A stretch of DNA of 64,000 nt. Source: an uncultured Poribacteria bacterium (GTDB taxonomy: Bacteria > Poribacteria > WGA-4E > PCPOR2b). Below the pieces are notes generated by a model. The model saw only the letters and a program-made list of their open reading frames with translations. It was not told the origin of the DNA and did not search any database. The stretch spans positions 3,567,623 to 3,631,622 of the forward strand of contig OY282444.1 in assembly GCA_958296125.1 (NCBI GenBank). Reading direction: 5' to 3'. Positions 1 through 64,000 of this stretch are shown here, in pieces (position 1 is the first letter of the stretch; each line of letters begins with the position of its first letter). A program made the translations under genes and the position numbers.

Positions 1-9
1 CTTCAACAT
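1..9 (-). CDS. Start of a truncated downstream gene
   Basis: An ATG lies on the minus strand with its A at position 9. Seven bases upstream (17-21) is a GGAGG Shine-Dalgarno core. This is the start of a gene that leaves the window after Met-Leu-Lys. It lies about 50 bp downstream of the LamG-like gene on the same strand and may be co-transcribed with it. Nothing can be said of its product. Confidence 0.5.
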
Positions 10-58
10 GTATAAGCCTCCTTCTTGAATTTGTTTGGCCCTCATGCGTGACCGGACT

Positions 59-865
59 TCAATGGAAGTCCCCCTTTATCTCCCCCCAAGTGGTTGTGAG
101 TTGCTTCCGGGGCTGCACTGAAAGAGCCTCATATTGAACCTCAAAATCGTCGAAGTGGACCCGGTTCCCCCATCCTGACGACAGATAAATTCTCCCCGCC
201 GTGTAGGTGTCGTCAAGAAAATCTAGCATTGCTTTGTCATCAATAAAGCATTGAAACCGATTCCCCTTGGCAATAACCTTTAACCGATACCACTCGTGCA
301 GTTTGAAATCAAATAGCCGAAATGTGTGTAGCTTGTCCGCGACAAAGATTTTCTCAGGGAATCCGTCTTTTCTTACAGAAACCTTCAGAAGTTGAATGGT
401 CGCTGCAAGACCTCTTCTTATATCTTGATGTTCACCATCTTCAATATTTATATTACCTAGGAAGAACCTGTAAGATCGCTTGTACAGAAGTATTCGGAGA
501 TGCTTGATCTTCTCGTCCTTTTCCAAAGGAACAGTGAACGGCTTAAGGAGCGGATCCGTATGAGCGCGCAGCCCAATGACTGCTACACCATCGCCCATAT
601 CCCTGGCTAGTTTGCTGATTTTTACAGACACCGACACTTCGTAGTCGCTTGATATTATACCATCAGCAACAATCATAACCTCTTGTCCAAACTCCACCTT
701 AGGAGAACCGAGAACCAATTCACCATTTTCAATGCCACCATCTTCGTCGCCTTGTACAAACGTCCATCTCTGTAAATCACCATCGTTAAAATTATCACGA
801 AATATCTCTGCCCTTACTGATGACACCAACAATGTAAGTATCAACATAACCATTGTATGCTTCAT
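59..865 (-). CDS. Secreted LamG/DUF1080-like protein with C-terminal WG tail
   Basis: The preferred start is the ATG at 865, which has a GGAAGG ribosome site and opens directly into a signal peptide (MKHTMVMLILTLLVSSVRA); the frame stays open to 925 but without such support. The mature part begins with D-N-F-N-D-G-D-L-x-x-W, a typical opening of concanavalin-A/LamG-like folds of the 3-keto-disaccharide hydrolase (DUF1080) type, and ends with a beta-rich stretch containing W-G-N-R-V-x-F-D-D-F. These folds usually bind or cleave sugars outside the cytoplasm; no catalytic residue can be assigned. The last 20 residues, after the fold, carry K-Q-L-T-T-T-W-G-E-I-K, which resembles the tail of the PD40 protein at 1613-2629. 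Substrate unknown. Confidence 0.7.
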   Translation of the reverse strand: MKHTMVMLILTLLVSSVRAEIFRDNFNDGDLQRWTFVQGDEDGGIENGELVLGSPKVEFGQEVMIVADGIISSDYEVSVSVKISKLARDMGDGVAVIGLRAHTDPLLKPFTVPLEKDEKIKHLRILLYKRSYRFFLGNINIEDGEHQDIRRGLAATIQLLKVSVRKDGFPEKIFVADKLHTFRLFDFKLHEWYRLKVIAKGNRFQCFIDDKAMLDFLDDTYTAGRIYLSSGWGNRVHFDDFEVQYEALSVQPRKQLTTTWGEIKGDFH

Positions 866-1098
866 GAGATATCGCCTTCCTTCTCCGCTGTAAGTCAATA
901 CAGATTTACGCACAATGGATCGCACGCAATTCCTTGAGAGCTCAATTGTAATTACGCAGGCTCACCCTTTGTTCGATAAATCAGGGGGCTACAATATTCC
1001 AATAGAGCACCGTACCCCAAAAACTCAGTTTCTCTTTAACGGGTAGCAACTTAAACTATTTTAACACACAATCAATGCGCTTTCAATATAGAGATTGC

Positions 1099-1127
1099 TT
1101 GACACTTTGATTCTTGTGTGCTATTAT
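1099..1127 (+). promoter_or_regulatory. Consensus sigma70-type promoter
   Basis: A perfect -35 (TTGACA, 1099-1104) and a near-perfect -10 (TATTAT, 1122-1127) are separated by the optimal 17 bp. Transcription would start near 1134 and run rightward into a region without a recognised gene, so the transcript may be a small RNA or carry the 13-codon ORF. Confidence 0.55.
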
Positions 1128-1186
1128 TCCTAATGGTTATTTATAGTAGAAGTGAGTTGTTTGTGCAAACCAGAAAGGAGTTTAGA

Positions 1187-1228
1187 ATGATTATCCGAAT
1201 GTGGAAAGTAATCCCACCGATGTCATAA
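1187..1228 (+). CDS. Possible 13-residue peptide ORF
   Basis: ATG at 1187 is preceded at 6 bp by AAGGAG (1175-1180) and lies about 55 bp downstream of the promoter at 1099. It encodes MIIRMWKVIPPMS and stops at TAA. It could be a leader peptide or the front end of a gene destroyed by frameshift: the next frame stays open for 26 codons from about 1188. Coding status is doubtful. Confidence 0.2.
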   Translation: MIIRMWKVIPPMS

Positions 1229-1612
1229 GAATCGAAGTTGGAATTACCATTACTCCTAGAGAATAGAGCAGTGCCAGAAAAGTGTCTCTGCCGCAGTGAA
1301 AAGCTATCTACACCCTCCCAAAAAATAAAACAGAGACAGCAGCAACTCTCCTTAAAGTATCTTTCTCGCTTTTTAGTCTTATGCATATTTTTTATAGTTG
1401 CGAGTGCACCCCTGGTTGTTGTCTTTAGATGCACGCTGGACCTCTGATGAAGCGGGGTGGTTGCAGCACAGTATGGCCGCGGTTGAGGCGGGCCCCTTTT
1501 TTACCGAACCGCATGTGTCGGTCAAAGGGGTAGTGTTGAGACGAGTAGATTGGCACGGCGTTTATTTTCAAAAACCGCCCCGATGCGGAGGAGAAACAGT
1601 CGATAATTGATG

Positions 1613-2629
1613 TTATCGGCTGCTCTGTTTGAGCCACCCCCACACCGTGAATGTTTTGCCTGTCCGAGAGGATCCCGTGACCGGGGCGGGAGCAACTGCA
1701 AAAGCAGGATTATACCATGTAGGATCAGTGTCATCATCGGGATTATTGGAGAGGTTTTTTTGATTTTCCCCATCGTCGTCCATCACGTAGATTTCCAAGT
1801 TCCCATCTCTATCAGACACGAAGGCAATGCGTTTACTGTCAGGGGACCATGAGGGATTCCAATCATTAAAAAAGGGATTAAGGGAGAGGTTTTTTTGATT
1901 TTCCCCATCGGCATCCATCACATAGATTTCCCTGCTCCTCCCATTCTTCATGGAAGTAAAGGCAATGCGCCTACCGTCAGGGGACCATGAGGGATTTTCG
2001 TCATGACGGGGATTATTGGAGAGGTTTTTTTGATTTTCCCCATCGTCGTCCATCACGTAGATTTCCAAGCTGTCAACCCTAATAGAAACAAAGGCGATGT
2101 GTTTACCGTCCGGCGACCATGAAGGATCCCATTCATCAAAGAAGGGCTCGTTAGAGAGGTTTTTTTGATTTTCCCCATCGTTGTCCATCACGTAGATTTG
2201 CCAGTTCCCACCCTCAATGCCCTCAGCTCCACTAGAAGTAAAGGCAATGTGTTTACCCTCCGGCGACCATGAGGGATCCCATTCAGCAAAGAAGGGCTCG
2301 TTAGAGAGGCTTTTTTGATTTTCCCCATCGTTGTCCATCACGTGGATTTGCCGGGTCCCACCCTCAATGCCCTCAGCTCCACTAGAAGTAAAGGCAATAT
2401 GTTTACCATCCGGCGACCATGAGGGATCCCATTCATCAAAGAAGGGCTCGTTAGAGAGGTTTTTTTGGTTCCCCCCATCGTCGTCCATCACGTAGATTTG
2501 CCAGTTCCCATCCCTCTCAGACGCGAAGGCAATCCGTGCCTGTGCGTCAACGGCTAGCATCAACGGTGTCAGCACCAAGACGACAACGCTAGCTAAAATC
2601 AAATGTACGAGATTGTATCTCCGTTGCAT
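1613..2629 (-). CDS. Secreted TolB-like six-bladed PD40 beta-propeller
   Basis: Start chosen at ATG 2629 because GGAGGAGGAAAG lies directly upstream; the open frame begins at 2653. A signal peptide of about 30 residues is followed by six PD40/WD40-like units, each running I-A-F-x-S ... E-I-Y-V-M-D-x-D-G-E-N-Q-K-N-L-S-N ... P-S-W-S-P-D-G-K. That is enough for one closed six-bladed propeller like the TolB C-terminal domain, but there is no TolB N-terminal domain and no Pal or Tol genes nearby, so this is a free secreted propeller, not TolB. The first three units are nearly identical. The C-terminus leaves the propeller and ends K-T-F-T-V-W-G-W-L-K, similar to the tail of the protein at 59-865. 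The ligand cannot be told. Confidence 0.8.
   Translation of the reverse strand: MQRRYNLVHLILASVVVLVLTPLMLAVDAQARIAFASERDGNWQIYVMDDDGGNQKNLSNEPFFDEWDPSWSPDGKHIAFTSSGAEGIEGGTRQIHVMDNDGENQKSLSNEPFFAEWDPSWSPEGKHIAFTSSGAEGIEGGNWQIYVMDNDGENQKNLSNEPFFDEWDPSWSPDGKHIAFVSIRVDSLEIYVMDDDGENQKNLSNNPRHDENPSWSPDGRRIAFTSMKNGRSREIYVMDADGENQKNLSLNPFFNDWNPSWSPDSKRIAFVSDRDGNLEIYVMDDDGENQKNLSNNPDDDTDPTWYNPAFAVAPAPVTGSSRTGKTFTVWGWLKQSSR
2144..2443 (-). repeat. Tandem 150-bp coding repeat inside the PD40 gene
   Basis: A marker sequence (GGGCTCGTT on the plus strand) recurs at 2144, 2294 and 2444, an exact 150-bp period equal to 50 codons. The two intervening units differ at only a few bases, so propeller blades were duplicated recently. 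Confidence 0.75.
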
Positions 2630-2755
2630 CTGTCTTTCCTCCTCCGTTCTCAAATCGCTTTCTTATCCTTTAGGGTTGATACAGATCAACTTGTGTTGGC
2701 AATCCCTTTCCAATTAAAGTGAGGGGTGTACATAAATATATCTCTTAGGAATAGG

Positions 2756-4249
2756 CTAAACGGTAAACTGAAACGCATAGAGTTTGCAATCATACATCTG
2801 AAAATGCAAACGGATTGGAACGCCTGCCAGTCTGCTGACATCTGATTTTCCTTGGAAATGAACCGGTATGGAGACTGAATTTCCATTGTGCTCATCGGAA
2901 TCCGCCAAGGTATAGCCTTCAATGGGTCGCCCATCAGCGGACTGAATTTCGGCGCGGAGGATGCCACCCGCACTCGTGTCTAGATTCAGCGTTAATTGAT
3001 TCCCCTTGAATATCAGCGGAGGGGTGGTCAGTCTCCCACCTTCATAAGGGGTGTCCGCTGAAATAAAGCCGTCCAACCGGGAAACAGCTCGGAATAGCCC
3101 ACTCCCTTTCGTGTCCGACCCCGGGTCAGGTTGGCTGGAATGGTCGAAGTTAGATCCTTTGTAGTAGTGCCATAAATCAGTCCCCACCCTTACGATGCCG
3201 GGGGCTGCGTAAATCATCCGCGACGAAAGGGTGCCCCATGGCCCAAGTCGTAGAAACGGCTTCCGTTGCCCTGCGTAGTGCCAGTCGATCCCATCCCTAC
3301 TGGTTAGCAGTCGCACATCACAGGTGTCCGGGAAATTAATCTGCCGCTCGTTTGGTATCTCCTTGCAGTCCCAATGATACAGAAAACTCGGCATCATAAA
3401 GTAGGCATCCTGCGCGAAGGGATATTTCATGCAGGCATTGGTATAAACATCTACATACGATCCGATACGGTCACGATAACCGGGCGGCACCGGGGCGCGA
3501 AAATCTTCCGGGGACGCTTGGAACACAATTTCAGTCTCTGACCAATTCTGAAAATCCTCCGATTCAACACGCCCAACAGAACGACCTTGGTAGCCCTCTG
3601 CCTTTGTTCGTGAACGGACATATCCAACGTACTTTTGAAGCCGATCGTCCCAAAAAGGGACGTTCTGCGTATCGCAGTGAGCAGTATCGACGCGCTTATC
3701 GTATACTTTCCAGTAGATTCCATCTTCGGAGTACATCGCCACCAGGCCGCCGGTCTTTCCGGACTGAATATCCTCCGGGGGAATGCGCTGCATCTTGGTC
3801 CAGAGCTTGTAGCGTTCTTCGGGCGGACAGGCGGGATTGTTATCTCTGAAAACGGTTCCACCTTCCATCTCGCCGCGTGGTGCATCCGGAAGCCGCGGTG
3901 CAACAAGGTTGTTTTCCTTTGAACCTTGAAACTCAATGAGATTCTGGTTCAGTTTCGTCCAGTGGATGCCGTCGTCTGATTCCGCATAAGCGATGCCTCG
4001 TAAGATTTCCGATGACCCTTCCGGCAGAATCACGTCATACCAAAGGCGAAATCGGTCGTTTTCCTTCAACACAGTATTATATGCACCGATGAACCCCTCC
4101 CACGGTCGATCCACCACCAGCACCGGGTCAGGAATCTGCTGCGGGGGATTCATCGTGAGGGTGACCCCAACACTTTCGGCGATAAATTTATCGTCAATAA
4201 ACAGCTGCTTTTCCGAATTGATGGCGATTGGTGCATCTATGTCTGTCAT
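2756..4249 (-). CDS. Five-bladed propeller glycoside-hydrolase-like protein
   Basis: A 497-residue cytoplasmic protein without signal peptide. Its N-terminus (K-Q-L-F-I-D-D-K-F-I near residue 14, then P-W-E-G near 49) and repeated x-R-L-W-Y-D and D-G-I-x-W motifs fit the GH32/GH43/GH68-type five-bladed propeller proteins common in Planctomycetes and Poribacteria. The motif S-x-D-G-I-H/Y/D-W occurs three times, once per blade. A C-terminal beta domain follows (residues about 400-497). No acidic catalytic triad can be placed with confidence, so activity on a glycoside is inference. Start ATG 4249 has GGAGGT upstream. It follows the histidine phosphatase gene by 45 bp on the same strand and is probably co-transcribed. 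Confidence 0.65.
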   Translation of the reverse strand: MTDIDAPIAINSEKQLFIDDKFIAESVGVTLTMNPPQQIPDPVLVVDRPWEGFIGAYNTVLKENDRFRLWYDVILPEGSSEILRGIAYAESDDGIHWTKLNQNLIEFQGSKENNLVAPRLPDAPRGEMEGGTVFRDNNPACPPEERYKLWTKMQRIPPEDIQSGKTGGLVAMYSEDGIYWKVYDKRVDTAHCDTQNVPFWDDRLQKYVGYVRSRTKAEGYQGRSVGRVESEDFQNWSETEIVFQASPEDFRAPVPPGYRDRIGSYVDVYTNACMKYPFAQDAYFMMPSFLYHWDCKEIPNERQINFPDTCDVRLLTSRDGIDWHYAGQRKPFLRLGPWGTLSSRMIYAAPGIVRVGTDLWHYYKGSNFDHSSQPDPGSDTKGSGLFRAVSRLDGFISADTPYEGGRLTTPPLIFKGNQLTLNLDTSAGGILRAEIQSADGRPIEGYTLADSDEHNGNSVSIPVHFQGKSDVSRLAGVPIRLHFQMYDCKLYAFQFTV

Positions 4250-4294
4250 GCTTTGACCTCCGATTATGTACTATACCTTATGAAAGTCCAAGTC

Positions 4295-4969
4295 TTACGA
4301 CGTGACTGCCTCCGATGGCAGATGGCTGATCCTGTTAAGACATTGTAGTTGTCTCTGCTCTGATGTGAACAGGATTTTACTGAGCCCGGTATTGTTTTGG
4401 GTGAAACGTGAATAATCCACATCGGGCGGCAATCCAAAGAAGGCACTGATCAAGCTCCCACCGGAACCACCATGAGAGACAGCGGCAATCCGTTGCTCTG
4501 TATCGACGTGATGTGCTGTCAAATGAGCGATGAAAGCCAAGGCGTTCTCATGTGCTAATTGACGCGCCCCCTCAATGTCTGCCGCAAATCCCTCGTGAAA
4601 CCACCAACCTCGGTCGGTTACATCTTCGGGTAAAACGGCATTGGGGCAGAGTTCACGGATTTCAGAGCGGGTTAATCCGGGTAGTTGGACGGCAGCTCCA
4701 TCTCCGCGGACTTCCCAGATACCGCCCCACTCATGAAGTCCAACAAAGACGTGCGGGGGGAGATCAAGAATGTCACTGATAATCTGGGCGGTCTGCAAAG
4801 TTCTTAACATCGGACTACAGTAGAGCCGAGTAATGCCCTCATCCTTGAGAGATTCACCGACCCAACGTGCTTGTTCCACCCCAAGATTTGTCAGTGGTGG
4901 ATCTGCAGCGCGCGGGAGCTTCCCTTCGTTGTTGGTGGATTGCCCGTGTCGAATCAGGTAAAATTCCAT
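4295..4969 (-). CDS. Histidine phosphatase family protein
   Basis: A 224-residue protein opening M-E-F-Y-L-I-R-H-G-Q-S-T, with the phosphohistidine RHG motif at residues 7-9. Further family marks are L-T-x-x-G-x-x-Q-A at 26-35, S-P-M-L-R-T-L-Q-T-A and the late catalytic V-S-H-G-G near residue 164. These enzymes transfer phosphate to the first histidine; substrates range from phosphosugars to proteins and cannot be read from sequence. Being upstream of a glycoside-hydrolase-like gene suggests a sugar phosphate, but this is weak. The upstream bases lack a strong ribosome site. Confidence 0.8.
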   Translation of the reverse strand: MEFYLIRHGQSTNNEGKLPRAADPPLTNLGVEQARWVGESLKDEGITRLYCSPMLRTLQTAQIISDILDLPPHVFVGLHEWGGIWEVRGDGAAVQLPGLTRSEIRELCPNAVLPEDVTDRGWWFHEGFAADIEGARQLAHENALAFIAHLTAHHVDTEQRIAAVSHGGSGGSLISAFFGLPPDVDYSRFTQNNTGLSKILFTSEQRQLQCLNRISHLPSEAVTS

Positions 4970-5485
4970 GGCGGTTATTTTCCTCCAAATCTGTTAGGAC
5001 CTACGCCCTTCAGTAGGGAACGCGGATCTGCGTTACCTACCTCCTCTGGTCTCGGCCCGGCCGATCTTATCGGGGCTAGATCGGGATTAAGAAACTTGGG
5101 GGTGCCCCTATGAGGCTTTGAACGTTCAACTGCGTAAGTCCTATATTTCTTCCTTTTTTAGGTTTCAATAAACTGAATATCCCCAATCAGAGCAGAAAAC
5201 TTTGTCGGGAGATTCAAAGCAATGTGCCTCCTACTAGCAACTTGAGTTATTATACTATGTTTTGACCCTATCCACATAATAAAATGATAGCCAAATTTCT
5301 GGGTAAAAATTTGACTATCGTGATATAATAATCAGGCAAAGGGATTGAAACCACATTTAAGGATTTTTCGGAGTGAATGCTGCTGGGCTCATCTGTGAAT
5401 CCCAGAGGTTGATTAACGGCAAAATAGCACTTCATAAGCACAAAAAATCTGCCTCTGAATCCTGTCTAAAATTAAGGAGGAATTT
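4970..5485. other. Divergent intergenic region with REP-like palindrome
   Basis: This gap separates divergent genes. It holds a palindrome at 5013-5040 whose arms are GTAGG-AACGC and GCGTT-CCTAC, repeated at 9054-9082; a degenerate copy of the 18-bp dispersed motif at 5042-5062; and an A+T-rich stretch (5240-5340) with TTGACC and TATAAT-like elements that may be the degT promoter. No gene was seen. Confidence 0.5.
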
Positions 5486-6718
5486 ATGGCAAGTAAACTC
5501 GCTATATCCGGTGGGACCCCCGTCCGTGATACGCAAAAAGCCCCCTGGCCCATTTCGCCCCTAACCGGCGTGGAAGAATGGGAGTCGGAAATTGAACCGA
5601 GGTTGCGTGAAGTCTATCTCAGTGCGACAGAAGGATTGGGCGGTCAAAAAACGGAAGAACTTAACGAAAAATATGCCGAATACACCGGCACAAAATACGC
5701 CATGTTCATGCCGCACGGGACCGACGCAATCAGTGCCGCGTTGGCTGGTGCACTCGATCTGGACGGTTTCGGCGACGGCGGCGAGGTGATTATTCCCAAC
5801 TACACCTTTGTTGCAACGGCAAGTGCCGCTCTTGACCGAAATTGCACCATTGCATTTGTGGATATCGACCCGGATAGTTTCACAATTGATCCCGCTGCTG
5901 TGGAAGCCGCAATCGATCCCAACCGGACCCGGGCGATTCTGCCGGTTCACTTGGGCGGCCATCCTGCACACATGGAGGCCCTGCGACAAATCGCCGACCA
6001 ACATGGACTCGCAATCGTCGAAGATTGTGCACAGGCACACGGCGCAACCTATCACGGGAAAAAGGTGGGGGCACTCGGTGATGCGGGGGCTTTCAGCTTT
6101 CAATCGTCCAAGAACCTGACTTCGGGTGAAGGCGGGATGGTGACAACGGATGACAAAGACGCTCGCGACCGCGTCTACGCCTTTATGAACGTTGGACGAG
6201 CCCCGGGCGGTGCGCGCTGGGAGTACCCACGCCTCGGTTGGAACTACCGTCCATCGGAGTATCTTGCAGCCCTGCTCATTCCGCGTTTGGGCAGATTGGA
6301 GGAACAAACCGTCCTTCGGAACGCAAATGCAGCGTATCTCTCAACGGAACTGAAGCAGATTGAAGGCTTCACACCCCCGAAACTAAGTCCTTGGGTCAGC
6401 CAGCACGGTTATCACCTGTATTGCGCCAAGTACAATCCAAGCGGGTTCGGCGGGGTGCCGCGGAATAAATTTCTCGAAGCACTGAACGCAGAGGGTATCC
6501 CTTGCTCAAGCGGATATGGTGCGCCACTTTCACAGGAGGCTGGCATCGCACATGCCGCCCAGAAATATCCGCACTTAATTCGTGAACTTCCCTGTCCCGT
6601 CGCGGAGCAGGTGTGTCAAGAAAGCGTTTGGCTATTCCAGAATCTCCTACTCAGCTCACGCAAGGACATGGACGACATCGTTGAAGCAACTGCGAAGATC
6701 CAACGGGCATGGACCTAG
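5486..6718 (+). CDS. DegT/DnrJ/EryC1/StrS family aminotransferase
   Basis: A PLP-dependent sugar aminotransferase-like protein of 410 residues. Visible marks are the N-terminal G-G-T-P, the P-H-G-T-D-A-I-S-A-A-L substrate loop, P-N-Y-T-F-V-A-T near residue 103, D-x-D-P near 128, E-D-C-A-Q-A-H-G (PLP-ring aspartate) and F-S-F-Q-S-S-K-N-L-T-S-G-E-G-G, where the lysine forms the Schiff base. Family members aminate keto-sugars for surface polysaccharides or antibiotics, but close relatives also occur in non-glycan clusters. No nucleotide-sugar genes are adjacent, so the substrate is open. AAGGAGG lies 6 bp before the ATG. The msrA gene follows 63 bp later. Confidence 0.88.
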   Translation: MASKLAISGGTPVRDTQKAPWPISPLTGVEEWESEIEPRLREVYLSATEGLGGQKTEELNEKYAEYTGTKYAMFMPHGTDAISAALAGALDLDGFGDGGEVIIPNYTFVATASAALDRNCTIAFVDIDPDSFTIDPAAVEAAIDPNRTRAILPVHLGGHPAHMEALRQIADQHGLAIVEDCAQAHGATYHGKKVGALGDAGAFSFQSSKNLTSGEGGMVTTDDKDARDRVYAFMNVGRAPGGARWEYPRLGWNYRPSEYLAALLIPRLGRLEEQTVLRNANAAYLSTELKQIEGFTPPKLSPWVSQHGYHLYCAKYNPSGFGGVPRNKFLEALNAEGIPCSSGYGAPLSQEAGIAHAAQKYPHLIRELPCPVAEQVCQESVWLFQNLLLSSRKDMDDIVEATAKIQRAWT

Positions 6719-6781
6719 GCGCGCCCCTTGTGGTTGCCCTTCTCTCCCTGCGAACTTAACAAATCCTTTATGGAGGAATGT

Positions 6782-7321
6782 ATGAACTTAGAAACAGTAA
6801 CGCTCGGTGGTGGATGTTTCTGGTGCGTCGAAGCCATTTATCAAGAACTTCAAGGGGTGCATGAGGTGATTTCCGGCTATTCAGGGGGTGTCGTTGAAAA
6901 CCCAACCTATCAACAGGTCTGCAGCGAAACCACCGGTCACGCCGAAGTTGTGCAGATTACTTTCGACCCTGAGGTTATTTCTTATGAAGACATATTGTAC
7001 GTTTTCTGGCGGACCCATGATCCAACAACCTTAAACCGGCAAGGTGCCGATGTCGGCACGCAATATCGCTCTGCGATTTTTTATCATAGTGAGGAACAGA
7101 AAAGGGTAGCGCACCAATCAAGGGAAGAGACCGATGCTTCGGGGTTATGGCGGAATCCAATCGTTACGGAAATTGAGGCGGTGGGAGTTTTCTACCCCGC
7201 AGAGGCGTATCACCATAATTATTACCGACTGAATCCCTATCAGCCGTATTGCCAAGTGGTCATTGACCCTAAAGTGCGGAAATTTAAGAAAGCGTTTCGG
7301 GATAAGCTAAAGACCGATTAG
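6782..7321 (+). CDS. msrA: Peptide methionine sulfoxide reductase MsrA
   Basis: Reduces the S-epimer of methionine sulfoxide in proteins. The catalytic motif G-C-F-W-C is at residues 11-15, with Cys12 as nucleophile, followed by the family motifs G-Y-S-G-G, H-A-E-V-V, D-P-T-T and H-H-N-Y-Y. Length 179 matches the short cytoplasmic form. The frame is open from 6728, but ATG 6782 is chosen because GGAGG lies 5 bp before it and the family begins here. Recycling by thioredoxin is expected; no msrB lies nearby. Confidence 0.95.
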   Translation: MNLETVTLGGGCFWCVEAIYQELQGVHEVISGYSGGVVENPTYQQVCSETTGHAEVVQITFDPEVISYEDILYVFWRTHDPTTLNRQGADVGTQYRSAIFYHSEEQKRVAHQSREETDASGLWRNPIVTEIEAVGVFYPAEAYHHNYYRLNPYQPYCQVVIDPKVRKFKKAFRDKLKTD

Positions 7322-7322
7322 A

Positions 7323-7338
7323 TCCCAAGCTATTGGGA
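7323..7338 (+). terminator. Hairpin after msrA, possible terminator
   Basis: The perfect stem TCCCAA/TTGGGA with loop GCTA begins 2 bp after the msrA stop. No T-run follows, so it may instead protect the 3' end or be a remnant repeat. Confidence 0.25.
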
Positions 7339-7427
7339 GGGGGTTCGTTCCGATAAATCGGGATTTACATCCGATCATCCCCAAGAGATACTCCCTCTCA
7401 CCGTTGTAGGAAAGGAAACAGATAACT

Positions 7428-8885
7428 ATGAGCACAGAGACGGTCCTCAACAATTATATTAACAATGAATGGTGTCGCTCCAATGCTAGCGAATATTTGG
7501 ATGTCACGAATCCAGCCACGGCAGAAGTCCTCGGAGTCGTGCCCCTCTCCCCAAGTGCCGAAGTCGACCGGGCGGCGCAGGTGGCGGCTGATGCGCTTGT
7601 CGAATGGCGACGTACACCAGCACCAGACCGTGTGCAATACCTATTCAAACTGAAAAACTTGCTTGAAGCAAACTTCGACGATATTGCCCGCACCATCACG
7701 CTGGAGTGTGGTAAAACGTTAGATGAATCGCGGGGGGAAATGCGTCGCGCTATTGAAAACGTTGAGGTCGCCTGCGGTATTCCGACGCTGATGCAGGGCT
7801 ACAACCTCGAAGATATCGCCACCGGCATTGATGAGATCATGATTCGGCAGCCGGTGGGGGTTTGTGCGGCAATCGCTCCCTTTAATTTCCCCGGAATGAT
7901 TACATCTTGGTTTATGCCGTATGCGGTTGCCTGCGGTAACACCTATATCGTCAAACCTTCCGAAAAAGTGCCGTTGACGATGCAGAAAATCTTCCAGCTC
8001 ATCGAGGAAACCGGGCTACCCCAAGGTGTCGTCAATCTGGTGAACGGTTCCGAGGCAACGGTGAACGCTATTCTAGATAACCCCACCATTAAGGCGGTTA
8101 GCTTTGTCGGCTCGACTCCTACCGCCAGATATGTCTACAGCCGAGCGACAGCCAACGGAAAGCGTGCCCAGTGCCAAGGCGGAGCGAAGAACCCAATCAT
8201 CGTCCTACCGGATGCAGATGCAGAAATGACGCAACACGCAACAACCGAGAGTGCCTACGGGTGTGCAGGACAGCGGTGTTTGGCGGCTTCGCTGGCAGTC
8301 ACCGTCGGTGAGGCGCGAGAGTGGTTCACGGAGGTAATGACCGATGCCGCGGAAACGCGAGTGGTTGGCTACGGGTTAGAGGAGGGCGTTGAGATGGGGC
8401 CCGTGATAACGCCCGAAAGCAGATCACGGATCGAGGGCCTGATCCAGAAAGGACTGGATGAAGGTGCGAAGATTTTGGTCGATGGACGTAATTCCCAGAT
8501 CCCCGGGTATGAAAATGGAAATTTCGTCCGCCCAACCCTCCTAGGGGATGTGAATCCATCAAGCGAAATCGCCAAAACGGAGATTTTTGGACCCGTCTTG
8601 AGTGCCATCCATGTGGACACGATTGACGATGCAATTTCGCTGGTGAACGCTGGTCGTTATGGGAATATGGCGTGTCTATTCACCAGCAGCGGCGCAGCTG
8701 CACGGAAGTTCCGCTACGAGGCGGAGATTGGCAATATCGGAATTAACCTCGGTGTGGCGGCACCGATGGCGTTCTTCCCATTCAGCGGGTGGAAAGATAG
8801 TTTCTTCGGGGATATGCACGGGCAGGGCAAAGACGCTGTTGAATTCTTCACACAGAAGAAGGTGGTTGTGGAACGTTGGGCGTAG
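7428..8885 (+). CDS. mmsA: CoA-acylating methylmalonate-semialdehyde dehydrogenase
   Basis: Oxidises methylmalonate or malonate semialdehyde with NAD+ and CoA to propionyl- or acetyl-CoA, a step in valine, beta-alanine and inositol breakdown. The 485-residue length and N-terminal I-N-N-E-W fit the family. The catalytic cysteine is Cys284 in G-C-A-G-Q-R-C-L-A, the G-Q-R-C context being diagnostic for this subfamily against ordinary aldehyde dehydrogenases. Other marks are A-P-F-N-F-P-G near 150, the nucleotide-binding V-S-F-V-G-S-T and the ending F-F-T-Q-K-K-V-V. No inositol or valine genes adjoin, so iolA and mmsA roles cannot be told apart. AAGGAAA lies 9-15 bp before the ATG. Confidence 0.92.
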
Positions 8886-9053
8886 CGGGCGATTTAGGCT
8901 ATAAAATAGAGACTGATAATTTGCAAAATCGGACTTAGAAGGGTTCCTTCTCACAAGGCGGCTCTCCTACAATGCCCACTGGAGAAGCGTCTACTTAATT
9001 TTTAGAATTCACTATAAATGCCCCTAACAAAGGCATATTGAAAGAAATATGAT

Positions 9054-9082
9054 GGTAAGGAGCGCGGATCTGCGTTCCCTAC
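9054..9082. repeat. REP-like palindrome, second copy
   Basis: Shares the 16-bp core CGCGGATCTGCGTT and flanking GGA/CCCTAC with the palindrome at 5013-5040. Arms can pair through the core. It lies in the 229-bp gap before the next gene, which also contains the small hairpin ATGCC/GGCAT at 9018-9036. Confidence 0.6.
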
Positions 9083-9114
9083 AAAACGAGTTACAGTTGA
9101 GGCGAAGGTGAGAG

Positions 9115-10653
9115 ATGAAAGATCCAATGCAGCCAATCGATCTCAGAGAAAGTGCACTGCTTGGCATCGAACATATTTGTAACAGCGTGGATCGCGATCG
9201 AGATTGCCGTCCATACTTCCGTTTTAACCTGATTTCACCGCCGGTTTGGGCTCAGCACGAAGCCGCTGATACGCCACACACGGTCGGCCGGTTCCTACAC
9301 GCACTCAACGTCTGTCATGGGATGGTTGGATTACCGGACGATACGGAGCTGCTGGAGGGACTGCGCAAACAGATTTTTACCAGCTGCGAGCATAGCGACG
9401 GTTTCGCTTGGGACGACATGGGCAGCGACTCAAGTCCACCCTTGGCTTATATGCACCATCAGCGTGAAGCGTTGCTCGCCTTAATCGCTGTCTGGCGGAT
9501 CTGGGGCGACCCCCAAGCCGAGCGATATGCCAAAGCACTCGTTGCAGCGATGGAGAAAACGACTCGTGCCACCGGGACCTATCCGGGAAGATGCTTGGGA
9601 CCGGAGGGTTGGCAGCAAGATAACATAGCAACAACGACTTCAGAACGGGCGATCGGTGCCCTGATTGCCTACAGCCGTGCCTTTGACGATTCGCTCGGAA
9701 TAGATTTGGCACTCCGCTTCGCCCGCCATGCCCTCGCGGTTAGTTTTGGGGAGAATGGAGAGCTGACTACCGCCTGTGGAACACATATCCACTCCATCAC
9801 CGGGACGATAGCCTCGCTAGCAGAACTCGGATTGGTTACCGGGGAACGGGAGCTTACGGCTCGGGCACGGCTCCTCTTTGATGTGGGGATGCTGCCCTAT
9901 CGCACCTCAACCGGTTGGGTCAAGGAGAGCGCGAACGCAAAATATGGTCGGGGTGAGGCGAACTGTACCGCAGACCTAATCGAGGCGGCATGTCTGCTTG
10001 GCGCATCGGGCTATAGCTCCTATTTTGAAGATGCGGAACGGATGCTTCGCAACCACCTCCTTGCCTCCCAGATGGACGACCTGTCATGGGTTGTGGAAAA
10101 TGAGGGGATGGCGAATACCGAAAAACGGGCGTATGAAGGGCTCCGACGACGGGCGCGTGGTGCCTTTTGCTTCGGTGAGCCGAACGGTTTTCATTCCTAT
10201 AACTCAGATTTGACCGGGGCCGCTTTACAAGGGATCGCGGCTGCTTGGGAGCATATCATCACTTGTGAAGATGATGGCAAGGTCCGCGTCAACCTGCTAT
10301 TGTCTCGTGAGCACGAGGCGGCAACAGTCCTCAGTGGCAGCACTAATCTAGTGGTCGAAGCGAAACGCCCTATCGAGATGTTGTCCATTCGCATTCCCCC
10401 TTGGCGCGAATCCCTTAGAGCAACTATTGACGGGGCCGCAATACCGATAACTCGATACCACCTGAAGGTCGGTCAAGTCCGTGAAGGGGCTCAGGTTAAA
10501 ATGACTTTTGATCGACCGCAGTTTCTGACGCAGGAACGCGCCGTGGGATATGAGAATCCCTATCGGATTCAGTGGTTGGGGAACACAGTGGCGGCTATGG
10601 ACGGTGCTGGAAAGCGTATGGCATTCTACCCGGAATTGGATCCAGTGGGATGA
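9115..10653 (+). CDS. Six-hairpin glycosidase-like protein
   Basis: A soluble protein of 512 residues without signal peptide. The first 380 residues are helical with repeated aromatic and His-rich segments (H-H-Q-R-E-A-L-L-A-L near 122, a G-T-Y-P-G turn, A-N-C-T-A-D-L-I-E-A-A near 285). This fits the alpha/alpha-toroid of six-hairpin glycosidases such as GH127-like or DUF1680-like proteins. The last 100 residues are beta-rich, as in their C-terminal sandwich domains. The catalytic residues cannot be identified, so the family call is by fold impression only. The start with AAGGTG upstream is taken; a second Met follows four codons later. Confidence 0.55.
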   Translation: MKDPMQPIDLRESALLGIEHICNSVDRDRDCRPYFRFNLISPPVWAQHEAADTPHTVGRFLHALNVCHGMVGLPDDTELLEGLRKQIFTSCEHSDGFAWDDMGSDSSPPLAYMHHQREALLALIAVWRIWGDPQAERYAKALVAAMEKTTRATGTYPGRCLGPEGWQQDNIATTTSERAIGALIAYSRAFDDSLGIDLALRFARHALAVSFGENGELTTACGTHIHSITGTIASLAELGLVTGERELTARARLLFDVGMLPYRTSTGWVKESANAKYGRGEANCTADLIEAACLLGASGYSSYFEDAERMLRNHLLASQMDDLSWVVENEGMANTEKRAYEGLRRRARGAFCFGEPNGFHSYNSDLTGAALQGIAAAWEHIITCEDDGKVRVNLLLSREHEAATVLSGSTNLVVEAKRPIEMLSIRIPPWRESLRATIDGAAIPITRYHLKVGQVREGAQVKMTFDRPQFLTQERAVGYENPYRIQWLGNTVAAMDGAGKRMAFYPELDPVG

Positions 10654-10701
10654 AGTTAATAAAAAAATGGATCATGTTAAAAGAAGGTGTAAAATGCTAA
10701 G

Positions 10702-10748
10702 AGCGTGAAACGTGAAAACAATTGTTGCACGATTTCTTAACATGAACC
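10702..10748. repeat. Dispersed repeat, family A copy 1
   Basis: Carries GATTTCTTAACATGAACC preceded by GTGAAAACAATTGTTGCAC. The same core appears at 23961-23998 and, inverted and altered, at 37385-37416 and 40614-40648. Confidence 0.6.
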
Positions 10749-10756
10749 AAAAAAAC

Positions 10757-10785
10757 TTGCATCCACCGGAAAAAAATGCTACACT
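10757..10785 (+). promoter_or_regulatory. Likely promoter of the MFS gene
   Basis: A -35 TTGCAT (10757-10762), a 17-bp spacer and -10 TACACT (10780-10785) with the extended-10 TG two bases upstream. It lies about 70 bp before the leader ORF of the transporter gene. Confidence 0.45.
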
Positions 10786-10857
10786 TTGGGCATTGATAAT
10801 GACAAGATATTGCTCTATTTTGATGGAAAAAGGACTGAAAGAAAGATGGAAAGGAGA

Positions 10858-10902
10858 ATGAAAGCTGGTGCGAATTCCTTACCGCATCCATTGACCCGAT
10901 GA
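10858..10902 (+). CDS. 14-residue leader peptide overlapping the MFS start
   Basis: An AAGGAG site sits 1-7 bp before ATG 10858, which opens a 14-codon frame (MKAGANSLPHPLTR). Its stop TGA at 10900-10902 overlaps the transporter start ATG at 10899-10901 in the classic ATGA arrangement. The transporter ATG has no ribosome site of its own, so its translation probably depends on ribosomes that finish this peptide. The spacing of the ribosome site is short, which leaves some doubt. Confidence 0.45.
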   Translation: MKAGANSLPHPLTR

Positions 10903-12131
10903 AAAGGGGCCTGAAAGCGCGAAAACAGCTCTATTTCCTTACCGCCGTTCATACCGTTGTCGATTCCTACGCGACCGTCCTACCGCACCTACTCCCCCTG
11001 CTGCTCAAAAAACTTGCGTCTCAAACCGCTGCGCGAAACAGCCTCGCGGGGATAATCATCTCGGTTTATAGCACCTTTAGCTCGCTGGGACAAATCTTCT
11101 TCGGTTGGGCATCAGATCGGTTTCAGACAATCCATTTCGTGACTTTTGGCCTCGCGTTCGCCGCTATTGCTCTGAGCCTATTGGGGGTTGCGCCCTCGCT
11201 TTTCTTGGTGCTCGTGCTGCTAGGGCTCGGCGGGTGCGGCGTTGCCGCCTTCCACCCGAAAGCCACCAGTCAAGCAGCAGCACTCGCCGGAGGGGAGAGG
11301 GGTTTTGCCATATCAGTATTCCTGACGGGCGGAAACATCGGGCGTGGACTTGGCCCCTTACTCATCATGTATCTAGTGGTGTATCGTTACGGGTTAGAGT
11401 CGATGCCGTGGTGTATGTCCGCTGGGGTACTCGTTGCGTTACTTATTCCGAAAATCTTGAAAACATCACCGCAAGTAGCGTTGAATGTATCATCTCAAGT
11501 GGTAGCGGCCCCCACGGACCCACCTAAGGAAAGAAAGTATCTTTGGAGGGCAATTCGTCCCCACTGGTGCCCCCTCCTTGTGCTATATCTGCTCTCCGTC
11601 CTACGAACAATGGCAGGGATTGGGTTGGAAAATTTTCTCTCGTTGTATCTTGATGACCTTCAGTACTCCAACCTCGCACGGTCCGGGGTTATCGGACTGT
11701 TTATACTCGCCGGTTCAATGGGCATCATGGTAGGCGGATCACTCTCCGATCGGATTCACTACTACGGTTTGTTACTGTTTTCTTTCATCGCCTCCCCTCC
11801 ACTTTTATATCTCTCGCTGCACAGCACAGGGAGCACCTTTCTGATTCTTCTCTTTTTGGGGAATTTTGTCCTCTCCAGTTCAACTACGATTAATATCGTT
11901 CTCGCCCAGCGATTGCTCCCTGAACACGAAAACATTGCTGCTAGTTTCATGATGGGGGCAGCGTGGGGCATTGGCGGATTGTTGAGTATTCCGGTTGGAC
12001 TGCTCGGTGACCACTTTGGGTTAGCGAGGGTATTGGACGGATTAGTGATGCTTCCCTTGATAACTGTCGCACTGATCCCCCTTCTGAAACAGAAACGATG
12101 GGGGGTGAAAAAAATAAACCGTCAGATTTGA
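10899..12131 (+). CDS. MFS exporter, Fsr (fosmidomycin resistance) type
   Basis: A 12-helix major facilitator of 410 residues. The N-half carries H-T-V-V-D-S-Y near 18, G-W-A-S-D-R-F between helices 2 and 3, and A-A-F-H-P-K-A near 121, the signature of the Fsr subfamily. A second G-S-L-S-D-R loop occurs in the C-half. Fsr-like proteins export fosmidomycin and other small molecules; the natural substrate here is unknown. The start overlaps the stop of a 14-codon leader ORF and lacks its own Shine-Dalgarno. It converges with gltX across 38 bp. Confidence 0.8.
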   Translation: MKRGLKARKQLYFLTAVHTVVDSYATVLPHLLPLLLKKLASQTAARNSLAGIIISVYSTFSSLGQIFFGWASDRFQTIHFVTFGLAFAAIALSLLGVAPSLFLVLVLLGLGGCGVAAFHPKATSQAAALAGGERGFAISVFLTGGNIGRGLGPLLIMYLVVYRYGLESMPWCMSAGVLVALLIPKILKTSPQVALNVSSQVVAAPTDPPKERKYLWRAIRPHWCPLLVLYLLSVLRTMAGIGLENFLSLYLDDLQYSNLARSGVIGLFILAGSMGIMVGGSLSDRIHYYGLLLFSFIASPPLLYLSLHSTGSTFLILLFLGNFVLSSSTTINIVLAQRLLPEHENIAASFMMGAAWGIGGLLSIPVGLLGDHFGLARVLDGLVMLPLITVALIPLLKQKRWGVKKINRQI

Positions 12132-12169
12132 TAATTTCACTTGAATACTTCGTATTTGTTGGGAATATG

Positions 12170-13633
12170 TCAAAAAATCTCCTGAATATGCTGGATGGCT
12201 CTGTCTAACCGTTCAAGCACCTTTTCTCTGCCGAGCAGAACGATAATATCAAATAAGCCAGGCCCCCCCGATTCGCCGCTCAGTGCAACCCGTAATGGCT
12301 GCATTGCCTTGATCCGACTGATCCCTGCCGCTTCGATGTGTGCCCAAGTTGCCGCTTCAATCGGCTCAATTTCAAACACCTCAATCGCCCCCAAAACATC
12401 GCGGAGTCCCTGCAAAATTCCAGCGGGATCGCCTTTCCACCACTTCTTCACCGCTTTGGGGTCATAGTCAAAATCGTCGGTGAAAAGGTAACTGTAGGTG
12501 GTAATATCCGCCAACGTTTCCAACCGATCTCCAACGGCTGCGACAAATTGCTCCAGCCACGCCCGGCTTTTCTCTTCCTCCAGCAAGCTCCCTTTCTGCA
12601 AGAAGGGGATGACCGCATCGGTGCGTGCAGACAGATTTAACCGTGTGATGTAGTGTCCGTTTAACCATTGGAGTTTTTTGAGGTCAAACACACTGCCGCT
12701 CTTTCCCACCCGCTCAAGGTCGAATTTCTCAATCAGTTGGTCAACAGAAAAGATTTCCTCCTTGTCGTCATAGGACCAACCGAGCCGCACAAGGAAATTG
12801 ATCAACGCCTCCGGCAGATAACCATCCTCACGATACTGTCCAACGGAGGTGGCACCGTGACGCTTACTCAGCTTTTCGCCTTTGCTGCTGCCCAGCACCA
12901 TCGGCAGGTGCGCGCACTGCGGCGGGTCGAAGCCGAGTGCCTGACAGATTGAGAGATGTTTTGGTGTGTTAGAAAGGTGATCTGCCCCCCTGATGACATG
13001 CGTGATTCCCATCTCAATATCATCAATGATCGAAGTGAAATTATAGAGCGGCGAACCGTTGGATCTGACGATAATAAAGTCGTCAAGCGTGTCGGCTTCA
13101 AATTTTATCACGTCAAGTACAAGATCGCGCACAATGATTGCACCTTCTGGGATTTTGAGCCGAATTGTTGATTTGCGTCCCTCCCCTTCAAGTTTATGTC
13201 GATCCGCTTCTGTCAAATAGCGGCACTTTCCGGGGTATCCTTGTGGGCGTTTTTCCACACGGGCCAGCGTCCGCATCTGATCCAATTCTTCGGGGGCGCA
13301 GTAGCAGCGATATGCGTTACCGGTGTCGAGTAACTGCTGCACATATTTGTGATAACGCTCGCCGCGCTCCGATTGGATATAGGGTGTGTGTGGACCTCCG
13401 ACCATCGGTCCTTCGTCCCAATCAAGTCCTAGCCATTCCATCGAATCGTAGATGCCCTGCATTGATTCGTCAGTCGATCTGGCTTCATCGGTATCGTCAA
13501 TCCGAAGGATGAATGTTCCGCCATGATGCCTTGCGAAAAGCCAATTAAATAATGCCGTGCGTGCGCCTCCGATATGAAGAAATCCTGTCGGCGAGGGCGC
13601 AAAGCGAACTCGAATGGGTTGATCTGTTGCCAT
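12170..13633 (-). CDS. gltX: Glutamyl-tRNA synthetase
   Basis: Charges tRNA with glutamate. Class I marks are R-F-A-P-S-P-T-G-F-L-H-I-G-G-A (HIGH region, residues 9-23) and K-L-S-K-R-H-G (KMSKS) near residue 257. Length 487 is normal. Start set at ATG 13633, which has AAAGGAG 8 bp upstream and the usual start distance to the HIGH motif; the frame is open to 13693. A separate GlnRS lies at 30812-32536, so this enzyme is expected to be discriminating. No T-box-like leader was recognised in the 450 bp upstream; a GACC/GGTC hairpin lies at 13710-13722. Confidence 0.96.
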   Translation of the reverse strand: MATDQPIRVRFAPSPTGFLHIGGARTALFNWLFARHHGGTFILRIDDTDEARSTDESMQGIYDSMEWLGLDWDEGPMVGGPHTPYIQSERGERYHKYVQQLLDTGNAYRCYCAPEELDQMRTLARVEKRPQGYPGKCRYLTEADRHKLEGEGRKSTIRLKIPEGAIIVRDLVLDVIKFEADTLDDFIIVRSNGSPLYNFTSIIDDIEMGITHVIRGADHLSNTPKHLSICQALGFDPPQCAHLPMVLGSSKGEKLSKRHGATSVGQYREDGYLPEALINFLVRLGWSYDDKEEIFSVDQLIEKFDLERVGKSGSVFDLKKLQWLNGHYITRLNLSARTDAVIPFLQKGSLLEEEKSRAWLEQFVAAVGDRLETLADITTYSYLFTDDFDYDPKAVKKWWKGDPAGILQGLRDVLGAIEVFEIEPIEAATWAHIEAAGISRIKAMQPLRVALSGESGGPGLFDIIVLLGREKVLERLDRAIQHIQEIF

Positions 13634-14003
13634 TGTGATATTCACTCCTTTATGCCTAGGTTTATCGTGTGCTTTTGATATATCTTGTTGCAATTATGAA
13701 ACAGGTTTGACCTTTACGGTCTTCGCGTAGAAACAGTGCAAATTTTTTAAGTAACCGGAGGCAAACGGAAAGCGTTTTATAAAATTGAAGCAGTCCTGAT
13801 ATTGCACAGAACCGGTCACACACAGTCGTGCAGCTGCCCGATTGGTTCATTGTCTATAGTTCCAAAACTCGATCCATGATTCAAAGGGCAGCTGAGATCA
13901 AGGTGTCCCTATATGCTGCGTGAGATTTAATAGATCGCAAAGGATTAACACCAAATTTGGCATTATTATTGCATTTTGAAAATCAATCGATTTGCCTCCT
14001 TGA

Positions 14004-14031
14004 GGAAAGCCAGTGTCCTCACTGACTTTTC
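14004..14031 (+). other. Strong hairpin in the gltX upstream gap
   Basis: The 454-bp gap 13634-14087 has no other gene. At 14004-14015 and 14020-14031 a 12-bp stem with one mismatch closes a TCCT loop, followed by a pyrimidine-rich stretch. It could end a short plus-strand transcript or lie in the leader of the small gene at 14088. An inverted pair CAGCTGCCC/GGGCAGCTG (about 13829 and 13887) also spans 50 bp here. Confidence 0.4.
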
Positions 14032-14087
14032 TATTGTTCAGTTTAGTAACCTAAGTGCGAAAAAAATTAAGCAGAAAGGAAACCAAC

Positions 14088-14306
14088 ATGATACAAAGTC
14101 AAGACTCTCAAAGGGATAGCCAGAATTTTTATGAGCTCGCCCTGCTTCTTGCTGATGGGCAAGCCCGTAAAGATAAAAAGTACAATTGGTCAGATTTTAT
14201 AGACAACCTGTCACAAATCTGTGACCAATTTGCTTATAGCATTCACCCTAAGGAGAAACCGCATCTGGGTGCGTTGCAATCTCGCTACCGCTCCTATCGG
14301 ATATAG
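14088..14306 (+). CDS. Small hypothetical protein (72 aa)
   Basis: The ATG at 14088 has AGAAAGGA 8 bp upstream; an upstream GTG at 14055 in frame lacks one. The product is 72 residues, hydrophilic, with one predicted helix-rich middle (F-Y-E-L-A-L-L-L-A-D-G-Q-A) and a basic C-terminus. No known family was recognised. Hairpins lie on both sides and it converges with trpA, so it forms a stand-alone unit. Confidence 0.45.
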   Translation: MIQSQDSQRDSQNFYELALLLADGQARKDKKYNWSDFIDNLSQICDQFAYSIHPKEKPHLGALQSRYRSYRI

Positions 14307-14343
14307 TTTCACGATAGGTTTCGTAGCCTTCGGAAGGTTTTTT
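14293..14343 (+). terminator. Tandem hairpins between small ORF and trpA
   Basis: Stem CCTATCG/CGATAGG (14293-14299, 14312-14318) overlaps the stop of the small ORF. A second hairpin CCTT/AAGG (14327-14337) is followed by six T (14338-14343). The second stem is short, but the T-run and convergent context favour termination. Confidence 0.45.
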
Positions 14344-14344
14344 G

Positions 14345-15151
14345 TCAAATCTCTCCCCGCACCCCCGCTGCCAATTCCTTCGCAAATCCCTTCACGTTTG
14401 ACAAGATTGCCGCTTCGTCTCCCAGATGTTCTTCAATAACGTTAACGATTGCGCTGCCAACGATGACACCATCCGCGAGGCGTGCGACCGTATTTGCTTG
14501 TTCACTTGTTGAGACCCCAAACCCAACACAAATCGGTTTGGGGGTCTGCTTCCTCAGTTCGATGATCATCGGCTGCATCTCGTCCGAAAGTGACGCACGC
14601 GCCCCTGTGACACCGGTGACCGATACGCAATAGATGAAACCTGTGCTGACCGACGCGATAAAACGTATGCGTTCAGGCGAACTTGTGGGCGCAGCGAGGA
14701 AGATGGTAGCAAGGTCATGCGCTGGAGCAACTTCTAGCAGCGTGGTGGCTTCCTCCGGCGGCAGGTCTGGAATAATCATCCCATCCACGCCAGCCTTGTG
14801 TGCCGCAGCGCAAAACTCCGCTTCCCCCATCCGAAAAATTGGATTGTAGTAAGTCATCAGCGCGATGGGAATCTGCGTCTCCTGCCGAAGGGTATCAACG
14901 CTATCAATAACTCCCCGCAGTGAGATTTTATCCAGCAATGCCCGTTCACTTGCCTTCTGGATGGTTGGCCCATCTGCAATGGGGTCGGAAAACGGCACGC
15001 CAAGTTCAATGAGATCCGCCCCTGCCTCTTCCAGCGTTAAGAGCAGCTTTCGACTGATTTCTTGGGTTGGATCTCCGGCACAGATGTAAGGCATAAACGC
15101 GCTACGGCCCTCCGCCCGTAACTGCTCAAATTTCGCTTCAATGCGATTCAA
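14345..15151 (-). CDS. trpA: Tryptophan synthase alpha subunit
   Basis: Cleaves indole-3-glycerol phosphate to indole and glyceraldehyde 3-phosphate. The motif L-I-E-L-G-V-P-F-S-D-P-I-A-D-G-P at residues 46-61 contains the catalytic Glu and Asp; P-D-L-P-P-E-E and the phosphate-binding G-F-G-V-S-T near 211 and G-S-A-I-V near 233 are present. Length 268 is typical. No trpB or other trp gene adjoins, which is unusual; the gene overlaps the HEAT-repeat gene by four bases (ATGA), so its expression is tied to that gene. Confidence 0.95.
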   Translation of the reverse strand: MNRIEAKFEQLRAEGRSAFMPYICAGDPTQEISRKLLLTLEEAGADLIELGVPFSDPIADGPTIQKASERALLDKISLRGVIDSVDTLRQETQIPIALMTYYNPIFRMGEAEFCAAAHKAGVDGMIIPDLPPEEATTLLEVAPAHDLATIFLAAPTSSPERIRFIASVSTGFIYCVSVTGVTGARASLSDEMQPMIIELRKQTPKPICVGFGVSTSEQANTVARLADGVIVGSAIVNVIEEHLGDEAAILSNVKGFAKELAAGVRGEI

Positions 15152-15801
15152 TATAACACCTCCCTGTAGCTATCATTTTTAGCTTCATGTTCCTCGATCT
15201 GATGCAGCGTTTCACTCACATAGCGACGCAGCCATTCGCTGTCGGTTGTCTTCGCTAACTCGTTAAGCGGTTCAATGGAGCGTTGAGCCCCAATCTTCCC
15301 CAAAGCAATAACCGTCGCCGAGCAGACGGAGCGATCTGGATCGTTTAACGCTGCAATCAACGGTTCAACCGAGTGGGCAGCCCTTAAATCGCCGAGTGCA
15401 ACGGCAGCGGCACAACGCATATCCGGCTCCACATCGTTCAGGAACGGCATCAACGGTTCAACCGCCCGCCCATCCCGCAGGGCCCCCAGCGAGGAGATTG
15501 CAAAACGACGCACAGTGCCATCTGCATCCTTCAGGGCGTTAATAAGAGGCAGCACCGCTTGTGCATCTCCCATTGATTCCAACGCTTGTGCGGCATAGGA
15601 TCGCATTTCCGCCGAATCCGACTTCAGCTTGGGTAGGAGAACCCACCGTGTTGTTGCATACTTCAGTGGGGGAAGCATCCACTCCCACAGCCTTTTTAGC
15701 GGTTTGAATAAACTGTATGCGTTTTGCATCGTAGGTAAATAAGCCAATATGCTGGAAGAAAAAGTGGTCAAAGCCAATCGCAAGTCCTTTGGCACTGACA
15801 T
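15148..15801 (-). CDS. HEAT-repeat protein
   Basis: A 217-residue protein with four consecutive HEAT/PBS-lyase-like units from about residue 60: A-x-x-A-L-x-x-x-G-D-x-x-A-V-x-P-L-I-x-A-L, repeated with periods of 31 residues. The N-terminal 50 residues are amphipathic and contain a weak hydrophobic segment. Such units make protein-binding solenoids or act in bilin lyases; no partner can be named. The ribosome site is poor. It sits between the CoA-binding protein gene (72 bp upstream) and trpA (4-bp overlap). Confidence 0.8.
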   Translation of the reverse strand: MSVPKDLRLALTTFSSSILAYLPTMQNAYSLFKPLKRLWEWMLPPLKYATTRWVLLPKLKSDSAEMRSYAAQALESMGDAQAVLPLINALKDADGTVRRFAISSLGALRDGRAVEPLMPFLNDVEPDMRCAAAVALGDLRAAHSVEPLIAALNDPDRSVCSATVIALGKIGAQRSIEPLNELAKTTDSEWLRRYVSETLHQIEEHEAKNDSYREVLY

Positions 15802-15873
15802 CTTTTTTCTGCCCGCTGCTATAACGTTGGTTGTATCTTCCGTTATTTCCGGGGGCGAATCCGTCCCTCAATA

Positions 15874-16302
15874 TTACACCTGAGACGACAGAAAACGGTT
15901 TGTAAATTCGGGCTTTGTGCATTTGTCCATCACAACTTGTAAACCGTGCGAGCGAGCTTTGGCTGCGGCGTTTTCATGGACAATCCCCAGTTGCATCCAG
16001 ACAACCTTTGCCCCAATTTTGATAGCTTGATCAACAATCTCTGGGACATATTCGGGCCGACGAAAAATATCAACAATTTCGACCGGCTGATTTTTCGGCA
16101 CATCAAGCAGGTTTGGATATGCTTTTTCGCCTAAAACCGCGTCGTAGGTCGGGGTAACGGGGATAATCCGGTACCCCTGTTCTTGCAAAAACTTCGCAAC
16201 ACGATAACTAGGGCGATCCAGCTTTGCAGAAAGCCCAACTACTGCGATTGTTTTGTATTGAACAAACATATCATGAATTGGATCGGATGTGTGTGCAGGC
16301 AT
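15874..16302 (-). CDS. CoA-binding domain protein (YccU-like)
   Basis: A stand-alone CoA-binding Rossmann domain of 142 residues, the normal length for this family. Marks are I-A-V-V-G-L-S-A near 18-25, R-P-S-Y-R-V-A, the I-P-V-T-P turn, V-D-I-F-R-R-P-E-Y-V-P near 77, W-M-Q-L-G near 102 and the C-terminal V-M-D-K-C. The biochemical role of the family is unsettled; it is related to the nucleotide-binding part of succinyl-CoA synthetase. GGAAGGAG lies upstream of the ATG. Confidence 0.88.
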   Translation of the reverse strand: MPAHTSDPIHDMFVQYKTIAVVGLSAKLDRPSYRVAKFLQEQGYRIIPVTPTYDAVLGEKAYPNLLDVPKNQPVEIVDIFRRPEYVPEIVDQAIKIGAKVVWMQLGIVHENAAAKARSHGLQVVMDKCTKPEFTNRFLSSQV

Positions 16303-16350
16303 TTAGTACTCCTTCCTAAGTCCATCGTTACTTGCATTGGTAAAACATGG

Positions 16351-17028
16351 TTACATCAACGCTAAACTTTCTCGAAGGTAATCGTGAAACTCTCCTAGTT
16401 CTTCAAAAATCTTGTGTGCAAAAGCGAGACTTTTCTTTGAAGGTGGTTTCATATCCGGAATCATAACAGGTGTCATTCCTGCGTCGTGGGCTGCCTGAAT
16501 GCCGGTGTCTGAGTCTTCCAAGACAAGACAATTCTCTGGGAGAACGCCTAGTTGCACGGCGGCGGCAAGAAAAATATCCGGTGCCGGTTTGCCTTTTTGC
16601 ACCTGATCACCAGCGATTACTATGGGGAAATGTTCTAATAGATTTGTGAGTGATAGTTTGTGAACTGCTCGCTCATACTCTGTAGAAGTTGCCACCGCCT
16701 TCGGCATTGAAATCTTATCTAGGAGCCCCAACAACTCCAACAGCCCGGACTTAATGGATAATTTGCCTTCGTCAATCCACCTATCAAGGTAAGTGAGATA
16801 CCTGTTTCGCACAGCCGCGATTGGGAAATCGGTGCCAAAAATTTCAACTAAGATGCGGTCCGAATCTCTGCGATTTCGACCCACTATAGTAATAAAAATA
16901 TCATCGCTGATAGAAAATTCAAAATCAGCTCCCGCAAGCTGCCAAGCCTTGAGCGCGAGCCTTTCGGTGTCGAGCATCAACCCATCCATATCAAAGATGA
17001 TGGCTCCGCATTCACGTATTGACCGCAT
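16351..17028 (-). CDS. HAD-superfamily phosphatase (PGM-B-like)
   Basis: A 225-residue phosphatase or phosphomutase. Motif I is F-D-M-D-G-L-M-L-D-T-E (residues 12-22), whose first Asp is the nucleophile; motif II is A-T-S-T near 112, the lysine is in K-G-K-P-A-P-D-I near 148 and the acid pair is in L-E-D-S-D-T-G near 171. The helical cap fits beta-phosphoglucomutase-like enzymes. It is the last gene of a three-gene run with an enolase-superfamily dehydratase and a Gfo/Idh dehydrogenase, so a sugar or sugar-acid phosphate is likely. Confidence 0.85.
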   Translation of the reverse strand: MRSIRECGAIIFDMDGLMLDTERLALKAWQLAGADFEFSISDDIFITIVGRNRRDSDRILVEIFGTDFPIAAVRNRYLTYLDRWIDEGKLSIKSGLLELLGLLDKISMPKAVATSTEYERAVHKLSLTNLLEHFPIVIAGDQVQKGKPAPDIFLAAAVQLGVLPENCLVLEDSDTGIQAAHDAGMTPVMIPDMKPPSKKSLAFAHKIFEELGEFHDYLRESLALM

Positions 17029-17061
17029 AATTATCCCGATTCAGACCATAGACACAGTTGG

Positions 17062-18249
17062 TTACCAATTTACCGATCGGTTCTCCCACAGATGCTTTTT
17101 CACCTCCGCCTCATTCAGGTCAGTTCCCCATCCCGGCTTCGTGGGAGTCGTCATGTAGCCATCAATAATCTCCGGTGGATCCGTGACGAGGTCATCTTTC
17201 CACGGCACATCGTCAATGTCGATTTCCATGATGCGGACATTGGGCAGAACAGCGCATAGGCTCGCGCTCATGTATGTCGCCAGATGGCTGTAGTAGTTGT
17301 GAGGCGCGATATTGGTTTGGTACACCTCTGCGAGGTCTCCAATCTTCTTGGACTGCGTGAACCCATTCCACGCCACGTCAATCATCATCACATCTGCGGC
17401 ATGTAGTTCAAAATAGGGGATAAACTCCCGCATGTAGAACAGGTTTTCGCCGGTGCAGATGCGGGTGGTTGTGGACTCTTTGATCTGTAAGATAGCTGCT
17501 GGGTCGTACATATCAATTTCGAGCCACTGGAGATCGAAGGGTTCTAGCACCTTAGCAATTCGCAGGCATGCTTCCGTTTTGAAGTTGAAGTTGAGATCTA
17601 GACAGAGGCCCACATCAGGACCAACTGCCCCCCGGAATGTTCCTATCAGTGTCTCAATGTGTCGTAACAGCGCAGACGTGAGCACCTGATCTGTGGTCCC
17701 TGAACCACCCCCGAACCCGCTGAAGTATACCGATGCCGGTTCACCGGGAATCACGATGTTGGTCTTGAGCGCAGTGAAGCCACGCTCTACGACTTCCCGT
17801 CCCAATGTGGCAATGTCGTCCATCGTTTTGAGAGGCGGCACACCTATCAATTCATGATGTCTGGCGCGGCTTGTTCCACAATGAGACCAGTAGAGTCGAA
17901 CCTTGTCCCGCGTTGGTCCACCAAATAACTCAACAACAGAAATACCGAGTGCCTTCGCCTTGATGTCCACAAGGGCGCACTCAATTCCGGCGATGGCTTT
18001 GGCAGCGATGCCCCCGGGACTTTGGCGCGTGCCCCGGATCATATCCCAGAACCGCATCTCGAATGCCCTTGGATCTTCACCGATGAGCACCCGTTCCAAA
18101 TCCTTGATTGTCCCAACGACTCCGTAAGGGGATCTGCCGTCGCTGCACTCGCCGTAGCCGGTGATGCCCTCATCGGTTTCAACTTTAACAAATGTCCACG
18201 GACGCCAGCCGGCATCCACGATAAATGTTTCAATATTGGTAATTTTCAT
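17062..18249 (-). CDS. Enolase-superfamily sugar-acid dehydratase (MR subgroup)
   Basis: A 395-residue mandelate racemase/muconate lactonizing enzyme homologue. The N-terminal capping domain starts I-T-N-I-E-T-F-I-V-D-A. Metal ligands are visible as Asp in L-C-L-D-L-N-F-N, Glu in W-L-E-I-D-M-Y-D and Glu in C-T-G-E-N-L. The catalytic His is in A-P-H-N-Y-Y-S-H. The W-L-E ... T-G-E-N-L ... P-H-N pattern fits the galactonate/gluconate dehydratase-like group. It would dehydrate a sugar acid to the 2-keto-3-deoxy form. It lies 43 bp downstream of a Gfo/Idh gene and 33 bp upstream of a HAD phosphatase. Substrate not assignable. Confidence 0.85.
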   Translation of the reverse strand: MKITNIETFIVDAGWRPWTFVKVETDEGITGYGECSDGRSPYGVVGTIKDLERVLIGEDPRAFEMRFWDMIRGTRQSPGGIAAKAIAGIECALVDIKAKALGISVVELFGGPTRDKVRLYWSHCGTSRARHHELIGVPPLKTMDDIATLGREVVERGFTALKTNIVIPGEPASVYFSGFGGGSGTTDQVLTSALLRHIETLIGTFRGAVGPDVGLCLDLNFNFKTEACLRIAKVLEPFDLQWLEIDMYDPAAILQIKESTTTRICTGENLFYMREFIPYFELHAADVMMIDVAWNGFTQSKKIGDLAEVYQTNIAPHNYYSHLATYMSASLCAVLPNVRIMEIDIDDVPWKDDLVTDPPEIIDGYMTTPTKPGWGTDLNEAEVKKHLWENRSVNW

Positions 18250-18292
18250 ATAATTTAGCCACTATCTTGTAAATATCAAATGCTCTTATCTC

Positions 18293-19306
18293 TTATAAAT
18301 GCTGCGGCTGTCTTGTCTGAATCGACTCGATCGACTTGACCCCAATTTTCGTCGCTCGCAGCCCATCCTTCACCTTCGCTGCATTCACAGGATCGACATC
18401 TTTCCCTACCCAATCGATCAACGCCTGCATCTCAGCGACATACCCGTGAGCCGCACTACTGTTGCGATAATCGGGTGGCAGATCCGCCATCGTGAAATCA
18501 GCAGGCTCCACGCCCCAAAACTTAATCGCGGGTTCACCATAATAACCGTAGAGGGTTGCGGTCTTCGTTCCGCCAAACAACTCGTAGAACGCTTTCCCAG
18601 CCAACGCCGGTGAACCGAAGTCTCCATTGATTGCGCTCGCTACGCAGCCGTTGGCAAACCGAATTGTAGCAACAACGGTATCAGTGATTTCGGGAATCTT
18701 CGGATGGGTCAAGTTACCACCTTCTGCATAAATGGTGATAGGTTCGGCCCCGGCAAGCCAGCACATAGCATCGAATAGATGACACCCTTGTGAAAGAATG
18801 TTGCCGCCCCCTTCGACCGGATCATTTGCCCAGCTATCATCGCCCCACCGCGGATCCACGAGCTGCCCGACAATCACAAGCGGCGTTGGAATAACCGCTT
18901 TGAGTTTGGCGATAAATGGCGAGAACCGTGCTTGAAATCCAGCCATCAACTTCACGCCTGCACGCTCTACCGCTGCCTCGATCTGTTCGCACCCTTCAAT
19001 CGTCAACGCTAGCGGCTTTTCGACAAAGATTTGTTTGCCGGCTTCTGCGGCTTCAATCGCGAGGGGAACGTGCAGGTCGTGATGGGTACAGATTAACACA
19101 ACATCAACCAAATTGTCGTTGAAGAGCTCCTGTGGATTAGTTGTGCAATAGTCACAGCCGACTTCCTTTTGCAATTGGTGAGCGGCTTCACTGCGGACAT
19201 CGGCGAATCCGCGTAAATGCGCCCCTTCGATTTCAGCGAGATTCCGTGCATGATGTGACCCCATCCCACCACAACCGATGAGACCGACTCCAACCTTGTC
19301 TGACAT
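18293..19306 (-). CDS. Gfo/Idh/MocA family oxidoreductase
   Basis: An NAD(P)-dependent sugar dehydrogenase homologue of 337 residues. The Rossmann motif G-L-I-G-C-G-G-M-G lies at 8-16, and E-K-P-L-A near residue 95 carries the conserved catalytic Lys. D-x-x-x-H in G-C-H-L-F-D-A-M near 180 is the usual active-site His/Asp pair. AAGGAG precedes the ATG. It leads the operon with the dehydratase and HAD phosphatase, which suggests oxidation of a sugar before dehydration of the acid. Confidence 0.88.
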   Translation of the reverse strand: MSDKVGVGLIGCGGMGSHHARNLAEIEGAHLRGFADVRSEAAHQLQKEVGCDYCTTNPQELFNDNLVDVVLICTHHDLHVPLAIEAAEAGKQIFVEKPLALTIEGCEQIEAAVERAGVKLMAGFQARFSPFIAKLKAVIPTPLVIVGQLVDPRWGDDSWANDPVEGGGNILSQGCHLFDAMCWLAGAEPITIYAEGGNLTHPKIPEITDTVVATIRFANGCVASAINGDFGSPALAGKAFYELFGGTKTATLYGYYGEPAIKFWGVEPADFTMADLPPDYRNSSAAHGYVAEMQALIDWVGKDVDPVNAAKVKDGLRATKIGVKSIESIQTRQPQHL

Positions 19307-19466
19307 GGCACTGCTCCTTCATCTGATTTTCAAACCATTTTTCATTGTATTATCACGCCGTTGGGATATTTTACCCGTTTTGTTAAGCTATTGCAAGGTC
19401 TGTTGTTATTGGAGTAGGGTTATTTAATTTTTCGGTCCGTGCCGAGACCAGGGGCGGTTGTTACAA

Positions 19467-20945
19467 TCACCAATATGTATACAGTGTGACCTCAAACAGA
19501 ACCAACTGTAGACACGACAGCCCGGCGACCCAGTAGAAGTCAGCAATGTCTCGCTGGCTGAGATATTTCGCCACAGGAATAACAATAAAAGGTGCCATAA
19601 ATATCCAGATCCGCTCGACCTCCATTGTGAAAAGCGCGGAAAAGGCAATCGCCAGCAACGAGATTAGATAGCCAATGATGTAGATGTCGATTGGCTTACC
19701 ACGCGGTCCGTCTCGAATCGTTTTCACAACTTGGCGAAGCCACACAGTTGTCATCGGTATCCCAATCCCAATCAGAAAGGCAAACAGATTCGCAACGCTC
19801 AAATGAAGGTAGTGCCCAATCGTCTCGTATCCTGTTCCTAGTGCCTCCTTGTCTTTCCTTATCGATGCCTGCAACGCCTCAAGCAGATTAAATCCTGTGA
19901 GCAGAAATATCAACAGGTAAAATCCGATGAAGGTAACACCGGCAGTCAATAATAGGGTCAATGTGCGTCTGAATCTACTTCGATCCACGATTAAGATGAG
20001 CAGCATGACGACATTGAAAAATAAGCCGATAAACACTGTCGAGTACGTCATCAGCATCCCACAACCAAGTGAGATTGCTGTTAAGAACCCGTAACGTATC
20101 GCTCGCCGCGAGACTACCCCCTTGTAAAATAGATAGAGACTCAAGATCGGGAAAACACTGAACGGTCCATCCATCGATGTCCCCGTAAACATGACGAAGT
20201 TGGGTGTGATAAGGAACAACGCAAGGGCATAGCGTCCGATCGATTCACCGTCCAATTCTTTTGCAAGCAGGTAAATTGGTATCACCGTTAAACTTGTAAA
20301 GACAATTGACCCGAGTGATGCAGCCAACAGATTATATCCGAAGAGCTTGCTGATAATCGACAGAAACAGTATAGCGCCGGGCGGATGGGTTTGTGCATGC
20401 CCTGATAACGTTGAGAACAGTTCTGGTTTGGCGTAATCACGCATAAATGACAAGAGCCCGATCTGATCGACCTTTGGCACATCACCGTAGTATTCATATC
20501 TTGTCCGCGTATACGGTTCTTGGAATGCAGGCACCTGTCCCCCATTTACCTCTCGATAGCCGTCAATCATCGCGACGCTGATACTGATTGCGAGAAAGAA
20601 CCCAATCGAGATGAAAAAGAGCCGAGCGGATGACATAGACACAGACCGCTGAAGGAAAAGCTTGCGACAAAGGAGAAGGAATGCTACCAGAACAATCAAT
20701 GCAGGAAGCAGCCAGATGCTCAGATTGGTTTGCGGCAATGCGTAGAGGGGCACCACATGGCGATGAAATTTGACCGCCCCCAGATTAACGGAAGCTGTCC
20801 GCATCCAGTAGACAAGGAACTTGTGGTAAAGCAGGAAGAAACACGCGATACAGAAGCATTGGGTTGGAATAAAATTGAGGAGTGAGGGAATTCGCCTTGG
20901 GGAGTGATTTTGGGAATCCAAGGAGGAGCCTACACACTGATCCAT
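19467..20945 (-). CDS. GT-C fold (GT39/ArnT-like) membrane glycosyltransferase
   Basis: A polytopic membrane protein of 492 residues with about 11 hydrophobic segments. The large first periplasmic loop (about residues 130-200) ends in T-H-P-P-G-A-I, the H-P-P-G motif typical of GT-C glycosyltransferases of the PMT/ArnT type. These use a polyprenyl-phosphate sugar outside the membrane to modify lipids or proteins. The acceptor is unknown and no neighbouring gene helps. The ribosome site is weak. A start at an internal Met near residue 48 cannot be excluded. Confidence 0.75.
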   Translation of the reverse strand: MDQCVGSSLDSQNHSPRRIPSLLNFIPTQCFCIACFFLLYHKFLVYWMRTASVNLGAVKFHRHVVPLYALPQTNLSIWLLPALIVLVAFLLLCRKLFLQRSVSMSSARLFFISIGFFLAISISVAMIDGYREVNGGQVPAFQEPYTRTRYEYYGDVPKVDQIGLLSFMRDYAKPELFSTLSGHAQTHPPGAILFLSIISKLFGYNLLAASLGSIVFTSLTVIPIYLLAKELDGESIGRYALALFLITPNFVMFTGTSMDGPFSVFPILSLYLFYKGVVSRRAIRYGFLTAISLGCGMLMTYSTVFIGLFFNVVMLLILIVDRSRFRRTLTLLLTAGVTFIGFYLLIFLLTGFNLLEALQASIRKDKEALGTGYETIGHYLHLSVANLFAFLIGIGIPMTTVWLRQVVKTIRDGPRGKPIDIYIIGYLISLLAIAFSALFTMEVERIWIFMAPFIVIPVAKYLSQRDIADFYWVAGLSCLQLVLFEVTLYTYW

Positions 20946-21248
20946 GGTTATTCGCTATCTCATTTATTGCTTGGCCGGAGAGTTGAGTTGAAAGGGAGCA
21001 AGTGAGAGGGTGAGAAAGGGATCAAAGACAAAGGCACTCGTTTCTCCCTTTCCGATTTAGGACCTGTCGGCCCGTTGGGGCTATGAGGTCGGGCAAGTCG
21101 CTCCCGATGAAGCATAGAGGATTCAAAGCAATTTGGCCCCGATTTACCGGGGATGTCCGCCCTACGAGTATCGTGCGTTTTCATACACTTATCGCCCCGT
21201 TAGAGCTTTAAGTGGCAACCCCGGTCACGGGATCCGCTCGGACTTGCG
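20946..21248. other. Intergenic region with palindromes and dispersed motif
   Basis: No gene was seen. The stretch has the hairpin CCCCG/CGGGG near 21136-21151 and a copy of the dispersed motif at 21219-21243 (CCCCGGTCACGGGATCC followed by CTCGGAC), almost the same as the one embedded in the PD40 gene at 1661-1690. Confidence 0.5.
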
Positions 21249-23918
21249 TTATTTTAAGATGATCATTCGTTTAACAGAGGTGAAGTCGCCAGCTTGTAGT
21301 TGGTAGAAGTAGAGACCACTACTGACCAACTCACCCCGTCCGTTGCGACCGTCCCAATAAGCTGCCCGCTTTTTGGCGAGATATGAGCCAGCGGCTTGAT
21401 TGCCTAACGAAATTGTGCGTATCCGTTCACCTAATGGATTGTAGATGATGATAGATACATTCGCATCAGAGGCGAGTTGATATGGAATCCACGTCTCAGG
21501 ATTGAATGGATTTGGGTAATTCTGAAGCAGCTGGGTGTGCATCGGGGCAATGCTATCGAAGGTTAGGTGAAGGGTTGTATATGCTTTCCGAATATCATCG
21601 GATGTGATGGCATAGTCTGTCTTGCCGATAGGTTTACCTGAAGTGATATCGGTAAGCGTCAAACGCAACGTATCGCCAACTTGGACGATTGGAGTTCGAC
21701 TCAAATCAGCATAGCCTAAAGTAAATCTACCCCCTGCTTCCGCTAATCCTTCTGTCAACCGATTACCTGTCCTGAGATTGTCAACGGTAATTTGGTAATC
21801 CCGTTCCTTGATCGGAGCATCTCTGCCTAGAACCCCATCAACGACGAATGCCCAAAGCGTTCCGCTGACAGGGGGTGCGCTCGCTGATCCAGCAGCTTGC
21901 GTCGAATCGGAATCGTCCCAAGGTTCTCCTGTGAATGTGACCGCCCCTCCTTCCGGCGTATTGACAATATACCCCCGTGCCCCTTCAATCGGAAATCCAT
22001 CCCCGGGTGTTGCGTTGGTATGAGATATGAACTCCCCATCCTCCGAAGCCGCGATAATCACCGTCGATCCGACCATTTCCATAAAGCTGCGCGCTGTCAG
22101 CGGCGTTGGTGGACGGAGCGGCGGTGAGATAATATTTAATCCCTTATTTAAGAGCAGTGTAAAAATGAATTCTTCGGTATCATCTGTGCTGGGCAGCTTA
22201 ATGTCTTCAGGTGAACCATCAAGGGTGCTCACCATCGTTGCCAAGTTGTTTGCAGCCCGATGAAAGAAAGGGGGCCAGAAACGTCTGACAGCCTCCACCT
22301 TGTCGATCTCGTCAGGAGTGGGTCCCTCCTCACCCATGGCAAGCAGGATAAACGCGGTCCGAAAGTCCTTCTGAGCGGATTCAGCATCGGGGATTCGCGC
22401 CCCGTTTACCGAAATAATATCTTCAATTTGTATTACTTGCTTTTCCCCCCGAAAACTAACGTCTCCCAAGGGATTCCGGTATCGTAGATCATTTGAAAAG
22501 ATAAACTGTTCATCATAAGGGGGTGGGATGTCCAAATCATAGGGGTCAGCCACCAAGAAGGTCGGGGGAACCTCCTCTGGCTTTAGCAACCCCATCAGAT
22601 ATAAATCGAGCGGGCTATAAAGATCTTTTGGAGCCAAGGTAGTAAAAGTGCCATCCCCGTTATCTTGGATATCATTGCCGCCCATAACAGACCCACTGGT
22701 ATGCAGGAAAAAACTCCAATGTGCAAAATCCCGACCTAACAAATCGCGTGGATCGATGTAAGCCAGCCACCGATGCCCAAATTCGTGCGTGAGCACACTC
22801 AGTGTGGATGTCGCTGGGCCAAAAGTATTTTCCAAGGGATCATCCTCCCACACCTTCAAGTTTTTCATAGCGAGGAAGGTGCTTAGCTTGCCCTGGCTGC
22901 CGTAAGCGGCGGTATCATCAAATTGTGGAAAGATTTCTCCTCTGTTTGGGTTGCCAATGCCTAAAACATCGTTCTGGACGGAAATAGCAAAGGCGAGGAT
23001 CCCGACTTGGTCTAGGTTCGATTCAAAGTTAGTGAAGAGCACTAAGCTATCAAAATCGTCGCGATGCGTCTGGTAGAATTCACGAGCAACATTCTGTAGG
23101 TTGACCGTTGGTAGATCTACGAAAACTTCTGCAATGGCACCTGTTGTCCCTTCAAGCGGCAAATTGTCCGAGTAGTCCACCAAATTTACTTGAAAGGCAT
23201 CGTTGAGTCCGCCGGGGGCTATTCCAACAATACCTGTTCTTATATCAGACTTTTCAAAAACGATGTTAATGATGCCTGTATCGAACAGGACCACCTGCAT
23301 TGTAATAGCCTCTCCACCAAAGGAGGATTGGCTGAACGCATCAACATCGAACCAAGTGACGGTAACTTGTCTAGCGGATCGCTTTACCTCAACGGTTGCG
23401 CCGGAGAACGGATTCAGGTCAGTGTACAACACACCGATGCGAGGGGCCTCTCCCAAAAATCTTCGCAAGTCCCGCGCCTGTGAAGCAGCATCCCCTTTGC
23501 CGAATGTTAAATTCCCGTCTGAATTGACAAAAACTTCGGTATGTTCCTCACCAAAAAATGGGAAATCGAACCCGATATCGATCTTCTTACTGTCGTCATC
23601 ATTCAGATTCAATACATTCCCGAAGGCTTCGACAAACTCAACCGCTTCTGGCATAGATACATCGTATCCGCCCAGGTCATTAGGCGTGAAACGTAACCCT
23701 CCCCCCGCTAAATCGAAAGCGTTCTTCGGTTGGACAATGTGCTCGTTGCCATTGATGACAACCACATTTCCCACCTCAGTAGATGTTGATTCAAAGGTGA
23801 CGGTTTGTGCCGTGTTTACCTGTAGCCTTTGATATGGTGCATCACCAGATTTGGCTTGGGCTTCTAGAGAAAAGATAATCAACAGTGTAGCCGTGAAAAC
23901 TGGCAATTTTCGTATCAT
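21249..23918 (-). CDS. Secreted nidogen-domain metalloprotease with FlgD-like sorting tail
   Basis: Start set at ATG 23918 with AGGAAG upstream and a clear signal peptide ending A-Q-A at residue 22; the frame is open to 23993. Residues about 110-250 resemble a NIDO domain (F-F-G-E-E-H-T-E-V-F-V-N-S-D-G-N-L-T-F, then T-V-T-W-F-D-V-D-A). A zincin helix H-E-F-G-H lies at 378-382, followed by W-L-A-Y. The C-terminal 90 residues form a FlgD-like/type IX-style domain beginning N-Y-P-N-P-F-N-P-E-T near 790 and ending in Y-Q-L-x-A-G-D-F-x-x-x-K-R-M-x-x-L-K. It should be exported and anchored or released outside. Target proteins unknown. Confidence 0.82.
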   Translation of the reverse strand: MIRKLPVFTATLLIIFSLEAQAKSGDAPYQRLQVNTAQTVTFESTSTEVGNVVVINGNEHIVQPKNAFDLAGGGLRFTPNDLGGYDVSMPEAVEFVEAFGNVLNLNDDDSKKIDIGFDFPFFGEEHTEVFVNSDGNLTFGKGDAASQARDLRRFLGEAPRIGVLYTDLNPFSGATVEVKRSARQVTVTWFDVDAFSQSSFGGEAITMQVVLFDTGIINIVFEKSDIRTGIVGIAPGGLNDAFQVNLVDYSDNLPLEGTTGAIAEVFVDLPTVNLQNVAREFYQTHRDDFDSLVLFTNFESNLDQVGILAFAISVQNDVLGIGNPNRGEIFPQFDDTAAYGSQGKLSTFLAMKNLKVWEDDPLENTFGPATSTLSVLTHEFGHRWLAYIDPRDLLGRDFAHWSFFLHTSGSVMGGNDIQDNGDGTFTTLAPKDLYSPLDLYLMGLLKPEEVPPTFLVADPYDLDIPPPYDEQFIFSNDLRYRNPLGDVSFRGEKQVIQIEDIISVNGARIPDAESAQKDFRTAFILLAMGEEGPTPDEIDKVEAVRRFWPPFFHRAANNLATMVSTLDGSPEDIKLPSTDDTEEFIFTLLLNKGLNIISPPLRPPTPLTARSFMEMVGSTVIIAASEDGEFISHTNATPGDGFPIEGARGYIVNTPEGGAVTFTGEPWDDSDSTQAAGSASAPPVSGTLWAFVVDGVLGRDAPIKERDYQITVDNLRTGNRLTEGLAEAGGRFTLGYADLSRTPIVQVGDTLRLTLTDITSGKPIGKTDYAITSDDIRKAYTTLHLTFDSIAPMHTQLLQNYPNPFNPETWIPYQLASDANVSIIIYNPLGERIRTISLGNQAAGSYLAKKRAAYWDGRNGRGELVSSGLYFYQLQAGDFTSVKRMIILK

Positions 23919-23960
23919 AAAATGGCTTCCTAATAAAATTATGCCGGCTCGCGTCAAAAG

Positions 23961-23998
23961 AAAGTGCAACGCGCGTGCACGATTTCTTAACATGAACC
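23961..23998. repeat. Dispersed repeat, family A copy 2
   Basis: Contains GTGCACGATTTCTTAACATG continuing into AACC, as at 10702-10748, and an inner GTGCAACGCGCGTGCAC palindrome. It lies in the 93-bp gap between the cupredoxin and metalloprotease genes, which suggests a transcription boundary there. Confidence 0.6.
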
Positions 23999-24011
23999 TC
24001 CAGTTTTTGTG

Positions 24012-24392
24012 TTATTCGACTATCACTTTGCCCACCATCATGCGGGGATGAAACGGGCATGTATAGGTAAATATCCCCTCACGATCCGCAGTGAAGTTAA
24101 GCGTTTCAGCCTCACCGGGTTCTAGGAGCTGTGTTTTCACTCTCAATGCCGAGATCTCGAAATCGTGATACACGCCCGACTCTTCCTCATTTTTCACAGT
24201 GAGCTGAATCGTTTGACCTTTTTTAATCACAATAGGTGGGTTATTTTCGTTGAAACTCATTTCCCTAGCGATGACCTCAATATTAACGGGGGGCAAGCTA
24301 TCGGAGACCTTGCTGGAACTGAACGCCCATAAAACCCCCCCGGCTACCACTGCTATTACTGCTAAAACTACGAGATAAATAATCCTTCTCAT
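24012..24392 (-). CDS. Membrane-anchored cupredoxin
   Basis: A 126-residue protein with one N-terminal membrane segment (residues 4-24) and a periplasmic plastocyanin-like fold. Type 1 copper ligands can be read as His76 (V-Y-H-D-F), Cys112 and His115 (T-C-P-F-H), with Met118 or Met119 as axial ligand. It should carry electrons one at a time. It is the last gene of the operon with a DtxR-type regulator, multicopper oxidase and ZIP transporter, and starts 21 bp after the ZIP gene behind AAAGGAG. It is the likely electron partner of the oxidase, by context only. Confidence 0.88.
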   Translation of the reverse strand: MRRIIYLVVLAVIAVVAGGVLWAFSSSKVSDSLPPVNIEVIAREMSFNENNPPIVIKKGQTIQLTVKNEEESGVYHDFEISALRVKTQLLEPGEAETLNFTADREGIFTYTCPFHPRMMVGKVIVE

Positions 24393-24413
24393 CTGATATG
24401 CTCCTTTGCCATT

Positions 24414-25667
24414 TTATGCCGCCACGAATAAACCTGTCAGATACATGATTAATAAGCCGGCTAAAAAGCCAGCCACGTTTGAAAAAGAAACCAATGATTG
24501 AACGGATTGAGCCGCCATTCCTTTAACAATCTGATAGCCGACCTGGAAGAGGGCCCCGGCACCGATTGCCAAAAACAGCACCGACCAGACATCAGAATAT
24601 GTAAACCCGCCCACCCATGTGCCGATTATGGTGGGTCCGCCTGCCAGGAGTCCCATCCAGACCAGATGGATCCATTTGAACTTCGAGCGGGTTATGGGAA
24701 TGACAATGGCGACACCTTCCGTGATGTTATGAATGGTAAACCCCAGGACTAACAACGTTCCCACCGCTATCTCCCCCACGGCATAAGCGGCACCGATGGC
24801 AAGCCCTTCGCCGAGGTTATGGACACCGATGCCAAATGCAACGAGATAAGCTAAGACCAACGCGCTGTATGATTCGCCGCTTTGTGCGGAGGCAGCTCTA
24901 GCGTACCGGCTAATGGCAGTGAGTATGAGGATAGTCAAAAGCAAACCGATGGTGATAATCGCTACCCCCTGGTAGGAGCTGGGCACCCTTTCACTCAACT
25001 CGATGGACTCGACAAATGTGTCAATACCTAAAAAGACCAGCAATCCCACAGTTAAGCTGATCAAAAAGTCAAACCAGCCGCCGGATAGCTGTCTCAGAAA
25101 AGGAAACCATAAAAGCCCAAGACAAACCGGTATAACCCCTACATAAATGCCAAGCATCGCAAAAGTTGCAAAGAGTGCTAGCGACGGACGAGGCGATAGC
25201 ACTGCAACTGGAATTTCACCACTGAAGGTGAGACCGGTGCGTGTTATCAAGGTCACTTCGTGCATTTCATCTTTGACCCAGGGATAGGAAAACGTGATGG
25301 TTGCCTTTTCAAGGTGTTTGAGCGTGCTGCTCGGCTCGATAGTAATATCCCTCCAGATTGCATCGTCAACCGTGGCTTGAGCTATCGTGACGGGACTGGG
25401 GCCATCGTTGACCACATGGACGACAATCTTACCGGGTTCTGGCAAAACGATGCGCTGGATATTCAACTCCTCAACGGGCGGAAAAACGTCTTGGAAGGTC
25501 CCTAAAGTCCCGTTAACGATAAGGTATAGCAAAATGCCAAGCAAGATAATCGGCAGAATCGCGCTGAGCCAAATTGGTATCCGAAACCGATCGCTTGAAT
25601 CGGAATCGGGCGGTTCTCCGTTCCGAGAGTGGGCAGGGTGTGAACTGTTTTTATCAAGATTAGACAT
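24414..25667 (-). CDS. ZIP-family metal transporter with N-terminal periplasmic domain
   Basis: A 417-residue membrane protein. Residues 30-50 form a first helix, then a beta-rich domain of about 100 residues (G-K-I-V-V-H-V-V-N-D-G-P-S-P-V-T-I) and eight helices from about 160. Two ZIP metal sites are clear: H-N-L-G-E-G and H-N-I-T-E-G, about 30 residues apart. ZIP proteins take up Zn2+, Fe2+ or Mn2+ toward the cytoplasm. The extra beta domain is unusual for a bacterial ZIP. The gene overlaps the multicopper oxidase gene by 8 bp, with AAAGGAGG inside that gene, so the two are translated together. Confidence 0.85.
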   Translation of the reverse strand: MSNLDKNSSHPAHSRNGEPPDSDSSDRFRIPIWLSAILPIILLGILLYLIVNGTLGTFQDVFPPVEELNIQRIVLPEPGKIVVHVVNDGPSPVTIAQATVDDAIWRDITIEPSSTLKHLEKATITFSYPWVKDEMHEVTLITRTGLTFSGEIPVAVLSPRPSLALFATFAMLGIYVGVIPVCLGLLWFPFLRQLSGGWFDFLISLTVGLLVFLGIDTFVESIELSERVPSSYQGVAIITIGLLLTILILTAISRYARAASAQSGESYSALVLAYLVAFGIGVHNLGEGLAIGAAYAVGEIAVGTLLVLGFTIHNITEGVAIVIPITRSKFKWIHLVWMGLLAGGPTIIGTWVGGFTYSDVWSVLFLAIGAGALFQVGYQIVKGMAAQSVQSLVSFSNVAGFLAGLLIMYLTGLFVAA

Positions 25668-26796
25668 GGGTTTCCTCCTTTACGTCGAAGAAGCCCATCC
25701 AACCCAATTCGGCAAACTCGGCTTGATGTGCGTGAAACATGAACATACCAGGGTAATTATAAACAAATTCCACGACGCACCGCTCGCCCTGACAGAGCAT
25801 GACGGTGTCCGTAAACTCATAAAAATCGAGGTCCGTGCCTGTGCGGAAGAGCTTGAAGAAACCGGCATGGATGTGAAGTGAATTGATTAGGTCAAATTCC
25901 AACACGTTGACGAGATATATCCGGACTAACTCCCCGACTTTAATCGGGATGGGATGATCTTGATAATAGAACCCGACTGTATTTACCGCATAAAATTCAT
26001 TCTCGGCATCGAAGTTCGTATCAAAGCCGTTCATCACCATGACCAACTCTTTGGCCTCCGGGCGGTGCTGCTTGGGATCGATAATAAATGCCCCATAAAG
26101 TCCTTTATGGAGGTGACGCTTCAAAGGTGTTGTATGACAGTGATAAAGTTGCAATCCAAAAGGCTCCGCGTCAAACTCATAGGTGTAGCTGGCTCCGGGT
26201 GGAATCTGCTCAAAAACGCCATCCATATTTGCAGGGTGGAATCCGTGAAAATGGATGGTGTGCGGATGAGTTGCGTTGTTCTTAAAATAGACGCGAAGGC
26301 GATCGCCCTCTGTACAGCGCAACGTCGGCCCAGGCACGGTGCCATTATATGTCCACGCCGGAAACATGACACCGGGGGCAATCTCTATCTCCTTTTCTAT
26401 AGCGGTTATATTATATTCTCTCAGGGTTCTGCCATCTGGAAGCGTGCTCACTTTGCCGTAGTCGAAGTGAGTGAGATATTTGTTTGGGTTAAATCCGTCA
26501 GAGGTTGTCTCCCCGATAGAGCCGAACATACCAGCTTGGCCATGCCCCGGACCTCCCATACTCATATCCGTTGGCTCTAACGAATTAGACGGAGATTTTA
26601 CATTTTCTTGAGCACGACTTGCACCAATAATCGCTCCAGTGGCAGTAAGCCCAGTCGCTCCTACCGCACTCGTCTTTAGAAAATCACGCCTTGATAAACG
26701 TGCCTTACTTTTCTGTGGGATTCCCTTACTCGACTCCTCCATAGAGTTTGGAGAAGTTTCTTCTTGAGGGAATGTTCGTGTTTTTTTGTCTTCCAT
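25660..26796 (-). CDS. Tat-exported two-domain multicopper oxidase
   Basis: A 378-residue protein with a twin-arginine signal (S-R-R-D-F-L-K, residues 35-41) and two cupredoxin domains. Copper ligands fall at His177/His179/His182/His184 (H-P-H-T-I-H-F-H-G), His219-Cys220-His221 with His228 and His230, His308/His310 (L-H-I-H-A-G) and His355/His357 with Met367. This holds type 1, 2 and 3 ligand sets and matches two-domain oxidases and NirK-like proteins; the trinuclear His pairs favour an oxidase over nitrite reductase. Coupling with a DtxR regulator and ZIP importer suggests a metallo-oxidase acting on Fe2+ or Mn2+. The start shares its A with the stop of the regulator gene (TAATG). Confidence 0.87.
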   Translation of the reverse strand: MEDKKTRTFPQEETSPNSMEESSKGIPQKSKARLSRRDFLKTSAVGATGLTATGAIIGASRAQENVKSPSNSLEPTDMSMGGPGHGQAGMFGSIGETTSDGFNPNKYLTHFDYGKVSTLPDGRTLREYNITAIEKEIEIAPGVMFPAWTYNGTVPGPTLRCTEGDRLRVYFKNNATHPHTIHFHGFHPANMDGVFEQIPPGASYTYEFDAEPFGLQLYHCHTTPLKRHLHKGLYGAFIIDPKQHRPEAKELVMVMNGFDTNFDAENEFYAVNTVGFYYQDHPIPIKVGELVRIYLVNVLEFDLINSLHIHAGFFKLFRTGTDLDFYEFTDTVMLCQGERCVVEFVYNYPGMFMFHAHQAEFAELGWMGFFDVKEETHV

Positions 26797-27464
26797 TAAT
26801 TTGCTTCCTTTCCAGGGGCGGCTACAAATACGTTTCCTGCGACTTCGCGACTGACAAAATGTTCGGTCTGGTCAATCCTCAAACGCAACGGCCCATTAAA
26901 CGGTTCTTTTGACACAACTTGGATGACGGTGCTCGGCAGGATGCCCAGCTGATCGAGGTAACGCAGCATCTCGGGATCATTATCATTGACATGCTGAACG
27001 GTGGCAGAACTCCCCGCATCAACTTTTGTTAGCGTTTCATAAGCAACCTCTTGGAGTGCGCCATCCTTTGCTGGGATGGCGTGTCCGTGGGGGTCGGTGG
27101 TGGGATGCCCCAACGCCTCGCTCATCCGTTCCTCAAACTCCTCGGAAATAACATGTTCCAGTTTATCCGCCTCATCATGCACTTTGTCCCAAGTAAATCC
27201 CATGATTTCAACGAGATAAAGTTCTAGTAACCGATGATGGCGAATAATTTCTTGAGCGATTTTTTTCCCACCTTCTGTCAATTCAACGCCGTGATAGGAG
27301 GCGTAATTCAGCAATCCCATCGCTGCCAACTTGCGGATCATACCGGTGACCGATGCGGCAGAAACATCCATTTGCTGAGCTATAGCAGAGGTAGAGACTT
27401 TCTTCTGACCTTCTTGCAGCAAGTAGACTGTCTTCAGATAATCTTCCATCGCATGAGTTATCAT
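26796..27464 (-). CDS. DtxR/IdeR-type metal-dependent repressor
   Basis: A 222-residue regulator, the length of the three-domain iron type and longer than MntR. The N-terminal winged helix is clear (V-S-T-S-A-I-A-Q-Q-M-D-V-S-A-A-S-V-T near 23-40). The metal-binding and dimer domain contains E-I-I-R-H-H-R-L-L-E and the D-E-A-D-K-L-E-H-V-I-S-E motif with metal-ligand Glu and His. The C-terminal 75 residues form an SH3-like FeoA domain. It would sense Fe2+ or Mn2+ and repress. A perfect inverted repeat lies 23 bp before its start, so it probably controls itself and the oxidase, ZIP and cupredoxin genes that follow. Confidence 0.9.
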   Translation of the reverse strand: MITHAMEDYLKTVYLLQEGQKKVSTSAIAQQMDVSAASVTGMIRKLAAMGLLNYASYHGVELTEGGKKIAQEIIRHHRLLELYLVEIMGFTWDKVHDEADKLEHVISEEFEERMSEALGHPTTDPHGHAIPAKDGALQEVAYETLTKVDAGSSATVQHVNDNDPEMLRYLDQLGILPSTVIQVVSKEPFNGPLRLRIDQTEHFVSREVAGNVFVAAPGKEAN

Positions 27465-27486
27465 TCTTGACCATCCAAAAATTATA

Positions 27487-27502
27487 TTTAGGTACTCCTA
27501 AA
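27487..27502. promoter_or_regulatory. Inverted-repeat operator for the DtxR-type regulator
   Basis: The perfect palindrome TTTAGG-TACT-CCTAAA lies 23 bp upstream of the regulator start. TTAGG/CCTAA arms are the usual core of DtxR, IdeR and SirR operators. A second imperfect pair (AACC ... GGGGTT) lies at 27522-27540. The A+T-rich DNA between them is the likely promoter, so binding would block transcription of the four-gene operon. Confidence 0.7.
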
Positions 27503-27693
27503 TTTTTAATTAGTATATGATAACCTATTTTTTAGGGGTTGTCAATTTTATTTTTCGGGGAGAGTCAGGGTAGGAGGAAAGCAGGTGTGGAGTGAATCAC
27601 AGGCTAGAGTAGGAACGATATCTGACACTTTCTGAATCAATTCTTCCCAATACGTCCACATAAATATTTGGACAGATCCACAGTTTTGTGATA

Positions 27694-27865
27694 ATTTGAC
27701 ATACTCCCAAACCTAAAGGATTGGGAGTCTCACCCCTGGCCTGCCCTCCCGCGAAAGGGCCTGTCCCGATATTGTCGGGGATGGCTATACATTTTGACTC
27801 ACTACTGTTTGCCGATCTGTATCCCTACCCGAAAGGGTGGGGGCTTAGATCGGACGATTACGATA
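27694..27865. mobile_element. Shrunken IS200/IS605-like element, copy A
   Basis: A non-coding 170-bp unit. One end has TTGACATACTCCC (27696-27708) with hairpin CTCCCAA/TTGGGAG, as found at ends of IS605/IS1341-type elements. The other end has a long hairpin (27812-27853): outer arms CCGATCT/AGATCGG, inner arms CCCTACCC/GGGTGGGG, and a GAAA loop. The same modules in the same order flank a tnpB fragment at 32800-33300, so this looks like an internally deleted relative. It fills most of the gap before the MFS gene at 27894. Confidence 0.55.
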
Positions 27866-27893
27866 AAGGTGTGGAAGGAAAACGAAACTGACT

Positions 27894-29213
27894 ATGAAAG
27901 CTGCCCCAATCGACACACCGGAGCCCCAGTATCCACAGGAAAAAGATAAAGAACGGGAACAGAACCGCAACTTTTGGATCGCTGTGCTTCAAGGCACATT
28001 CATGCGAATCTCTTTTGCGTTCGCAGATTCGACAATTGTTCTCCCCGCCTTTATTCTAAAACTCACTGCCTCAAACACGCTCGTCGGCTTGACCGGTTCC
28101 ATGACGCGAGCCGGTTGGATGTGGCCCCAACTCCTAATCTCGAATCTGCTAGAACACCGTCCGCGCAAAATGCCTTTCTACGCCATCGGTATGAGCTTTC
28201 GACTGCTCGCATGGGTCGCAATGGTTGTATGCACCCTTCTGGTCGGTTCTGGCAACAACGGTTTACTCGCCGCGTGCTTTCTCTGTTGTTATTTCATCAG
28301 ATCTTCGGCGATGGGAGTCTCAACGCTTCCGTATATGGACATTATCTCCAAATCCATTGAACCGCAGCGACGGTCTCGATATTTCAGTTTGCGCCAGTTG
28401 ATGGGTGGGTTCTTCGGCATATTCATCGGTTTCTTCTTCATCCGATATATCTTGAGTCCTCAATCCGGGCTGGTATTCCCGACGAATTATGCGCTGCTGT
28501 TCGGATGTGCGGGAGTTGCGATTGGGCTATCGCTCATGGCCTTTTTACAGATCCGCGAACCTATCCGTCCTGTCCAAAGTGCACGCCAACCCTTCGGGCA
28601 GCATCTGAAGCAGGGGCCGCACTTCTTTCGGACAGATCGGAATTATCGGTGGTTCTTTTACTACCGGATGTGTACGACGGTCGCCGGGATGTGCACCCCG
28701 TTCTATGTCCCTTACGCCTTGCTCAGATTGGAGGTTCCAGACGCAACCATTGGGACGTTTCTCGCTGTTGTCTCCATCAGCGGTGTCATCTCGAATGCCC
28801 TGTGGGGTTATCTAGGGGAGAAATATGGTGTCCGATACATCCTCAGTTGTACCTCGGCATTGGCATGTGCGGCACCGTTGGTAGCAATCGGGGTGCAATA
28901 CCTGCCGCCGGCGTGGCAGATGCCCTGCTATTTCCTGACGTTTGTCTTCAACGGGGCATCAATGAGCGGCTCGTCAATAGGCTTCATGGCATATCTGTTA
29001 AATATTGCACCGAGCCTGAATCGTCCAAGCTATGTCGGTTTTATGAACACGATCCTGTTTCCATTCAGTTTTATGCCAATGCTCGCGGGGCAACTCATCG
29101 GCCTTGTGAACTATGCAGGAATGTTCGCCATTGCCATCGGGATGGGGTTTCTCGGATTCATAACAACTACACAACTCAAAGAAATCTATCGGGAGAATCA
29201 AACACCTCAATAA
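27894..29213 (+). CDS. MFS transporter
   Basis: A 439-residue, 12-helix major facilitator. The N-terminal 30 residues are polar and charged, then hydrophobic helices follow. Recognisable are the helix 2-3 region (L-V-G-L-T-G-S-M-T-R-A-G) and the S-R-Y-F-S-L-R-Q loop. The C-half has G-Y-L-G-E-K-Y-G-V-R-Y near 310, the equivalent of the MFS loop motif. No substrate family could be assigned. The ribosome site (GGAAGG) is about 16 bp before the ATG, which is long; a downstream start is possible. It stands alone on the plus strand. Confidence 0.75.
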   Translation: MKAAPIDTPEPQYPQEKDKEREQNRNFWIAVLQGTFMRISFAFADSTIVLPAFILKLTASNTLVGLTGSMTRAGWMWPQLLISNLLEHRPRKMPFYAIGMSFRLLAWVAMVVCTLLVGSGNNGLLAACFLCCYFIRSSAMGVSTLPYMDIISKSIEPQRRSRYFSLRQLMGGFFGIFIGFFFIRYILSPQSGLVFPTNYALLFGCAGVAIGLSLMAFLQIREPIRPVQSARQPFGQHLKQGPHFFRTDRNYRWFFYYRMCTTVAGMCTPFYVPYALLRLEVPDATIGTFLAVVSISGVISNALWGYLGEKYGVRYILSCTSALACAAPLVAIGVQYLPPAWQMPCYFLTFVFNGASMSGSSIGFMAYLLNIAPSLNRPSYVGFMNTILFPFSFMPMLAGQLIGLVNYAGMFAIAIGMGFLGFITTTQLKEIYRENQTPQ

Positions 29214-29311
29214 CCGAGTGAAATGTGATGCGTGAAAACAACTTGTTCATGGATTTACTGTTTCATTTTAGCACCAAAGGTTGATTAACAGCTCAATTTG
29301 GTTTGGTTCGG

Positions 29312-29719
29312 CTATTCCAACCCTGCCAGAATCTCATCAATATCTTCCAGCAATTCAACTTCGTAACCGTCTGGATCGGTAATGAAAGCCATCTTCATGC
29401 CCCCCGATGTGAACTGTTCCCGCCAGCCATCGGGCCAAATTTCAAGTCCCCCTTCCTCCAGCTCGTCGCAGCAAGCGACCAAATCCGGCACACTAATGGC
29501 AAAGTGCATCAGATCTTCTGGAACATTTAGTTTATAGTCGGGCGAATAGGTCAACTCCAGCGTCGGTACGTTACCCGGAAGTTCCAGATGGACAATTTGG
29601 TTGCCTGCCGGTGATCTATCGCTTCGACTTTTCACAACAAAGCCTAAGTGGTCGCAATACCATTTAATCGATTGATCGAGGTCGCTCACTCTAACGCGCG
29701 TGTGTAAAAAGATAGCCAT
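29312..29719 (-). CDS. VOC-family (glyoxalase-like) protein
   Basis: A 135-residue vicinal-oxygen-chelate protein with two beta-alpha-beta-beta-beta modules. His6 (L-H-T-R-V), Glu near 47 (H-L-E-L), His near 83 (L-M-H-F-A) and Glu near 122 (Y-E-V-E-L) sit where metal ligands of lactoylglutathione lyase lie. The second module ends T-D-P-D-G-Y-E-V-E-L-L-E. This supports a metal-dependent glyoxalase I-like enzyme, though the family also holds dioxygenases and isomerases. AAGGG lies before the ATG. Confidence 0.85.
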   Translation of the reverse strand: MAIFLHTRVRVSDLDQSIKWYCDHLGFVVKSRSDRSPAGNQIVHLELPGNVPTLELTYSPDYKLNVPEDLMHFAISVPDLVACCDELEEGGLEIWPDGWREQFTSGGMKMAFITDPDGYEVELLEDIDEILAGLE

Positions 29720-30799
<1,080 letters not shown>

Positions 30800-30811
30800 T
30801 TACAATTTTCC

Positions 30812-32536
30812 TCATTGACGCTGCTGTGCTCTTTGAATCTTTGCCCAAGTATCCCGCAACGTCACCGCCCGATTGAATACCAGTTTTTCATCGGAGGAAT
30901 CGGGGTCTACACAGAAATAGCCCGTTCTTAGGAACTGATACTGGGTTCCCGATGCAGCACCGGCGAGACTGGATTCAACTCGGCACGATTGCAATGCTTC
31001 CAACGAGTTTGGATTCAAATTTGCCTGGAAATCATCATCCGTGAGAGCGTTGGGATTCGGTTCAGTGAAGAGATGGTCGAAGAGACGAACTTCGGCTTCA
31101 AGCGCGTGGGGTACGGAAACCCAGTGCAACGTCCCTCTTACCCTACGCCCATCTTCAGACCACCCTCCTCGTGTCTCCGGATCATAAGTACAATGGAGCT
31201 CAGTCACTTCTCCCGTCTGCTCATCCTTAACCACATCAACACATGTGATATAGTAAGCGTGTTTTAGCCTTACCTCACGACCGGGTGCCAAGCGGAAGTA
31301 TTTTCGCGGGGGGTCTTCCATAAAATCTTCTCGTTCAATATAAATCTCGCGTGAAAACGGAATCTTCCGATGCCCCATACTCTCGTCCTCCGGATTGTTC
31401 TCGGCATCTAACTCTTCCACTTTGTCCTCCGGATAGTTGTCAATAATCACTTTGAGCGGGCGCAATACAGCCATCACACGGGGGGCGCGTATATTCAAAT
31501 CCTGACGGAGGCAGTATTCAAGCAGCGCAATATCGACCAAATTATCGCTCTTTGCCACGCCGATCCGATGACAAAAATCTCGGATGGCTTCCGATGTGTA
31601 GCCCCGTCTTCGGAAACCGGACAGCGTCGGCATACGCGGATCATCCCACCCGCTGACATGGCCCGACTCCACTAGTTGGACAAGCCACCGTTTGCTCAAT
31701 ATCGTATAGCTGAGATTGAGTCGAGCGAACTCAATCTGTTGCGGGTGATAGATTTCCAATTCGTCAAGATACCAATCATACAGGGGTCGATGGTCCTCAT
31801 ATTCGAGCGAACATAACGAGTGAGTAATGCCTTCTATGGAATCGTTTTGGCCATGCGTGAAGTCATACATCGGATAGATACACCACTTGTCGCCCTGCCT
31901 ATAATGTGTCGCCCGCCGAATACGATACATGACCGGATCTCGCATGTTCAAATTGGGCGATGCCATATCAATTTTGGCGCGAAGTGTGCGCTCACCGTCC
32001 GAAAATTCGCCCGCTCTCATGCGCTCGAAACGATCGAGGTTTTCCTCAACAGAACGGTTACGGTACGGGCTATCCGCCCCCGGCTCCGTCAAGGTGCCGC
32101 GGTACTCCCGGATTTCATCAGGGTTCAGATCGCAAACATACGCTTTCCCCTTCTTGATAAGTTTCACGGCATATTCGTAGAGTTGTTCAAAATAGTCCGA
32201 GGCGTAGAACTCCCGGTCTTCCCAATCAAATCCGAGCCATCGAATATCCGCCTTTTGCGATTCCACATATTCAATGCTTTCCTTGGCTGGATTGGTATCA
32301 TCAAATCGCAAATTGCAAAGCCCATTGAAATCTTCCGCAACACCGAAGTCAATGCAGATGGCTTTGGCGTGGCCAATATGCAGATAGCCGTTTGGCTCCG
32401 GCGGAAACCGCGTGTGCACACGCCCATCAAATCGGTTTGTCCGCAAATCCTCCTGAACCGCCTGCCGAATAAAGTCGGTAGCGGGCACTGAATCGCTCGC
32501 GGTATTTTTTTCTGTTTCAGTTGTTGTATCTTTCAT
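30812..32536 (-). CDS. glnS: Glutaminyl-tRNA synthetase
   Basis: Charges tRNA-Gln directly. Class I marks are [16 protein letters not shown] (HIGH at about 49-52) and I-L-S-K-R-W-L (KMSKS variant) near 270; the C-terminal anticodon beta-barrels follow. Start set at ATG 32536 (GGAAGGA upstream) and not the upstream frame opening at 32590. At 574 residues it is close to the E. coli enzyme and lacks any GatB-like YqeY extension. GlnRS is patchy in bacteria; its presence implies that glutamine is not made on the tRNA by GatCAB here, or not only so. Confidence 0.95.
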
Positions 32537-32707
32537 TGTCCTTCCCTCGATTTTGTTGAGATCGTAATATACAATCAGCCTTCCTCTCAAGCGTCAATAA
32601 GAGGTTCGGAAATTATAGGAAAAATCTTCATGGTTGTCAACCTGATTCCTACAACGAGTCGGGTCATTTAATTCTCCTGTAGGTCGAAGACTCTCGGAAC
32701 AGAGAGG

Positions 32708-32757
32708 GATTTCCGAATCCCGACCCATAGCTGTAGGAGGGATTTCCAAATCCCGAC
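32708..32757. repeat. Tandem REP-like palindromes
   Basis: Two neighbouring units, GGGATTTCCGAATCCC and GGGATTTCCAAATCCC, each a near-perfect palindrome followed by GAC. They lie between glnS and the tnpB fragment. Confidence 0.55.
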
Positions 32758-32780
32758 ACCCGACTGAAAAATGTTGACTT

Positions 32781-32981
32781 TTAACCTGACTTTGTGATAA
32801 GCTTGATAGCAGCCGTAGGAGCCTGATTCATTGCGCGACGACTTACCTTAACCGTAAGGGAGTTGACATACTCCCCCACCCTGTTGATATTGACCGCGGC
32901 AGTGCGATTTCTATCTAACTGCCACCACATCCTGAATCGTTCCGTTCCGAGGGCCCCGCGAACGGGCCTGTCCCGATGCAA
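32781..32981 (-). pseudogene. C-terminal fragment of an IS605-type tnpB
   Basis: The minus frame encodes L-D-R-N-R-T-A-A-V-N-I-N-R-V, matching the final RuvC motif region of TnpB (usually D-R-D-x-N-A-A-x-N-I), then a tail containing M-N-Q-A-P. The catalytic Asp is present but everything upstream (most of RuvC and the zinc ribbon) is missing or scrambled. TnpB is an RNA-guided DNA nuclease of IS200/IS605 elements; this copy is dead. The TTGACATACTCCC end-type sequence lies inside the coding stretch at 32863-32875. Confidence 0.6.
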
Positions 32982-33300
32982 TCGGGGCTGGAACGGCTGC
33001 CGTCTAGGGTCTTGTGCAATTCACGGTTACGGTGTCCGTTCCGTGACCAGGGATGGCTATACATCTTGAACTTGCCTGGTCTCGGAACGGACTAGGTTTT
33101 CATTGGGATTGGCTCTCTGTCTTTCATAGCCGGTAGGATATGATGGGGGAGACACCACCAAGACGGTATGCGACTCTCCCACGAAAGCCAAGACAAGTCT
33201 ACCCTATTTCACCTACACAATCAAATATTTTTTGACTCACTACCGTTTGCCGATCTGTATCCCTACCCGAAAGCATGGGGGCTTAGATCGGAAGCTTACG
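32800..33300. mobile_element. Decayed IS200/IS605-like element, copy B
   Basis: Carries the same modules in the same order as copy A at 27694-27865: TTTGTGATAA, TTGACATACTCCC, a GGGCCTGTCCCGAT stretch, ATGGCTATACAT, and the long hairpin with arms CCGATCT/AGATCGG (33250-33291). The inner hairpin arm has changed (GCATGGGG for GGGTGGGG). About 270 bp more internal DNA remains than in copy A, including the tnpB fragment. Exact borders cannot be set. Confidence 0.5.
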
Positions 33301-33631
33301 ATGCTGCCGCCCCGCCGGTGGTAATCATGGGTATGGATGTGGGGGCGGGGATTCCTGTTTTGGCGTTGAGGGGTTCGATAGTTTTCCCCGTCCGCGGGTG
33401 GGTCAAGATGCCCCACCTACAATCGGAGTCGGGTTCCCGCGTCATCGTCAAGAATTTCTCAACGGGTAAGGTTGCTTTGAATCCCGATCTCATCGGGGGG
33501 CAATCCATTCGGACAAATGATGCTTCTGTTTCCGACCCCCTAAATTTACCCATTTTGATGGACTCAACGGGAGATGTAGGGTTGATTAACAGTGCTGGTG
33601 ATGTAAACAATAATTTTATAATGAGGAGATA

Positions 33632-34756
33632 ATGAAACGTAAATTACTCTGTTGTTTAATCTTTGTCATCATTGCTTTTAGTTTTACCACTTTTGCCGAC
33701 TCCGGCGACACAGATACCCCTCATGGGTTAGAAGGTTGGATTGAATCCAAGATTGGAAATCTCCACACGATTTGGCTCTTTGTCATCATTGCAATCACCC
33801 TTTATCTCCTTGGAAAGGGGGCTGATATACTGGTTGAGGAGGCGGTTACCCTTTCGACCCAATGGGGCATCCCGCAGACGCTTATCGGTGCCACGATTGT
33901 AAGCTTGGGAACAACGACACCTGAAGCCGCTGTTTCCGTTCTCGCTGCCGTTCAGGGCGATCCGGATATCGCCCTTGGGAACGCGGTTGGGTCAATTATC
34001 TGCGACACGGGACTGATCCTCGGTACTGCCGCACTGATCGCCCCCCTGCCGCTCAATCGAAAAATTGTCAATCGCCAAGGCTGGATACAACTGGGGGCAG
34101 GGGTTTTGCTAGTGATTGCCTGTCTACCTTTTGTCTCATTGGAAAGAGTCTTTTCGGATGGCGGTCGTCTCCCGCGAGTGATGGGCTTTGTTTTCCTCGG
34201 TCTGCTTGTCGCTTATATGTGGCAGTCAATTCGCTGGTCACGTGATTCCGATAGCACGATGGAAACGGATCAGAGCCACGACGAATCTGCGAATACGGTG
34301 CTTGTCGTTGTCAAATTGGTGATCGGCATTGTATTGGTGATCGCCGCCTCATCGGTGCTGATTCCGGCGGTTAAAATTGTTGCCGAAAGAGTGAATGTCC
34401 CCAAAAGCATCATTGCTGCTACATTGGTGGCGTTCGGAACCTCCCTGCCAGAATTTGTGACCGCAGTGACTGCCGCCAGAAGGGGACATGGCGAACTTGC
34501 GGTGGGAAACGTTATCGGAGCCGATATTCTCAACGTGCTATTTGTCGCCGGGGCATCTGCCGCCGTAACGAGCGGGGGATTGGAAGCACCGATGCACTTC
34601 TTTCGTCTGCTTTTTCCACTGATGTTATTTATCTTGGTCATTTTTCGTGTCGGCATATTTGTTTCCGGCGACCAGTTGAAGCGTCCTTTTGGTGTTATAC
34701 TTATCGGTGCATACCTTCTTGTAACGATTCTGAGTTACAAAATCACGGGCGGTTGA
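33632..34756 (+). CDS. Calcium/sodium antiporter (CaCA family, YrbG-like)
   Basis: A 374-residue membrane exchanger with a signal-like N-terminus and ten hydrophobic segments. The two inverted alpha repeats are plain: G-A-T-I-V-S-L-G-T-T-T-P-E-A-A-V-S (about 91) with G-N-A-V-G-S-I-I-C-D-T, and A-A-T-L-V-A-F-G-T-S-L-P-E-F-V-T with G-N-V-I-G-A-D-I-L-N. The paired Glu residues bind cation. It should export Ca2+ in exchange for Na+ or H+. An acidic, S-R-D-S-D-S-T-type cytoplasmic loop separates the halves. GAGGAG lies 4 bp before the ATG. Confidence 0.92.
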   Translation: MKRKLLCCLIFVIIAFSFTTFADSGDTDTPHGLEGWIESKIGNLHTIWLFVIIAITLYLLGKGADILVEEAVTLSTQWGIPQTLIGATIVSLGTTTPEAAVSVLAAVQGDPDIALGNAVGSIICDTGLILGTAALIAPLPLNRKIVNRQGWIQLGAGVLLVIACLPFVSLERVFSDGGRLPRVMGFVFLGLLVAYMWQSIRWSRDSDSTMETDQSHDESANTVLVVVKLVIGIVLVIAASSVLIPAVKIVAERVNVPKSIIAATLVAFGTSLPEFVTAVTAARRGHGELAVGNVIGADILNVLFVAGASAAVTSGGLEAPMHFFRLLFPLMLFILVIFRVGIFVSGDQLKRPFGVILIGAYLLVTILSYKITGG

Positions 34757-34903
34757 AAAGCGGATACACATGCGGGTGCATCCCTACTCACGGAAAAAGG
34801 GGATTGAAATGTCAGAACAAACAGCAGGTGGGGGATAGCTCATACGGAACTGTTATAGCTTAAACAAAGAGGCAGCCAGATGCAATCAATAAAGGAGATA
34901 GAA

Positions 34904-36058
34904 ATGAAAACATACCGTGTCAATATTTTAGGGTGTCGAGGGCGTGGGACAGCAGCAGCCAGAGCTTATCATGCCCATCCACGGACAGAGATTGTTGGGC
35001 TTTGCGACCTCATTGAGGAGCGGCTGAACACACTCGGAGATGAGGTGGGGGTGTCCGCGCGTTTCACCGACTTGGACGAGATGATTCGCCAAACGGAGCC
35101 AGACATCGTGGCGATCCCGACAGGGACGGAATTTCACTATGACCTGTGTATGCGCGTTCTAGAACACGGCATCAACATTGAAGTTGAAAAACCGATGTGC
35201 GTTGATTTAATCCAAGCCGATGCCATCATCGCACGATCGCAGGAGAAAGGGGTGCGGACTGCTGTGCATCATCAGGGGCGAGTTGGTGCATCAATGCAGG
35301 CGATTGGACGTGCGTTCAAAGAAGGAAAAATCGGTGAGCTGCGATACCTCTATGGCAGCGGCAAAGGCTACTACGGCGGCTACGGCTTGATGAACATCGG
35401 CACACACATGATTAACAACATGCTCAGATTCGGCGGACGACCCCGTAGTGTGGTCACTCAAGCCACAACAAACGGGCATCCGATTACCCCGGACGATATT
35501 GTGCCATCGCCGAGCGGGATGGGGACCATCGCCTGTGAACATATCACAGCATCGTTGCAATTTGATAACAACGTGACCGGGACGCTCCTCCAGCATCGCT
35601 TTGATAAGATGGATTCTTCTGCTTATGCGATGGAACTGTACGGTAGTGAGGGACGCTTGATGTGGAGAGGCGACCAAGCGTGGTGGCTGCCCCAGCCCCA
35701 TTTTATCCCGGACGGAGAACATGACCGATGGGAAGCCCTTGAGTCGATCTATCCCGAAAGCTATCAGCCGGATAGCAGCGCATCAGAGGCAGACTACTGG
35801 TTTGTCGAGGAGTATGTCCGCGCCCTAGACGAAGGGCGGGAGCATGAATGCAGCGGATTGGAGGGGCGTCGGGTACTGGAGGTCTTGATGGGCGTGTTCG
35901 AGTCCGCGGCTTACGGTACGCGCGTAGATCTCCCGCAAGAGAACCGCGAGCATCCGTTACGTCACTGGCGCAGGGAAGCCGCGTTAGAGCCTCCCTCTGA
36001 AATGCCGCGCCCCTATTGGGATTGGCTCTCGACCGAGTTTGAACGTTTCGGAAGATAA
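34904..36058 (+). CDS. Gfo/Idh/MocA family oxidoreductase
   Basis: Start set at ATG 34904 because AAGGAG precedes it and the Rossmann strand begins at once (Y-R-V-N-I-L-G-C-R-G-R-G); the frame opens at 34880. The second family mark is V-E-K-P-M-C-V near 90. The 384-residue length and the G-x-R-G-R-G loop place it among the longer, often secreted-substrate or glycoside-related members. It lies tail to tail with an enolase-superfamily dehydratase (43-bp gap). Sugar or polyol substrate not known. Confidence 0.87.
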   Translation: MKTYRVNILGCRGRGTAAARAYHAHPRTEIVGLCDLIEERLNTLGDEVGVSARFTDLDEMIRQTEPDIVAIPTGTEFHYDLCMRVLEHGINIEVEKPMCVDLIQADAIIARSQEKGVRTAVHHQGRVGASMQAIGRAFKEGKIGELRYLYGSGKGYYGGYGLMNIGTHMINNMLRFGGRPRSVVTQATTNGHPITPDDIVPSPSGMGTIACEHITASLQFDNNVTGTLLQHRFDKMDSSAYAMELYGSEGRLMWRGDQAWWLPQPHFIPDGEHDRWEALESIYPESYQPDSSASEADYWFVEEYVRALDEGREHECSGLEGRRVLEVLMGVFESAAYGTRVDLPQENREHPLRHWRREAALEPPSEMPRPYWDWLSTEFERFGR

Positions 36059-36101
36059 TGCACAGTTGTCCCACTAATTCTATATTGCCCGCCGGGATAT
36101 T

Positions 36102-37298
36102 TCAAATCGGTTTCAACCACGCCTCCGGCACTTGGAGCCCGAACCCGGGTCCCGGCGGCAGCCCCAGCTTGCCATCAACTGGCATCGGGGTTCCCGGTGG
36201 GGTTCGATAGCAGCGTCGTCCCGACTCCGAGGGTGCGCCTAGGTAACATTCCTCCAATGGAATCCCCGGTGCCGAAGCTTGGAAGAGTTCAATCAACGGT
36301 GTATTGGGCATGGCTGCTGTCCAGTGTTGGCCATAGGGATTATTGGCACCGGTGTGCAGACACATTGGAACGCCAGCTGCATCTGCAAAGTGAGCCAGCT
36401 TCATTGCTTCTGTAAAACCACCAATCCAATGGAGATCTGCCTGAACGAGGTCTATCAGGCTTTCCTCCACCGCCCGCATCCCGGGCCAACGCGGTGCCCA
36501 ATGCTCTCCAGTGGCAAGGGTTTGCCATGGGACGCGCTGACGTATGGCTTTTAGCCCCTTCCAATCGTGTGGCACTAACATCTCCTCCATCCACCGCATC
36601 CGATAGGGGCGCAAGGCTTCACACATCTGCACGGCGTAATCGGCATCATAAGCCATCCAGCAGTCAAGCATCAAATCTGCTTCAGGCCCAATCTGCTCAC
36701 GCGTTTTTGCGATTAATTCCACGGTGCCATCAATTCCAGCCTGACCGTCGTAGACCCCATAAGGGCGCGCCAGTTTGAACTTTTTGAACCCAAGCTCCAG
36801 ACTCCAATCCACATCGTTGCCGGTCACATACACATCCATTGAACGGCGTGCGGGGCCCCCGGCGAGTCGATAGACCGGCTGATTGAGGGTCTTGCCCCAC
36901 AAATCCCACAACGCCAGATCCACGCCAGCCACAGCGCGCGCTGTCAAGCCACCATTACCGAAGGAAAGCGTTCCTCGCCACATCAAATCGTTGCAAAGGT
37001 CAATCGCCCCCACCTCCTGCCCAATGACTAGCGGTGCAAGACATTCCTTAATGAGTATGGTTGCGACGTGGCCCGTATCAGCAAGTCCCAAGCCCCAAGT
37101 TCCGTCATCAGCGATGACCTTAACCCACACCAATCCACCCGGATCCCGCCGGTGGACCGGCTGGTCGAATCTGTCCATGGGGGTTGCCTGCACAAATGTC
37201 TGCCCCCAGGGCGGACGGCGGGCTGGTGTTCCTGCCTCACTCGGTGGTGGTGGTTGCAATTCACACACTTGTATATCGACTATCTGATTCGCAGTCAT
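36102..37298 (-). CDS. Enolase-superfamily dehydratase, rhamnonate-dehydratase-like
   Basis: A 398-residue mandelate racemase-fold protein. The metal ligands are Asp in L-M-L-D-C-W-M-A, Glu in W-M-E-E and Glu in T-G-E-H; the last is followed by His, as in L-rhamnonate dehydratase. Another candidate catalytic His lies in C-L-H-T-G-A-N. The D-C-W-M, W-x-E-E, G-E-H trio is typical of the RhmD subgroup; the N-terminal extension with P-P-P-P-S-E is unusual. It would convert a sugar acid to its 2-keto-3-deoxy form. GAGGAAG precedes the ATG. Exact substrate uncertain. Confidence 0.82.
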   Translation of the reverse strand: MTANQIVDIQVCELQPPPPSEAGTPARRPPWGQTFVQATPMDRFDQPVHRRDPGGLVWVKVIADDGTWGLGLADTGHVATILIKECLAPLVIGQEVGAIDLCNDLMWRGTLSFGNGGLTARAVAGVDLALWDLWGKTLNQPVYRLAGGPARRSMDVYVTGNDVDWSLELGFKKFKLARPYGVYDGQAGIDGTVELIAKTREQIGPEADLMLDCWMAYDADYAVQMCEALRPYRMRWMEEMLVPHDWKGLKAIRQRVPWQTLATGEHWAPRWPGMRAVEESLIDLVQADLHWIGGFTEAMKLAHFADAAGVPMCLHTGANNPYGQHWTAAMPNTPLIELFQASAPGIPLEECYLGAPSESGRRCYRTPPGTPMPVDGKLGLPPGPGFGLQVPEAWLKPI

Positions 37299-37384
37299 TT
37301 AGATCTTCCTCTATAAAATGTAGACCAATTTTCCAAAATCGACTCGGAGACACCAATCAATCTTTGCCGACAATTTCTGGAATA

Positions 37385-37490
37385 GCTCATGTTAAGCAAT
37401 CGGGCAACAGAAACTGTAGGGGCGGGGCTACCTCGCCCGTATTTGTCAAAAACTCGGTATCTCTTTGCGTTGTGCACGTTCTTTTTGATG
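37385..37490. repeat. About 100-bp dispersed repeat, copy 1
   Basis: Starts TCATGTTAAGCAATCG, continues through GCAACAGAAACTGTAGGGG, a GC-rich hairpin, and TTGTCAAAAACTCGGT with a T-rich end. The same order occurs at 40614-40736. It lies in a 203-bp gap between an enolase-superfamily gene and the nuclease-like gene. Confidence 0.7.
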
Positions 37491-37501
37491 GGCTTCTGGA
37501 A

Positions 37502-38404
37502 CTACTTCGTTGTTTCTCCATCGTCTTGTGCGCGGTTCAGCCAACCCTCCAGTTTGATTTTACCGGACAATTCCCAAGCTGTCAGGTAGAGCGCAGCCGT
37601 AAAACGCGTAGCTTCACGAGCCCGCTCGGTTGCGAAATCGACAACTTCAGGGACAGGCTCCCAATCTTTATCTCCAAAAGAAGGCAGGCTATCCCCCAGT
37701 TCATACACCCCGTTGAGCAAGGAATACGCCGCATGAAACTCCTTCACAATACCAGCCATCAGATCATCGAGCGGCTGGATCTCCTGATCTTTTGCTAGAA
37801 CCAACGGATCAAGCCCTAGAGACTCGACAAGCGCGTCCACTTTCTCATGAATCCCTTTATGCAGCACAGAACCATCCGGCTGTTTCCAGCCGTCGAAATG
37901 AATTGTCAAATGCAGGGGTTGACACATATCCTGCGCGTAGTGGGCAACGAATCCGGCATAAACTAGGCATTTGTTCTGAATAAAAGGATTGTTGGGCCAT
38001 TTTCGGTGCTCGGCAAAGGCCACGGCAAGACGCTCTGTCCACTCAGCTAAGGCATAGGGCACGAACCCCACCGTGTCGGGCTTAATCTCCAGTTCGGTGC
38101 ACAACTGGGTAAACTCATACCGGCTTTTCGGAAGTGGCTTGCCCCGCAAAAGTTCCAGATCGAGATAGTGCTCTGGATGTTCCGCCTCACGGACATGAGG
38201 CGCGCCACGATTCTTTACTATATCCGGATCATACGCACAGTGGGCAATCATTCGTTCCCCGGCGCGGAAGAACGCTGGCACCTCATCGGGCAATGCCTGA
38301 ACCGCTGCCCGCGTCAGGATGCCGTGTCCTCCCGACCACCACCCCCACGCCGCGCCTCCGGCGGCAAATAAGCTCACACATACAACAAATAATAAACGTC
38401 TCAT
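37502..38404 (-). CDS. Secreted P1/S1 nuclease or zinc phospholipase C-like protein
   Basis: Start set at ATG 38404, which opens a signal peptide (M-R-R-L-L-F-V-V-C-V-S-L-F) ending near A-A-W-G; the frame extends to 38644 through repeat DNA. The mature N-terminus has W-W-S-G-G-H-G-I-L-T, and H-Y-A-Q-D-M-C-Q-P-L-H lies near residue 165, the double zinc-binding signature of S1/P1 nucleases and bacterial zinc phospholipases. Further His and Asp (A-H-C-A-Y-D-P-D and E-H-Y-L-D) complete a three-zinc site. It should cleave nucleic acids or phosphodiesters outside. A 59-bp dispersed repeat ends 5 bp before the start codon, and there is no ribosome site. Confidence 0.8.
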   Translation of the reverse strand: MRRLLFVVCVSLFAAGGAAWGWWSGGHGILTRAAVQALPDEVPAFFRAGERMIAHCAYDPDIVKNRGAPHVREAEHPEHYLDLELLRGKPLPKSRYEFTQLCTELEIKPDTVGFVPYALAEWTERLAVAFAEHRKWPNNPFIQNKCLVYAGFVAHYAQDMCQPLHLTIHFDGWKQPDGSVLHKGIHEKVDALVESLGLDPLVLAKDQEIQPLDDLMAGIVKEFHAAYSLLNGVYELGDSLPSFGDKDWEPVPEVVDFATERAREATRFTAALYLTAWELSGKIKLEGWLNRAQDDGETTK

Positions 38405-38409
38405 TTTTG

Positions 38410-38468
38410 TAGGACTATTGAGTTTTCGGTTTTTTGACCGATTTTGGCGGGTAGTCCGTTCCAATCTA
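38410..38468. repeat. 59-bp repeat next to a start codon, copy 1
   Basis: Nearly identical to 42458-42516, with seven or so differences. It contains TCGGTTTTTTGACCGATTTT, a hairpin with arms TCGGT/ACCGA, followed by GGCGGGT and GTCCGTTCCA. Its left end lies 5 bp upstream of the nuclease-like start codon (minus strand). Confidence 0.8.
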
Positions 38469-38471
38469 CCC

Positions 38472-38600
38472 CCCTGGTCTTGGAACGGGAGACGATCTAT
38501 CGGGGAGACCAGGGAATGCCCCCCCTCCCCTGGTTTCGGCACGGACTGCGGGGGGAGGGGAGGGCCTACATCGTAGGCAGGGCAGGATACCCTGCCCGAA
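38472..38600. repeat. Cluster of dispersed motif copies and palindromes
   Basis: Contains CCCTGGTCTTGGAACGGGA (38472-38490) with an inverted GAGACCAGGG, CCCCTGGTTTCGGCACGGAC (38527-38546) and a perfect hairpin GGGCAGG/CCTGCCC (38580-38597). It is part of the 376-bp divergent gap 38405-38780, which otherwise holds A+T-rich DNA and no gene. Confidence 0.6.
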
Positions 38601-38780
38601 GAATTAAAGGACCCTATCATTTTTGCGCTTGACTCCTTATTCAAAATGGAATATGCTAAATTAAATATCCAACCTTAAAAAAAATTCAAACCTCCGCTGA
38701 GGTTTAACCGATATTATAGCACTGATTTGAAATTTGGGCAACAACAATTCTATTAACAGCAGACTTTGAACGAGGACATT

Positions 38781-39788
38781 ATGACAGGCGAAGCAAAACA
38801 GAGTGTACGTTGGGGGATTTTGAGTACGGCGAATATCGCAACAAAGGTTGCACGAGCTATCAACTTAGCAGATGGTGCTGAGTTGACAGCAATCGCCAGT
38901 CGAACGGAAGAACGTGCCAAGAGTTGGGGGGCTAAGCACGGTGTTGGAATAGCCTACGGAAACTATACAGCACTCCTTGAAGATCCGGAAATCAATGCCA
39001 TCTACAACCCGCTGCCGCCATCAATGCACGCCGAGTGGACCATCAAAGCGGCGGAACAGGGCAAGCATGTGCTGTGTGAAAAACCGTTGGAAGCAAACGC
39101 AGAGAAAGCAGTAACAATGGCAGATGCCTGTCAACAGCACAATGTGCAACTGATGGATGGTGTCATGTGGGTACATCACGAGCGTACGGCTAGGATGAAG
39201 CAGGTCATTGATGATGGGATTTTAGGGCGGTTGCATCGGGTGACGGCGGCATTTACCAGCGGCTGGGACAAAATCCCAGAAGACAACATCCGAATAAAAA
39301 AAGAACTCGCTGGCGGCTGCCTCGGAGATCTCGGTTACTATTGTGTTCGCTGCATTCTCTGGGCGTTTGACGATTTACCGATGCGGGTCTTTGCTACTGC
39401 ACGCTATTATCGTGGTGTAGAGCTCAGCTTATCGGGTACCCTATGGTTTGAAGATGAACGGATGGCTGCATTTGATTGTGGTTATGATACATCGAGCCGC
39501 AGGTGGTTCGAGGTCGCCGGCACCCAAGCCTCTCTGGTGTGTGACGATTTTGTAATACCCCGGAACGAGGATTCGACTCGTTTCTGGATACACGGTGCAC
39601 AGGGCCGAAACGAAGAACATAAGGGCGGAGGTTGTATCCAAGAGGTACGCATGATCGAACGGTTTTCAAACATTGTTCGGACCGGACAGCTGGAGCCACG
39701 CTGGCAGACTGAAGCGATCAATACAATGCGTGTCTGCGATGCCTTGAGTGAATCTGCGCGCCTCGAACAGATTGTCCAAATCAGGTAG
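38781..39788 (+). CDS. Gfo/Idh/MocA family oxidoreductase
   Basis: Start set at ATG 38781 with GAGGA 5-9 bp upstream; a TTG at 38766 is in frame. The 335-residue protein has an NAD(P)-binding opening W-G-I-L-S-T-A-N-I-A and the catalytic C-E-K-P-L-E near residue 94. The G-I-L-S-T-A-N-I version of the first loop is typical of the D-xylose dehydrogenase/dihydrodiol dehydrogenase branch. Glycerol-like or aldose substrate is plausible. It converges with an SDR gene across 13 bp. Confidence 0.87.
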   Translation: MTGEAKQSVRWGILSTANIATKVARAINLADGAELTAIASRTEERAKSWGAKHGVGIAYGNYTALLEDPEINAIYNPLPPSMHAEWTIKAAEQGKHVLCEKPLEANAEKAVTMADACQQHNVQLMDGVMWVHHERTARMKQVIDDGILGRLHRVTAAFTSGWDKIPEDNIRIKKELAGGCLGDLGYYCVRCILWAFDDLPMRVFATARYYRGVELSLSGTLWFEDERMAAFDCGYDTSSRRWFEVAGTQASLVCDDFVIPRNEDSTRFWIHGAQGRNEEHKGGGCIQEVRMIERFSNIVRTGQLEPRWQTEAINTMRVCDALSESARLEQIVQIR

Positions 39789-39801
39789 GCCGTGAGATTC
39801 G

Positions 39802-40602
39802 CTATCCCATTGATACACCGCCATCGACATGGATGGTCTGTCCGGTGATGTTTCGAGCCTCCTCCGACGACAGAAAGACGACGAGGTTGCCGATATCTTC
39901 CGGTGTCTGCTCCCGTTGGAGCGGTGTGTTTTGTTTGACCCACTGCTCAAATAGGGCGCGCGGTTCGAGATCTGCGTAAGTCGGATCGTTCTCGGCGATT
40001 AACGGTGCGAGCCTATGCCAGAACCCGGTCCAGAGCATTCCCGGACAGATCGCATTGACATTGACGTTATGGGGTCCAAGGTCTTTAGCCACCAACCGCG
40101 TCAAGTTCAATAGGGCATTCTTGGCGGCAGCGTAAGCCGGTGCAATCTGCGGATCTCGCTTTGCCGCAATCGACGAAATATTGATAATCTTCCCAAACTT
40201 CCGCTCGATCATGTGAGAGGCAACGGCTTTACAAAGGAAGAAGGGGCCTTTGACGTGGACAGCTAAGTTGTCGTCCCAGTCTGCCTCTGTTTGATTGGTA
40301 AACGGCAGCCCAAGGCGCTCACCGAAATGCCCGGCGTTGTTGACAAGAATATCCACCTGTCCGAATGTTTGCAGGGTTTCCTCAACCAAGGCAGTGCAGT
40401 CCGTTTCCTTCGTCACATCTGACTGGACCGCTAGCCCACGTTGACCCATCTCTTCAATCTTTTTAACACAACCTTGGGCGGCATCAAGATTCACATCTGA
40501 CACGACGATATTTGCACCCTCTCTAGCGAGACATAGACTGATACCGGTTCCCATCCCGCCACCGCCACCGGTGACAATAGCAACTCGATCTTTCAAACGC
40601 AT
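39802..40602 (-). CDS. Short-chain dehydrogenase/reductase
   Basis: A classical SDR of 266 residues. It has the T-G-G-G-G-G-M-G dinucleotide loop (11-18), V-N-N-A-G near 87, the active-site Ser in I-S-S-I-A, Tyr and Lys in Y-A-A-A-K, and the ending G-Q-T-I-H-V-D-G-G. Asp near 36 (V-S-D-V-N) favours NAD over NADP. The substrate is unknown; neighbours (PhyH dioxygenase upstream, sugar dehydrogenase downstream) give little. AAGGAG lies 7 bp before the ATG. It is separated from the dioxygenase gene by a 100-bp dispersed repeat. Confidence 0.88.
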   Translation of the reverse strand: MRLKDRVAIVTGGGGGMGTGISLCLAREGANIVVSDVNLDAAQGCVKKIEEMGQRGLAVQSDVTKETDCTALVEETLQTFGQVDILVNNAGHFGERLGLPFTNQTEADWDDNLAVHVKGPFFLCKAVASHMIERKFGKIINISSIAAKRDPQIAPAYAAAKNALLNLTRLVAKDLGPHNVNVNAICPGMLWTGFWHRLAPLIAENDPTYADLEPRALFEQWVKQNTPLQREQTPEDIGNLVVFLSSEEARNITGQTIHVDGGVSMG

Positions 40603-40613
40603 AGAAATCTCCT

Positions 40614-40736
40614 TTAGCTCAGGTTAAGCAATCGTGCAACAGAAACTGTAGGGGTGGGGTTGCCCCGCTCCTACTCCGTTCCCTGATCTGAGACTTGTCA
40701 AAAACTCGGTTTCTCTTTGCATTTTGCACTTTCTTT
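40614..40736. repeat. About 100-bp dispersed repeat, copy 2
   Basis: Follows copy 1 at 37385-37490 step by step: TTAAGCAATCG, GCAACAGAAACTGTAGGGG, GC-rich hairpin, TTGTCAAAAACTCGGT, TCTCTTTGC. The hairpin has changed by paired substitutions (GGGGTGGGGTTGCCCCGCTCC), as expected for a folded element. Confidence 0.7.
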
Positions 40737-40823
40737 ATGGACCCTTGTAGATTGGTTCCCTATCCCGACTGCATCAATGAACCAATGTACTAATGAACAA
40801 ATGGTTTTCACGTCTCACGCTCT

Positions 40824-41612
40824 TTACCTATCTTTCACCCGCTGCCATTGCAACACCTTTTGGGCATGAGGGGGTAGGCTTTCCCAGAGATCCCGTGGGA
40901 AATGCTTTTCGGTGTACTCATGCAGCCATTGGCTGAATAGCCACGGGACGCTGAATGCCATACACAGTTCATCGCGCGGGTGGTCTGACCGATTGGGGGT
41001 GCCACGGTGAAAGGCGCGTGGATCTTGCACCCAGAGGGACCCTTTTTTCAGATTGAGACGGACCGGATGATAGTTGCCACGACGGTGGACCCCCTCACCA
41101 AAAACAGCGTTCAGGTTAGTGGGTAAGCTCTCCTCGCCCACATACTGCGTCCCCGGAATTACTTCAAAACTCCCATTCTCCTCGTTTGTATCAACGAGTG
41201 GAAACTTGACACCGACAGAGTAGGTTGGTGTCTTAATTCCTGGGAAAAGGGATGCGCGGCCGTCCCGATGCCACCGCTGATAATCTGTCCCCGGCAATGG
41301 GATGTTGGAGTCGAAGTGCGTCCACACGTAATCGGTACCCAGCACACGCTCCAGAAACTCAACTAGGGCGGGATGTTCAAAGATTTCCGCATCCACAAAA
41401 GGTCGCTCGAATGGTACACGCACGTTATAACGATGATAGCCGCGGGGCGGATACTTCCCTTGCCGCTCGATGTCGCGATCGCGAATCGGTATCCATGCTT
41501 CAAGGATACGGTCAATTTTTTCTGCCGGTATCAGATCCTCGAAGACGACGAAGCCGTTAATTCGCCACTCCTCCATCATCTGATCGATGTCATACTTCGT
41601 GTCCAAGCTCAT
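40824..41612 (-). CDS. Phytanoyl-CoA dioxygenase family protein
   Basis: A 262-residue Fe(II)/2-oxoglutarate dioxygenase. Iron ligands are His115 and Asp117 (W-H-R-D-G) and His202 (A-F-H-R-G-T); Arg213 may bind 2-oxoglutarate. PhyH-like enzymes hydroxylate many small molecules, including lipids, ectoine and phosphonates, and the substrate cannot be read here. GGAGGG lies before the ATG. It sits between a DsbA-like gene 80 bp upstream and an SDR gene, both on the same strand. Confidence 0.87.
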   Translation of the reverse strand: MSLDTKYDIDQMMEEWRINGFVVFEDLIPAEKIDRILEAWIPIRDRDIERQGKYPPRGYHRYNVRVPFERPFVDAEIFEHPALVEFLERVLGTDYVWTHFDSNIPLPGTDYQRWHRDGRASLFPGIKTPTYSVGVKFPLVDTNEENGSFEVIPGTQYVGEESLPTNLNAVFGEGVHRRGNYHPVRLNLKKGSLWVQDPRAFHRGTPNRSDHPRDELCMAFSVPWLFSQWLHEYTEKHFPRDLWESLPPHAQKVLQWQRVKDR

Positions 41613-41693
41613 GATGTCCCTCCATCCTTGCTGATTGGGATGAAAATTGCCAAATGGGTAAATTCCATTTCATTTCAAAGCCTCTGGCTGTCT

Positions 41694-42311
41694 TTAGCCT
41701 GCCGCTTCTTCTTTCAACCCCAGTTCAAACGCCTGTTTGAGCACCGAATAAGGCTGTGCACCGACAACCATATACCTCCCAATGATAAATGTTGGGACAC
41801 CGGTAATCCCATATCCTCTGGCCTCCTGTATCTGCAAATCGACGTAGGCTTTCATCGTGCGCTCAGAAAGACACTCAGCCGCTTCGTCTCTGGGGAGATC
41901 GATTTCCTCAGCAACCTCTAAAAGCACGGTTTCAGCCCCCATATCCTGTATTCGCTGGAAGTAGGCATCAAATATTGTCGATCGGAACGCTTCGCCCTTC
42001 CCATATTGCTCGGCAAATTCACCCAACTCTAACGCAAGTCGAGAGTTGGAGTAGATGACGTGGTCGCCAAGTTGCAGATTGGCATCCGCCGCCAACTGTC
42101 GAGCGTTTTCAGAAATCCCTTTAAGATTGGGATTGTTCTGATAAAACATCGATGGTGGGATGCCACCCGCGGGGGCTTCCGGGTGAAGTTCAAAGCTCTT
42201 CCAGACAACCGGCGAATCGTATTCCTGTTGCAGTTGCTGTACTCGCGCTGCACCGATGTAGCAGTATGGACAAACATAGTCGGAGTAGACTGTTACATTG
42301 ATTGGTTTCAT
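41694..42311 (-). CDS. DsbA-family (FrnE-like) thiol oxidoreductase
   Basis: A cytoplasmic thioredoxin-fold protein of 205 residues with the active site C-P-Y-C at 14-17 and the cis-proline loop G-V-P-T-F near 173. The inserted helical domain and C-terminal G-A-Q-P-Y match the FrnE/polyketide-related DsbA group, which acts as an oxidoreductase or isomerase of stress-related disulfides. There is no signal peptide. An extended -10 element ends 6 bp before the ATG and no ribosome site is present, so its mRNA may lack a leader. Confidence 0.9.
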   Translation of the reverse strand: MKPINVTVYSDYVCPYCYIGAARVQQLQQEYDSPVVWKSFELHPEAPAGGIPPSMFYQNNPNLKGISENARQLAADANLQLGDHVIYSNSRLALELGEFAEQYGKGEAFRSTIFDAYFQRIQDMGAETVLLEVAEEIDLPRDEAAECLSERTMKAYVDLQIQEARGYGITGVPTFIIGRYMVVGAQPYSVLKQAFELGLKEEAAG

Positions 42312-42317
42312 GGGGGT

Positions 42318-42326
42318 ATTATATCA
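42318..42326 (-). promoter_or_regulatory. Extended -10 promoter, probably giving leaderless mRNA
   Basis: Reads TGATATAAT on the minus strand, a perfect extended -10 (TGn-TATAAT). Six bases separate it from the DsbA-like ATG, so the expected start site is the A of the start codon. Confidence 0.5.
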
Positions 42327-42426
42327 TTAACCATAAAAAATTTCGATGAATATATAAAAAGTAGAGGATTGTAGATGAGAAATCTTTTCGGTTGGACACC
42401 ATCCAAAGACTTACAGATTTCTGCCA

Positions 42427-42456
42427 TTGACAATGATTGCCCGAAAAGAATATAAT
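42427..42456 (+). promoter_or_regulatory. Consensus promoter of the methyltransferase gene
   Basis: A perfect TTGACA (42427-42432) and perfect TATAAT (42451-42456) are 18 bp apart. Transcription should start about 42463 and include the 59-bp repeat as its 5' leader. Confidence 0.65.
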
Positions 42457-42457
42457 A

Positions 42458-42516
42458 TAGGGCTATTTAGTTGTCGGTTTTTTGACCGATTTTGGCGGGT
42501 CGTCCGTTCCAGTCTA
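42458..42516. repeat. 59-bp repeat next to a start codon, copy 2
   Basis: Second copy of the repeat at 38410-38468. It lies between the promoter and ATG 42520, ending 3 bp before the start codon. Its TCGGT/ACCGA hairpin is followed by TTTT, an attenuator-like form. Confidence 0.8.
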
Positions 42517-42519
42517 TCT

Positions 42520-43590
42520 ATGAAAACTATCCATAAAATCTTTTTTCAAGATGCGAGGGATTTGAAAGAAATTGCTTCAGAAAGCGTTGATCTGATCGTT
42601 ACCTCTCCGCCGTATCCCATGATTGCCATGTGGGATGATATGTTTGGCAGCCAGAACCTAGAAATTCAGAACGCGTTAGCGCGTGGCGATGGTAGACAGG
42701 CTTATGAGTTAATGCACAATCTCCTCAATCCTGTATGGGACGAGCTGTTCAGGATTCTAAAAGATGGTCGATTTGCATGCATCAACATCGGCGATGCGAC
42801 GCGGAAAGTAAAAAATGATTTTTGTTTGTATCCAAATCATGCGAAGATCTTGAATTACCTCATAGATATCGGATTTTCAGCACTACCTGATATCCTCTGG
42901 CGAAAACAGACCAATGCCCCCAATAAATTTATGGGCTCAGGTATGCTGCCTGCTGGTGCTTATGTAACTCTGGAGCACGAGTATATTCTGATAGTGAGAA
43001 AGGGCTCCAAAAGAGAATTTAAGACAGAGAGCGAAAAAAAGAACAGACGCGAAAGTGCTCTGTTTTGGGAAGAGAGGAATATCTGGTATTCGGATGTTTG
43101 GACGGATATTAAGGGAGCAAAGCAGAGCCTTTCCAATGCGATGTCGCGATGGAGGAGTGCAGCATTTCCGTTCGATTTGGCTTATCGACTGATCAATATG
43201 TACTCTGTGAAAGGTGATGTGATACTCGATCCGTTTTTGGGTACAGGAACCACGATTACGGCTGCGATGACATCGAGGCGTAATAGTATTGGTGTTGAAA
43301 TCGACAAGAGTTTTCAACAGACAATTTGCCCGATTGCACGCCATATTGTCGATTTTTCAAACGATTATCTGCACGATCGATTGAAAAGACATTTTGAGTT
43401 TGTCAAAAACAGGATTCAAAGTTCGCTACCGTTGAAATATACAAACAGGCATTATGGTTGTCCAGTGGTGACGAGCCAAGAACAGTTTATTTCGTTGGAT
43501 GGCTTAAAAGCGGTTCAAGGCCGCGGAGATAATATCTTTGAAGTCATATATTCAGCGAAACCACTTTTTCTCAAATATATGGTGGAATAG
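42520..43590 (+). CDS. Site-specific DNA methyltransferase, beta class (orphan)
   Basis: A 356-residue methylase. Motif IV is T-S-P-P-Y at 28-32 and the AdoMet motif I is D-P-F-L-G-T-G-T-T at 237-245, so the order is catalytic then AdoMet-binding (beta class). T-S-P-P-Y instead of D-P-P-Y favours N4-methylcytosine over N6-methyladenine. No endonuclease gene is adjacent, so it is either orphan or part of a broken restriction system. Codon use is richer in A and T than its neighbours, a sign of transfer. The start is the first Met after the 59-bp repeat; there is no ribosome site. Confidence 0.88.
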   Translation: MKTIHKIFFQDARDLKEIASESVDLIVTSPPYPMIAMWDDMFGSQNLEIQNALARGDGRQAYELMHNLLNPVWDELFRILKDGRFACINIGDATRKVKNDFCLYPNHAKILNYLIDIGFSALPDILWRKQTNAPNKFMGSGMLPAGAYVTLEHEYILIVRKGSKREFKTESEKKNRRESALFWEERNIWYSDVWTDIKGAKQSLSNAMSRWRSAAFPFDLAYRLINMYSVKGDVILDPFLGTGTTITAAMTSRRNSIGVEIDKSFQQTICPIARHIVDFSNDYLHDRLKRHFEFVKNRIQSSLPLKYTNRHYGCPVVTSQEQFISLDGLKAVQGRGDNIFEVIYSAKPLFLKYMVE

Positions 43591-43593
43591 TTC

Positions 43594-45099
43594 ATGAGTG
43601 CATTCGTTCGGAAGCTGCCCCGATTTGTCTGGCGGTGTGTGCGTTTGTTTACGCAAAATGTGATGCCCCATCCACATCACGTTTTACAGTCTGCCCCGAA
43701 TTGTCCGGGGTTTACCTTTCACATTTTGCTTCTGTGTTTGTGGATCGTAGCCTCTCAAACGGGGAGGGCACAATCGAAGTCAGAACAACAAGCGGATATA
43801 TCAATTTCCCGGCGGAACGCCATCGTCAACGCGGTTGAGTACGCGAGCCCCGCAGTCGTTAATATCAGCACGACGCGGACGGCGACACAGATGGTAAAGG
43901 TATCTCCATTTTTTGACGATTTCTGGGCACCATTTTTCGATTTACCCTTCCAAGTCCCACAACGGCGCACCCTACATGGGCTTGGATCTGGAGTGATTTT
44001 CGATCGAACGGGTTATGTGATTACCAATCAGCACGTTATCGAAGGAGCAGACTCGACGACGGTACTCCTTTCTGATGGACGTGAAGCGAGTGCCGAAATT
44101 GTTGGGGAGGATTTCCTCACGGATCTTGCTGTCTTAAAAATTGATATACCAGAACTAAAAGCGGTTGAATTGGGCGATGCTGAAGATCTGATGATTGGGG
44201 AATGGGCAATTGCAATTGGACATCCCTTTGCGACTATGGTTGAGGATGCGAGCCCTACTGTCACTGTCGGCGTAGTGAGTGCAACGGGTCGCGTTCTGAA
44301 GACGGAAGACCGGCTATACCGAGATCTCATCCAAACAGATGCATCAATTAACCCGGGCAATAGCGGCGGTGCATTGGTCAATTTATACGGACAGCTAATC
44401 GGTATCAACACGGCGATCTATTCGACGAGCGGCGGTTCACAAGGGATCGGTTTTGCCATTCCAGTCAATATCGCCCAAAAGGTTGTCGATCAATTGGTTA
44501 CACATGGGACTGTTGTACCACCGGAAATTGGCATTGACCTCCAAGATTTAACGCCGGGATTGGTGGAAGCCCTCGGTTTGGAAGAGGGGCTCGGCGTGTT
44601 GGTTGCGGCGGTAAAAAAGGGAAGTCCGGCGGAAGCAGCAGGCATCCGGCATGGCGATGTCATCGAGGCGATAGACCAGAAACCGATATCCAATTCAGAG
44701 ACGTTCTTGGCAATCACTCGTCTTTTCCGTGAAAATCAGTTACTGACCTTCCGAACACTCCGTGATGGGAAACGCAGAAACCTGCACCTCAAAATTCGAG
44801 AACTCCAATGGAATTATACCGTGCCCGGCTGGGGCATTACAATTGAACAGCTAAATCGACGACAGGCAGGGAAATATAGGCAGCGGGGTGTCCTTGTTAC
44901 ACAGGTCCAGTCGAAAGGCATATTGGCGAAACGTGGATTGAAACGTGGCGATCTCATTTATCGCATTAACAATCTCAAGATTAATTCACTCGAAGATTTC
45001 AAACGTATTATAAACCAGTTAAAGCGCCCTCAACGGATGAGTCTGTACTTTGAGCGGGACGATAGGCAGTGGGAGTTGTCCGACTTAGTCATTCGCTGA
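43594..45099 (+). CDS. HtrA/Deg-family periplasmic serine protease
   Basis: A trypsin-like protease with two PDZ domains, 501 residues. The catalytic triad is His147 (T-N-Q-H-V), Asp177 (L-T-D-L-A) and Ser257 (G-N-S-G-G). The substrate-gating loop with F-F-D-D-F-W and F-F lies before it, and PDZ domains follow from about 310 and 405. A basic N-terminus and a hydrophobic segment (residues 40-55, ending G-R-A-Q) direct export. Deg proteases digest or refold damaged envelope proteins. It starts 3 bp after the methyltransferase stop, with GGTGG upstream. An odd palindromic G/C stretch (CCCCGAATTGTCCGGGG) falls in the signal region and may be inserted repeat DNA. Confidence 0.92.
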   Translation: MSAFVRKLPRFVWRCVRLFTQNVMPHPHHVLQSAPNCPGFTFHILLLCLWIVASQTGRAQSKSEQQADISISRRNAIVNAVEYASPAVVNISTTRTATQMVKVSPFFDDFWAPFFDLPFQVPQRRTLHGLGSGVIFDRTGYVITNQHVIEGADSTTVLLSDGREASAEIVGEDFLTDLAVLKIDIPELKAVELGDAEDLMIGEWAIAIGHPFATMVEDASPTVTVGVVSATGRVLKTEDRLYRDLIQTDASINPGNSGGALVNLYGQLIGINTAIYSTSGGSQGIGFAIPVNIAQKVVDQLVTHGTVVPPEIGIDLQDLTPGLVEALGLEEGLGVLVAAVKKGSPAEAAGIRHGDVIEAIDQKPISNSETFLAITRLFRENQLLTFRTLRDGKRRNLHLKIRELQWNYTVPGWGITIEQLNRRQAGKYRQRGVLVTQVQSKGILAKRGLKRGDLIYRINNLKINSLEDFKRIINQLKRPQRMSLYFERDDRQWELSDLVIR

Positions 45100-45228
45100 G
45101 CCTCGGCGAAGCGCAACTTCAGTCGTTGCGAGGTGTTTATAAATCATGATTTGGTCAATTCTTATGAACAACCTAATCAATTAGGATGTATCGTTCCCAT
45201 ATTTTTGAAAGCCAAGAGGTGAGGACCC

Positions 45229-45990
45229 ATGCGTTTACAATTGCCAACAATCATATTCCTTTGTTTATCCCTTATTGTCGTTGTCCCGCTCATCTATTAT
45301 ATGAAGACCAGCGATCAGATGGCAGATCGGGAAGCCATCAATTTGGAAGGACAGGAATTTAAGAGTTTGCGTGAACAAGCTGCAGTCGCTCATAACGCAA
45401 AAAGACATACCGCGGCTATCCAGATTTACGAAGAAGCTCTAAAAATGCGCCCGGACAACGCCGAAGTCCATAACGATTTCGGGGCAACCTGCTATGAGTA
45501 TGGGCTTGATTACGCCGGGCCGAACTGGCCCTCTTGGGAAACTGACTTGACGAGTCAAACACCGGCTGAAGCTGTCCATGAGTTAGAGACCGCGATGGCG
45601 GAAGTCGGTTCCGGTTATATTGTGATGAGATCGGACAAACCGGATATCACTGAAGCCATCAACAAAAAAGCCCAAGAGTTTGATGTGTATCTCTATACCC
45701 AACAATTCGACGAAGATGTAACGATGAATATCGTCATCGGCAAAACCAAGGAATTGTTTATAAAAGCGCGGGACCACTACCTTCGAGCGATTGACATCAA
45801 ACCGACTTACCCTCGCCCCTACTTTAACCTCGGAGCACTGTACATGAAAATCGGTCAACATGATACCGCAGTCGATTATCTAGAAAAGTCGTACCAATTG
45901 GATCCGCGAGATAAAGAACTTGAGGCATATCTCAATGAGTTGAGGTCGGACAATCGTGGATACATATCAGTTCCAGCCGATGGGCGTTAG
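45229..45990 (+). CDS. Membrane-anchored TPR protein
   Basis: A 253-residue protein with one N-terminal membrane helix (residues 5-24) and tetratricopeptide units. The clear ones are A-A-V-A-H-N-A-K-R-H-T-A-A-I-Q-I-Y-E-E-A-L-K-M-R-P-type at about 50-85 and a pair near 185-240 ending P-R-D-K-E-L-E-A-Y-L. A middle region (residues 90-175) lacks the repeat pattern. TPRs bind partner proteins. GAGGTGAGG precedes the ATG. The next gene, a membrane protein, overlaps its end by 35 bp in another frame, so the two probably act together. Confidence 0.82.
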   Translation: MRLQLPTIIFLCLSLIVVVPLIYYMKTSDQMADREAINLEGQEFKSLREQAAVAHNAKRHTAAIQIYEEALKMRPDNAEVHNDFGATCYEYGLDYAGPNWPSWETDLTSQTPAEAVHELETAMAEVGSGYIVMRSDKPDITEAINKKAQEFDVYLYTQQFDEDVTMNIVIGKTKELFIKARDHYLRAIDIKPTYPRPYFNLGALYMKIGQHDTAVDYLEKSYQLDPRDKELEAYLNELRSDNRGYISVPADGR

Positions 45991-46738
45991 GCAGATCTTC
46001 TTCAACGCGCTACGCCACTACCGAGTGAACTTTCTGAAGTTAGTTGGGATTGCTGCTCCCGGTGCCCTGATTGGCGGACTGGCTTTTCAATCCATTTGGA
46101 TCTACGGATATGCTAAGATCGGCGGCCCGCAAGTTCTCGCGGCAGCATTGCCATATACAGCCATTACCGGCTTCCAGTCTTTGATTGTGACGGCGGCTGG
46201 AACATTCGCAATTTCGCAGTATTTACTGGGAAGGTCAATAAACGTTGGAGCAGCGTACTCACAGGTTTTAGGTTTGCTCTTTCCGCTACTCGGGGTGCTC
46301 ATCATTTTTATGCTTGGGTCACTCGTTCTTTCTACGATTGCCGCTGGCATCGGCCTGATGGTTTTAATACCGGGAATTGTCGTTTACGTCTGGTTCTGCT
46401 TAGCCGCGCCTGTCGTTATCATTGAGAAAGAAGGTGGATTCGGGGCACTCAAGCGGAGTCGCGTGCTCGTCAAAGGGTTTTTTGACAAGGCGTTCCTCCT
46501 TGTCGTCGGGTTGACACTCGCAGAAGCATTTGTAGTCATCCTTATACTTTCCCTGCCATTTCTCATTGGCAGCTTCCCCGGTTTTCCTTCCCTTCTTTCT
46601 TTCTTTTCAATCTGCCTTTCATTGTTCATTGGCGCATTTAGGGCTATATCAACGACAATGTTCTACTACGACCTTCGCATCCGCAAAGAAGGCTATGACC
46701 TTCAGGTATTGGCGCAGGAACTGGCTACCCCACTGTGA
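45956..46738 (+). CDS. Integral membrane protein of unknown function
   Basis: A 260-residue protein with about six hydrophobic segments and the C-terminal mark F-Y-Y-D-L-R-I-R-K-E-G-Y-D-L near residues 235-250. This tail is shared with YciC/glycerophosphoryl-diester-phosphodiesterase membrane-domain proteins of unclear role. The GTG at 45956 has GAGGT upstream; an ATG at 45980 is the alternative and would overlap the TPR gene stop by 11 bp. Either way, translation is coupled to the TPR gene. Confidence 0.75.
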   Translation: MDTYQFQPMGVRQIFFNALRHYRVNFLKLVGIAAPGALIGGLAFQSIWIYGYAKIGGPQVLAAALPYTAITGFQSLIVTAAGTFAISQYLLGRSINVGAAYSQVLGLLFPLLGVLIIFMLGSLVLSTIAAGIGLMVLIPGIVVYVWFCLAAPVVIIEKEGGFGALKRSRVLVKGFFDKAFLLVVGLTLAEAFVVILILSLPFLIGSFPGFPSLLSFFSICLSLFIGAFRAISTTMFYYDLRIRKEGYDLQVLAQELATPL

Positions 46739-46826
46739 TACCTCAAAACTAACCTCGAACTACGGGGTTTGACGATCTGTGCCATCGGTGATCAGAAAAT
46801 CAACAATCAACTACATGGAGATTCAC

Positions 46827-47690
46827 ATGAGACTCGGAATTGTCGGCATGTTACCGGGGAATTTTCGCACGTTTACAAAGCAACAGCTGGAAGCGATTCG
46901 GGCACTGGAATTTACGGGATTCGGGTTCCATTTCAGCAGCGACCATATCTCCGATGTAACAACGGAGGACTGTGAAAACTACAATCAATTCATGGCGGGA
47001 GAAGGGTTAGATCTGGTGCAATTTGCGCTTACTTACAGCGAGTGCCTCTTCGATCCTGATCCGGCTGTCAGAGCGTCAATTATCAGAAGGATTAACCAAG
47101 GTGCGGAGGTTGCGCGGCAGATCAACGCACACAGCTACCTCATCCGTCCCGGAAGCCTAAATCCCGATGGGGCATGGACATCGCACCGGGATAATTACCT
47201 GCCTGAAAGTATGGAACGTTTGATCGAGACACTAACGCCGATTGCTCAGAAGGCGGAGGCGGAAGGGGTGACCATTATTGTCGAGACCCATGCGGTTTCG
47301 ATAATGGACTCACCCGAAACATGCAAGGCGATTGTTGATGCTGTAGGCTTAGATAGCCTACGTATCGTTATGGACTTTGTCAACCACTTTCAGACGCTTC
47401 AGCAGGTTTATAATAGCACCGATCGACTGAACCATATCTTTGATGTAATGGGGTCAATCGCCCCTGTGGCGCATGTCAAAGACATCAATGTGGAAAACGG
47501 CTTGGTTCTCCATATCAATGAGGAGATGCCTGGCGAAGGCGAGTTAGATCTCGCGCAGGCACTCAGAAGGTTTGATGGGTTCTATCCAGATGGATACGGT
47601 CTGATCGAGCATCTGCCGATGGAAAAAATTCCCCTTGCCAACACGAATGTTCGTCGAATCGCGGTGGAAAATGGGATCGATATCCACTGA
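46827..47690 (+). CDS. Sugar phosphate isomerase/epimerase (AP endonuclease 2 family)
   Basis: Start set at ATG 46827, with GGAG 6 bp upstream; the frame opens at 46779. A 287-residue xylose isomerase-like TIM barrel starts R-L-G-I-V-G-M-L-P. Metal-ligand candidates are Glu in I-I-V-E-T-H, Asp in I-V-M-D-F-V-N, His/Lys in A-H-V-K-D-I and Glu in G-L-I-E-H-L-P, in the usual order. Relatives convert keto-sugars or inositols. It does not sit in a sugar operon, so the substrate remains open. Confidence 0.87.
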   Translation: MRLGIVGMLPGNFRTFTKQQLEAIRALEFTGFGFHFSSDHISDVTTEDCENYNQFMAGEGLDLVQFALTYSECLFDPDPAVRASIIRRINQGAEVARQINAHSYLIRPGSLNPDGAWTSHRDNYLPESMERLIETLTPIAQKAEAEGVTIIVETHAVSIMDSPETCKAIVDAVGLDSLRIVMDFVNHFQTLQQVYNSTDRLNHIFDVMGSIAPVAHVKDINVENGLVLHINEEMPGEGELDLAQALRRFDGFYPDGYGLIEHLPMEKIPLANTNVRRIAVENGIDIH

Positions 47691-47707
47691 AAAGGGCAGC
47701 CCCCTTT
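47691..47707 (+). terminator. Hairpin after the isomerase gene
   Basis: Arms AAAGGG and CCCTTT with a 5-base loop begin at the stop codon and are followed by ATTTG. The T-run is short, so termination is only probable. Confidence 0.35.
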
Positions 47708-47761
47708 ATTTGCCGCGACCGATAGATTTAACCTGTGCATTTCCAGATAAGCGTGTACAAA

Positions 47762-47931
47762 CCTGGTCTCGGAACGGACTCTATTTATGCACGGTTTGCG
47801 AAACTACAAAACTTCTGTGGTTCGGGGCTATCTCCCCCTGGTCTCGGAACGGACAAAGCCCGTAGGAATATCCCGCGCGCGCCGTTGAGGTCTCTGTCCA
47901 TGACGCGATCATCCCTGGTCACGGCACGGAC
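47762..47931. repeat. Three copies of the 18-bp dispersed motif
   Basis: CCTGGTCTCGGAACGGAC occurs at 47762-47779 and 47837-47854, and CCCTGGTCACGGCACGGAC at 47913-47931, all in the same orientation. The last two lie inside or next to the tnpB fragment. Confidence 0.7.
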
Positions 47932-48027
47932 AAGTTTCTCCACAATCTCACCCGTCAAGGACACCGTTTTTGGAGTGTAGGCTTCACAGACTTCATGATA
48001 ACTTGCTACAACAACCCAAACTAGCAA
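47785..48027 (-). pseudogene. C-terminal tnpB fragment with zinc-ribbon region
   Basis: The minus frame reads C-E-A-Y-T-P-K-T-V-S-L-T-G-E-I, then D-R-D-L-N-G-A-R-G-I-F-L-R-A-L. This fits the zinc-ribbon entry (usually Y-T-S-K-T-C) and the final RuvC Asp motif (D-R-D-x-N-G-A) of TnpB. The ribbon cysteines are lost, one position being Val, and no start or RuvC N-part remains. It is a different subfamily from the fragment at 32781. The fragment fills the 392-bp gap 47691-48082. Confidence 0.65.
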
Positions 48028-48082
48028 GCTAACCTGCTCATTGTTAATATCTTTTTTGCTGTCGCTATTTTCATTTCGCCCG

Positions 48083-49531
48083 TTAGTTTGTACAAGGGAG
48101 TGATTTTTCCATGCCTACAGGGAGTCCGACACGGAGCATCGCGCGGACCTGATCGGGACGACTTCTCACCCAGGTACGTAGGGCTTCGACCGTGATATCG
48201 TAGTCGTCATCCTGCTGTGCACTCTTTACTTGTGAGCTGTAGCGATCAATGCTCTCAAGGAGAACGGCCTCGTCCCACACCTCGTCGAGCAACCTTTCGA
48301 GTTCATTTTCCATGCGAGTGGCCATCGCTGGTATGCGGGAGAGACGCCGTGGCAGATCGGCTGTCAGATATTGATCTAGACTAAAATCACCCAGAAATGT
48401 TTTATCAGTCCCCCAGGGTATGAAAACGGCGCGGCCAGCATCCGTCGGATCAAAATAGACGTAGAAATTATTGCGATCGGCACCGTAGCCATCGACGTGG
48501 CTCACAAATACCTCAAGTGCCCAAAAGGTGATATAACGATCGATATTCAGCACGGAAGATAGTGCATCGACAAGCTCATCGTCGGGCTTCTGTAGCACTT
48601 GGGTAACACCTACCAGCGGCGCATAACTGGTGTCGGTATCGCTGGTCTTGGATTCCCAGCGCGGCAACCACGCTTCGACAAAGTCGGTGTGCGTGCCCTC
48701 ATAGAGGGAGCCGGTGGCATCACCGAAAGCCCGACGAAGGAAACGCTTCCTGATAGCTTCAACATGCATGTAGGGACCTTTTGGCTGACCGTTGACCATC
48801 ACATTTGCCATATTGCACCGGGGCGCAGGATAGCCAGCCGCGGCGAAGACTTCGTAGGTTAGACAGGTCGCCATGCGGGGTATAATTCCACCGTTATTAT
48901 TGAGCGTGATTCGCTCGGTATCGCCAAGGAATTGGTCTTTCACGTATTTATCAGTCTTGATTTTCAAAGCTGGCACCGGCGAGAACTGGGAGCCAACAAA
49001 GCCTTTCTTACGAATTCCAACCTCTGATAGGCTCACGCCATCGATCTCGATATCTGCCTGATACCAGTTATACGCTGAGGGCCAGGGTTGCGAACAATCC
49101 GACCATATTCGCTGGAAGCCCTTTCCATTACCATCAAAGCGGCTTTCCTTGGCCAACAGCTCGAAATCATGTGGATCCATTGTCACTTTAATGCACACTA
49201 TATGGTTGGAATCAAACGAGACACCATCGGTTGGATCTATGCCATCTGGTACGTTTGACGAACAGGGTAGACCGTTTATTACTAGTGCTTCCAGATCTTT
49301 ATCATCTTTGCCTTTCCCGGTTTTTGCGCCTTTCATCTTTCCAACCACTTTTTCATACTCGGCAATCGCTTCTTCTTCGGTCATTTCACCGCTGGCGACA
49401 GCCGCCTTCAACTTAGCACCCAATACTTCTAGGTCGGCCTCTGTGGCTCCATCTTGCGCGTGGGTCGCATGGGGCGAGGTCAACGCCGCAACTAAAGCGA
49501 GTATTAGAATTGGTATAAATATGCGTTTCAT
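48083..49531 (-). CDS. CotH-family secreted protein kinase-like protein
   Basis: Start set at ATG 49531 with AAGGAG 8 bp upstream. A signal peptide ending T-H-A-Q is followed by an Asp/Glu/Lys-rich linker with G-K-G-K-D-D-K-D. The CotH core runs from about 100: G-I-R-K-K-G-F-V-G-S (nucleotide-binding lysine region), L-K-I-K-T-D, N-N-N, then D-R-N-N-F-Y-V-Y and W-G-T-D-K-T-F-L (metal-binding Asp). CotH proteins are atypical kinases that phosphorylate spore-coat or surface proteins; here the target is unknown. Its start lies 12 bp after the PhyH gene, suggesting one mRNA. Confidence 0.85.
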   Translation of the reverse strand: MKRIFIPILILALVAALTSPHATHAQDGATEADLEVLGAKLKAAVASGEMTEEEAIAEYEKVVGKMKGAKTGKGKDDKDLEALVINGLPCSSNVPDGIDPTDGVSFDSNHIVCIKVTMDPHDFELLAKESRFDGNGKGFQRIWSDCSQPWPSAYNWYQADIEIDGVSLSEVGIRKKGFVGSQFSPVPALKIKTDKYVKDQFLGDTERITLNNNGGIIPRMATCLTYEVFAAAGYPAPRCNMANVMVNGQPKGPYMHVEAIRKRFLRRAFGDATGSLYEGTHTDFVEAWLPRWESKTSDTDTSYAPLVGVTQVLQKPDDELVDALSSVLNIDRYITFWALEVFVSHVDGYGADRNNFYVYFDPTDAGRAVFIPWGTDKTFLGDFSLDQYLTADLPRRLSRIPAMATRMENELERLLDEVWDEAVLLESIDRYSSQVKSAQQDDDYDITVEALRTWVRSRPDQVRAMLRVGLPVGMEKSLPCTN

Positions 49532-49543
49532 AAGCAAATCTCC

Positions 49544-50521
49544 TTACACTGTCATGACGTTCCGATATGGCACCAGATCGATGCCGGGGTAGGCGTGAGC
49601 GAGACGTTGGAGTGCCTCTTCGGTATAATAGGAATCGCCCGGATTAGGCCAGCCGAGCAGGTGACGGGCGCGGGGTGTGGTATTCGCCATAAAACTCACA
49701 AATTCAGGCGTTGTCCAGCTCGGCACGGGCCGCGTGGTGTGGCACCAGTCGGCATTGTCCGCGCGGTGGAAATGAAAGCCCATCCACCCGCGCTGCTTTT
49801 GTTGATTCCCAAACGGTTGGGCGGCATGAATTAGATAGCTAGAACGGAAAGCAACACTGCCGGCTTTGGCGGTGACTGGCGTTGGTTCAGCCAAGTCCTC
49901 ACATTCCCGGAGATCTGCCAACCCCATTCCACCGGCGCGTCCCCCATGACGACTGTATATTGACGCTAGCTGTTTGTGTGAACCGCGACAGACTAGCATC
50001 GGTGCCCCATCTTCATCAATATCATGCAGGATAATTCCAGAAAGCAGGTAGTGGTATCGCTCCCAATTAGGATGTGGTGGCAGTTGTGAATTGGTGCCGT
50101 TGTCGATATGATAGCCTTCCCAAGGGTTCTCACTATACCGCGTATCGGTCAACCCATCTCGGAAGAAAATTTGCCCATAGCCGAGCCGTATCTCGTCAGT
50201 CCCCAACAACTGACATGCACAATCAATATAATCGTCATTCTCTAGCAGCTTATCGACCGCTGGCAAGCCAGTAGGAAAATGGACAGCCCCCCCCATTGGG
50301 CCAGCCAATAACTGCATGGGCGGAGTCTGTTCGTAAAGTTGTTGAATCTCTGTCGGATTTTTATCCCATTTTTCCCGGTATTCGGCATGGGTCAGGCCCC
50401 CATAGGCATTGCGCTCGATTGCCTCCAACGCTGCAACGGAACTGGCCGCGGGGAAGACGTTGGGCACGACTAGACTGCCATCGCGCCTCCAAGTTGCCAA
50501 CTGCTCATCGGTTAATTGCAT
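49544..50521 (-). CDS. Phytanoyl-CoA dioxygenase family protein
   Basis: Start set at ATG 50521, with AAGGAGG 7 bp upstream; the frame opens at 50563. This 325-residue 2-oxoglutarate oxygenase has H-I-D in G-Y-H-I-D-N-G (iron His and Asp) and the distal His in Y-L-I-H-A-A-Q-P, with R-G-W-M-G-F-H-F-H following. It differs clearly from the smaller PhyH protein at 40824. Substrate unknown. The CotH gene starts 12 bp after its stop, so the two may modify the same secreted target or simply share expression. Confidence 0.85.
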   Translation of the reverse strand: MQLTDEQLATWRRDGSLVVPNVFPAASSVAALEAIERNAYGGLTHAEYREKWDKNPTEIQQLYEQTPPMQLLAGPMGGAVHFPTGLPAVDKLLENDDYIDCACQLLGTDEIRLGYGQIFFRDGLTDTRYSENPWEGYHIDNGTNSQLPPHPNWERYHYLLSGIILHDIDEDGAPMLVCRGSHKQLASIYSRHGGRAGGMGLADLRECEDLAEPTPVTAKAGSVAFRSSYLIHAAQPFGNQQKQRGWMGFHFHRADNADWCHTTRPVPSWTTPEFVSFMANTTPRARHLLGWPNPGDSYYTEEALQRLAHAYPGIDLVPYRNVMTV

Positions 50522-50650
50522 AATGTCCTCCTTGTATTTTATGCTTTGCGTGTGAATTGTCACCCGCTTCGATTTTGGAAATTCTTTCTCGCATTTTCAG
50601 CAGTTGTTCGGTTGTATGAATTTCAATCTTTCACCAGCCCGCACCCGACA

Positions 50651-51715
50651 TCAGGGACGATAGACAATCTGAAAAACCTTAATGTCATTCGCTGCAGCGT
50701 CGCTCACGAAGACGAGATCATTTTTGAAAACCGTGATGCCGACTGGATCAACAAGGGCTTCCTCCCCAAATGTCATCACAGTCTCCCCCTCCTTTGTGAA
50801 AACCTGAACTCGCTGATTTCCCCGGTCTGTCACATAGAGATACCCCCAACGGTCAATGTCGATGTGACGCGGCTCGCGAAATTGCCCCGGCCCCTCTCCC
50901 TCAGCTCCCCATATCTGGACTAGGTTGCCACTAAAGTCATATTTCTTGATCCGATGGTTGCCGGAATCGACGATGTAGATGTTCCCATGTGGGTCTGCGA
51001 CAAGATCTGTTGGGGCACGAAACTGTTGCCTCGCCCCCCCAAAACCGCCCCGCATCAACACACGAATGCCGCCCGGGTGAAATAGGACAAACCGGTGGTT
51101 TCCCGTATCCACGACACAAACCTCACCATTTCGTCCAACGCTAACCCCCCCCGGCAGGTCAAACTCAATTTCAGCGTCCATGTCATTTTCCTCATCGCCG
51201 TCTCCCCTGAATCTGCTGTCCGCCATAACGTAGAAGATTTGATCTATCAAGTTGCAATATTGGATTCGGTGGTTATCTGTGTCAGCGACATAGAGGAGCT
51301 CGGTTCGCTGAAAATTGATGGCGACATCAGTCGGGTTATCAAATTCCCCCGCCCGCCAGCCGCGCACCCCATACTCCGACACGAAGTTCCCTTCGCTATC
51401 GACAACTTGAACACGGTTGTTTCCCGAATCAGCGACGTAGAGCAGCCCCTGATGGTCAAGGTCGAGCCCGGCTGGTCTCAGGAATTGTCCTGCTCCCTGA
51501 CCGGGATGCCCTAGTGTATTGACGTAGTTCACGCCAAGTATAGGGGGGGCGGAGCGATTTTGAATGGAGGGCACAATCTGGGGGGGCGTCAGCGTCTTCG
51601 TCAGGGAAGATTTCAGATCGGCTGCGGTTGTCCCATCCGCCTGCAAACTGGGAGCAGTGCAACTCAAACAGAGGGGAAGGAGCACCAGAAGAGGCAGGAA
51701 AGTCCATTTGCTCAT
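50651..51715 (-). CDS. NHL-repeat lipoprotein
   Basis: A 354-residue exported lipoprotein: signal peptide with lipobox L-C-L-S-C at about residue 19. Six NHL units follow from residue 60, each close to G-x-G-x-F-x-x-P-x-x-I-A-V-D-x-x-G-x-L-Y-V-A-D-x-G-N-x-R-V-Q. They should close a six-bladed propeller for binding or scaffolding. A charged insertion (residues about 180-195, rich in D, E and N) breaks unit three. It is the last gene of the partner-switching block, 79 bp after the hypothetical lipoprotein gene. No ribosome site was seen. Confidence 0.87.
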   Translation of the reverse strand: MSKWTFLPLLVLLPLCLSCTAPSLQADGTTAADLKSSLTKTLTPPQIVPSIQNRSAPPILGVNYVNTLGHPGQGAGQFLRPAGLDLDHQGLLYVADSGNNRVQVVDSEGNFVSEYGVRGWRAGEFDNPTDVAINFQRTELLYVADTDNHRIQYCNLIDQIFYVMADSRFRGDGDEENDMDAEIEFDLPGGVSVGRNGEVCVVDTGNHRFVLFHPGGIRVLMRGGFGGARQQFRAPTDLVADPHGNIYIVDSGNHRIKKYDFSGNLVQIWGAEGEGPGQFREPRHIDIDRWGYLYVTDRGNQRVQVFTKEGETVMTFGEEALVDPVGITVFKNDLVFVSDAAANDIKVFQIVYRP

Positions 51716-51793
51716 TTGTGCATTTACTTAGAGCGTGTGTGGGAAATCGGAGGAAACCTTAAGTTAGTGTCTAACCCCTTTTTGCACACTCTC

Positions 51794-52468
51794 TTAGCCT
51801 TTTTGGACCTCGAACTTAAACACAAACGTGGTTTCTGTGTCGGTAAATTCGCTGTGGACTTTGGGAACGATGATACGTAAATTTGAGGATTTAATACTGC
51901 GCTTGTGAAAATACAGGAAGAACCGCACCCGCCGTCTCGGCATAACGGTTGTTTTTTCTATGTCTTCGGTCGGCAGTGCCACAAGATCACCCATGGAGCG
52001 AAGCACGCGGCTTTCCCGAAAATCTTCTCGAAATTCAGGCGGCATCTTCGGCCTGAAATTCTTTCCGAGATAAAATGTATGCTGAGATCTATGGATGGGC
52101 TTGGCGACCTTGCCAGATTGATCGAGCATCGAACAATCCTCTTGCCGCAACGAGATCCAATGATCCGTACTGTTGAAAACGATAATTCCAAAGGCATCCA
52201 CCGCTTTGACATCGTTCAAGGGAATTGCCATCGCTGTGATACCGTTTTTGACATACGCGACGGTCCCGGATCTCGGGAGGATGGTCGCCTCCGGGTCAAA
52301 GATGGGAACAATACGTTCAGTTTGAAACGTACTTTGAAGGGCTGCACAACCCATATTTGCGAGAAATAGTATGACGAGTAATTGTAGGCTTGATGGTCTC
52401 TGTTTTTTCATTTTCATTTTTTGGAACGTGAGGCGTAAAATGTAATGCCTCAAACGTATGAAGTTCAT
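51794..52468 (-). CDS. Hypothetical exported protein, possible lipoprotein
   Basis: A 224-residue protein of no recognised family. A hydrophobic stretch (residues 28-40) ends A-N-M-G-C, a poor lipobox. The rest is mixed alpha/beta with an R-P-K-M-P-P-E-F-R-E-D-F-R-E-S segment and an R-R-R-V-R-F-F-L-Y motif. The start ATG overlaps the AccD-like stop by four bases (ATGA) and lacks a ribosome site, so it depends on translation of that gene; a start at Met18 (52417) is the alternative. Confidence 0.6.
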   Translation of the reverse strand: MNFIRLRHYILRLTFQKMKMKKQRPSSLQLLVILFLANMGCAALQSTFQTERIVPIFDPEATILPRSGTVAYVKNGITAMAIPLNDVKAVDAFGIIVFNSTDHWISLRQEDCSMLDQSGKVAKPIHRSQHTFYLGKNFRPKMPPEFREDFRESRVLRSMGDLVALPTEDIEKTTVMPRRRVRFFLYFHKRSIKSSNLRIIVPKVHSEFTDTETTFVFKFEVQKG

Positions 52469-53349
52469 TTGGCAAAGAAAGTGAGCAATTTACCAAGCCT
52501 TGTCGGTAGGTCCTGACGCTGAACGTAGTAATCTATGCTCACGTCGGATTGTACAGGGCTAGATGGTGAAGCCGTGGTTTGGGAGGGCGCTCCACGCGAT
52601 GAGCGAGTGCGCCCGTCAGGTGCATTTCCGGACATACGGTTCTGTTCCGCAAGTACGAGGTCCCCCAATGGAAACTGTGTTAAGAATCCCACCTCACGAT
52701 CTTGATCGGTGAGAATTGTTATCTGTGGCAAGTGGGCTTGGGACAAGTTATCCATTTCAATGGTCAGGTATGTAATTTCAGCGGACGACAATTCCGGTTG
52801 TTCCGACTGATTGGACATCTTCTTAGCAAGTGCATCACTTGGATAGACAGTGATAAGGGGCAGGTTTTTTTCTAATGCGGTACGAATTGCGACCAGCAAT
52901 GTTACGAAATGGAACCGCTGTGGAACAGCATAGGGGTCAACAACGGCAAGAACGGTTGGGCAATTTGAAATTGTGCCTGCGCCCGCGGCAATTAGCCATT
53001 GGGATCCATCTGGAAATCTGTTTTGATAGCCGAAATCTGTCATGCCAATGGTGTCTAATAACTGCTTGTCAATTGAAGCCGGGTGAAGATTGGATATTGC
53101 CTCCGAATCGAATAGATAGCGCAGCCGGCCATCAGCGGGCATCGGAGAATAGTAATCACAATTTAGACAAGTATAGAAGTTACGTTCTAGTGCCTGCTTG
53201 AATACAAGCTCGCCACAGTTTGTGCACTTATTCCACAGCTCACTAAGCCTATCTTTGTACAGTGCCACAGTTCTCAAAGTCCCTTTTGTGTGAAATGTAA
53301 TCAACCCCAACAAGGGCAGCTTATCTGTAAATCTGATGAGCGATCGCAC
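52465..53349 (-). CDS. AccD-like carboxyltransferase pseudoenzyme
   Basis: A 294-residue homologue of the acetyl-CoA carboxylase beta subunit. The zinc ribbon is intact: C-T-N-C (42-45) and C-L-N-C (61-64) inside L-W-N-K-C-x-x-C-G-E-L-V-F-K-x-x-L-E-R-N. The crotonase-like domain follows in order, including T-V-L-A-V-V-D-P-Y, A-L-E-K-N-L-P-L-I-T-V and the ending I-D-Y-Y-V-Q-R-Q-D-L. But the oxyanion motif S-G-G-A-R-M and the T-G-G-V loop are gone, and a 40-residue Ser/Pro/Gly-rich insert follows L-A-E-Q. It cannot be a normal AccD. The start is a GTG at 53349. It follows the second STAS gene across a palindrome. Confidence 0.7.
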   Translation of the reverse strand: MRSLIRFTDKLPLLGLITFHTKGTLRTVALYKDRLSELWNKCTNCGELVFKQALERNFYTCLNCDYYSPMPADGRLRYLFDSEAISNLHPASIDKQLLDTIGMTDFGYQNRFPDGSQWLIAAGAGTISNCPTVLAVVDPYAVPQRFHFVTLLVAIRTALEKNLPLITVYPSDALAKKMSNQSEQPELSSAEITYLTIEMDNLSQAHLPQITILTDQDREVGFLTQFPLGDLVLAEQNRMSGNAPDGRTRSSRGAPSQTTASPSSPVQSDVSIDYYVQRQDLPTRLGKLLTFFAK

Positions 53350-53355
53350 GCAGTG

Positions 53356-53395
53356 CTAGTCGGGCTGGGCGATGAATCGCCCAGCTACGAACTAG
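53356..53395. repeat. 40-bp perfect palindrome between STAS and AccD-like genes
   Basis: Inner arms GCTGGGCGAT/ATCGCCCAGC (53364-53385) and outer arms CTAGT/ACTAG form a long hairpin. No T-run follows on either strand. It may be a REP element or an mRNA-stabilising structure. Confidence 0.6.
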
Positions 53396-53460
53396 ATTAA
53401 AAGATACGCCGTAGATTCATCAATCCATCCATGGCGAACCGTGCTATCCCGCAAAGGACG

Positions 53461-53817
53461 TTAGTTGTTGGACTTGTAGAAGCTAGCGATAGCCTCACCT
53501 TCGTCTTCATATCGATCGAAGACAGTGACTAGCTTTGCCATAACAATCAAGCTCCTGATGTTTCCACCGGGCTGTAGTAAGGCAATGCGGCCACCTTTTT
53601 TTCGAACGGCTGTATAGGAAGCGACAATGATGCCAAGACCAGAGCTATCCACCATACGCACATCTGCGAGGTTCAGCAAAATGTTAGCGTTTCCCTCCTT
53701 AGCATCGTCAACCTGCTCATCAATAATATTCTTGAGGGCTAAACTATCGGAACCAATAATTCTTCCCTCAATATCCAGAATTGTGACACCTTCTTGTTTA
53801 CGAATATCTACAGTCAT
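53461..53817 (-). CDS. STAS-domain anti-sigma factor antagonist
   Basis: A 118-residue SpoIIAA/RsbV-like protein. The STAS fold opens T-V-D-I-R-K-Q-E-G-V-T-I-L and carries the phosphorylation site V-D-S-S-G-L-G near residue 57. In the unphosphorylated state it would bind the RsbW-like kinase and free that kinase's partner. AAGGAG lies before the ATG. It directly follows the kinase gene (117 bp) in the same run, so it is the probable substrate of that kinase. Confidence 0.93.
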   Translation of the reverse strand: MTVDIRKQEGVTILDIEGRIIGSDSLALKNIIDEQVDDAKEGNANILLNLADVRMVDSSGLGIIVASYTAVRKKGGRIALLQPGGNIRSLIVMAKLVTVFDRYEDEGEAIASFYKSNN

Positions 53818-53934
53818 TTGATGATCTCCTTGAATTTAAAGTGATGGCAACCCATGGGGCTGCTCTGTTTTTTTCTAGAAACTAACCCAAGTTACTACCT
53901 ATCCTCTTTTCTGTTAGCTATGTCGAGGTTAGGT

Positions 53935-54366
53935 TTATTGTTTATCACTCAATGGTTTATGCTTAACCATTGTAACGATTGTGCCTGATTTATTGTAAGT
54001 GACCGAATCCATGCACGCTTCCATCAGAAAAAGACCTCTGCCGCTACTTTTTAAGAGGTTTGCTGGATCTAACGGATCCGCAACTTCCTCTCGCTCGAAA
54101 CCTTTCCCTTCGTCTTGGACGACAACCGTGAGTTTGTCGGGATGGACAATGAACTCAAAATGGGCGTGTTTACTCCAATCTTCTTTATTCCCATGTTTAA
54201 TTGCATTCGTGCCAGCTTCGATGACTGCCAAACTGACTAGCTCACTGGTTTCCTCATCGAAGTCCATCTCTTTGAGGATTTCGAGGATGATTGTATCTAG
54301 CAAGTAAACCTGCTGTATTGAGCTCGGGAGGTCAAGACGAATGATTTGCTCGGTTGTCGATCCCAT
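53935..54366 (-). CDS. RsbW/SpoIIAB-like serine kinase and anti-sigma factor
   Basis: A 143-residue HATPase_c_2 protein. The N box is A-V-I-E-A-G-T-N-A-I-K-H-G-N-K (about 47-61), G1 is D-E-G-K-G-F and G2 is S-G-R-G-L-F-L-M near 108-115. Such kinases phosphorylate STAS proteins and hold sigma factors or other partners inactive. No sigma-factor gene lies in the window, so its final target is unknown. It starts 4 bp after the PP2C gene, with AAAGGAG inside that gene. Confidence 0.93.
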   Translation of the reverse strand: MGSTTEQIIRLDLPSSIQQVYLLDTIILEILKEMDFDEETSELVSLAVIEAGTNAIKHGNKEDWSKHAHFEFIVHPDKLTVVVQDEGKGFEREEVADPLDPANLLKSSGRGLFLMEACMDSVTYNKSGTIVTMVKHKPLSDKQ

Positions 54367-54370
54367 GCAG

Positions 54371-55552
54371 TTACTCCTTTCCGTCTTTCACTTTTATAAC
54401 GACAATGGTGACATCATCGTCTCGATGATCGGTTCCGCTAAAATCGAAGAGTGCTGTCTCAATGGTTTGGCACAATGTTTCAGCGGGTTGGTCGCTATTT
54501 GATTGAAGGATTGCAGAAAGCCTTTCTTCACCGTAAAAGGTCTCATCGGACTTCCGTTCGGCTTCGGTGACCCCGTCCGTATAGAGGAGGAGTTCATCAC
54601 CTGGGGCAAGGGGGATTGTTTCCGATTCAAAGACCGCATGGTCGAAGGTCCCTAATATCATCCCGCCCATCTTCAGCTCATCCACCTGTGCCCCACCATT
54701 TTTCAGATGCAGCGGGTAGCAGTGCCCTGCACTTGAATAGGTAAAGGTCATCGCTGCGGAATCTAAAATCCCGTAGACCATCGTTGCGAACAGATCCGGA
54801 TCTGTATCAATTGCTAGAAGGTCATTGATTCGCTTGAGGACGGCGGCGGGGGAGGTTTCTTCACGGCAGATGAGCCGAAGGATTGTCCGAATCATTACCA
54901 TCAGTAACGCGGCAGGAATCCCTTTTCCGCGAACATCGGCGATGGCTATGCCTAAGCGATTGTCTTCTAACGGAATGAAGTCGTAGAAATCACCGGACAC
55001 TGTCATTGAGCTTCGCAGGAAGCCGGCGATATCAAAGCCGGACAGATCCGGGGCTTTTTGGGGGATCAGATTCTGCTGTATCACCGCTGCAGTTTCGAGA
55101 TGTGAGGCGAGTTGTTCAACGCCCTCTTCAGTGAACCAATCTCCCATCGTGCTGATGAGTGGGTTGATATATTTTGTGGAGCGGGTTCGTCCGAGTACGG
55201 CTTCAATGCGTGCCGTCAATTCGTCGAGGTCGAAAGGCTTTGTGACATAATCATCTGCCCCCGCATGCAATCCCTGAACCCGCTCGTGCGTTTGCGCTCG
55301 CGCCGTAAGCATGATAACGGGAATAGTACGGGTTTGCGTTTCCGCTCTCAATTTACCTATCACCTCGAACCCATCCATCACCGGCATCATCAGATCCAGG
55401 AGGATGAGGTCCGGCGAATAGGCTGTGGCTTTTTCTAACGCGCTCATTCCATCGTTTGCCGTGATAACATCGAATCCCTCAGCAGTCAGGCTCATCTGGA
55501 TCAACTCAAGAATATCGATATCATCATCCACGGCGAGGATTGTCTCAGCCAT
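54371..55552 (-). CDS. Response regulator with SpoIIE/RsbU-type PP2C phosphatase
   Basis: A 393-residue two-domain protein. The receiver has the acidic pocket Asp9-Asp11, phosphoacceptor Asp53 (L-L-D-L-M-M-P), Thr83 and Lys105. The PP2C-like domain starts near 175 with S-G-D-F-Y-D-F and has A-D-V-R-G-K-G, Y-T-D-G-V-T-E-A and D-D-D-V-T-I-V, the metal-binding aspartates. It would dephosphorylate the STAS proteins when the receiver is phosphorylated, most likely by the histidine kinase encoded 15 bp upstream. Confidence 0.95.
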   Translation of the reverse strand: MAETILAVDDDIDILELIQMSLTAEGFDVITANDGMSALEKATAYSPDLILLDLMMPVMDGFEVIGKLRAETQTRTIPVIMLTARAQTHERVQGLHAGADDYVTKPFDLDELTARIEAVLGRTRSTKYINPLISTMGDWFTEEGVEQLASHLETAAVIQQNLIPQKAPDLSGFDIAGFLRSSMTVSGDFYDFIPLEDNRLGIAIADVRGKGIPAALLMVMIRTILRLICREETSPAAVLKRINDLLAIDTDPDLFATMVYGILDSAAMTFTYSSAGHCYPLHLKNGGAQVDELKMGGMILGTFDHAVFESETIPLAPGDELLLYTDGVTEAERKSDETFYGEERLSAILQSNSDQPAETLCQTIETALFDFSGTDHRDDDVTIVVIKVKDGKE

Positions 55553-55567
55553 TATTTTAACGCTCCC

Positions 55568-57967
55568 TTACTCTTTATGTTTTACATGATCATCTTCTCT
55601 AACGAGCGGTAACACAAACTGAAAATTGCTCCCTTTTCCTTGATTCCCATCGTCAATCCACAACGTGCCGCCATGTGCCTCAACAATACTTTTGGTAATT
55701 GATAACCCCAACCCGGAACCGCCTTGCTGGCGTGTGCTAATATCACTGAGTTGGTAAAACTTGTCGAACACCTTTTGGCGTTCCTCGGAGGGGATACCAG
55801 GCCCTGTATCAATGACTTCAACGTGCAGAAGATTTCCATCAACTTCAACTTTAATGTTCACTTCACCGTTATTCGGCGTAAACTTGATAGCATTGCTAAT
55901 TAGATTTGTAAACACTTGGCCCATGCGCGCTTCATCCCCGAAAATCTTGGGAATCAATTCAGGAGCAGTGAGCTCCAACTGAATGGATTTCTCATCGGCT
56001 TGGGGACGAATTTCCTCAATCCGCTGCCTCACAATTTCCAAAAGCGAAATCGGTTCCTGCTTCATCTGTATCCGCCCGGACTCAATTCGGGAAATATCAA
56101 GGAGGTCATTGATGAGTGCGGCGAGTCGTTTCGATTGCCGTTGGACGCGAGCGAGGCTATTTCGCTGTCTGTCATTGATTGCCCCCGCCTTGCCATCTAG
56201 AACGAAGGAAACAAAACCGATGATTGAGGTCAAGGGCGTACGCAACTCATGAGAGACCAGCGAGATGAAATCGGATTTCATCTGATCAATCTCTTTTTCA
56301 CGGGTAATGTCCTCAAAAAGGTAGACGGTCCCAAGAGTCAGCCCGTTTTCGTCAAGGAATGGACTAGCAATGATACGGAGCACTAACTTCTCATCGTGGC
56401 GAACCAAAGTAACTTCGGATATGAGATTTGCTTCACCGTCCCTTGAAGGGATTTGCTCTGTCGGTTTATTCGGTTTATTCAGAGAAATTTGACGTTGATG
56501 TTCTTTGAAGATGTGAATCAGTTCATCATTTTGGATTATCTCGGTGACATCCTTATCAATGCTATCTATACTGAGATTAAGTAGGCGTTCGGCGGCAGGA
56601 TTGATATGGAGTACCCGGTTGTTTGAATCCACAAGGATTAAACCTTCGGCGATACTATTGACAATAGCGGTCATCTTCTTTTCTTCTTCGGTCAACTTTT
56701 CGACCGCACTTTTGAGATTCCACCGCATCGAATTAAATTCTTCCGCCAGAATGCCGACTTCACTACTGCTAGTGACCGAAATTTCCTGATCGAACTCTCC
56801 ACGGCCGATTGCGCGTGCCGCCCCTGTGACTTGCCGAATCGGCGTTACAATGCGTTGGGAAACGACGAGGGCGATTGCAATAACGACTAAACAGGAGATT
56901 AGCGTGAATGACAAGATACGCTTTGTGAATTCTGTCACGGTGTTGAAAGCGAGTGAGGTAGGGAGTGAGACCAACACCATCCAATTTGTAAAGTTTTGCC
57001 CGTCATTTCTAAAGTTTGGCATATCATCTCTTTCCTGCCACCGTTGGGGGTGTGTCCGTGCCCAGCCATAGACTCTTTGTTCCCCTTGAATATCCGTTTC
57101 ACCATCCATGTTATATCCGTCATATTCATCACTCTGGCTCATTGAAGTCAGTATTGCTTCCATTGCAGCATCGCTCATTTCAACATGATCCCCGAAATGG
57201 TATCCACTGTCCGGAGAGGCACGGATAATCCGTCCGAATTCATCAAGAAGACAGATTTCTACCCCCTCTTTGTTAGAATCTATCACTTCTGAGAATTCCG
57301 GAAGCGGGTTGACAAGTCTCAATACGCCAATCACTTGCGATTCGGGGGGACGACCTCGAATTGGTAAAGTGATTGACAAAGAGTATTGCTTTGTTTCTAC
57401 GCCAATCACTTTCGATTTGGGGGGACGACCCCAAATTGGTAAAGTGATTGATAAAGAGTATTGCTTTGTTTCGATATCATATTCGACATGGCTAGTCAAC
57501 TTATAACCCTGTCCGTTATTATGAACCGTGTGCCACCACGGTTCATCTATCTTCTGGAACAATAACCGGTCATCGTTCGTGAAAATGACCTGCTGATACA
57601 GGTTGGTAATAATGATTTGGCCATTTTCGCCAACACGTTTTTCAAGCTGAATGACGCTGTTTGAGTTCGACAAGGCTGTGTGCACTTCCTTGAGTCTCGA
57701 TAGCCGGTTATCATCATTGGTGGAGGCAACTCTCTCGCTTATGTTGCGCCATCTAATCCGGTGCAGCTTCTCAAGAATCATGCGGTCTGCCAAATCTATC
57801 CTGTCTTCTGCGATTCGTTCGAGCCCCCTACCGATTTCGCTTTTCAACGCACTTTTCCCATCTTGGTGCGCCAAACCGGCGACGATAAGCAAGGGCATAA
57901 GCGATACCAGCAGGAAGAGCAGAACGAGTTGCCCACGCAATCCCATTCTAAGACGTAGACGTTTCAT
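55568..57967 (-). CDS. Membrane sensor histidine kinase (Cache-HAMP-PAS-HisKA)
   Basis: A 799-residue sensor. Two membrane helices (about 14-32 and 345-365) bound a periplasmic Cache-like domain. Then come HAMP, PAS (I-A-E-G-L-I-L-V-D-S-N-N-R-V), HisKA with phospho-His in S-H-E-L-R-T-P-L near residue 575, and the ATPase with N box F-T-N-L-I-S-N-A-I-K-F and D-T-G-P-G-I-P. The sensor domain contains a 25-residue exact-frame duplication at about residues 165-215. It should phosphorylate the receiver-PP2C protein encoded next. The ribosome site is weak and the gene follows the first STAS gene by 12 bp. Confidence 0.93.
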   Translation of the reverse strand: MKRLRLRMGLRGQLVLLFLLVSLMPLLIVAGLAHQDGKSALKSEIGRGLERIAEDRIDLADRMILEKLHRIRWRNISERVASTNDDNRLSRLKEVHTALSNSNSVIQLEKRVGENGQIIITNLYQQVIFTNDDRLLFQKIDEPWWHTVHNNGQGYKLTSHVEYDIETKQYSLSITLPIWGRPPKSKVIGVETKQYSLSITLPIRGRPPESQVIGVLRLVNPLPEFSEVIDSNKEGVEICLLDEFGRIIRASPDSGYHFGDHVEMSDAAMEAILTSMSQSDEYDGYNMDGETDIQGEQRVYGWARTHPQRWQERDDMPNFRNDGQNFTNWMVLVSLPTSLAFNTVTEFTKRILSFTLISCLVVIAIALVVSQRIVTPIRQVTGAARAIGRGEFDQEISVTSSSEVGILAEEFNSMRWNLKSAVEKLTEEEKKMTAIVNSIAEGLILVDSNNRVLHINPAAERLLNLSIDSIDKDVTEIIQNDELIHIFKEHQRQISLNKPNKPTEQIPSRDGEANLISEVTLVRHDEKLVLRIIASPFLDENGLTLGTVYLFEDITREKEIDQMKSDFISLVSHELRTPLTSIIGFVSFVLDGKAGAINDRQRNSLARVQRQSKRLAALINDLLDISRIESGRIQMKQEPISLLEIVRQRIEEIRPQADEKSIQLELTAPELIPKIFGDEARMGQVFTNLISNAIKFTPNNGEVNIKVEVDGNLLHVEVIDTGPGIPSEERQKVFDKFYQLSDISTRQQGGSGLGLSITKSIVEAHGGTLWIDDGNQGKGSNFQFVLPLVREDDHVKHKE
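57324..57473 (-). repeat. In-frame 75-bp tandem duplication in the sensor domain
   Basis: Units 57324-57398 and 57399-57473 differ at eight or so bases and each encode V-E-T-K-Q-Y-S-L-S-I-T-L-P-I followed by G-R-P-P and V-I-G. The duplicate doubles one beta hairpin of the Cache-like domain, a candidate effect on ligand sensing. Confidence 0.85.
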
Positions 57968-57979
57968 AGTAAATCTCTG

Positions 57980-58324
57980 CTATGAGCCAAGTGCACTCGT
58001 TGCCGATTCTTCGTCTGAATAAACTTCAAGAACCGTGTCGAGTCGCGTGACCTGTAAGATGTTGATGACAGCGTGTTGTGGATTGAGCAAGACTAGTTTC
58101 CCATCCATCTTCTTGAGGAACTGCAAGGTTGCGATAATTACCCCCAGTGCAGAACTGTCTAACAGAGGGACCTTCGCCAGGTCCAGGACCAGACCCCCTC
58201 TGCCCTGCTCCTGCTCAATCTGTTGATGCATTTCGCGTTTGAGCGCGTTGGCCGCGCCCCCGATGATTTTTCCCTCAATTCGCAGAACTGGAACGTTATT
58301 ATGACTGATTGATGTCTCAAACAT
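57980..58324 (-). CDS. STAS-domain anti-sigma factor antagonist (first)
   Basis: A 114-residue STAS protein with the phosphorylation loop L-L-D-S-S-A-L-G near 57. Its partner surface differs from the second STAS (Ala for Gly in S-S-x-L-G), so the two may answer to different kinases or form a cascade. The ATG follows the rsmG stop without a gap, with AAGGAG inside rsmG. It begins the partner-switching part of the operon. Confidence 0.92.
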   Translation of the reverse strand: MFETSISHNNVPVLRIEGKIIGGAANALKREMHQQIEQEQGRGGLVLDLAKVPLLDSSALGVIIATLQFLKKMDGKLVLLNPQHAVINILQVTRLDTVLEVYSDEESATSALGS

Positions 58325-59023
58325 CTAAGAAGCTCCTTGTCGTATAGCAACGTAAGTCCGATTTAGCTTAGGAATATGACTATTGACAATAGATTGATCC
58401 CTACCCCCCAGCGATTGTAATTTAGAGGTTGCCTGCTGAATTTCATGCTGCACATCAGGTGCCTTATAAGCAACCCACGTTCCATTCGGTTTCAATAGTG
58501 GAAGACAGTAAGCCGCCGAATCCTCTAGAGAAGCGACATAGCGGGTTAAGACCCAGTCATAAGCAGTTATGTGTTGACGGTTTGTAGTACATTCTTCAGC
58601 CCGTTGGGCGACGATACGGGGGTTTTCCCACGAGCGAGAAGTATTTGATTGGCGGTCCCGGCTCAGTTGAGAGCTGAGGAACCGCAGAAAACTTACCTTC
58701 TTTAATGAGGACTCAACTAGGACCAGCTGAATATCAGGGATATAAATTTTGATCGGCAGTCCCGGGAACCCCGCGCCTGTCCCGATATCAATCACTGAAT
58801 CTCCGGGGTTGATGTGAAAACATTGTAGCACACTTAGCGAATCGAGAAAATGCTTCACAATGATTTCTCGATCTCCCCGAATCGAAGTCAAGTTCATCCG
58901 TGAATTCCAGCGTTTGAGCTCACGCCAATAAATGATAAACTGATCAAGTTGCATCGGCTCCAACAGAAAACCGTGCTGAAGAAGTATCTGCTGTAGCTCT
59001 TCTCGAAATTGGCTAGACACCAT
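58325..59023 (-). CDS. rsmG: 16S rRNA m7G527 methyltransferase
   Basis: Methylates G527 of 16S rRNA using AdoMet. Marks are N-L-T-S-I-R near 45, H-F-L-D-S-L near 58, the AdoMet site D-I-G-T-G-A-G-F-P-G-L-P-I-K near 79-92 and V-E-S-S-L-K-K-V-S-F-L. A Ser/Arg/Asn-rich insertion of about 12 residues (S-R-D-R-Q-S-N-T-S-R-S-W) follows L-S-S-Q, unusual in this family. It follows mnmG, the classical order, 125 bp away. Confidence 0.93.
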   Translation of the reverse strand: MVSSQFREELQQILLQHGFLLEPMQLDQFIIYWRELKRWNSRMNLTSIRGDREIIVKHFLDSLSVLQCFHINPGDSVIDIGTGAGFPGLPIKIYIPDIQLVLVESSLKKVSFLRFLSSQLSRDRQSNTSRSWENPRIVAQRAEECTTNRQHITAYDWVLTRYVASLEDSAAYCLPLLKPNGTWVAYKAPDVQHEIQQATSKLQSLGGRDQSIVNSHIPKLNRTYVAIRQGAS

Positions 59024-59148
59024 GAAGTCGCGTATTTACCTCTTCTGGAGAAGCACATTCAAAAAACAACAGCTGCAAAACGCTTTAACGTCGCGCGCTG
59101 CGATTTACCAATGCCTCAACGCACCCGACCCGCTCGCGTTCTGACACA

Positions 59149-61044
59149 TTACGTTTGTGGTTGCATCTGTCGTTTGTATTGCTCGATCCAAACCATAAGT
59201 ATCGAAATGTCCGCAGGCGAAACACCGGGGATACGCGATGCTTGTCCAACGGAGATTGGACGAATTTTTGCAAGTTGTTCGCACGCCTCTATTTTTAGGC
59301 TGTGCACGGAGGTGTAATCAAAATCGTCCGGAATCCGAAAGTGTTCCATCTTTTTGAACTGTTGAATTTGCGCGGTTTGACGGTGAATGTATCCCTCATA
59401 CTTGATTTGAATTTCGACCTGTTCCTCCACAGCTTTAGGCAACGATCGGGAGTTCGGTGCAAGCTGCTTGATTTGCTCATAGTGGATTTCCGGACGTTTG
59501 AGCAGTTCAAGCAATGAGGTCGGTTGACCGATTGCGCTAATTCCAACCGATTTCAAAAGTGCTTGTGTGTTGAGTGATGGTTTCAACCGCGTCTGGTCTA
59601 AGCGATTCCTTTCCTCTGCCACCAGTTTCCGTTTGATTTGGAACCGCTCGTAGGCATCAGCCTCAACCAAACCGATCTGACCGCCCATCTCCGTCAATCG
59701 CAGGTCTGCGTTATCTTCCCGCAGCTCTAGCCGATACTCTGCGCGCGATGTGAACATCCGATACGGTTCGCGGATGTCCTTGGTCACGAGGTCGTCAATG
59801 AGAACACCGATGTACGCTTGGGAGCGGTCAAGAATCAGCGGCTCCGCATCGCGCACTTTCAAGGCGGCGTTGATTCCTGCTATCAATCCTTGGGCAGCAG
59901 CTTCCTCATAGCCGGTGGTGCCGTTGAGTTGGCCCGCGAAGTAAAGGTTCTCCACCCGCTTGGTTTCGAGGGTTGGGTAGAGCTGCGTCGCTGGGGCGAA
60001 ATCATACTCCACCGCATAGGCGAAGCGCATAATCTCGGCGTTCTCCAAGCCTTTGATGCTATGCACCATATCCACCTGAACGTCCTCCGGCAAGCTTGCG
60101 GAGATTCCATTGAGGTAGATTTCGTCTGTATCTCTGCCCTCCGGTTCGACGAAGACCTGATGCCGATCCTTGTCAGCAAAGCGGACGACCTTGTCCTCAA
60201 TGGACGGGCAATATCGGGGCCCAATGCCGGTGATTCTGCCGCTGTACATAGCGGACCTATGAAGATTATCACGAATAATCTGATGCGTTTTTTCGTTCGT
60301 GTACGTTAAGTAGCACGGCATCTGCGTCTGCGTAATTTTCTCCGTTGAGAACGAAAACGGGCGCGGCCGCTCGTCGCCGGGTTGAATCTCCATCACATCA
60401 AAATTCACGGTGTGTGCATTGACGCGCGGCGGCGTTCCAGTTTTCAGACGACCGATTTCAAATCCGAGGTTCAGAAAACTGTTCGATAGTTTTTCTGCCG
60501 ACGACTCCCCTGCCCGCCCAGCGCTGTAGGATACATCGCCGAGATGCACTAAGCCCTTGAGAAATGTGCCCGTCGTCAAAATAACCGTTTTGGCGAGGTA
60601 GGCGGTTTGGGTGTGACCCAATATGCCGATACACACCCCGTTTTCGGTCAACAGCTCATCAACCAACACCTGTTTAATATCGAGATGCGGTTGTCGCTCC
60701 AACACACGCCTCATCTCAGACTGATACGCCTGTTTGTCCGCCTGTGCACGGCTTGAACGGACTGCCGGCCCCTTCTTCGTATTCAGTTGGCGGAATTGGA
60801 TGCCCGTTTTGTCGATGTTCTTCGCCATCTCGCCACCGAGTGCGTCAATCTCCTTGACGAGATGCCCTTTTGCAAGCCCACCGATTGCCGGGTTACAGGA
60901 CATCTTCGCTATGGTGTCAAGGTTGATTGTGACAATCAACGTCTCGCAGCCCACCCGTGCCGCGGCAAGGGCAGCCTCGCAGCCAGCATGACCTGCGCCA
61001 ACAACAAGGACATCGTATTGTTTGTGGTAGGTATTCACTGTCAA
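59149..61044 (-). CDS. mnmG: tRNA U34 carboxymethylaminomethyl modification protein
   Basis: The FAD-binding partner of MnmE in wobble-uridine modification. Marks are the dinucleotide motif [15 protein letters not shown] (11-25), S-C-N-P-A-I-G-G near 49, G-T-P-P-R-V near 205, and the C-terminal helical domain with Y-I-x-R-Q. Length 631 is normal. The start at 61044 is a TTG; a GTG two codons later is nearly as good, and no strong ribosome site was seen. mnmE is not in the window. Confidence 0.96.
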
Positions 61045-61111
61045 GGCACTCTATTTCATTAGTTCTGTATTGATAGCCAATGGTATCTCAATGGGATTAT
61101 GGTTAAGCATT

Positions 61112-62086
61112 TCACAATCCCGAGTAAATGATAGCTAGCACCAACCGCCCGACAATGTCCAAGCTTTCCGCGCTACATTTGTCAGGGGTATCCTCCACTG
61201 TATGCCAATACGGATAGTCGAAGTCAATGATATTGATTGTCGGGACACCTGATCGGATGAGGGGCAAGTGATCATCCATGATTGCAGGACCCAATCGGCG
61301 TTGAAACGCCGGGAGCCCCAACTCTTCAGCCCGTCTCCAGATTGCCTCCGTCAAGTCCCGTGCGGCCTCCCACGAATACCGTTCCATTGGCAGCGCTAGC
61401 GTGCGGTCGCCAACCATATCCAACAAGATACCAAAATCTGCCTTCCATTTGCCCATATTTTGAGCGAAGTATGTCGATCCTTGGAACATAGTGGAAACCG
61501 TTCTGCCGTAATCTTCGCCATCAAACAGGATAATAATCACTTGGGTCGGAGGCGGTTTGGATTTCAAAACTCGTGCGATTTCCAACAGCACTGCCACGCC
61601 CGAAGCACCGTCGTTGGCACCAAGGATTGGCGTGTCCCGGTTGGCTGGATTTGGATCTCGATCGGCAAAGGGACGCGTGTCCCAGTGTGCTGCGAGGAGC
61701 ATCGTGCCCCCCGAATCTTCCCCAAAACGCGCCAAGATATTGTTCATCTGAATCGTTTTGTCTTGGTGCCGAAATTCAAAGGGTTGAAACACAACCTCAT
61801 CGGCATATTTTTCGAGTTCGGCGAATAGATAAACCCCCGTCTCTTGGTGGGCGGTTGTACCCGGCACACGCGGACCAAACTCACACTGCTTCTCTAAGTA
61901 GGCAAAGGCGCGTTTGGCATTGAAAGTGCCATCACTAAAGGTTTCCCCCACTAAAGCAAACGGAGACGAATCGGTATCGGATTCAGCAGGCGTATAAACC
62001 CAGACTCCATCCGAACCGAAGAGCATCAGGCCCAACACACCCCACAGAAGCAACCTAAACTTGAGTTTACAAGGCAATCGGTTCAT
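61112..62086 (-). CDS. Secreted M28-family peptidase, glutaminyl-cyclase-like
   Basis: A 324-residue zinc enzyme with a signal or anchor helix at residues 10-28. Zinc-site motifs occur in order: A-A-H-W-D-T-R near 128, G-A-N-D-G-A-S-G near 155, F-D-G-E-D-Y-G near 192, and D-F-D-Y-P-Y-W-H-T-V-E-D-T near 290. The W-H-T-x-E-D-T context and single catalytic zinc fit glutaminyl-peptide cyclotransferase-like members, against broad aminopeptidases. It may make pyroglutamyl N-termini on exported proteins, or trim peptides. There is no ribosome site. It lies between recR (22 bp after) and mnmG. Confidence 0.86.
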   Translation of the reverse strand: MNRLPCKLKFRLLLWGVLGLMLFGSDGVWVYTPAESDTDSSPFALVGETFSDGTFNAKRAFAYLEKQCEFGPRVPGTTAHQETGVYLFAELEKYADEVVFQPFEFRHQDKTIQMNNILARFGEDSGGTMLLAAHWDTRPFADRDPNPANRDTPILGANDGASGVAVLLEIARVLKSKPPPTQVIIILFDGEDYGRTVSTMFQGSTYFAQNMGKWKADFGILLDMVGDRTLALPMERYSWEAARDLTEAIWRRAEELGLPAFQRRLGPAIMDDHLPLIRSGVPTINIIDFDYPYWHTVEDTPDKCSAESLDIVGRLVLAIIYSGL

Positions 62087-62108
62087 TAGTTTGTTTTTTG
62101 TTTTACGC

Positions 62109-62708
62109 TTAAACGCGCCTGCGTCCTTCCAAGGCTTTCGCGAGCGTCACTGCGTCTATATACTCAAGATCGCCGCCGACCGGAATGCCGTAAGCAATTC
62201 GAGTGAGGGTGATCTCAAGATTTTCGAGTTGTTTGGTCAAATAGAGCGCGGTTGCCTGCCCTTCAGTGGTGTAATTTGTTGCGAGGATGACCTCTTTGAC
62301 ATCCTCACCGCGAATCCGCTGAAAAAGCTGGTCAATCCTGAGTTCTTTCGGCCCCACACCGTCCAACGGCGATAAAACACCCATGAGCGCATGGTATAAA
62401 CCCTTGTACTCCCGTGTGCGCTCAATTGCTAAGAGATCATCCGGCTCTTCAATCACGCAAATCGTTCGGCGGTCACGTCTAGTATCCGTGCAGATATAAC
62501 AGGGCTGTTGATCTGTGATATTTCCACAGACGGAGCAGTAGTCCAGATGAGTCTTTACCTCGGAGAGTGCCTGTGCCAGTTTAGTCGTGTCAGATTCGGG
62601 CATTTTTAACATAAAAAATGCTAAACGTTGCGCCGTTTTGGCACCAATTGTAGGTAGCTTTTGCAACTCGTTGATAAGACGTGCCAGCGGTTCAGGATAA
62701 TGGAGCAT
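62109..62708 (-). CDS. recR: Recombination mediator protein RecR
   Basis: Acts with RecF and RecO to load RecA on gapped DNA. The 199-residue protein has the helix-hairpin-helix start (L-P-T-I-G-A-K-T-A-Q-R-L), a zinc finger C-S-V-C ... C-Y-I-C near 57-72, the Toprim E in V-I-E-E-P-D-D-L and the C-terminal P-V-G-G-D-L-E-Y. It follows ybaB and dnaX in the conserved order, though a 263-bp gap with repeat-like palindromes separates it from ybaB. No ribosome site is evident. Confidence 0.96.
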   Translation of the reverse strand: MLHYPEPLARLINELQKLPTIGAKTAQRLAFFMLKMPESDTTKLAQALSEVKTHLDYCSVCGNITDQQPCYICTDTRRDRRTICVIEEPDDLLAIERTREYKGLYHALMGVLSPLDGVGPKELRIDQLFQRIRGEDVKEVILATNYTTEGQATALYLTKQLENLEITLTRIAYGIPVGGDLEYIDAVTLAKALEGRRRV

Positions 62709-62971
62709 ACTTGGATTTTGGCCCGGCGCTCTACGCCAGAAGGGTCTGGCCCTTATAGTCAGAAGTTATGGATTTTGGATTGACAATTGACGTAAAAGTG
62801 GGGGTTCACTTCAGGCAAAAAAGACTGCGTTTTTCACGCGGGAAAATCGATCGCAGCACCGCAGCACACAATCTGAAGTCAAGCTGATGGATTGTGGATC
62901 ACAAACTAGGTCTCTGGCCTATTCCCTGAATGCTTACAAATCCGCAAACCGAAATCTATTGCCTGTCCTCC

Positions 62972-63280
62972 TCACATCAGCCCCGGAATTTTAACGCCTC
63001 CAGTCAATTTACTCATCTCTTGCGCCATCAACTCTTGCGCTTGATGCCGCGCTTCATTGACTGCGGCAACGATGAGATCTTCGAGCATTTCGATATCATC
63101 TGGATCAACAACCTCCGGTGAGATTGTGAGGGACACAAGTTCCTGCTGACCATTGGCGACCGCTGTTACCATGCCGCCGCCAACAGTTGCCTCGACAGTG
63201 CGGGTAGCGAGTTCTTCTTGAATATCAAGCATGCGCTGTTGCATCTTTTGCGCTTGTTTCATCAGATTATTCATATTCAT
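62972..63280 (-). CDS. ybaB: YbaB/EbfC family nucleoid-associated protein
   Basis: A 102-residue DNA-binding dimer of the YbaB family: M-x-x-L-M-K-Q-A-Q-K-M-Q (residues 5-16), the beta hairpin V-E-A-T-V-G-G-G-M-V and the C-terminal A-V-N-E-A-R-H-Q-A with L-T-G-G-V-K-I-P-G-L. GAGGG precedes the ATG. It lies 129 bp downstream of dnaX, as in most bacteria. Confidence 0.95.
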   Translation of the reverse strand: MNMNNLMKQAQKMQQRMLDIQEELATRTVEATVGGGMVTAVANGQQELVSLTISPEVVDPDDIEMLEDLIVAAVNEARHQAQELMAQEMSKLTGGVKIPGLM

Positions 63281-63409
63281 TTGAATGCCCTCTCGTAAAT
63301 TTTGTTAAATAGTTGTGATTGCAGGTTCTATCATTAAGTATGGGCTGCGCCTTGTCCGCTTAGGTCCGTATTCCCGCGAGTGATAATACACTATGGCCTC
63401 CAACAAAGG

Positions 63410-64000
63410 TTATTTAGGTTCGATTTTAAGAATCTTCGCTTCAAACAGCTTAAGTGTCGGTGCGATCTCCGAATCCCGTTCGGCTTGGTGCCAGAGCATC
63501 ATTGGTGTTATTTCTTGGGACCGCCGAGGCGGAAGGGTTGCGTTGACATGAGGATTTGCGCTTTGAACAACAAAGCTAATTTGAACGGGTTCCCCTAGCA
63601 GATTGGTGAGCATTTCCTTGAGCAACCCCTTTTCGTCATCATCAATTAAGTCTGTATAGGCTGGGGGACAAGCAACTTTCAATTCTAATCCGGTGCTTGA
63701 CGGAGTTGCCTCCCCTTCGTTACTTGGCTGCGGGGTTGCGTCCTTCAAGTATTGATATAGTAACGTTTTTCCTCTGTCTTGTAGCCCTGCCAAGAGTTTT
63801 TCCCAGATCTTTGTCAACTCATTTGAATCAGACAGCCAGAGCCGCGCATCAGCGGGAGCGGATCTGATACGAGGTTGAGGTTGGTCCGCACGATCTTTAT
63901 CTGCATAAGTCTCAGCAGTAGAAACTGGCTTCGGCTTGACATGCACTTCTGAAGATAGCTGCGCTCTATGTTTTAAGGCTTGATTTTTTGCTATTTCTGA
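63410..64000 (-). CDS. dnaX: DNA polymerase III tau subunit, C-terminal part (partial)
   Basis: The frame is open from the window edge (64000) to the stop at 63410, about 196 codons. It shows a Pro/Ala/Asp-rich linker (K-P-K-P-V-S-T-A-E) and then a compact domain starting L-W-L-S-D-S-N-E-L and ending L-K-L-F-E-A-K-I-L-K. This is typical of the tau C-terminal domain that binds the polymerase alpha subunit and the helicase. The N-terminal ATPase lies outside the window. The assignment leans on position: dnaX, ybaB, recR. Confidence 0.72.
   Translation of the reverse strand, partial: SEIAKNQALKHRAQLSSEVHVKPKPVSTAETYADKDRADQPQPRIRSAPADARLWLSDSNELTKIWEKLLAGLQDRGKTLLYQYLKDATPQPSNEGEATPSSTGLELKVACPPAYTDLIDDDEKGLLKEMLTNLLGEPVQISFVVQSANPHVNATLPPRRSQEITPMMLWHQAERDSEIAPTLKLFEAKILKIEPK

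Follow-up and report, generated by a model that had tools for sequence, protein, structure and literature searches.

Two-domain multicopper oxidases (MCOs) are common, and to our knowledge their physiological role is mostly unknown. ZIP transporters import divalent ions, which may be Zn, Fe, Mn, Co or Cd; family membership therefore does not fix the metal that is moved. Genes for both kinds of protein stand side by side in ammonia-oxidising archaea: in Nitrososphaera viennensis, a two-domain MCO gene, MCO1, adjoins a zinc/iron permease gene (NVIE_000600/NVIE_000590; Kerou 2016, Reyes 2020), both being induced by copper limitation (PMC7785015), and the MCO1-ZIP pair has been reported in most ammonia-oxidising archaea (PMC5767755; PMC7819960). 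The corresponding bacterial pair was not found described in the literature searched, which included few subscription papers. An earlier note on the DNA studied here knew of no described bacterial system with this gene set; this holds for bacteria within that literature, while the adjacent MCO1-ZIP genes of the archaea were already published.

Our locus lies in a window of 64,000 nucleotides from an uncultured Poribacteria bacterium. Four open reading frames, all on the minus strand, encode a DtxR/MntR-family regulator with a C-terminal FeoA/SH3-like domain (26796..27464), a Tat-exported two-domain MCO (25660..26796), a ZIP-fold divalent-metal transporter with an N-terminal transmembrane helix and an extracytoplasmic beta-sandwich (24414..25667) and, as an accessory gene, a membrane-anchored cupredoxin (24012..24392); family profiles identify all four, and the ZIP assignment also draws on the fold. 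The gene set reported in the earlier note is therefore real. Its interval, 25660-27502, takes in the operator, regulator and MCO, and the ZIP and cupredoxin genes fall outside it, at 24012-25667. Reading the sequence confirmed the TAATG junction between regulator and MCO and the 8 bp overlap between MCO and ZIP; the gap from ZIP to cupredoxin is 21 bp, and from this spacing the four genes are predicted to share one transcript.

The MCO matches the Cu-oxidase_3 and Cu-oxidase_2 profiles and carries a Tat signal. Its type-1 copper site is confined to domain 1 (H179, C220, H228, with L233 in the axial position), and the trinuclear set is complete (H182, H184, H219, H221, H308, H310, H355 and H357), with an HCH motif in domain 1 and an HAH motif without Cys in domain 2. 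This places the protein among two-domain MCOs with the type-1 site in the first domain, and across 45 sequences the type-1 His-Cys-His and the eight trinuclear His are near-invariant. An axial Leu has also been reported for archaeal MCO1, which we compared by its published description. The closest solved two-domain structures are 7rab/7rac and 3gdc (E 3e-112 and 1e-108), for which we found no physiological role in the literature searched. The source of 3gdc is presumably Arthrobacter sp. FB24; plasmid 1 of that strain carries DtxR, MCO and ZIP genes.

The ZIP scores just below the Pfam Zip cut-off (34.1 against 35.1 bits), and its fold is supported by a match to BbZIP (5tsa, 8ght) with Z 20.8 over 224-238 residues. 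The HN..E signatures are present in the metal-site helices, where H283, N284, E287, H313, N314 and E317 are invariant in 45 sequences. AlphaFold2 supports the extra periplasmic beta domain that had been proposed from the sequence: the model predicts one transmembrane helix (residues 32-61) followed by a beta-sandwich (65-155, strands within 68-152) with pLDDT of about 90 in the strand region. This FlaF/FlaG-like sandwich is absent from BbZIP, although the core folds are alike (Z about 20), and it holds no invariant His/Cys cluster.

Across genomes, the oxidase and the transporter are almost inseparable. The genome scan yielded 44 ZIP loci, and in 44/44 the MCO gene lies upstream on the same strand, directly adjacent in 43, the remaining locus (L009) having a two-gene ABC transporter in between; of the 60 junctions measured, 58 either overlap or leave a gap of no more than 30 bp. 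Of 121 Gemmatimonadota genomes, 28 have the ZIP, the same 28 have the close MCO, and the two are adjacent by coordinates in every one. The pair is likewise present in every one of the 19 plasmid loci read, from hosts as diverse as Deinococcus, Actinomycetota, Bacillota, Alphaproteobacteria, cyanobacteria and Halobacteria; a search of viral contigs found no relative. Distance matrices of the two proteins correlate with r 0.79, against a maximum of 0.25 in 999 permutations. MCO and ZIP are thus a co-evolving pair spread over many bacterial phyla and some archaea, and this near-perfect co-occurrence, together with overlapping genes and mirrored phylogenies, supports the earlier note's view of oxidase and importer as a real functional unit.

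The full four-gene set is not conserved in the same way. The cupredoxin, which matches Cupredoxin_1 and carries type-1 copper ligands (H76, C112, H115, M118/M119), occurs in merely 4/64 MCO-ZIP loci read, so that what is conserved is the pair, more widely than had been expected, with the cupredoxin optional. Nor is the exact set unique: two contigs from Planctomycetota (L033, L035) have it as well, a Halorubrum plasmid (L062) has a similar gene order with a plastocyanin-type protein, and some other loci carry a Rieske protein. A DtxR gene is present in 34 of the 64 loci by profile count, which we used because clustering of neighbours inflates the number through antisense reading frames of the MCO. 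Culturable bacteria that have the pair together with a DtxR include Rubrobacter marinus and Deinococcus sp. D7000.

The regulator is the only DtxR-family member in its genome and scores above cut-off with Fe_dep_repress (76.6 bits) and Fe_dep_repr_C (102.4 bits), with a further 66 bits for the FeoA domain. Its metal-site residues are D8, K11, H77, D100, E103 and H104, and relatives' regulators have D8 in 24/24, K11 in 20/24, E/D100 in 25/25, and E103 and H104 in 25/25. With Asp at the position of DtxR M10 and an acidic residue at that of C102, this is a Mn-type primary site, the pattern seen in the Mn regulators ScaR and SloR, whereas the iron-type 7b25 has Met and Cys in place of D8 and D100. 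We rejected a strictly Mn-selective MntR of the B. subtilis type, since Lys at position 11 stands where the binuclear site has Glu11; the NF003025 score is 76.7 bits against a cut-off of 138. A closer counterpart is DR2539 of Deinococcus radiodurans, an mntH repressor that works with Mn(II) or Fe(II) and in which Lys also replaces Glu11 (PMC3327659). The two proteins share Asp at MntR position 8, Lys at 11, an acidic residue at the Cys102 position and a VHDEA motif; the regulator here differs in heading an MCO-ZIP operon, a target that the DR2539 paper does not describe (PMC3327659).

Upstream, the perfect TTTAGG/CCTAAA palindrome noticed earlier is present as TTTAGGTACTCCTAAA (27487..27502, unstranded), the sole exact TTTAGG-N4-CCTAAA in the 5,156,246-base (5.16-Mb) genome. 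It lies just downstream of the -10 element of a putative sigma-70-like promoter on the minus strand (TTGACA-17-TATCAT, 27517..27545), assigned by consensus match only and predicted to be strong, with 11/12 positions matching. As a general operator, TTWAGG-N4-CCTWAA failed (4/79 loci), and the conserved form emerged on relaxing the inner G/C to TTTAG-N6-CTAAA. An exact copy of this motif stands upstream of 23/42 chromosomal MCO-ZIP loci, and a copy with at most one mismatch upstream of 32/42, compared with 0.2 expected; most plasmid loci do without it (3/19 at the same threshold). The proposed pairing of regulator and operator is supported by conservation of the predicted site across relatives.

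A whole-genome search revealed no wider regulon in the Poribacteria genome; because the operator site is unique there and the regulator single, the metal has to be inferred from relatives. Among 29 Gemmatimonadota motif loci, nine precede Nramp (mntH-type) or DtxR-Nramp genes, five precede MCO or DtxR-MCO, nine precede membrane DtxR-FeoA proteins, two precede TonB receptors and one precedes FeoAB. L080 is a tenth motif-fronted Nramp, whereas sites in L085, L105, L112 and L121 adjoin no metal gene and look like chance matches. An inverted-repeat operator with an Nramp target again resembles the DR2539-mntH regulon, and the two gene sets also meet directly, as DtxR-Nramp-MCO-ZIP in L011 and with a divergent DtxR-Nramp in L051.

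Since the motif is shared with Nramp genes and the regulator has a DR2539-like site, acquisition of Mn(II)/Fe(II), repressed by Mn/Fe, is the most likely function of the module; near-constant pairing, usually behind an operator of the Mn-importer type, likewise argues for an uptake module of this kind and not a one-off operon. Given the FeoAB and TonB targets, iron may be no less important than Mn. We infer the regulator metal, the transported metal, the oxidase substrate, the docking and the direction of control as follows. The regulator, loaded with Mn(II)/Fe(II), would repress the operon; at low cellular Mn (and/or Fe) it would come off the TTTAG-N6-CTAAA site that follows the promoter, allowing the operon to be made. 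The exported oxidase would sit next to the ZIP, probably docked on its periplasmic beta-sandwich. At the mouth of the importer it would oxidise a reactive ion, for which Fe(II) and/or Cu(I) are the most plausible candidates, to a form that the ZIP refuses, leaving the ZIP to import Mn(II). An optional electron-transfer partner would be provided by the cupredoxin or, in other lineages, by a Rieske protein. To this repressed acquisition module, with oxidation favouring Mn(II) uptake, we give a little under an even chance. The broader proposition is of a widespread importer that moves laterally and is shared by two domains of life, its secreted MCO docking on the FlaF/FlaG-like domain and selecting the metal, chiefly Mn(II), by oxidation; we regard it as doubtful.

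The earlier note had instead likened the operon to yeast Fet3/Ftr1, in which a multicopper oxidase also stands beside a membrane importer; here the MCO would oxidise Fe(II) and pass Fe(III) to the ZIP. The non-coordinating axial Leu, the MCO gene's overlap with the importer gene and their predicted co-expression, a periplasmic domain that could dock an oxidase in the model, the FeoAB target and the response of DR2539 to Fe(II) (PMC3327659) all fit this analogy. We do not favour it, because the operator is common mainly to Nramp genes, the regulator's metal site is of the DR2539/ScaR/SloR type and ZIPs move divalent ions: by fold and Pfam the importer is not Ftr1, its core has the usual divalent-metal residues, control is of Mn/Fe type, and the MCO has two domains, not three. 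Oxidative iron uptake is accordingly an unlikely account. The same Mn/Fe signals weigh against copper acquisition as proposed for the ammonia-oxidising archaea, with Cu(I) oxidised by the MCO and Cu(II) imported by the ZIP. Induction under copper limitation and the pair's prevalence in these archaea speak for it, as do copper-handling genes close to some plasmid copies, but the archaeal pair is likened to ours by published gene descriptions, from ammonia oxidisers whose papers report neither a DtxR nor TTTAG-N6-CTAAA; we consider this improbable.

Plasmids bring in a third reading, in which the MCO detoxifies periplasmic Cu(I)/Fe(II), the ZIP supplies a counter-metal and the pair spreads with resistance plasmids. 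The ZIP is held by 150 plasmid records, 74 of them conjugative; P-type ATPases (11 loci), CDF (11) and ArsR (7) are among the neighbours, and some plasmid copies have no DtxR and lie in clusters for heavy metals or copper (P-type ATPases, CDF, ArsR/CadC). Chromosomal copies, however, mostly have the motif or DtxR and few resistance neighbours, and ZIPs are importers, which leaves tolerance a decidedly improbable primary role. We think it very improbable that the substrate is not a metal but nitrite or hydroxylamine, with the cupredoxin or Rieske protein as electron donor and the ZIP merely co-regulated. Small redox protein genes do follow the ZIP in several lineages, the MCO is distantly similar to NirK, and MCO1 was once proposed for hydroxylamine oxidation (PMC5767755); yet the redox partners are optional and the ZIP is not, the TIGR02376 equivalog score is 90.5 bits against a cut-off of 296.3, which led us to reject NirK, and with the HCH and HxH trinuclear motifs intact the active-site residues make a nitrite reductase unlikely.

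An Mn/Fe-type uptake module would give a concrete role, open to test, to an MCO family that is almost inseparable from a ZIP and often lies behind an Nramp-shared operator, and the pairing is relevant to the dispute over whether the archaeal MCO1-ZIP genes serve copper or hydroxylamine. On the broader proposition, copper-dependent oxidation would decide which divalent metal enters during Mn/Fe starvation. Copper status would also be tied to Mn/Fe uptake in bacteria, and many conjugative plasmids carry the pair.

On the minus strand, the regulator gene (27464-26796) meets the multicopper oxidase gene (26796-25660) in a TAATG junction, the oxidase overlaps the ZIP gene (25667-24414) by 8 bp, and the cupredoxin gene (24392-24012) follows after a 21-bp gap, bearing out the arrangement described in the earlier note. 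The perfect palindrome it placed over the operon is also there (TTTAGGTACTCCTAAA, 27487-27502), downstream of a strong sigma-70-like promoter (27545-27517, 11/12 consensus match). Genome-wide searches found exact TTTAGG-N4-CCTAAA once in the 5.16-Mb genome, and a single member of the regulator family. About 18 bp past the cupredoxin stop (~93 bp with a later Met as start), the same strand encodes a large secreted protein (21249-23993) that combines an HEFGH zincin-like motif with a FlgD-Ig/T9SS-type sorting tail.

Peptides of the ZIP beta domain, used to query 84,980 species genomes, retrieved 44 relatives from Gemmatimonadota, Acidobacteria, Armatimonadota and ANGP1, Chloroflexi/Thermomicrobiales, Poribacteria, Planctomycetota, Bipolaricaulota and Halobacteria. 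In all 44 loci the oxidase lies upstream of ZIP on the same strand, directly adjoining it in 43; in the exception (L009), a two-gene ABC transporter stands in between. Among 60 measurable oxidase/ZIP junctions, 32 overlap and 26 are spaced by 0-30 bp. ZIP and a close oxidase (E 2e-129 or better) occur in an identical set of 28 of 121 Gemmatimonadota genomes, as neighbours by coordinates in 28/28, and five remoter oxidases (40-43% identity) occur without ZIP. ZIP was also found on 150 plasmid records, with the pair present in 19/19 plasmid loci read; 74 of the 150 are typed conjugative, and 37 are from Pseudosulfitobacter, several isolated with diatoms. Distribution close to home is patchy, since 3/59 genomes (the organism's own and 58 relatives) carry this ZIP. 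The distance matrix of the oxidase mirrors that of ZIP (r 0.79; maximum 0.25 in 999 permutations), which supports joint inheritance but falls short of proof of contact, because r includes the species' shared ancestry.

The conserved unit is thus the oxidase plus ZIP, rather than the exact four-gene set that the earlier note proposed and knew from no described bacterial system: a DtxR-family gene (upstream, downstream or divergent) occurs in 34/64 loci and a cupredoxin in just four (the window, L033, L035 and L062), and two of these, the Planctomycetota contigs L033 and L035, repeat the window's gene order. On the Halorubrum plasmid (L062), the cupredoxin slot holds a plastocyanin-type protein. 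As a Rieske protein is encoded right after ZIP on plasmids of Rhodococcus, Nocardia and Chroococcidiopsis, and one gene later in Rubrobacter, the small redox partner is optional and variable in kind.

The window's operator recurs in relatives in the more general form TTTAG-N6-CTAAA: in the 250 bp ahead of the operon's first gene, this motif is exact in 23/42 chromosomal loci and present with at most one mismatch in 32/42 (0.2 expected from first-order Markov shuffles), including operons without an adjacent DtxR gene. Most plasmid copies lack it (at most one mismatch in 3/19), so their control may differ. In the genomes of 12 relatives (~38 Mb), ten of 14 sites are at the MCO-ZIP operon. Downstream of 29 sampled Gemmatimonadota motif loci we found MCO or DtxR-MCO (five), Nramp or DtxR-Nramp (nine), membrane-anchored DtxR-FeoA (nine), TonB receptors (two) and FeoAB (one); another locus outside this sample (L080) adds one more Nramp. 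One relative (L011) has a single DtxR-Nramp-MCO-ZIP run, and two loci (L022, L055) keep an Nramp fragment just ahead of the oxidase.

The DtxR-FeoA proteins behind the motif carry a membrane-helix-like extension at the N-terminus and are perhaps membrane-bound relatives of the regulator; the motif before them is exact, mostly as TTTAGGCAAGCCTAAA, and they occur in nine Gemmatimonadota genomes (L113-L120, L122), in none of which the MCO-ZIP pair was found. In two Gemmatimonadota genomes the motif lies shortly upstream of an outer-membrane beta-barrel of one family (PF13557; L084:331-1200, L093:1529-2455), possibly an outer-membrane metal channel, and the two TonB-dependent receptor sites are those of L102 and L103.

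Exchange of Met and Cys for Asp and an acidic residue in the metal site shifts DtxR proteins towards Mn. The window's regulator has D8 and acidic D100 where iron-type DtxR has Met and Cys (as in 7b25), a pattern common to the Mn regulators ScaR and SloR, and shares Lys 11 with DR2539 of Deinococcus radiodurans. With Mn(II) or Fe(II), DR2539 acts as a repressor of the Nramp gene dr1709 (mntH); it depends on an inverted repeat, and responses to Ni, Cu or Zn do not run through it (PMC3327659). Given these likenesses to ScaR/SloR and DR2539, the window's regulator is predicted to be a repressor that depends on Mn(II)/Fe(II).

The oxidase comprises a Tat signal and two cupredoxin domains, with 7rab and 3gdc as nearest solved structures. 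Its type-1 ligands (H179, C220, H228, axial L233) are confined to domain 1, and the full set of eight trinuclear histidines is in place, with hardly any variation across 45 sequences. The alternative of a nitrite reductase is less likely, as the protein scores far under the NirK equivalog cut-off. The genome encodes a second, distant multicopper oxidase (own-genome 4778692-4779681, 31% identity).

An AlphaFold2 model of ZIP (40 sequences, mean pLDDT 83) predicts one transmembrane helix (32-61), a beta-sandwich (65-155), in agreement with the extra beta domain noted earlier, and a ZIP core (163-416) resembling BbZIP (Z 20.8). The modelled sandwich resembles the soluble part of FlaF/FlaG, stator proteins of the archaellum (rmsd 1.4-1.9 over 87-92 residues, Z 12-12.8), well above general Ig-like matches (Z near 7-8), a likeness of fold that says nothing on function. 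Since its invariant residues, including N87, G89, P90, Q97 and W130, contain no His/Cys cluster, we infer that the domain serves for docking rather than for binding metal.

Neither the bacterial pair nor its operator or Nramp link turned up in the literature search, which covered few subscription journals. A pair similar by its published description is known from ammonia-oxidising archaea, most genomes of which have ZIP next to MCO1 (PMC5767755). Copper limitation modestly raises expression of the two genes in Nitrososphaera viennensis, and oxidation of Cu(I) followed by import of Cu(II) has been proposed (PMC7785015; PMC7819960). The bacterial pair may serve copper uptake, as proposed for the archaeal one; it may also follow the Fet3/Ftr1-like oxidative route first suggested for it, confer metal tolerance, or include an oxidase with a non-metal substrate.

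The reading we prefer is a Mn/Fe-controlled uptake module. Shortage of Mn/Fe would switch on divalent-metal uptake, a competing ion, with Fe(II) or Cu(I) the most plausible, would have its oxidation state altered by the periplasmic oxidase at the ZIP mouth, and ZIP would take in Mn(II). Because the gene unit and its control of the Mn/Fe type are well supported and probable, and the oxidase substrate and docking are a rather unlikely conjecture, we advance the whole only tentatively, at slightly under even chances: the oxidase may act on a competing ion at the mouth of a Mn(II)-importing ZIP.
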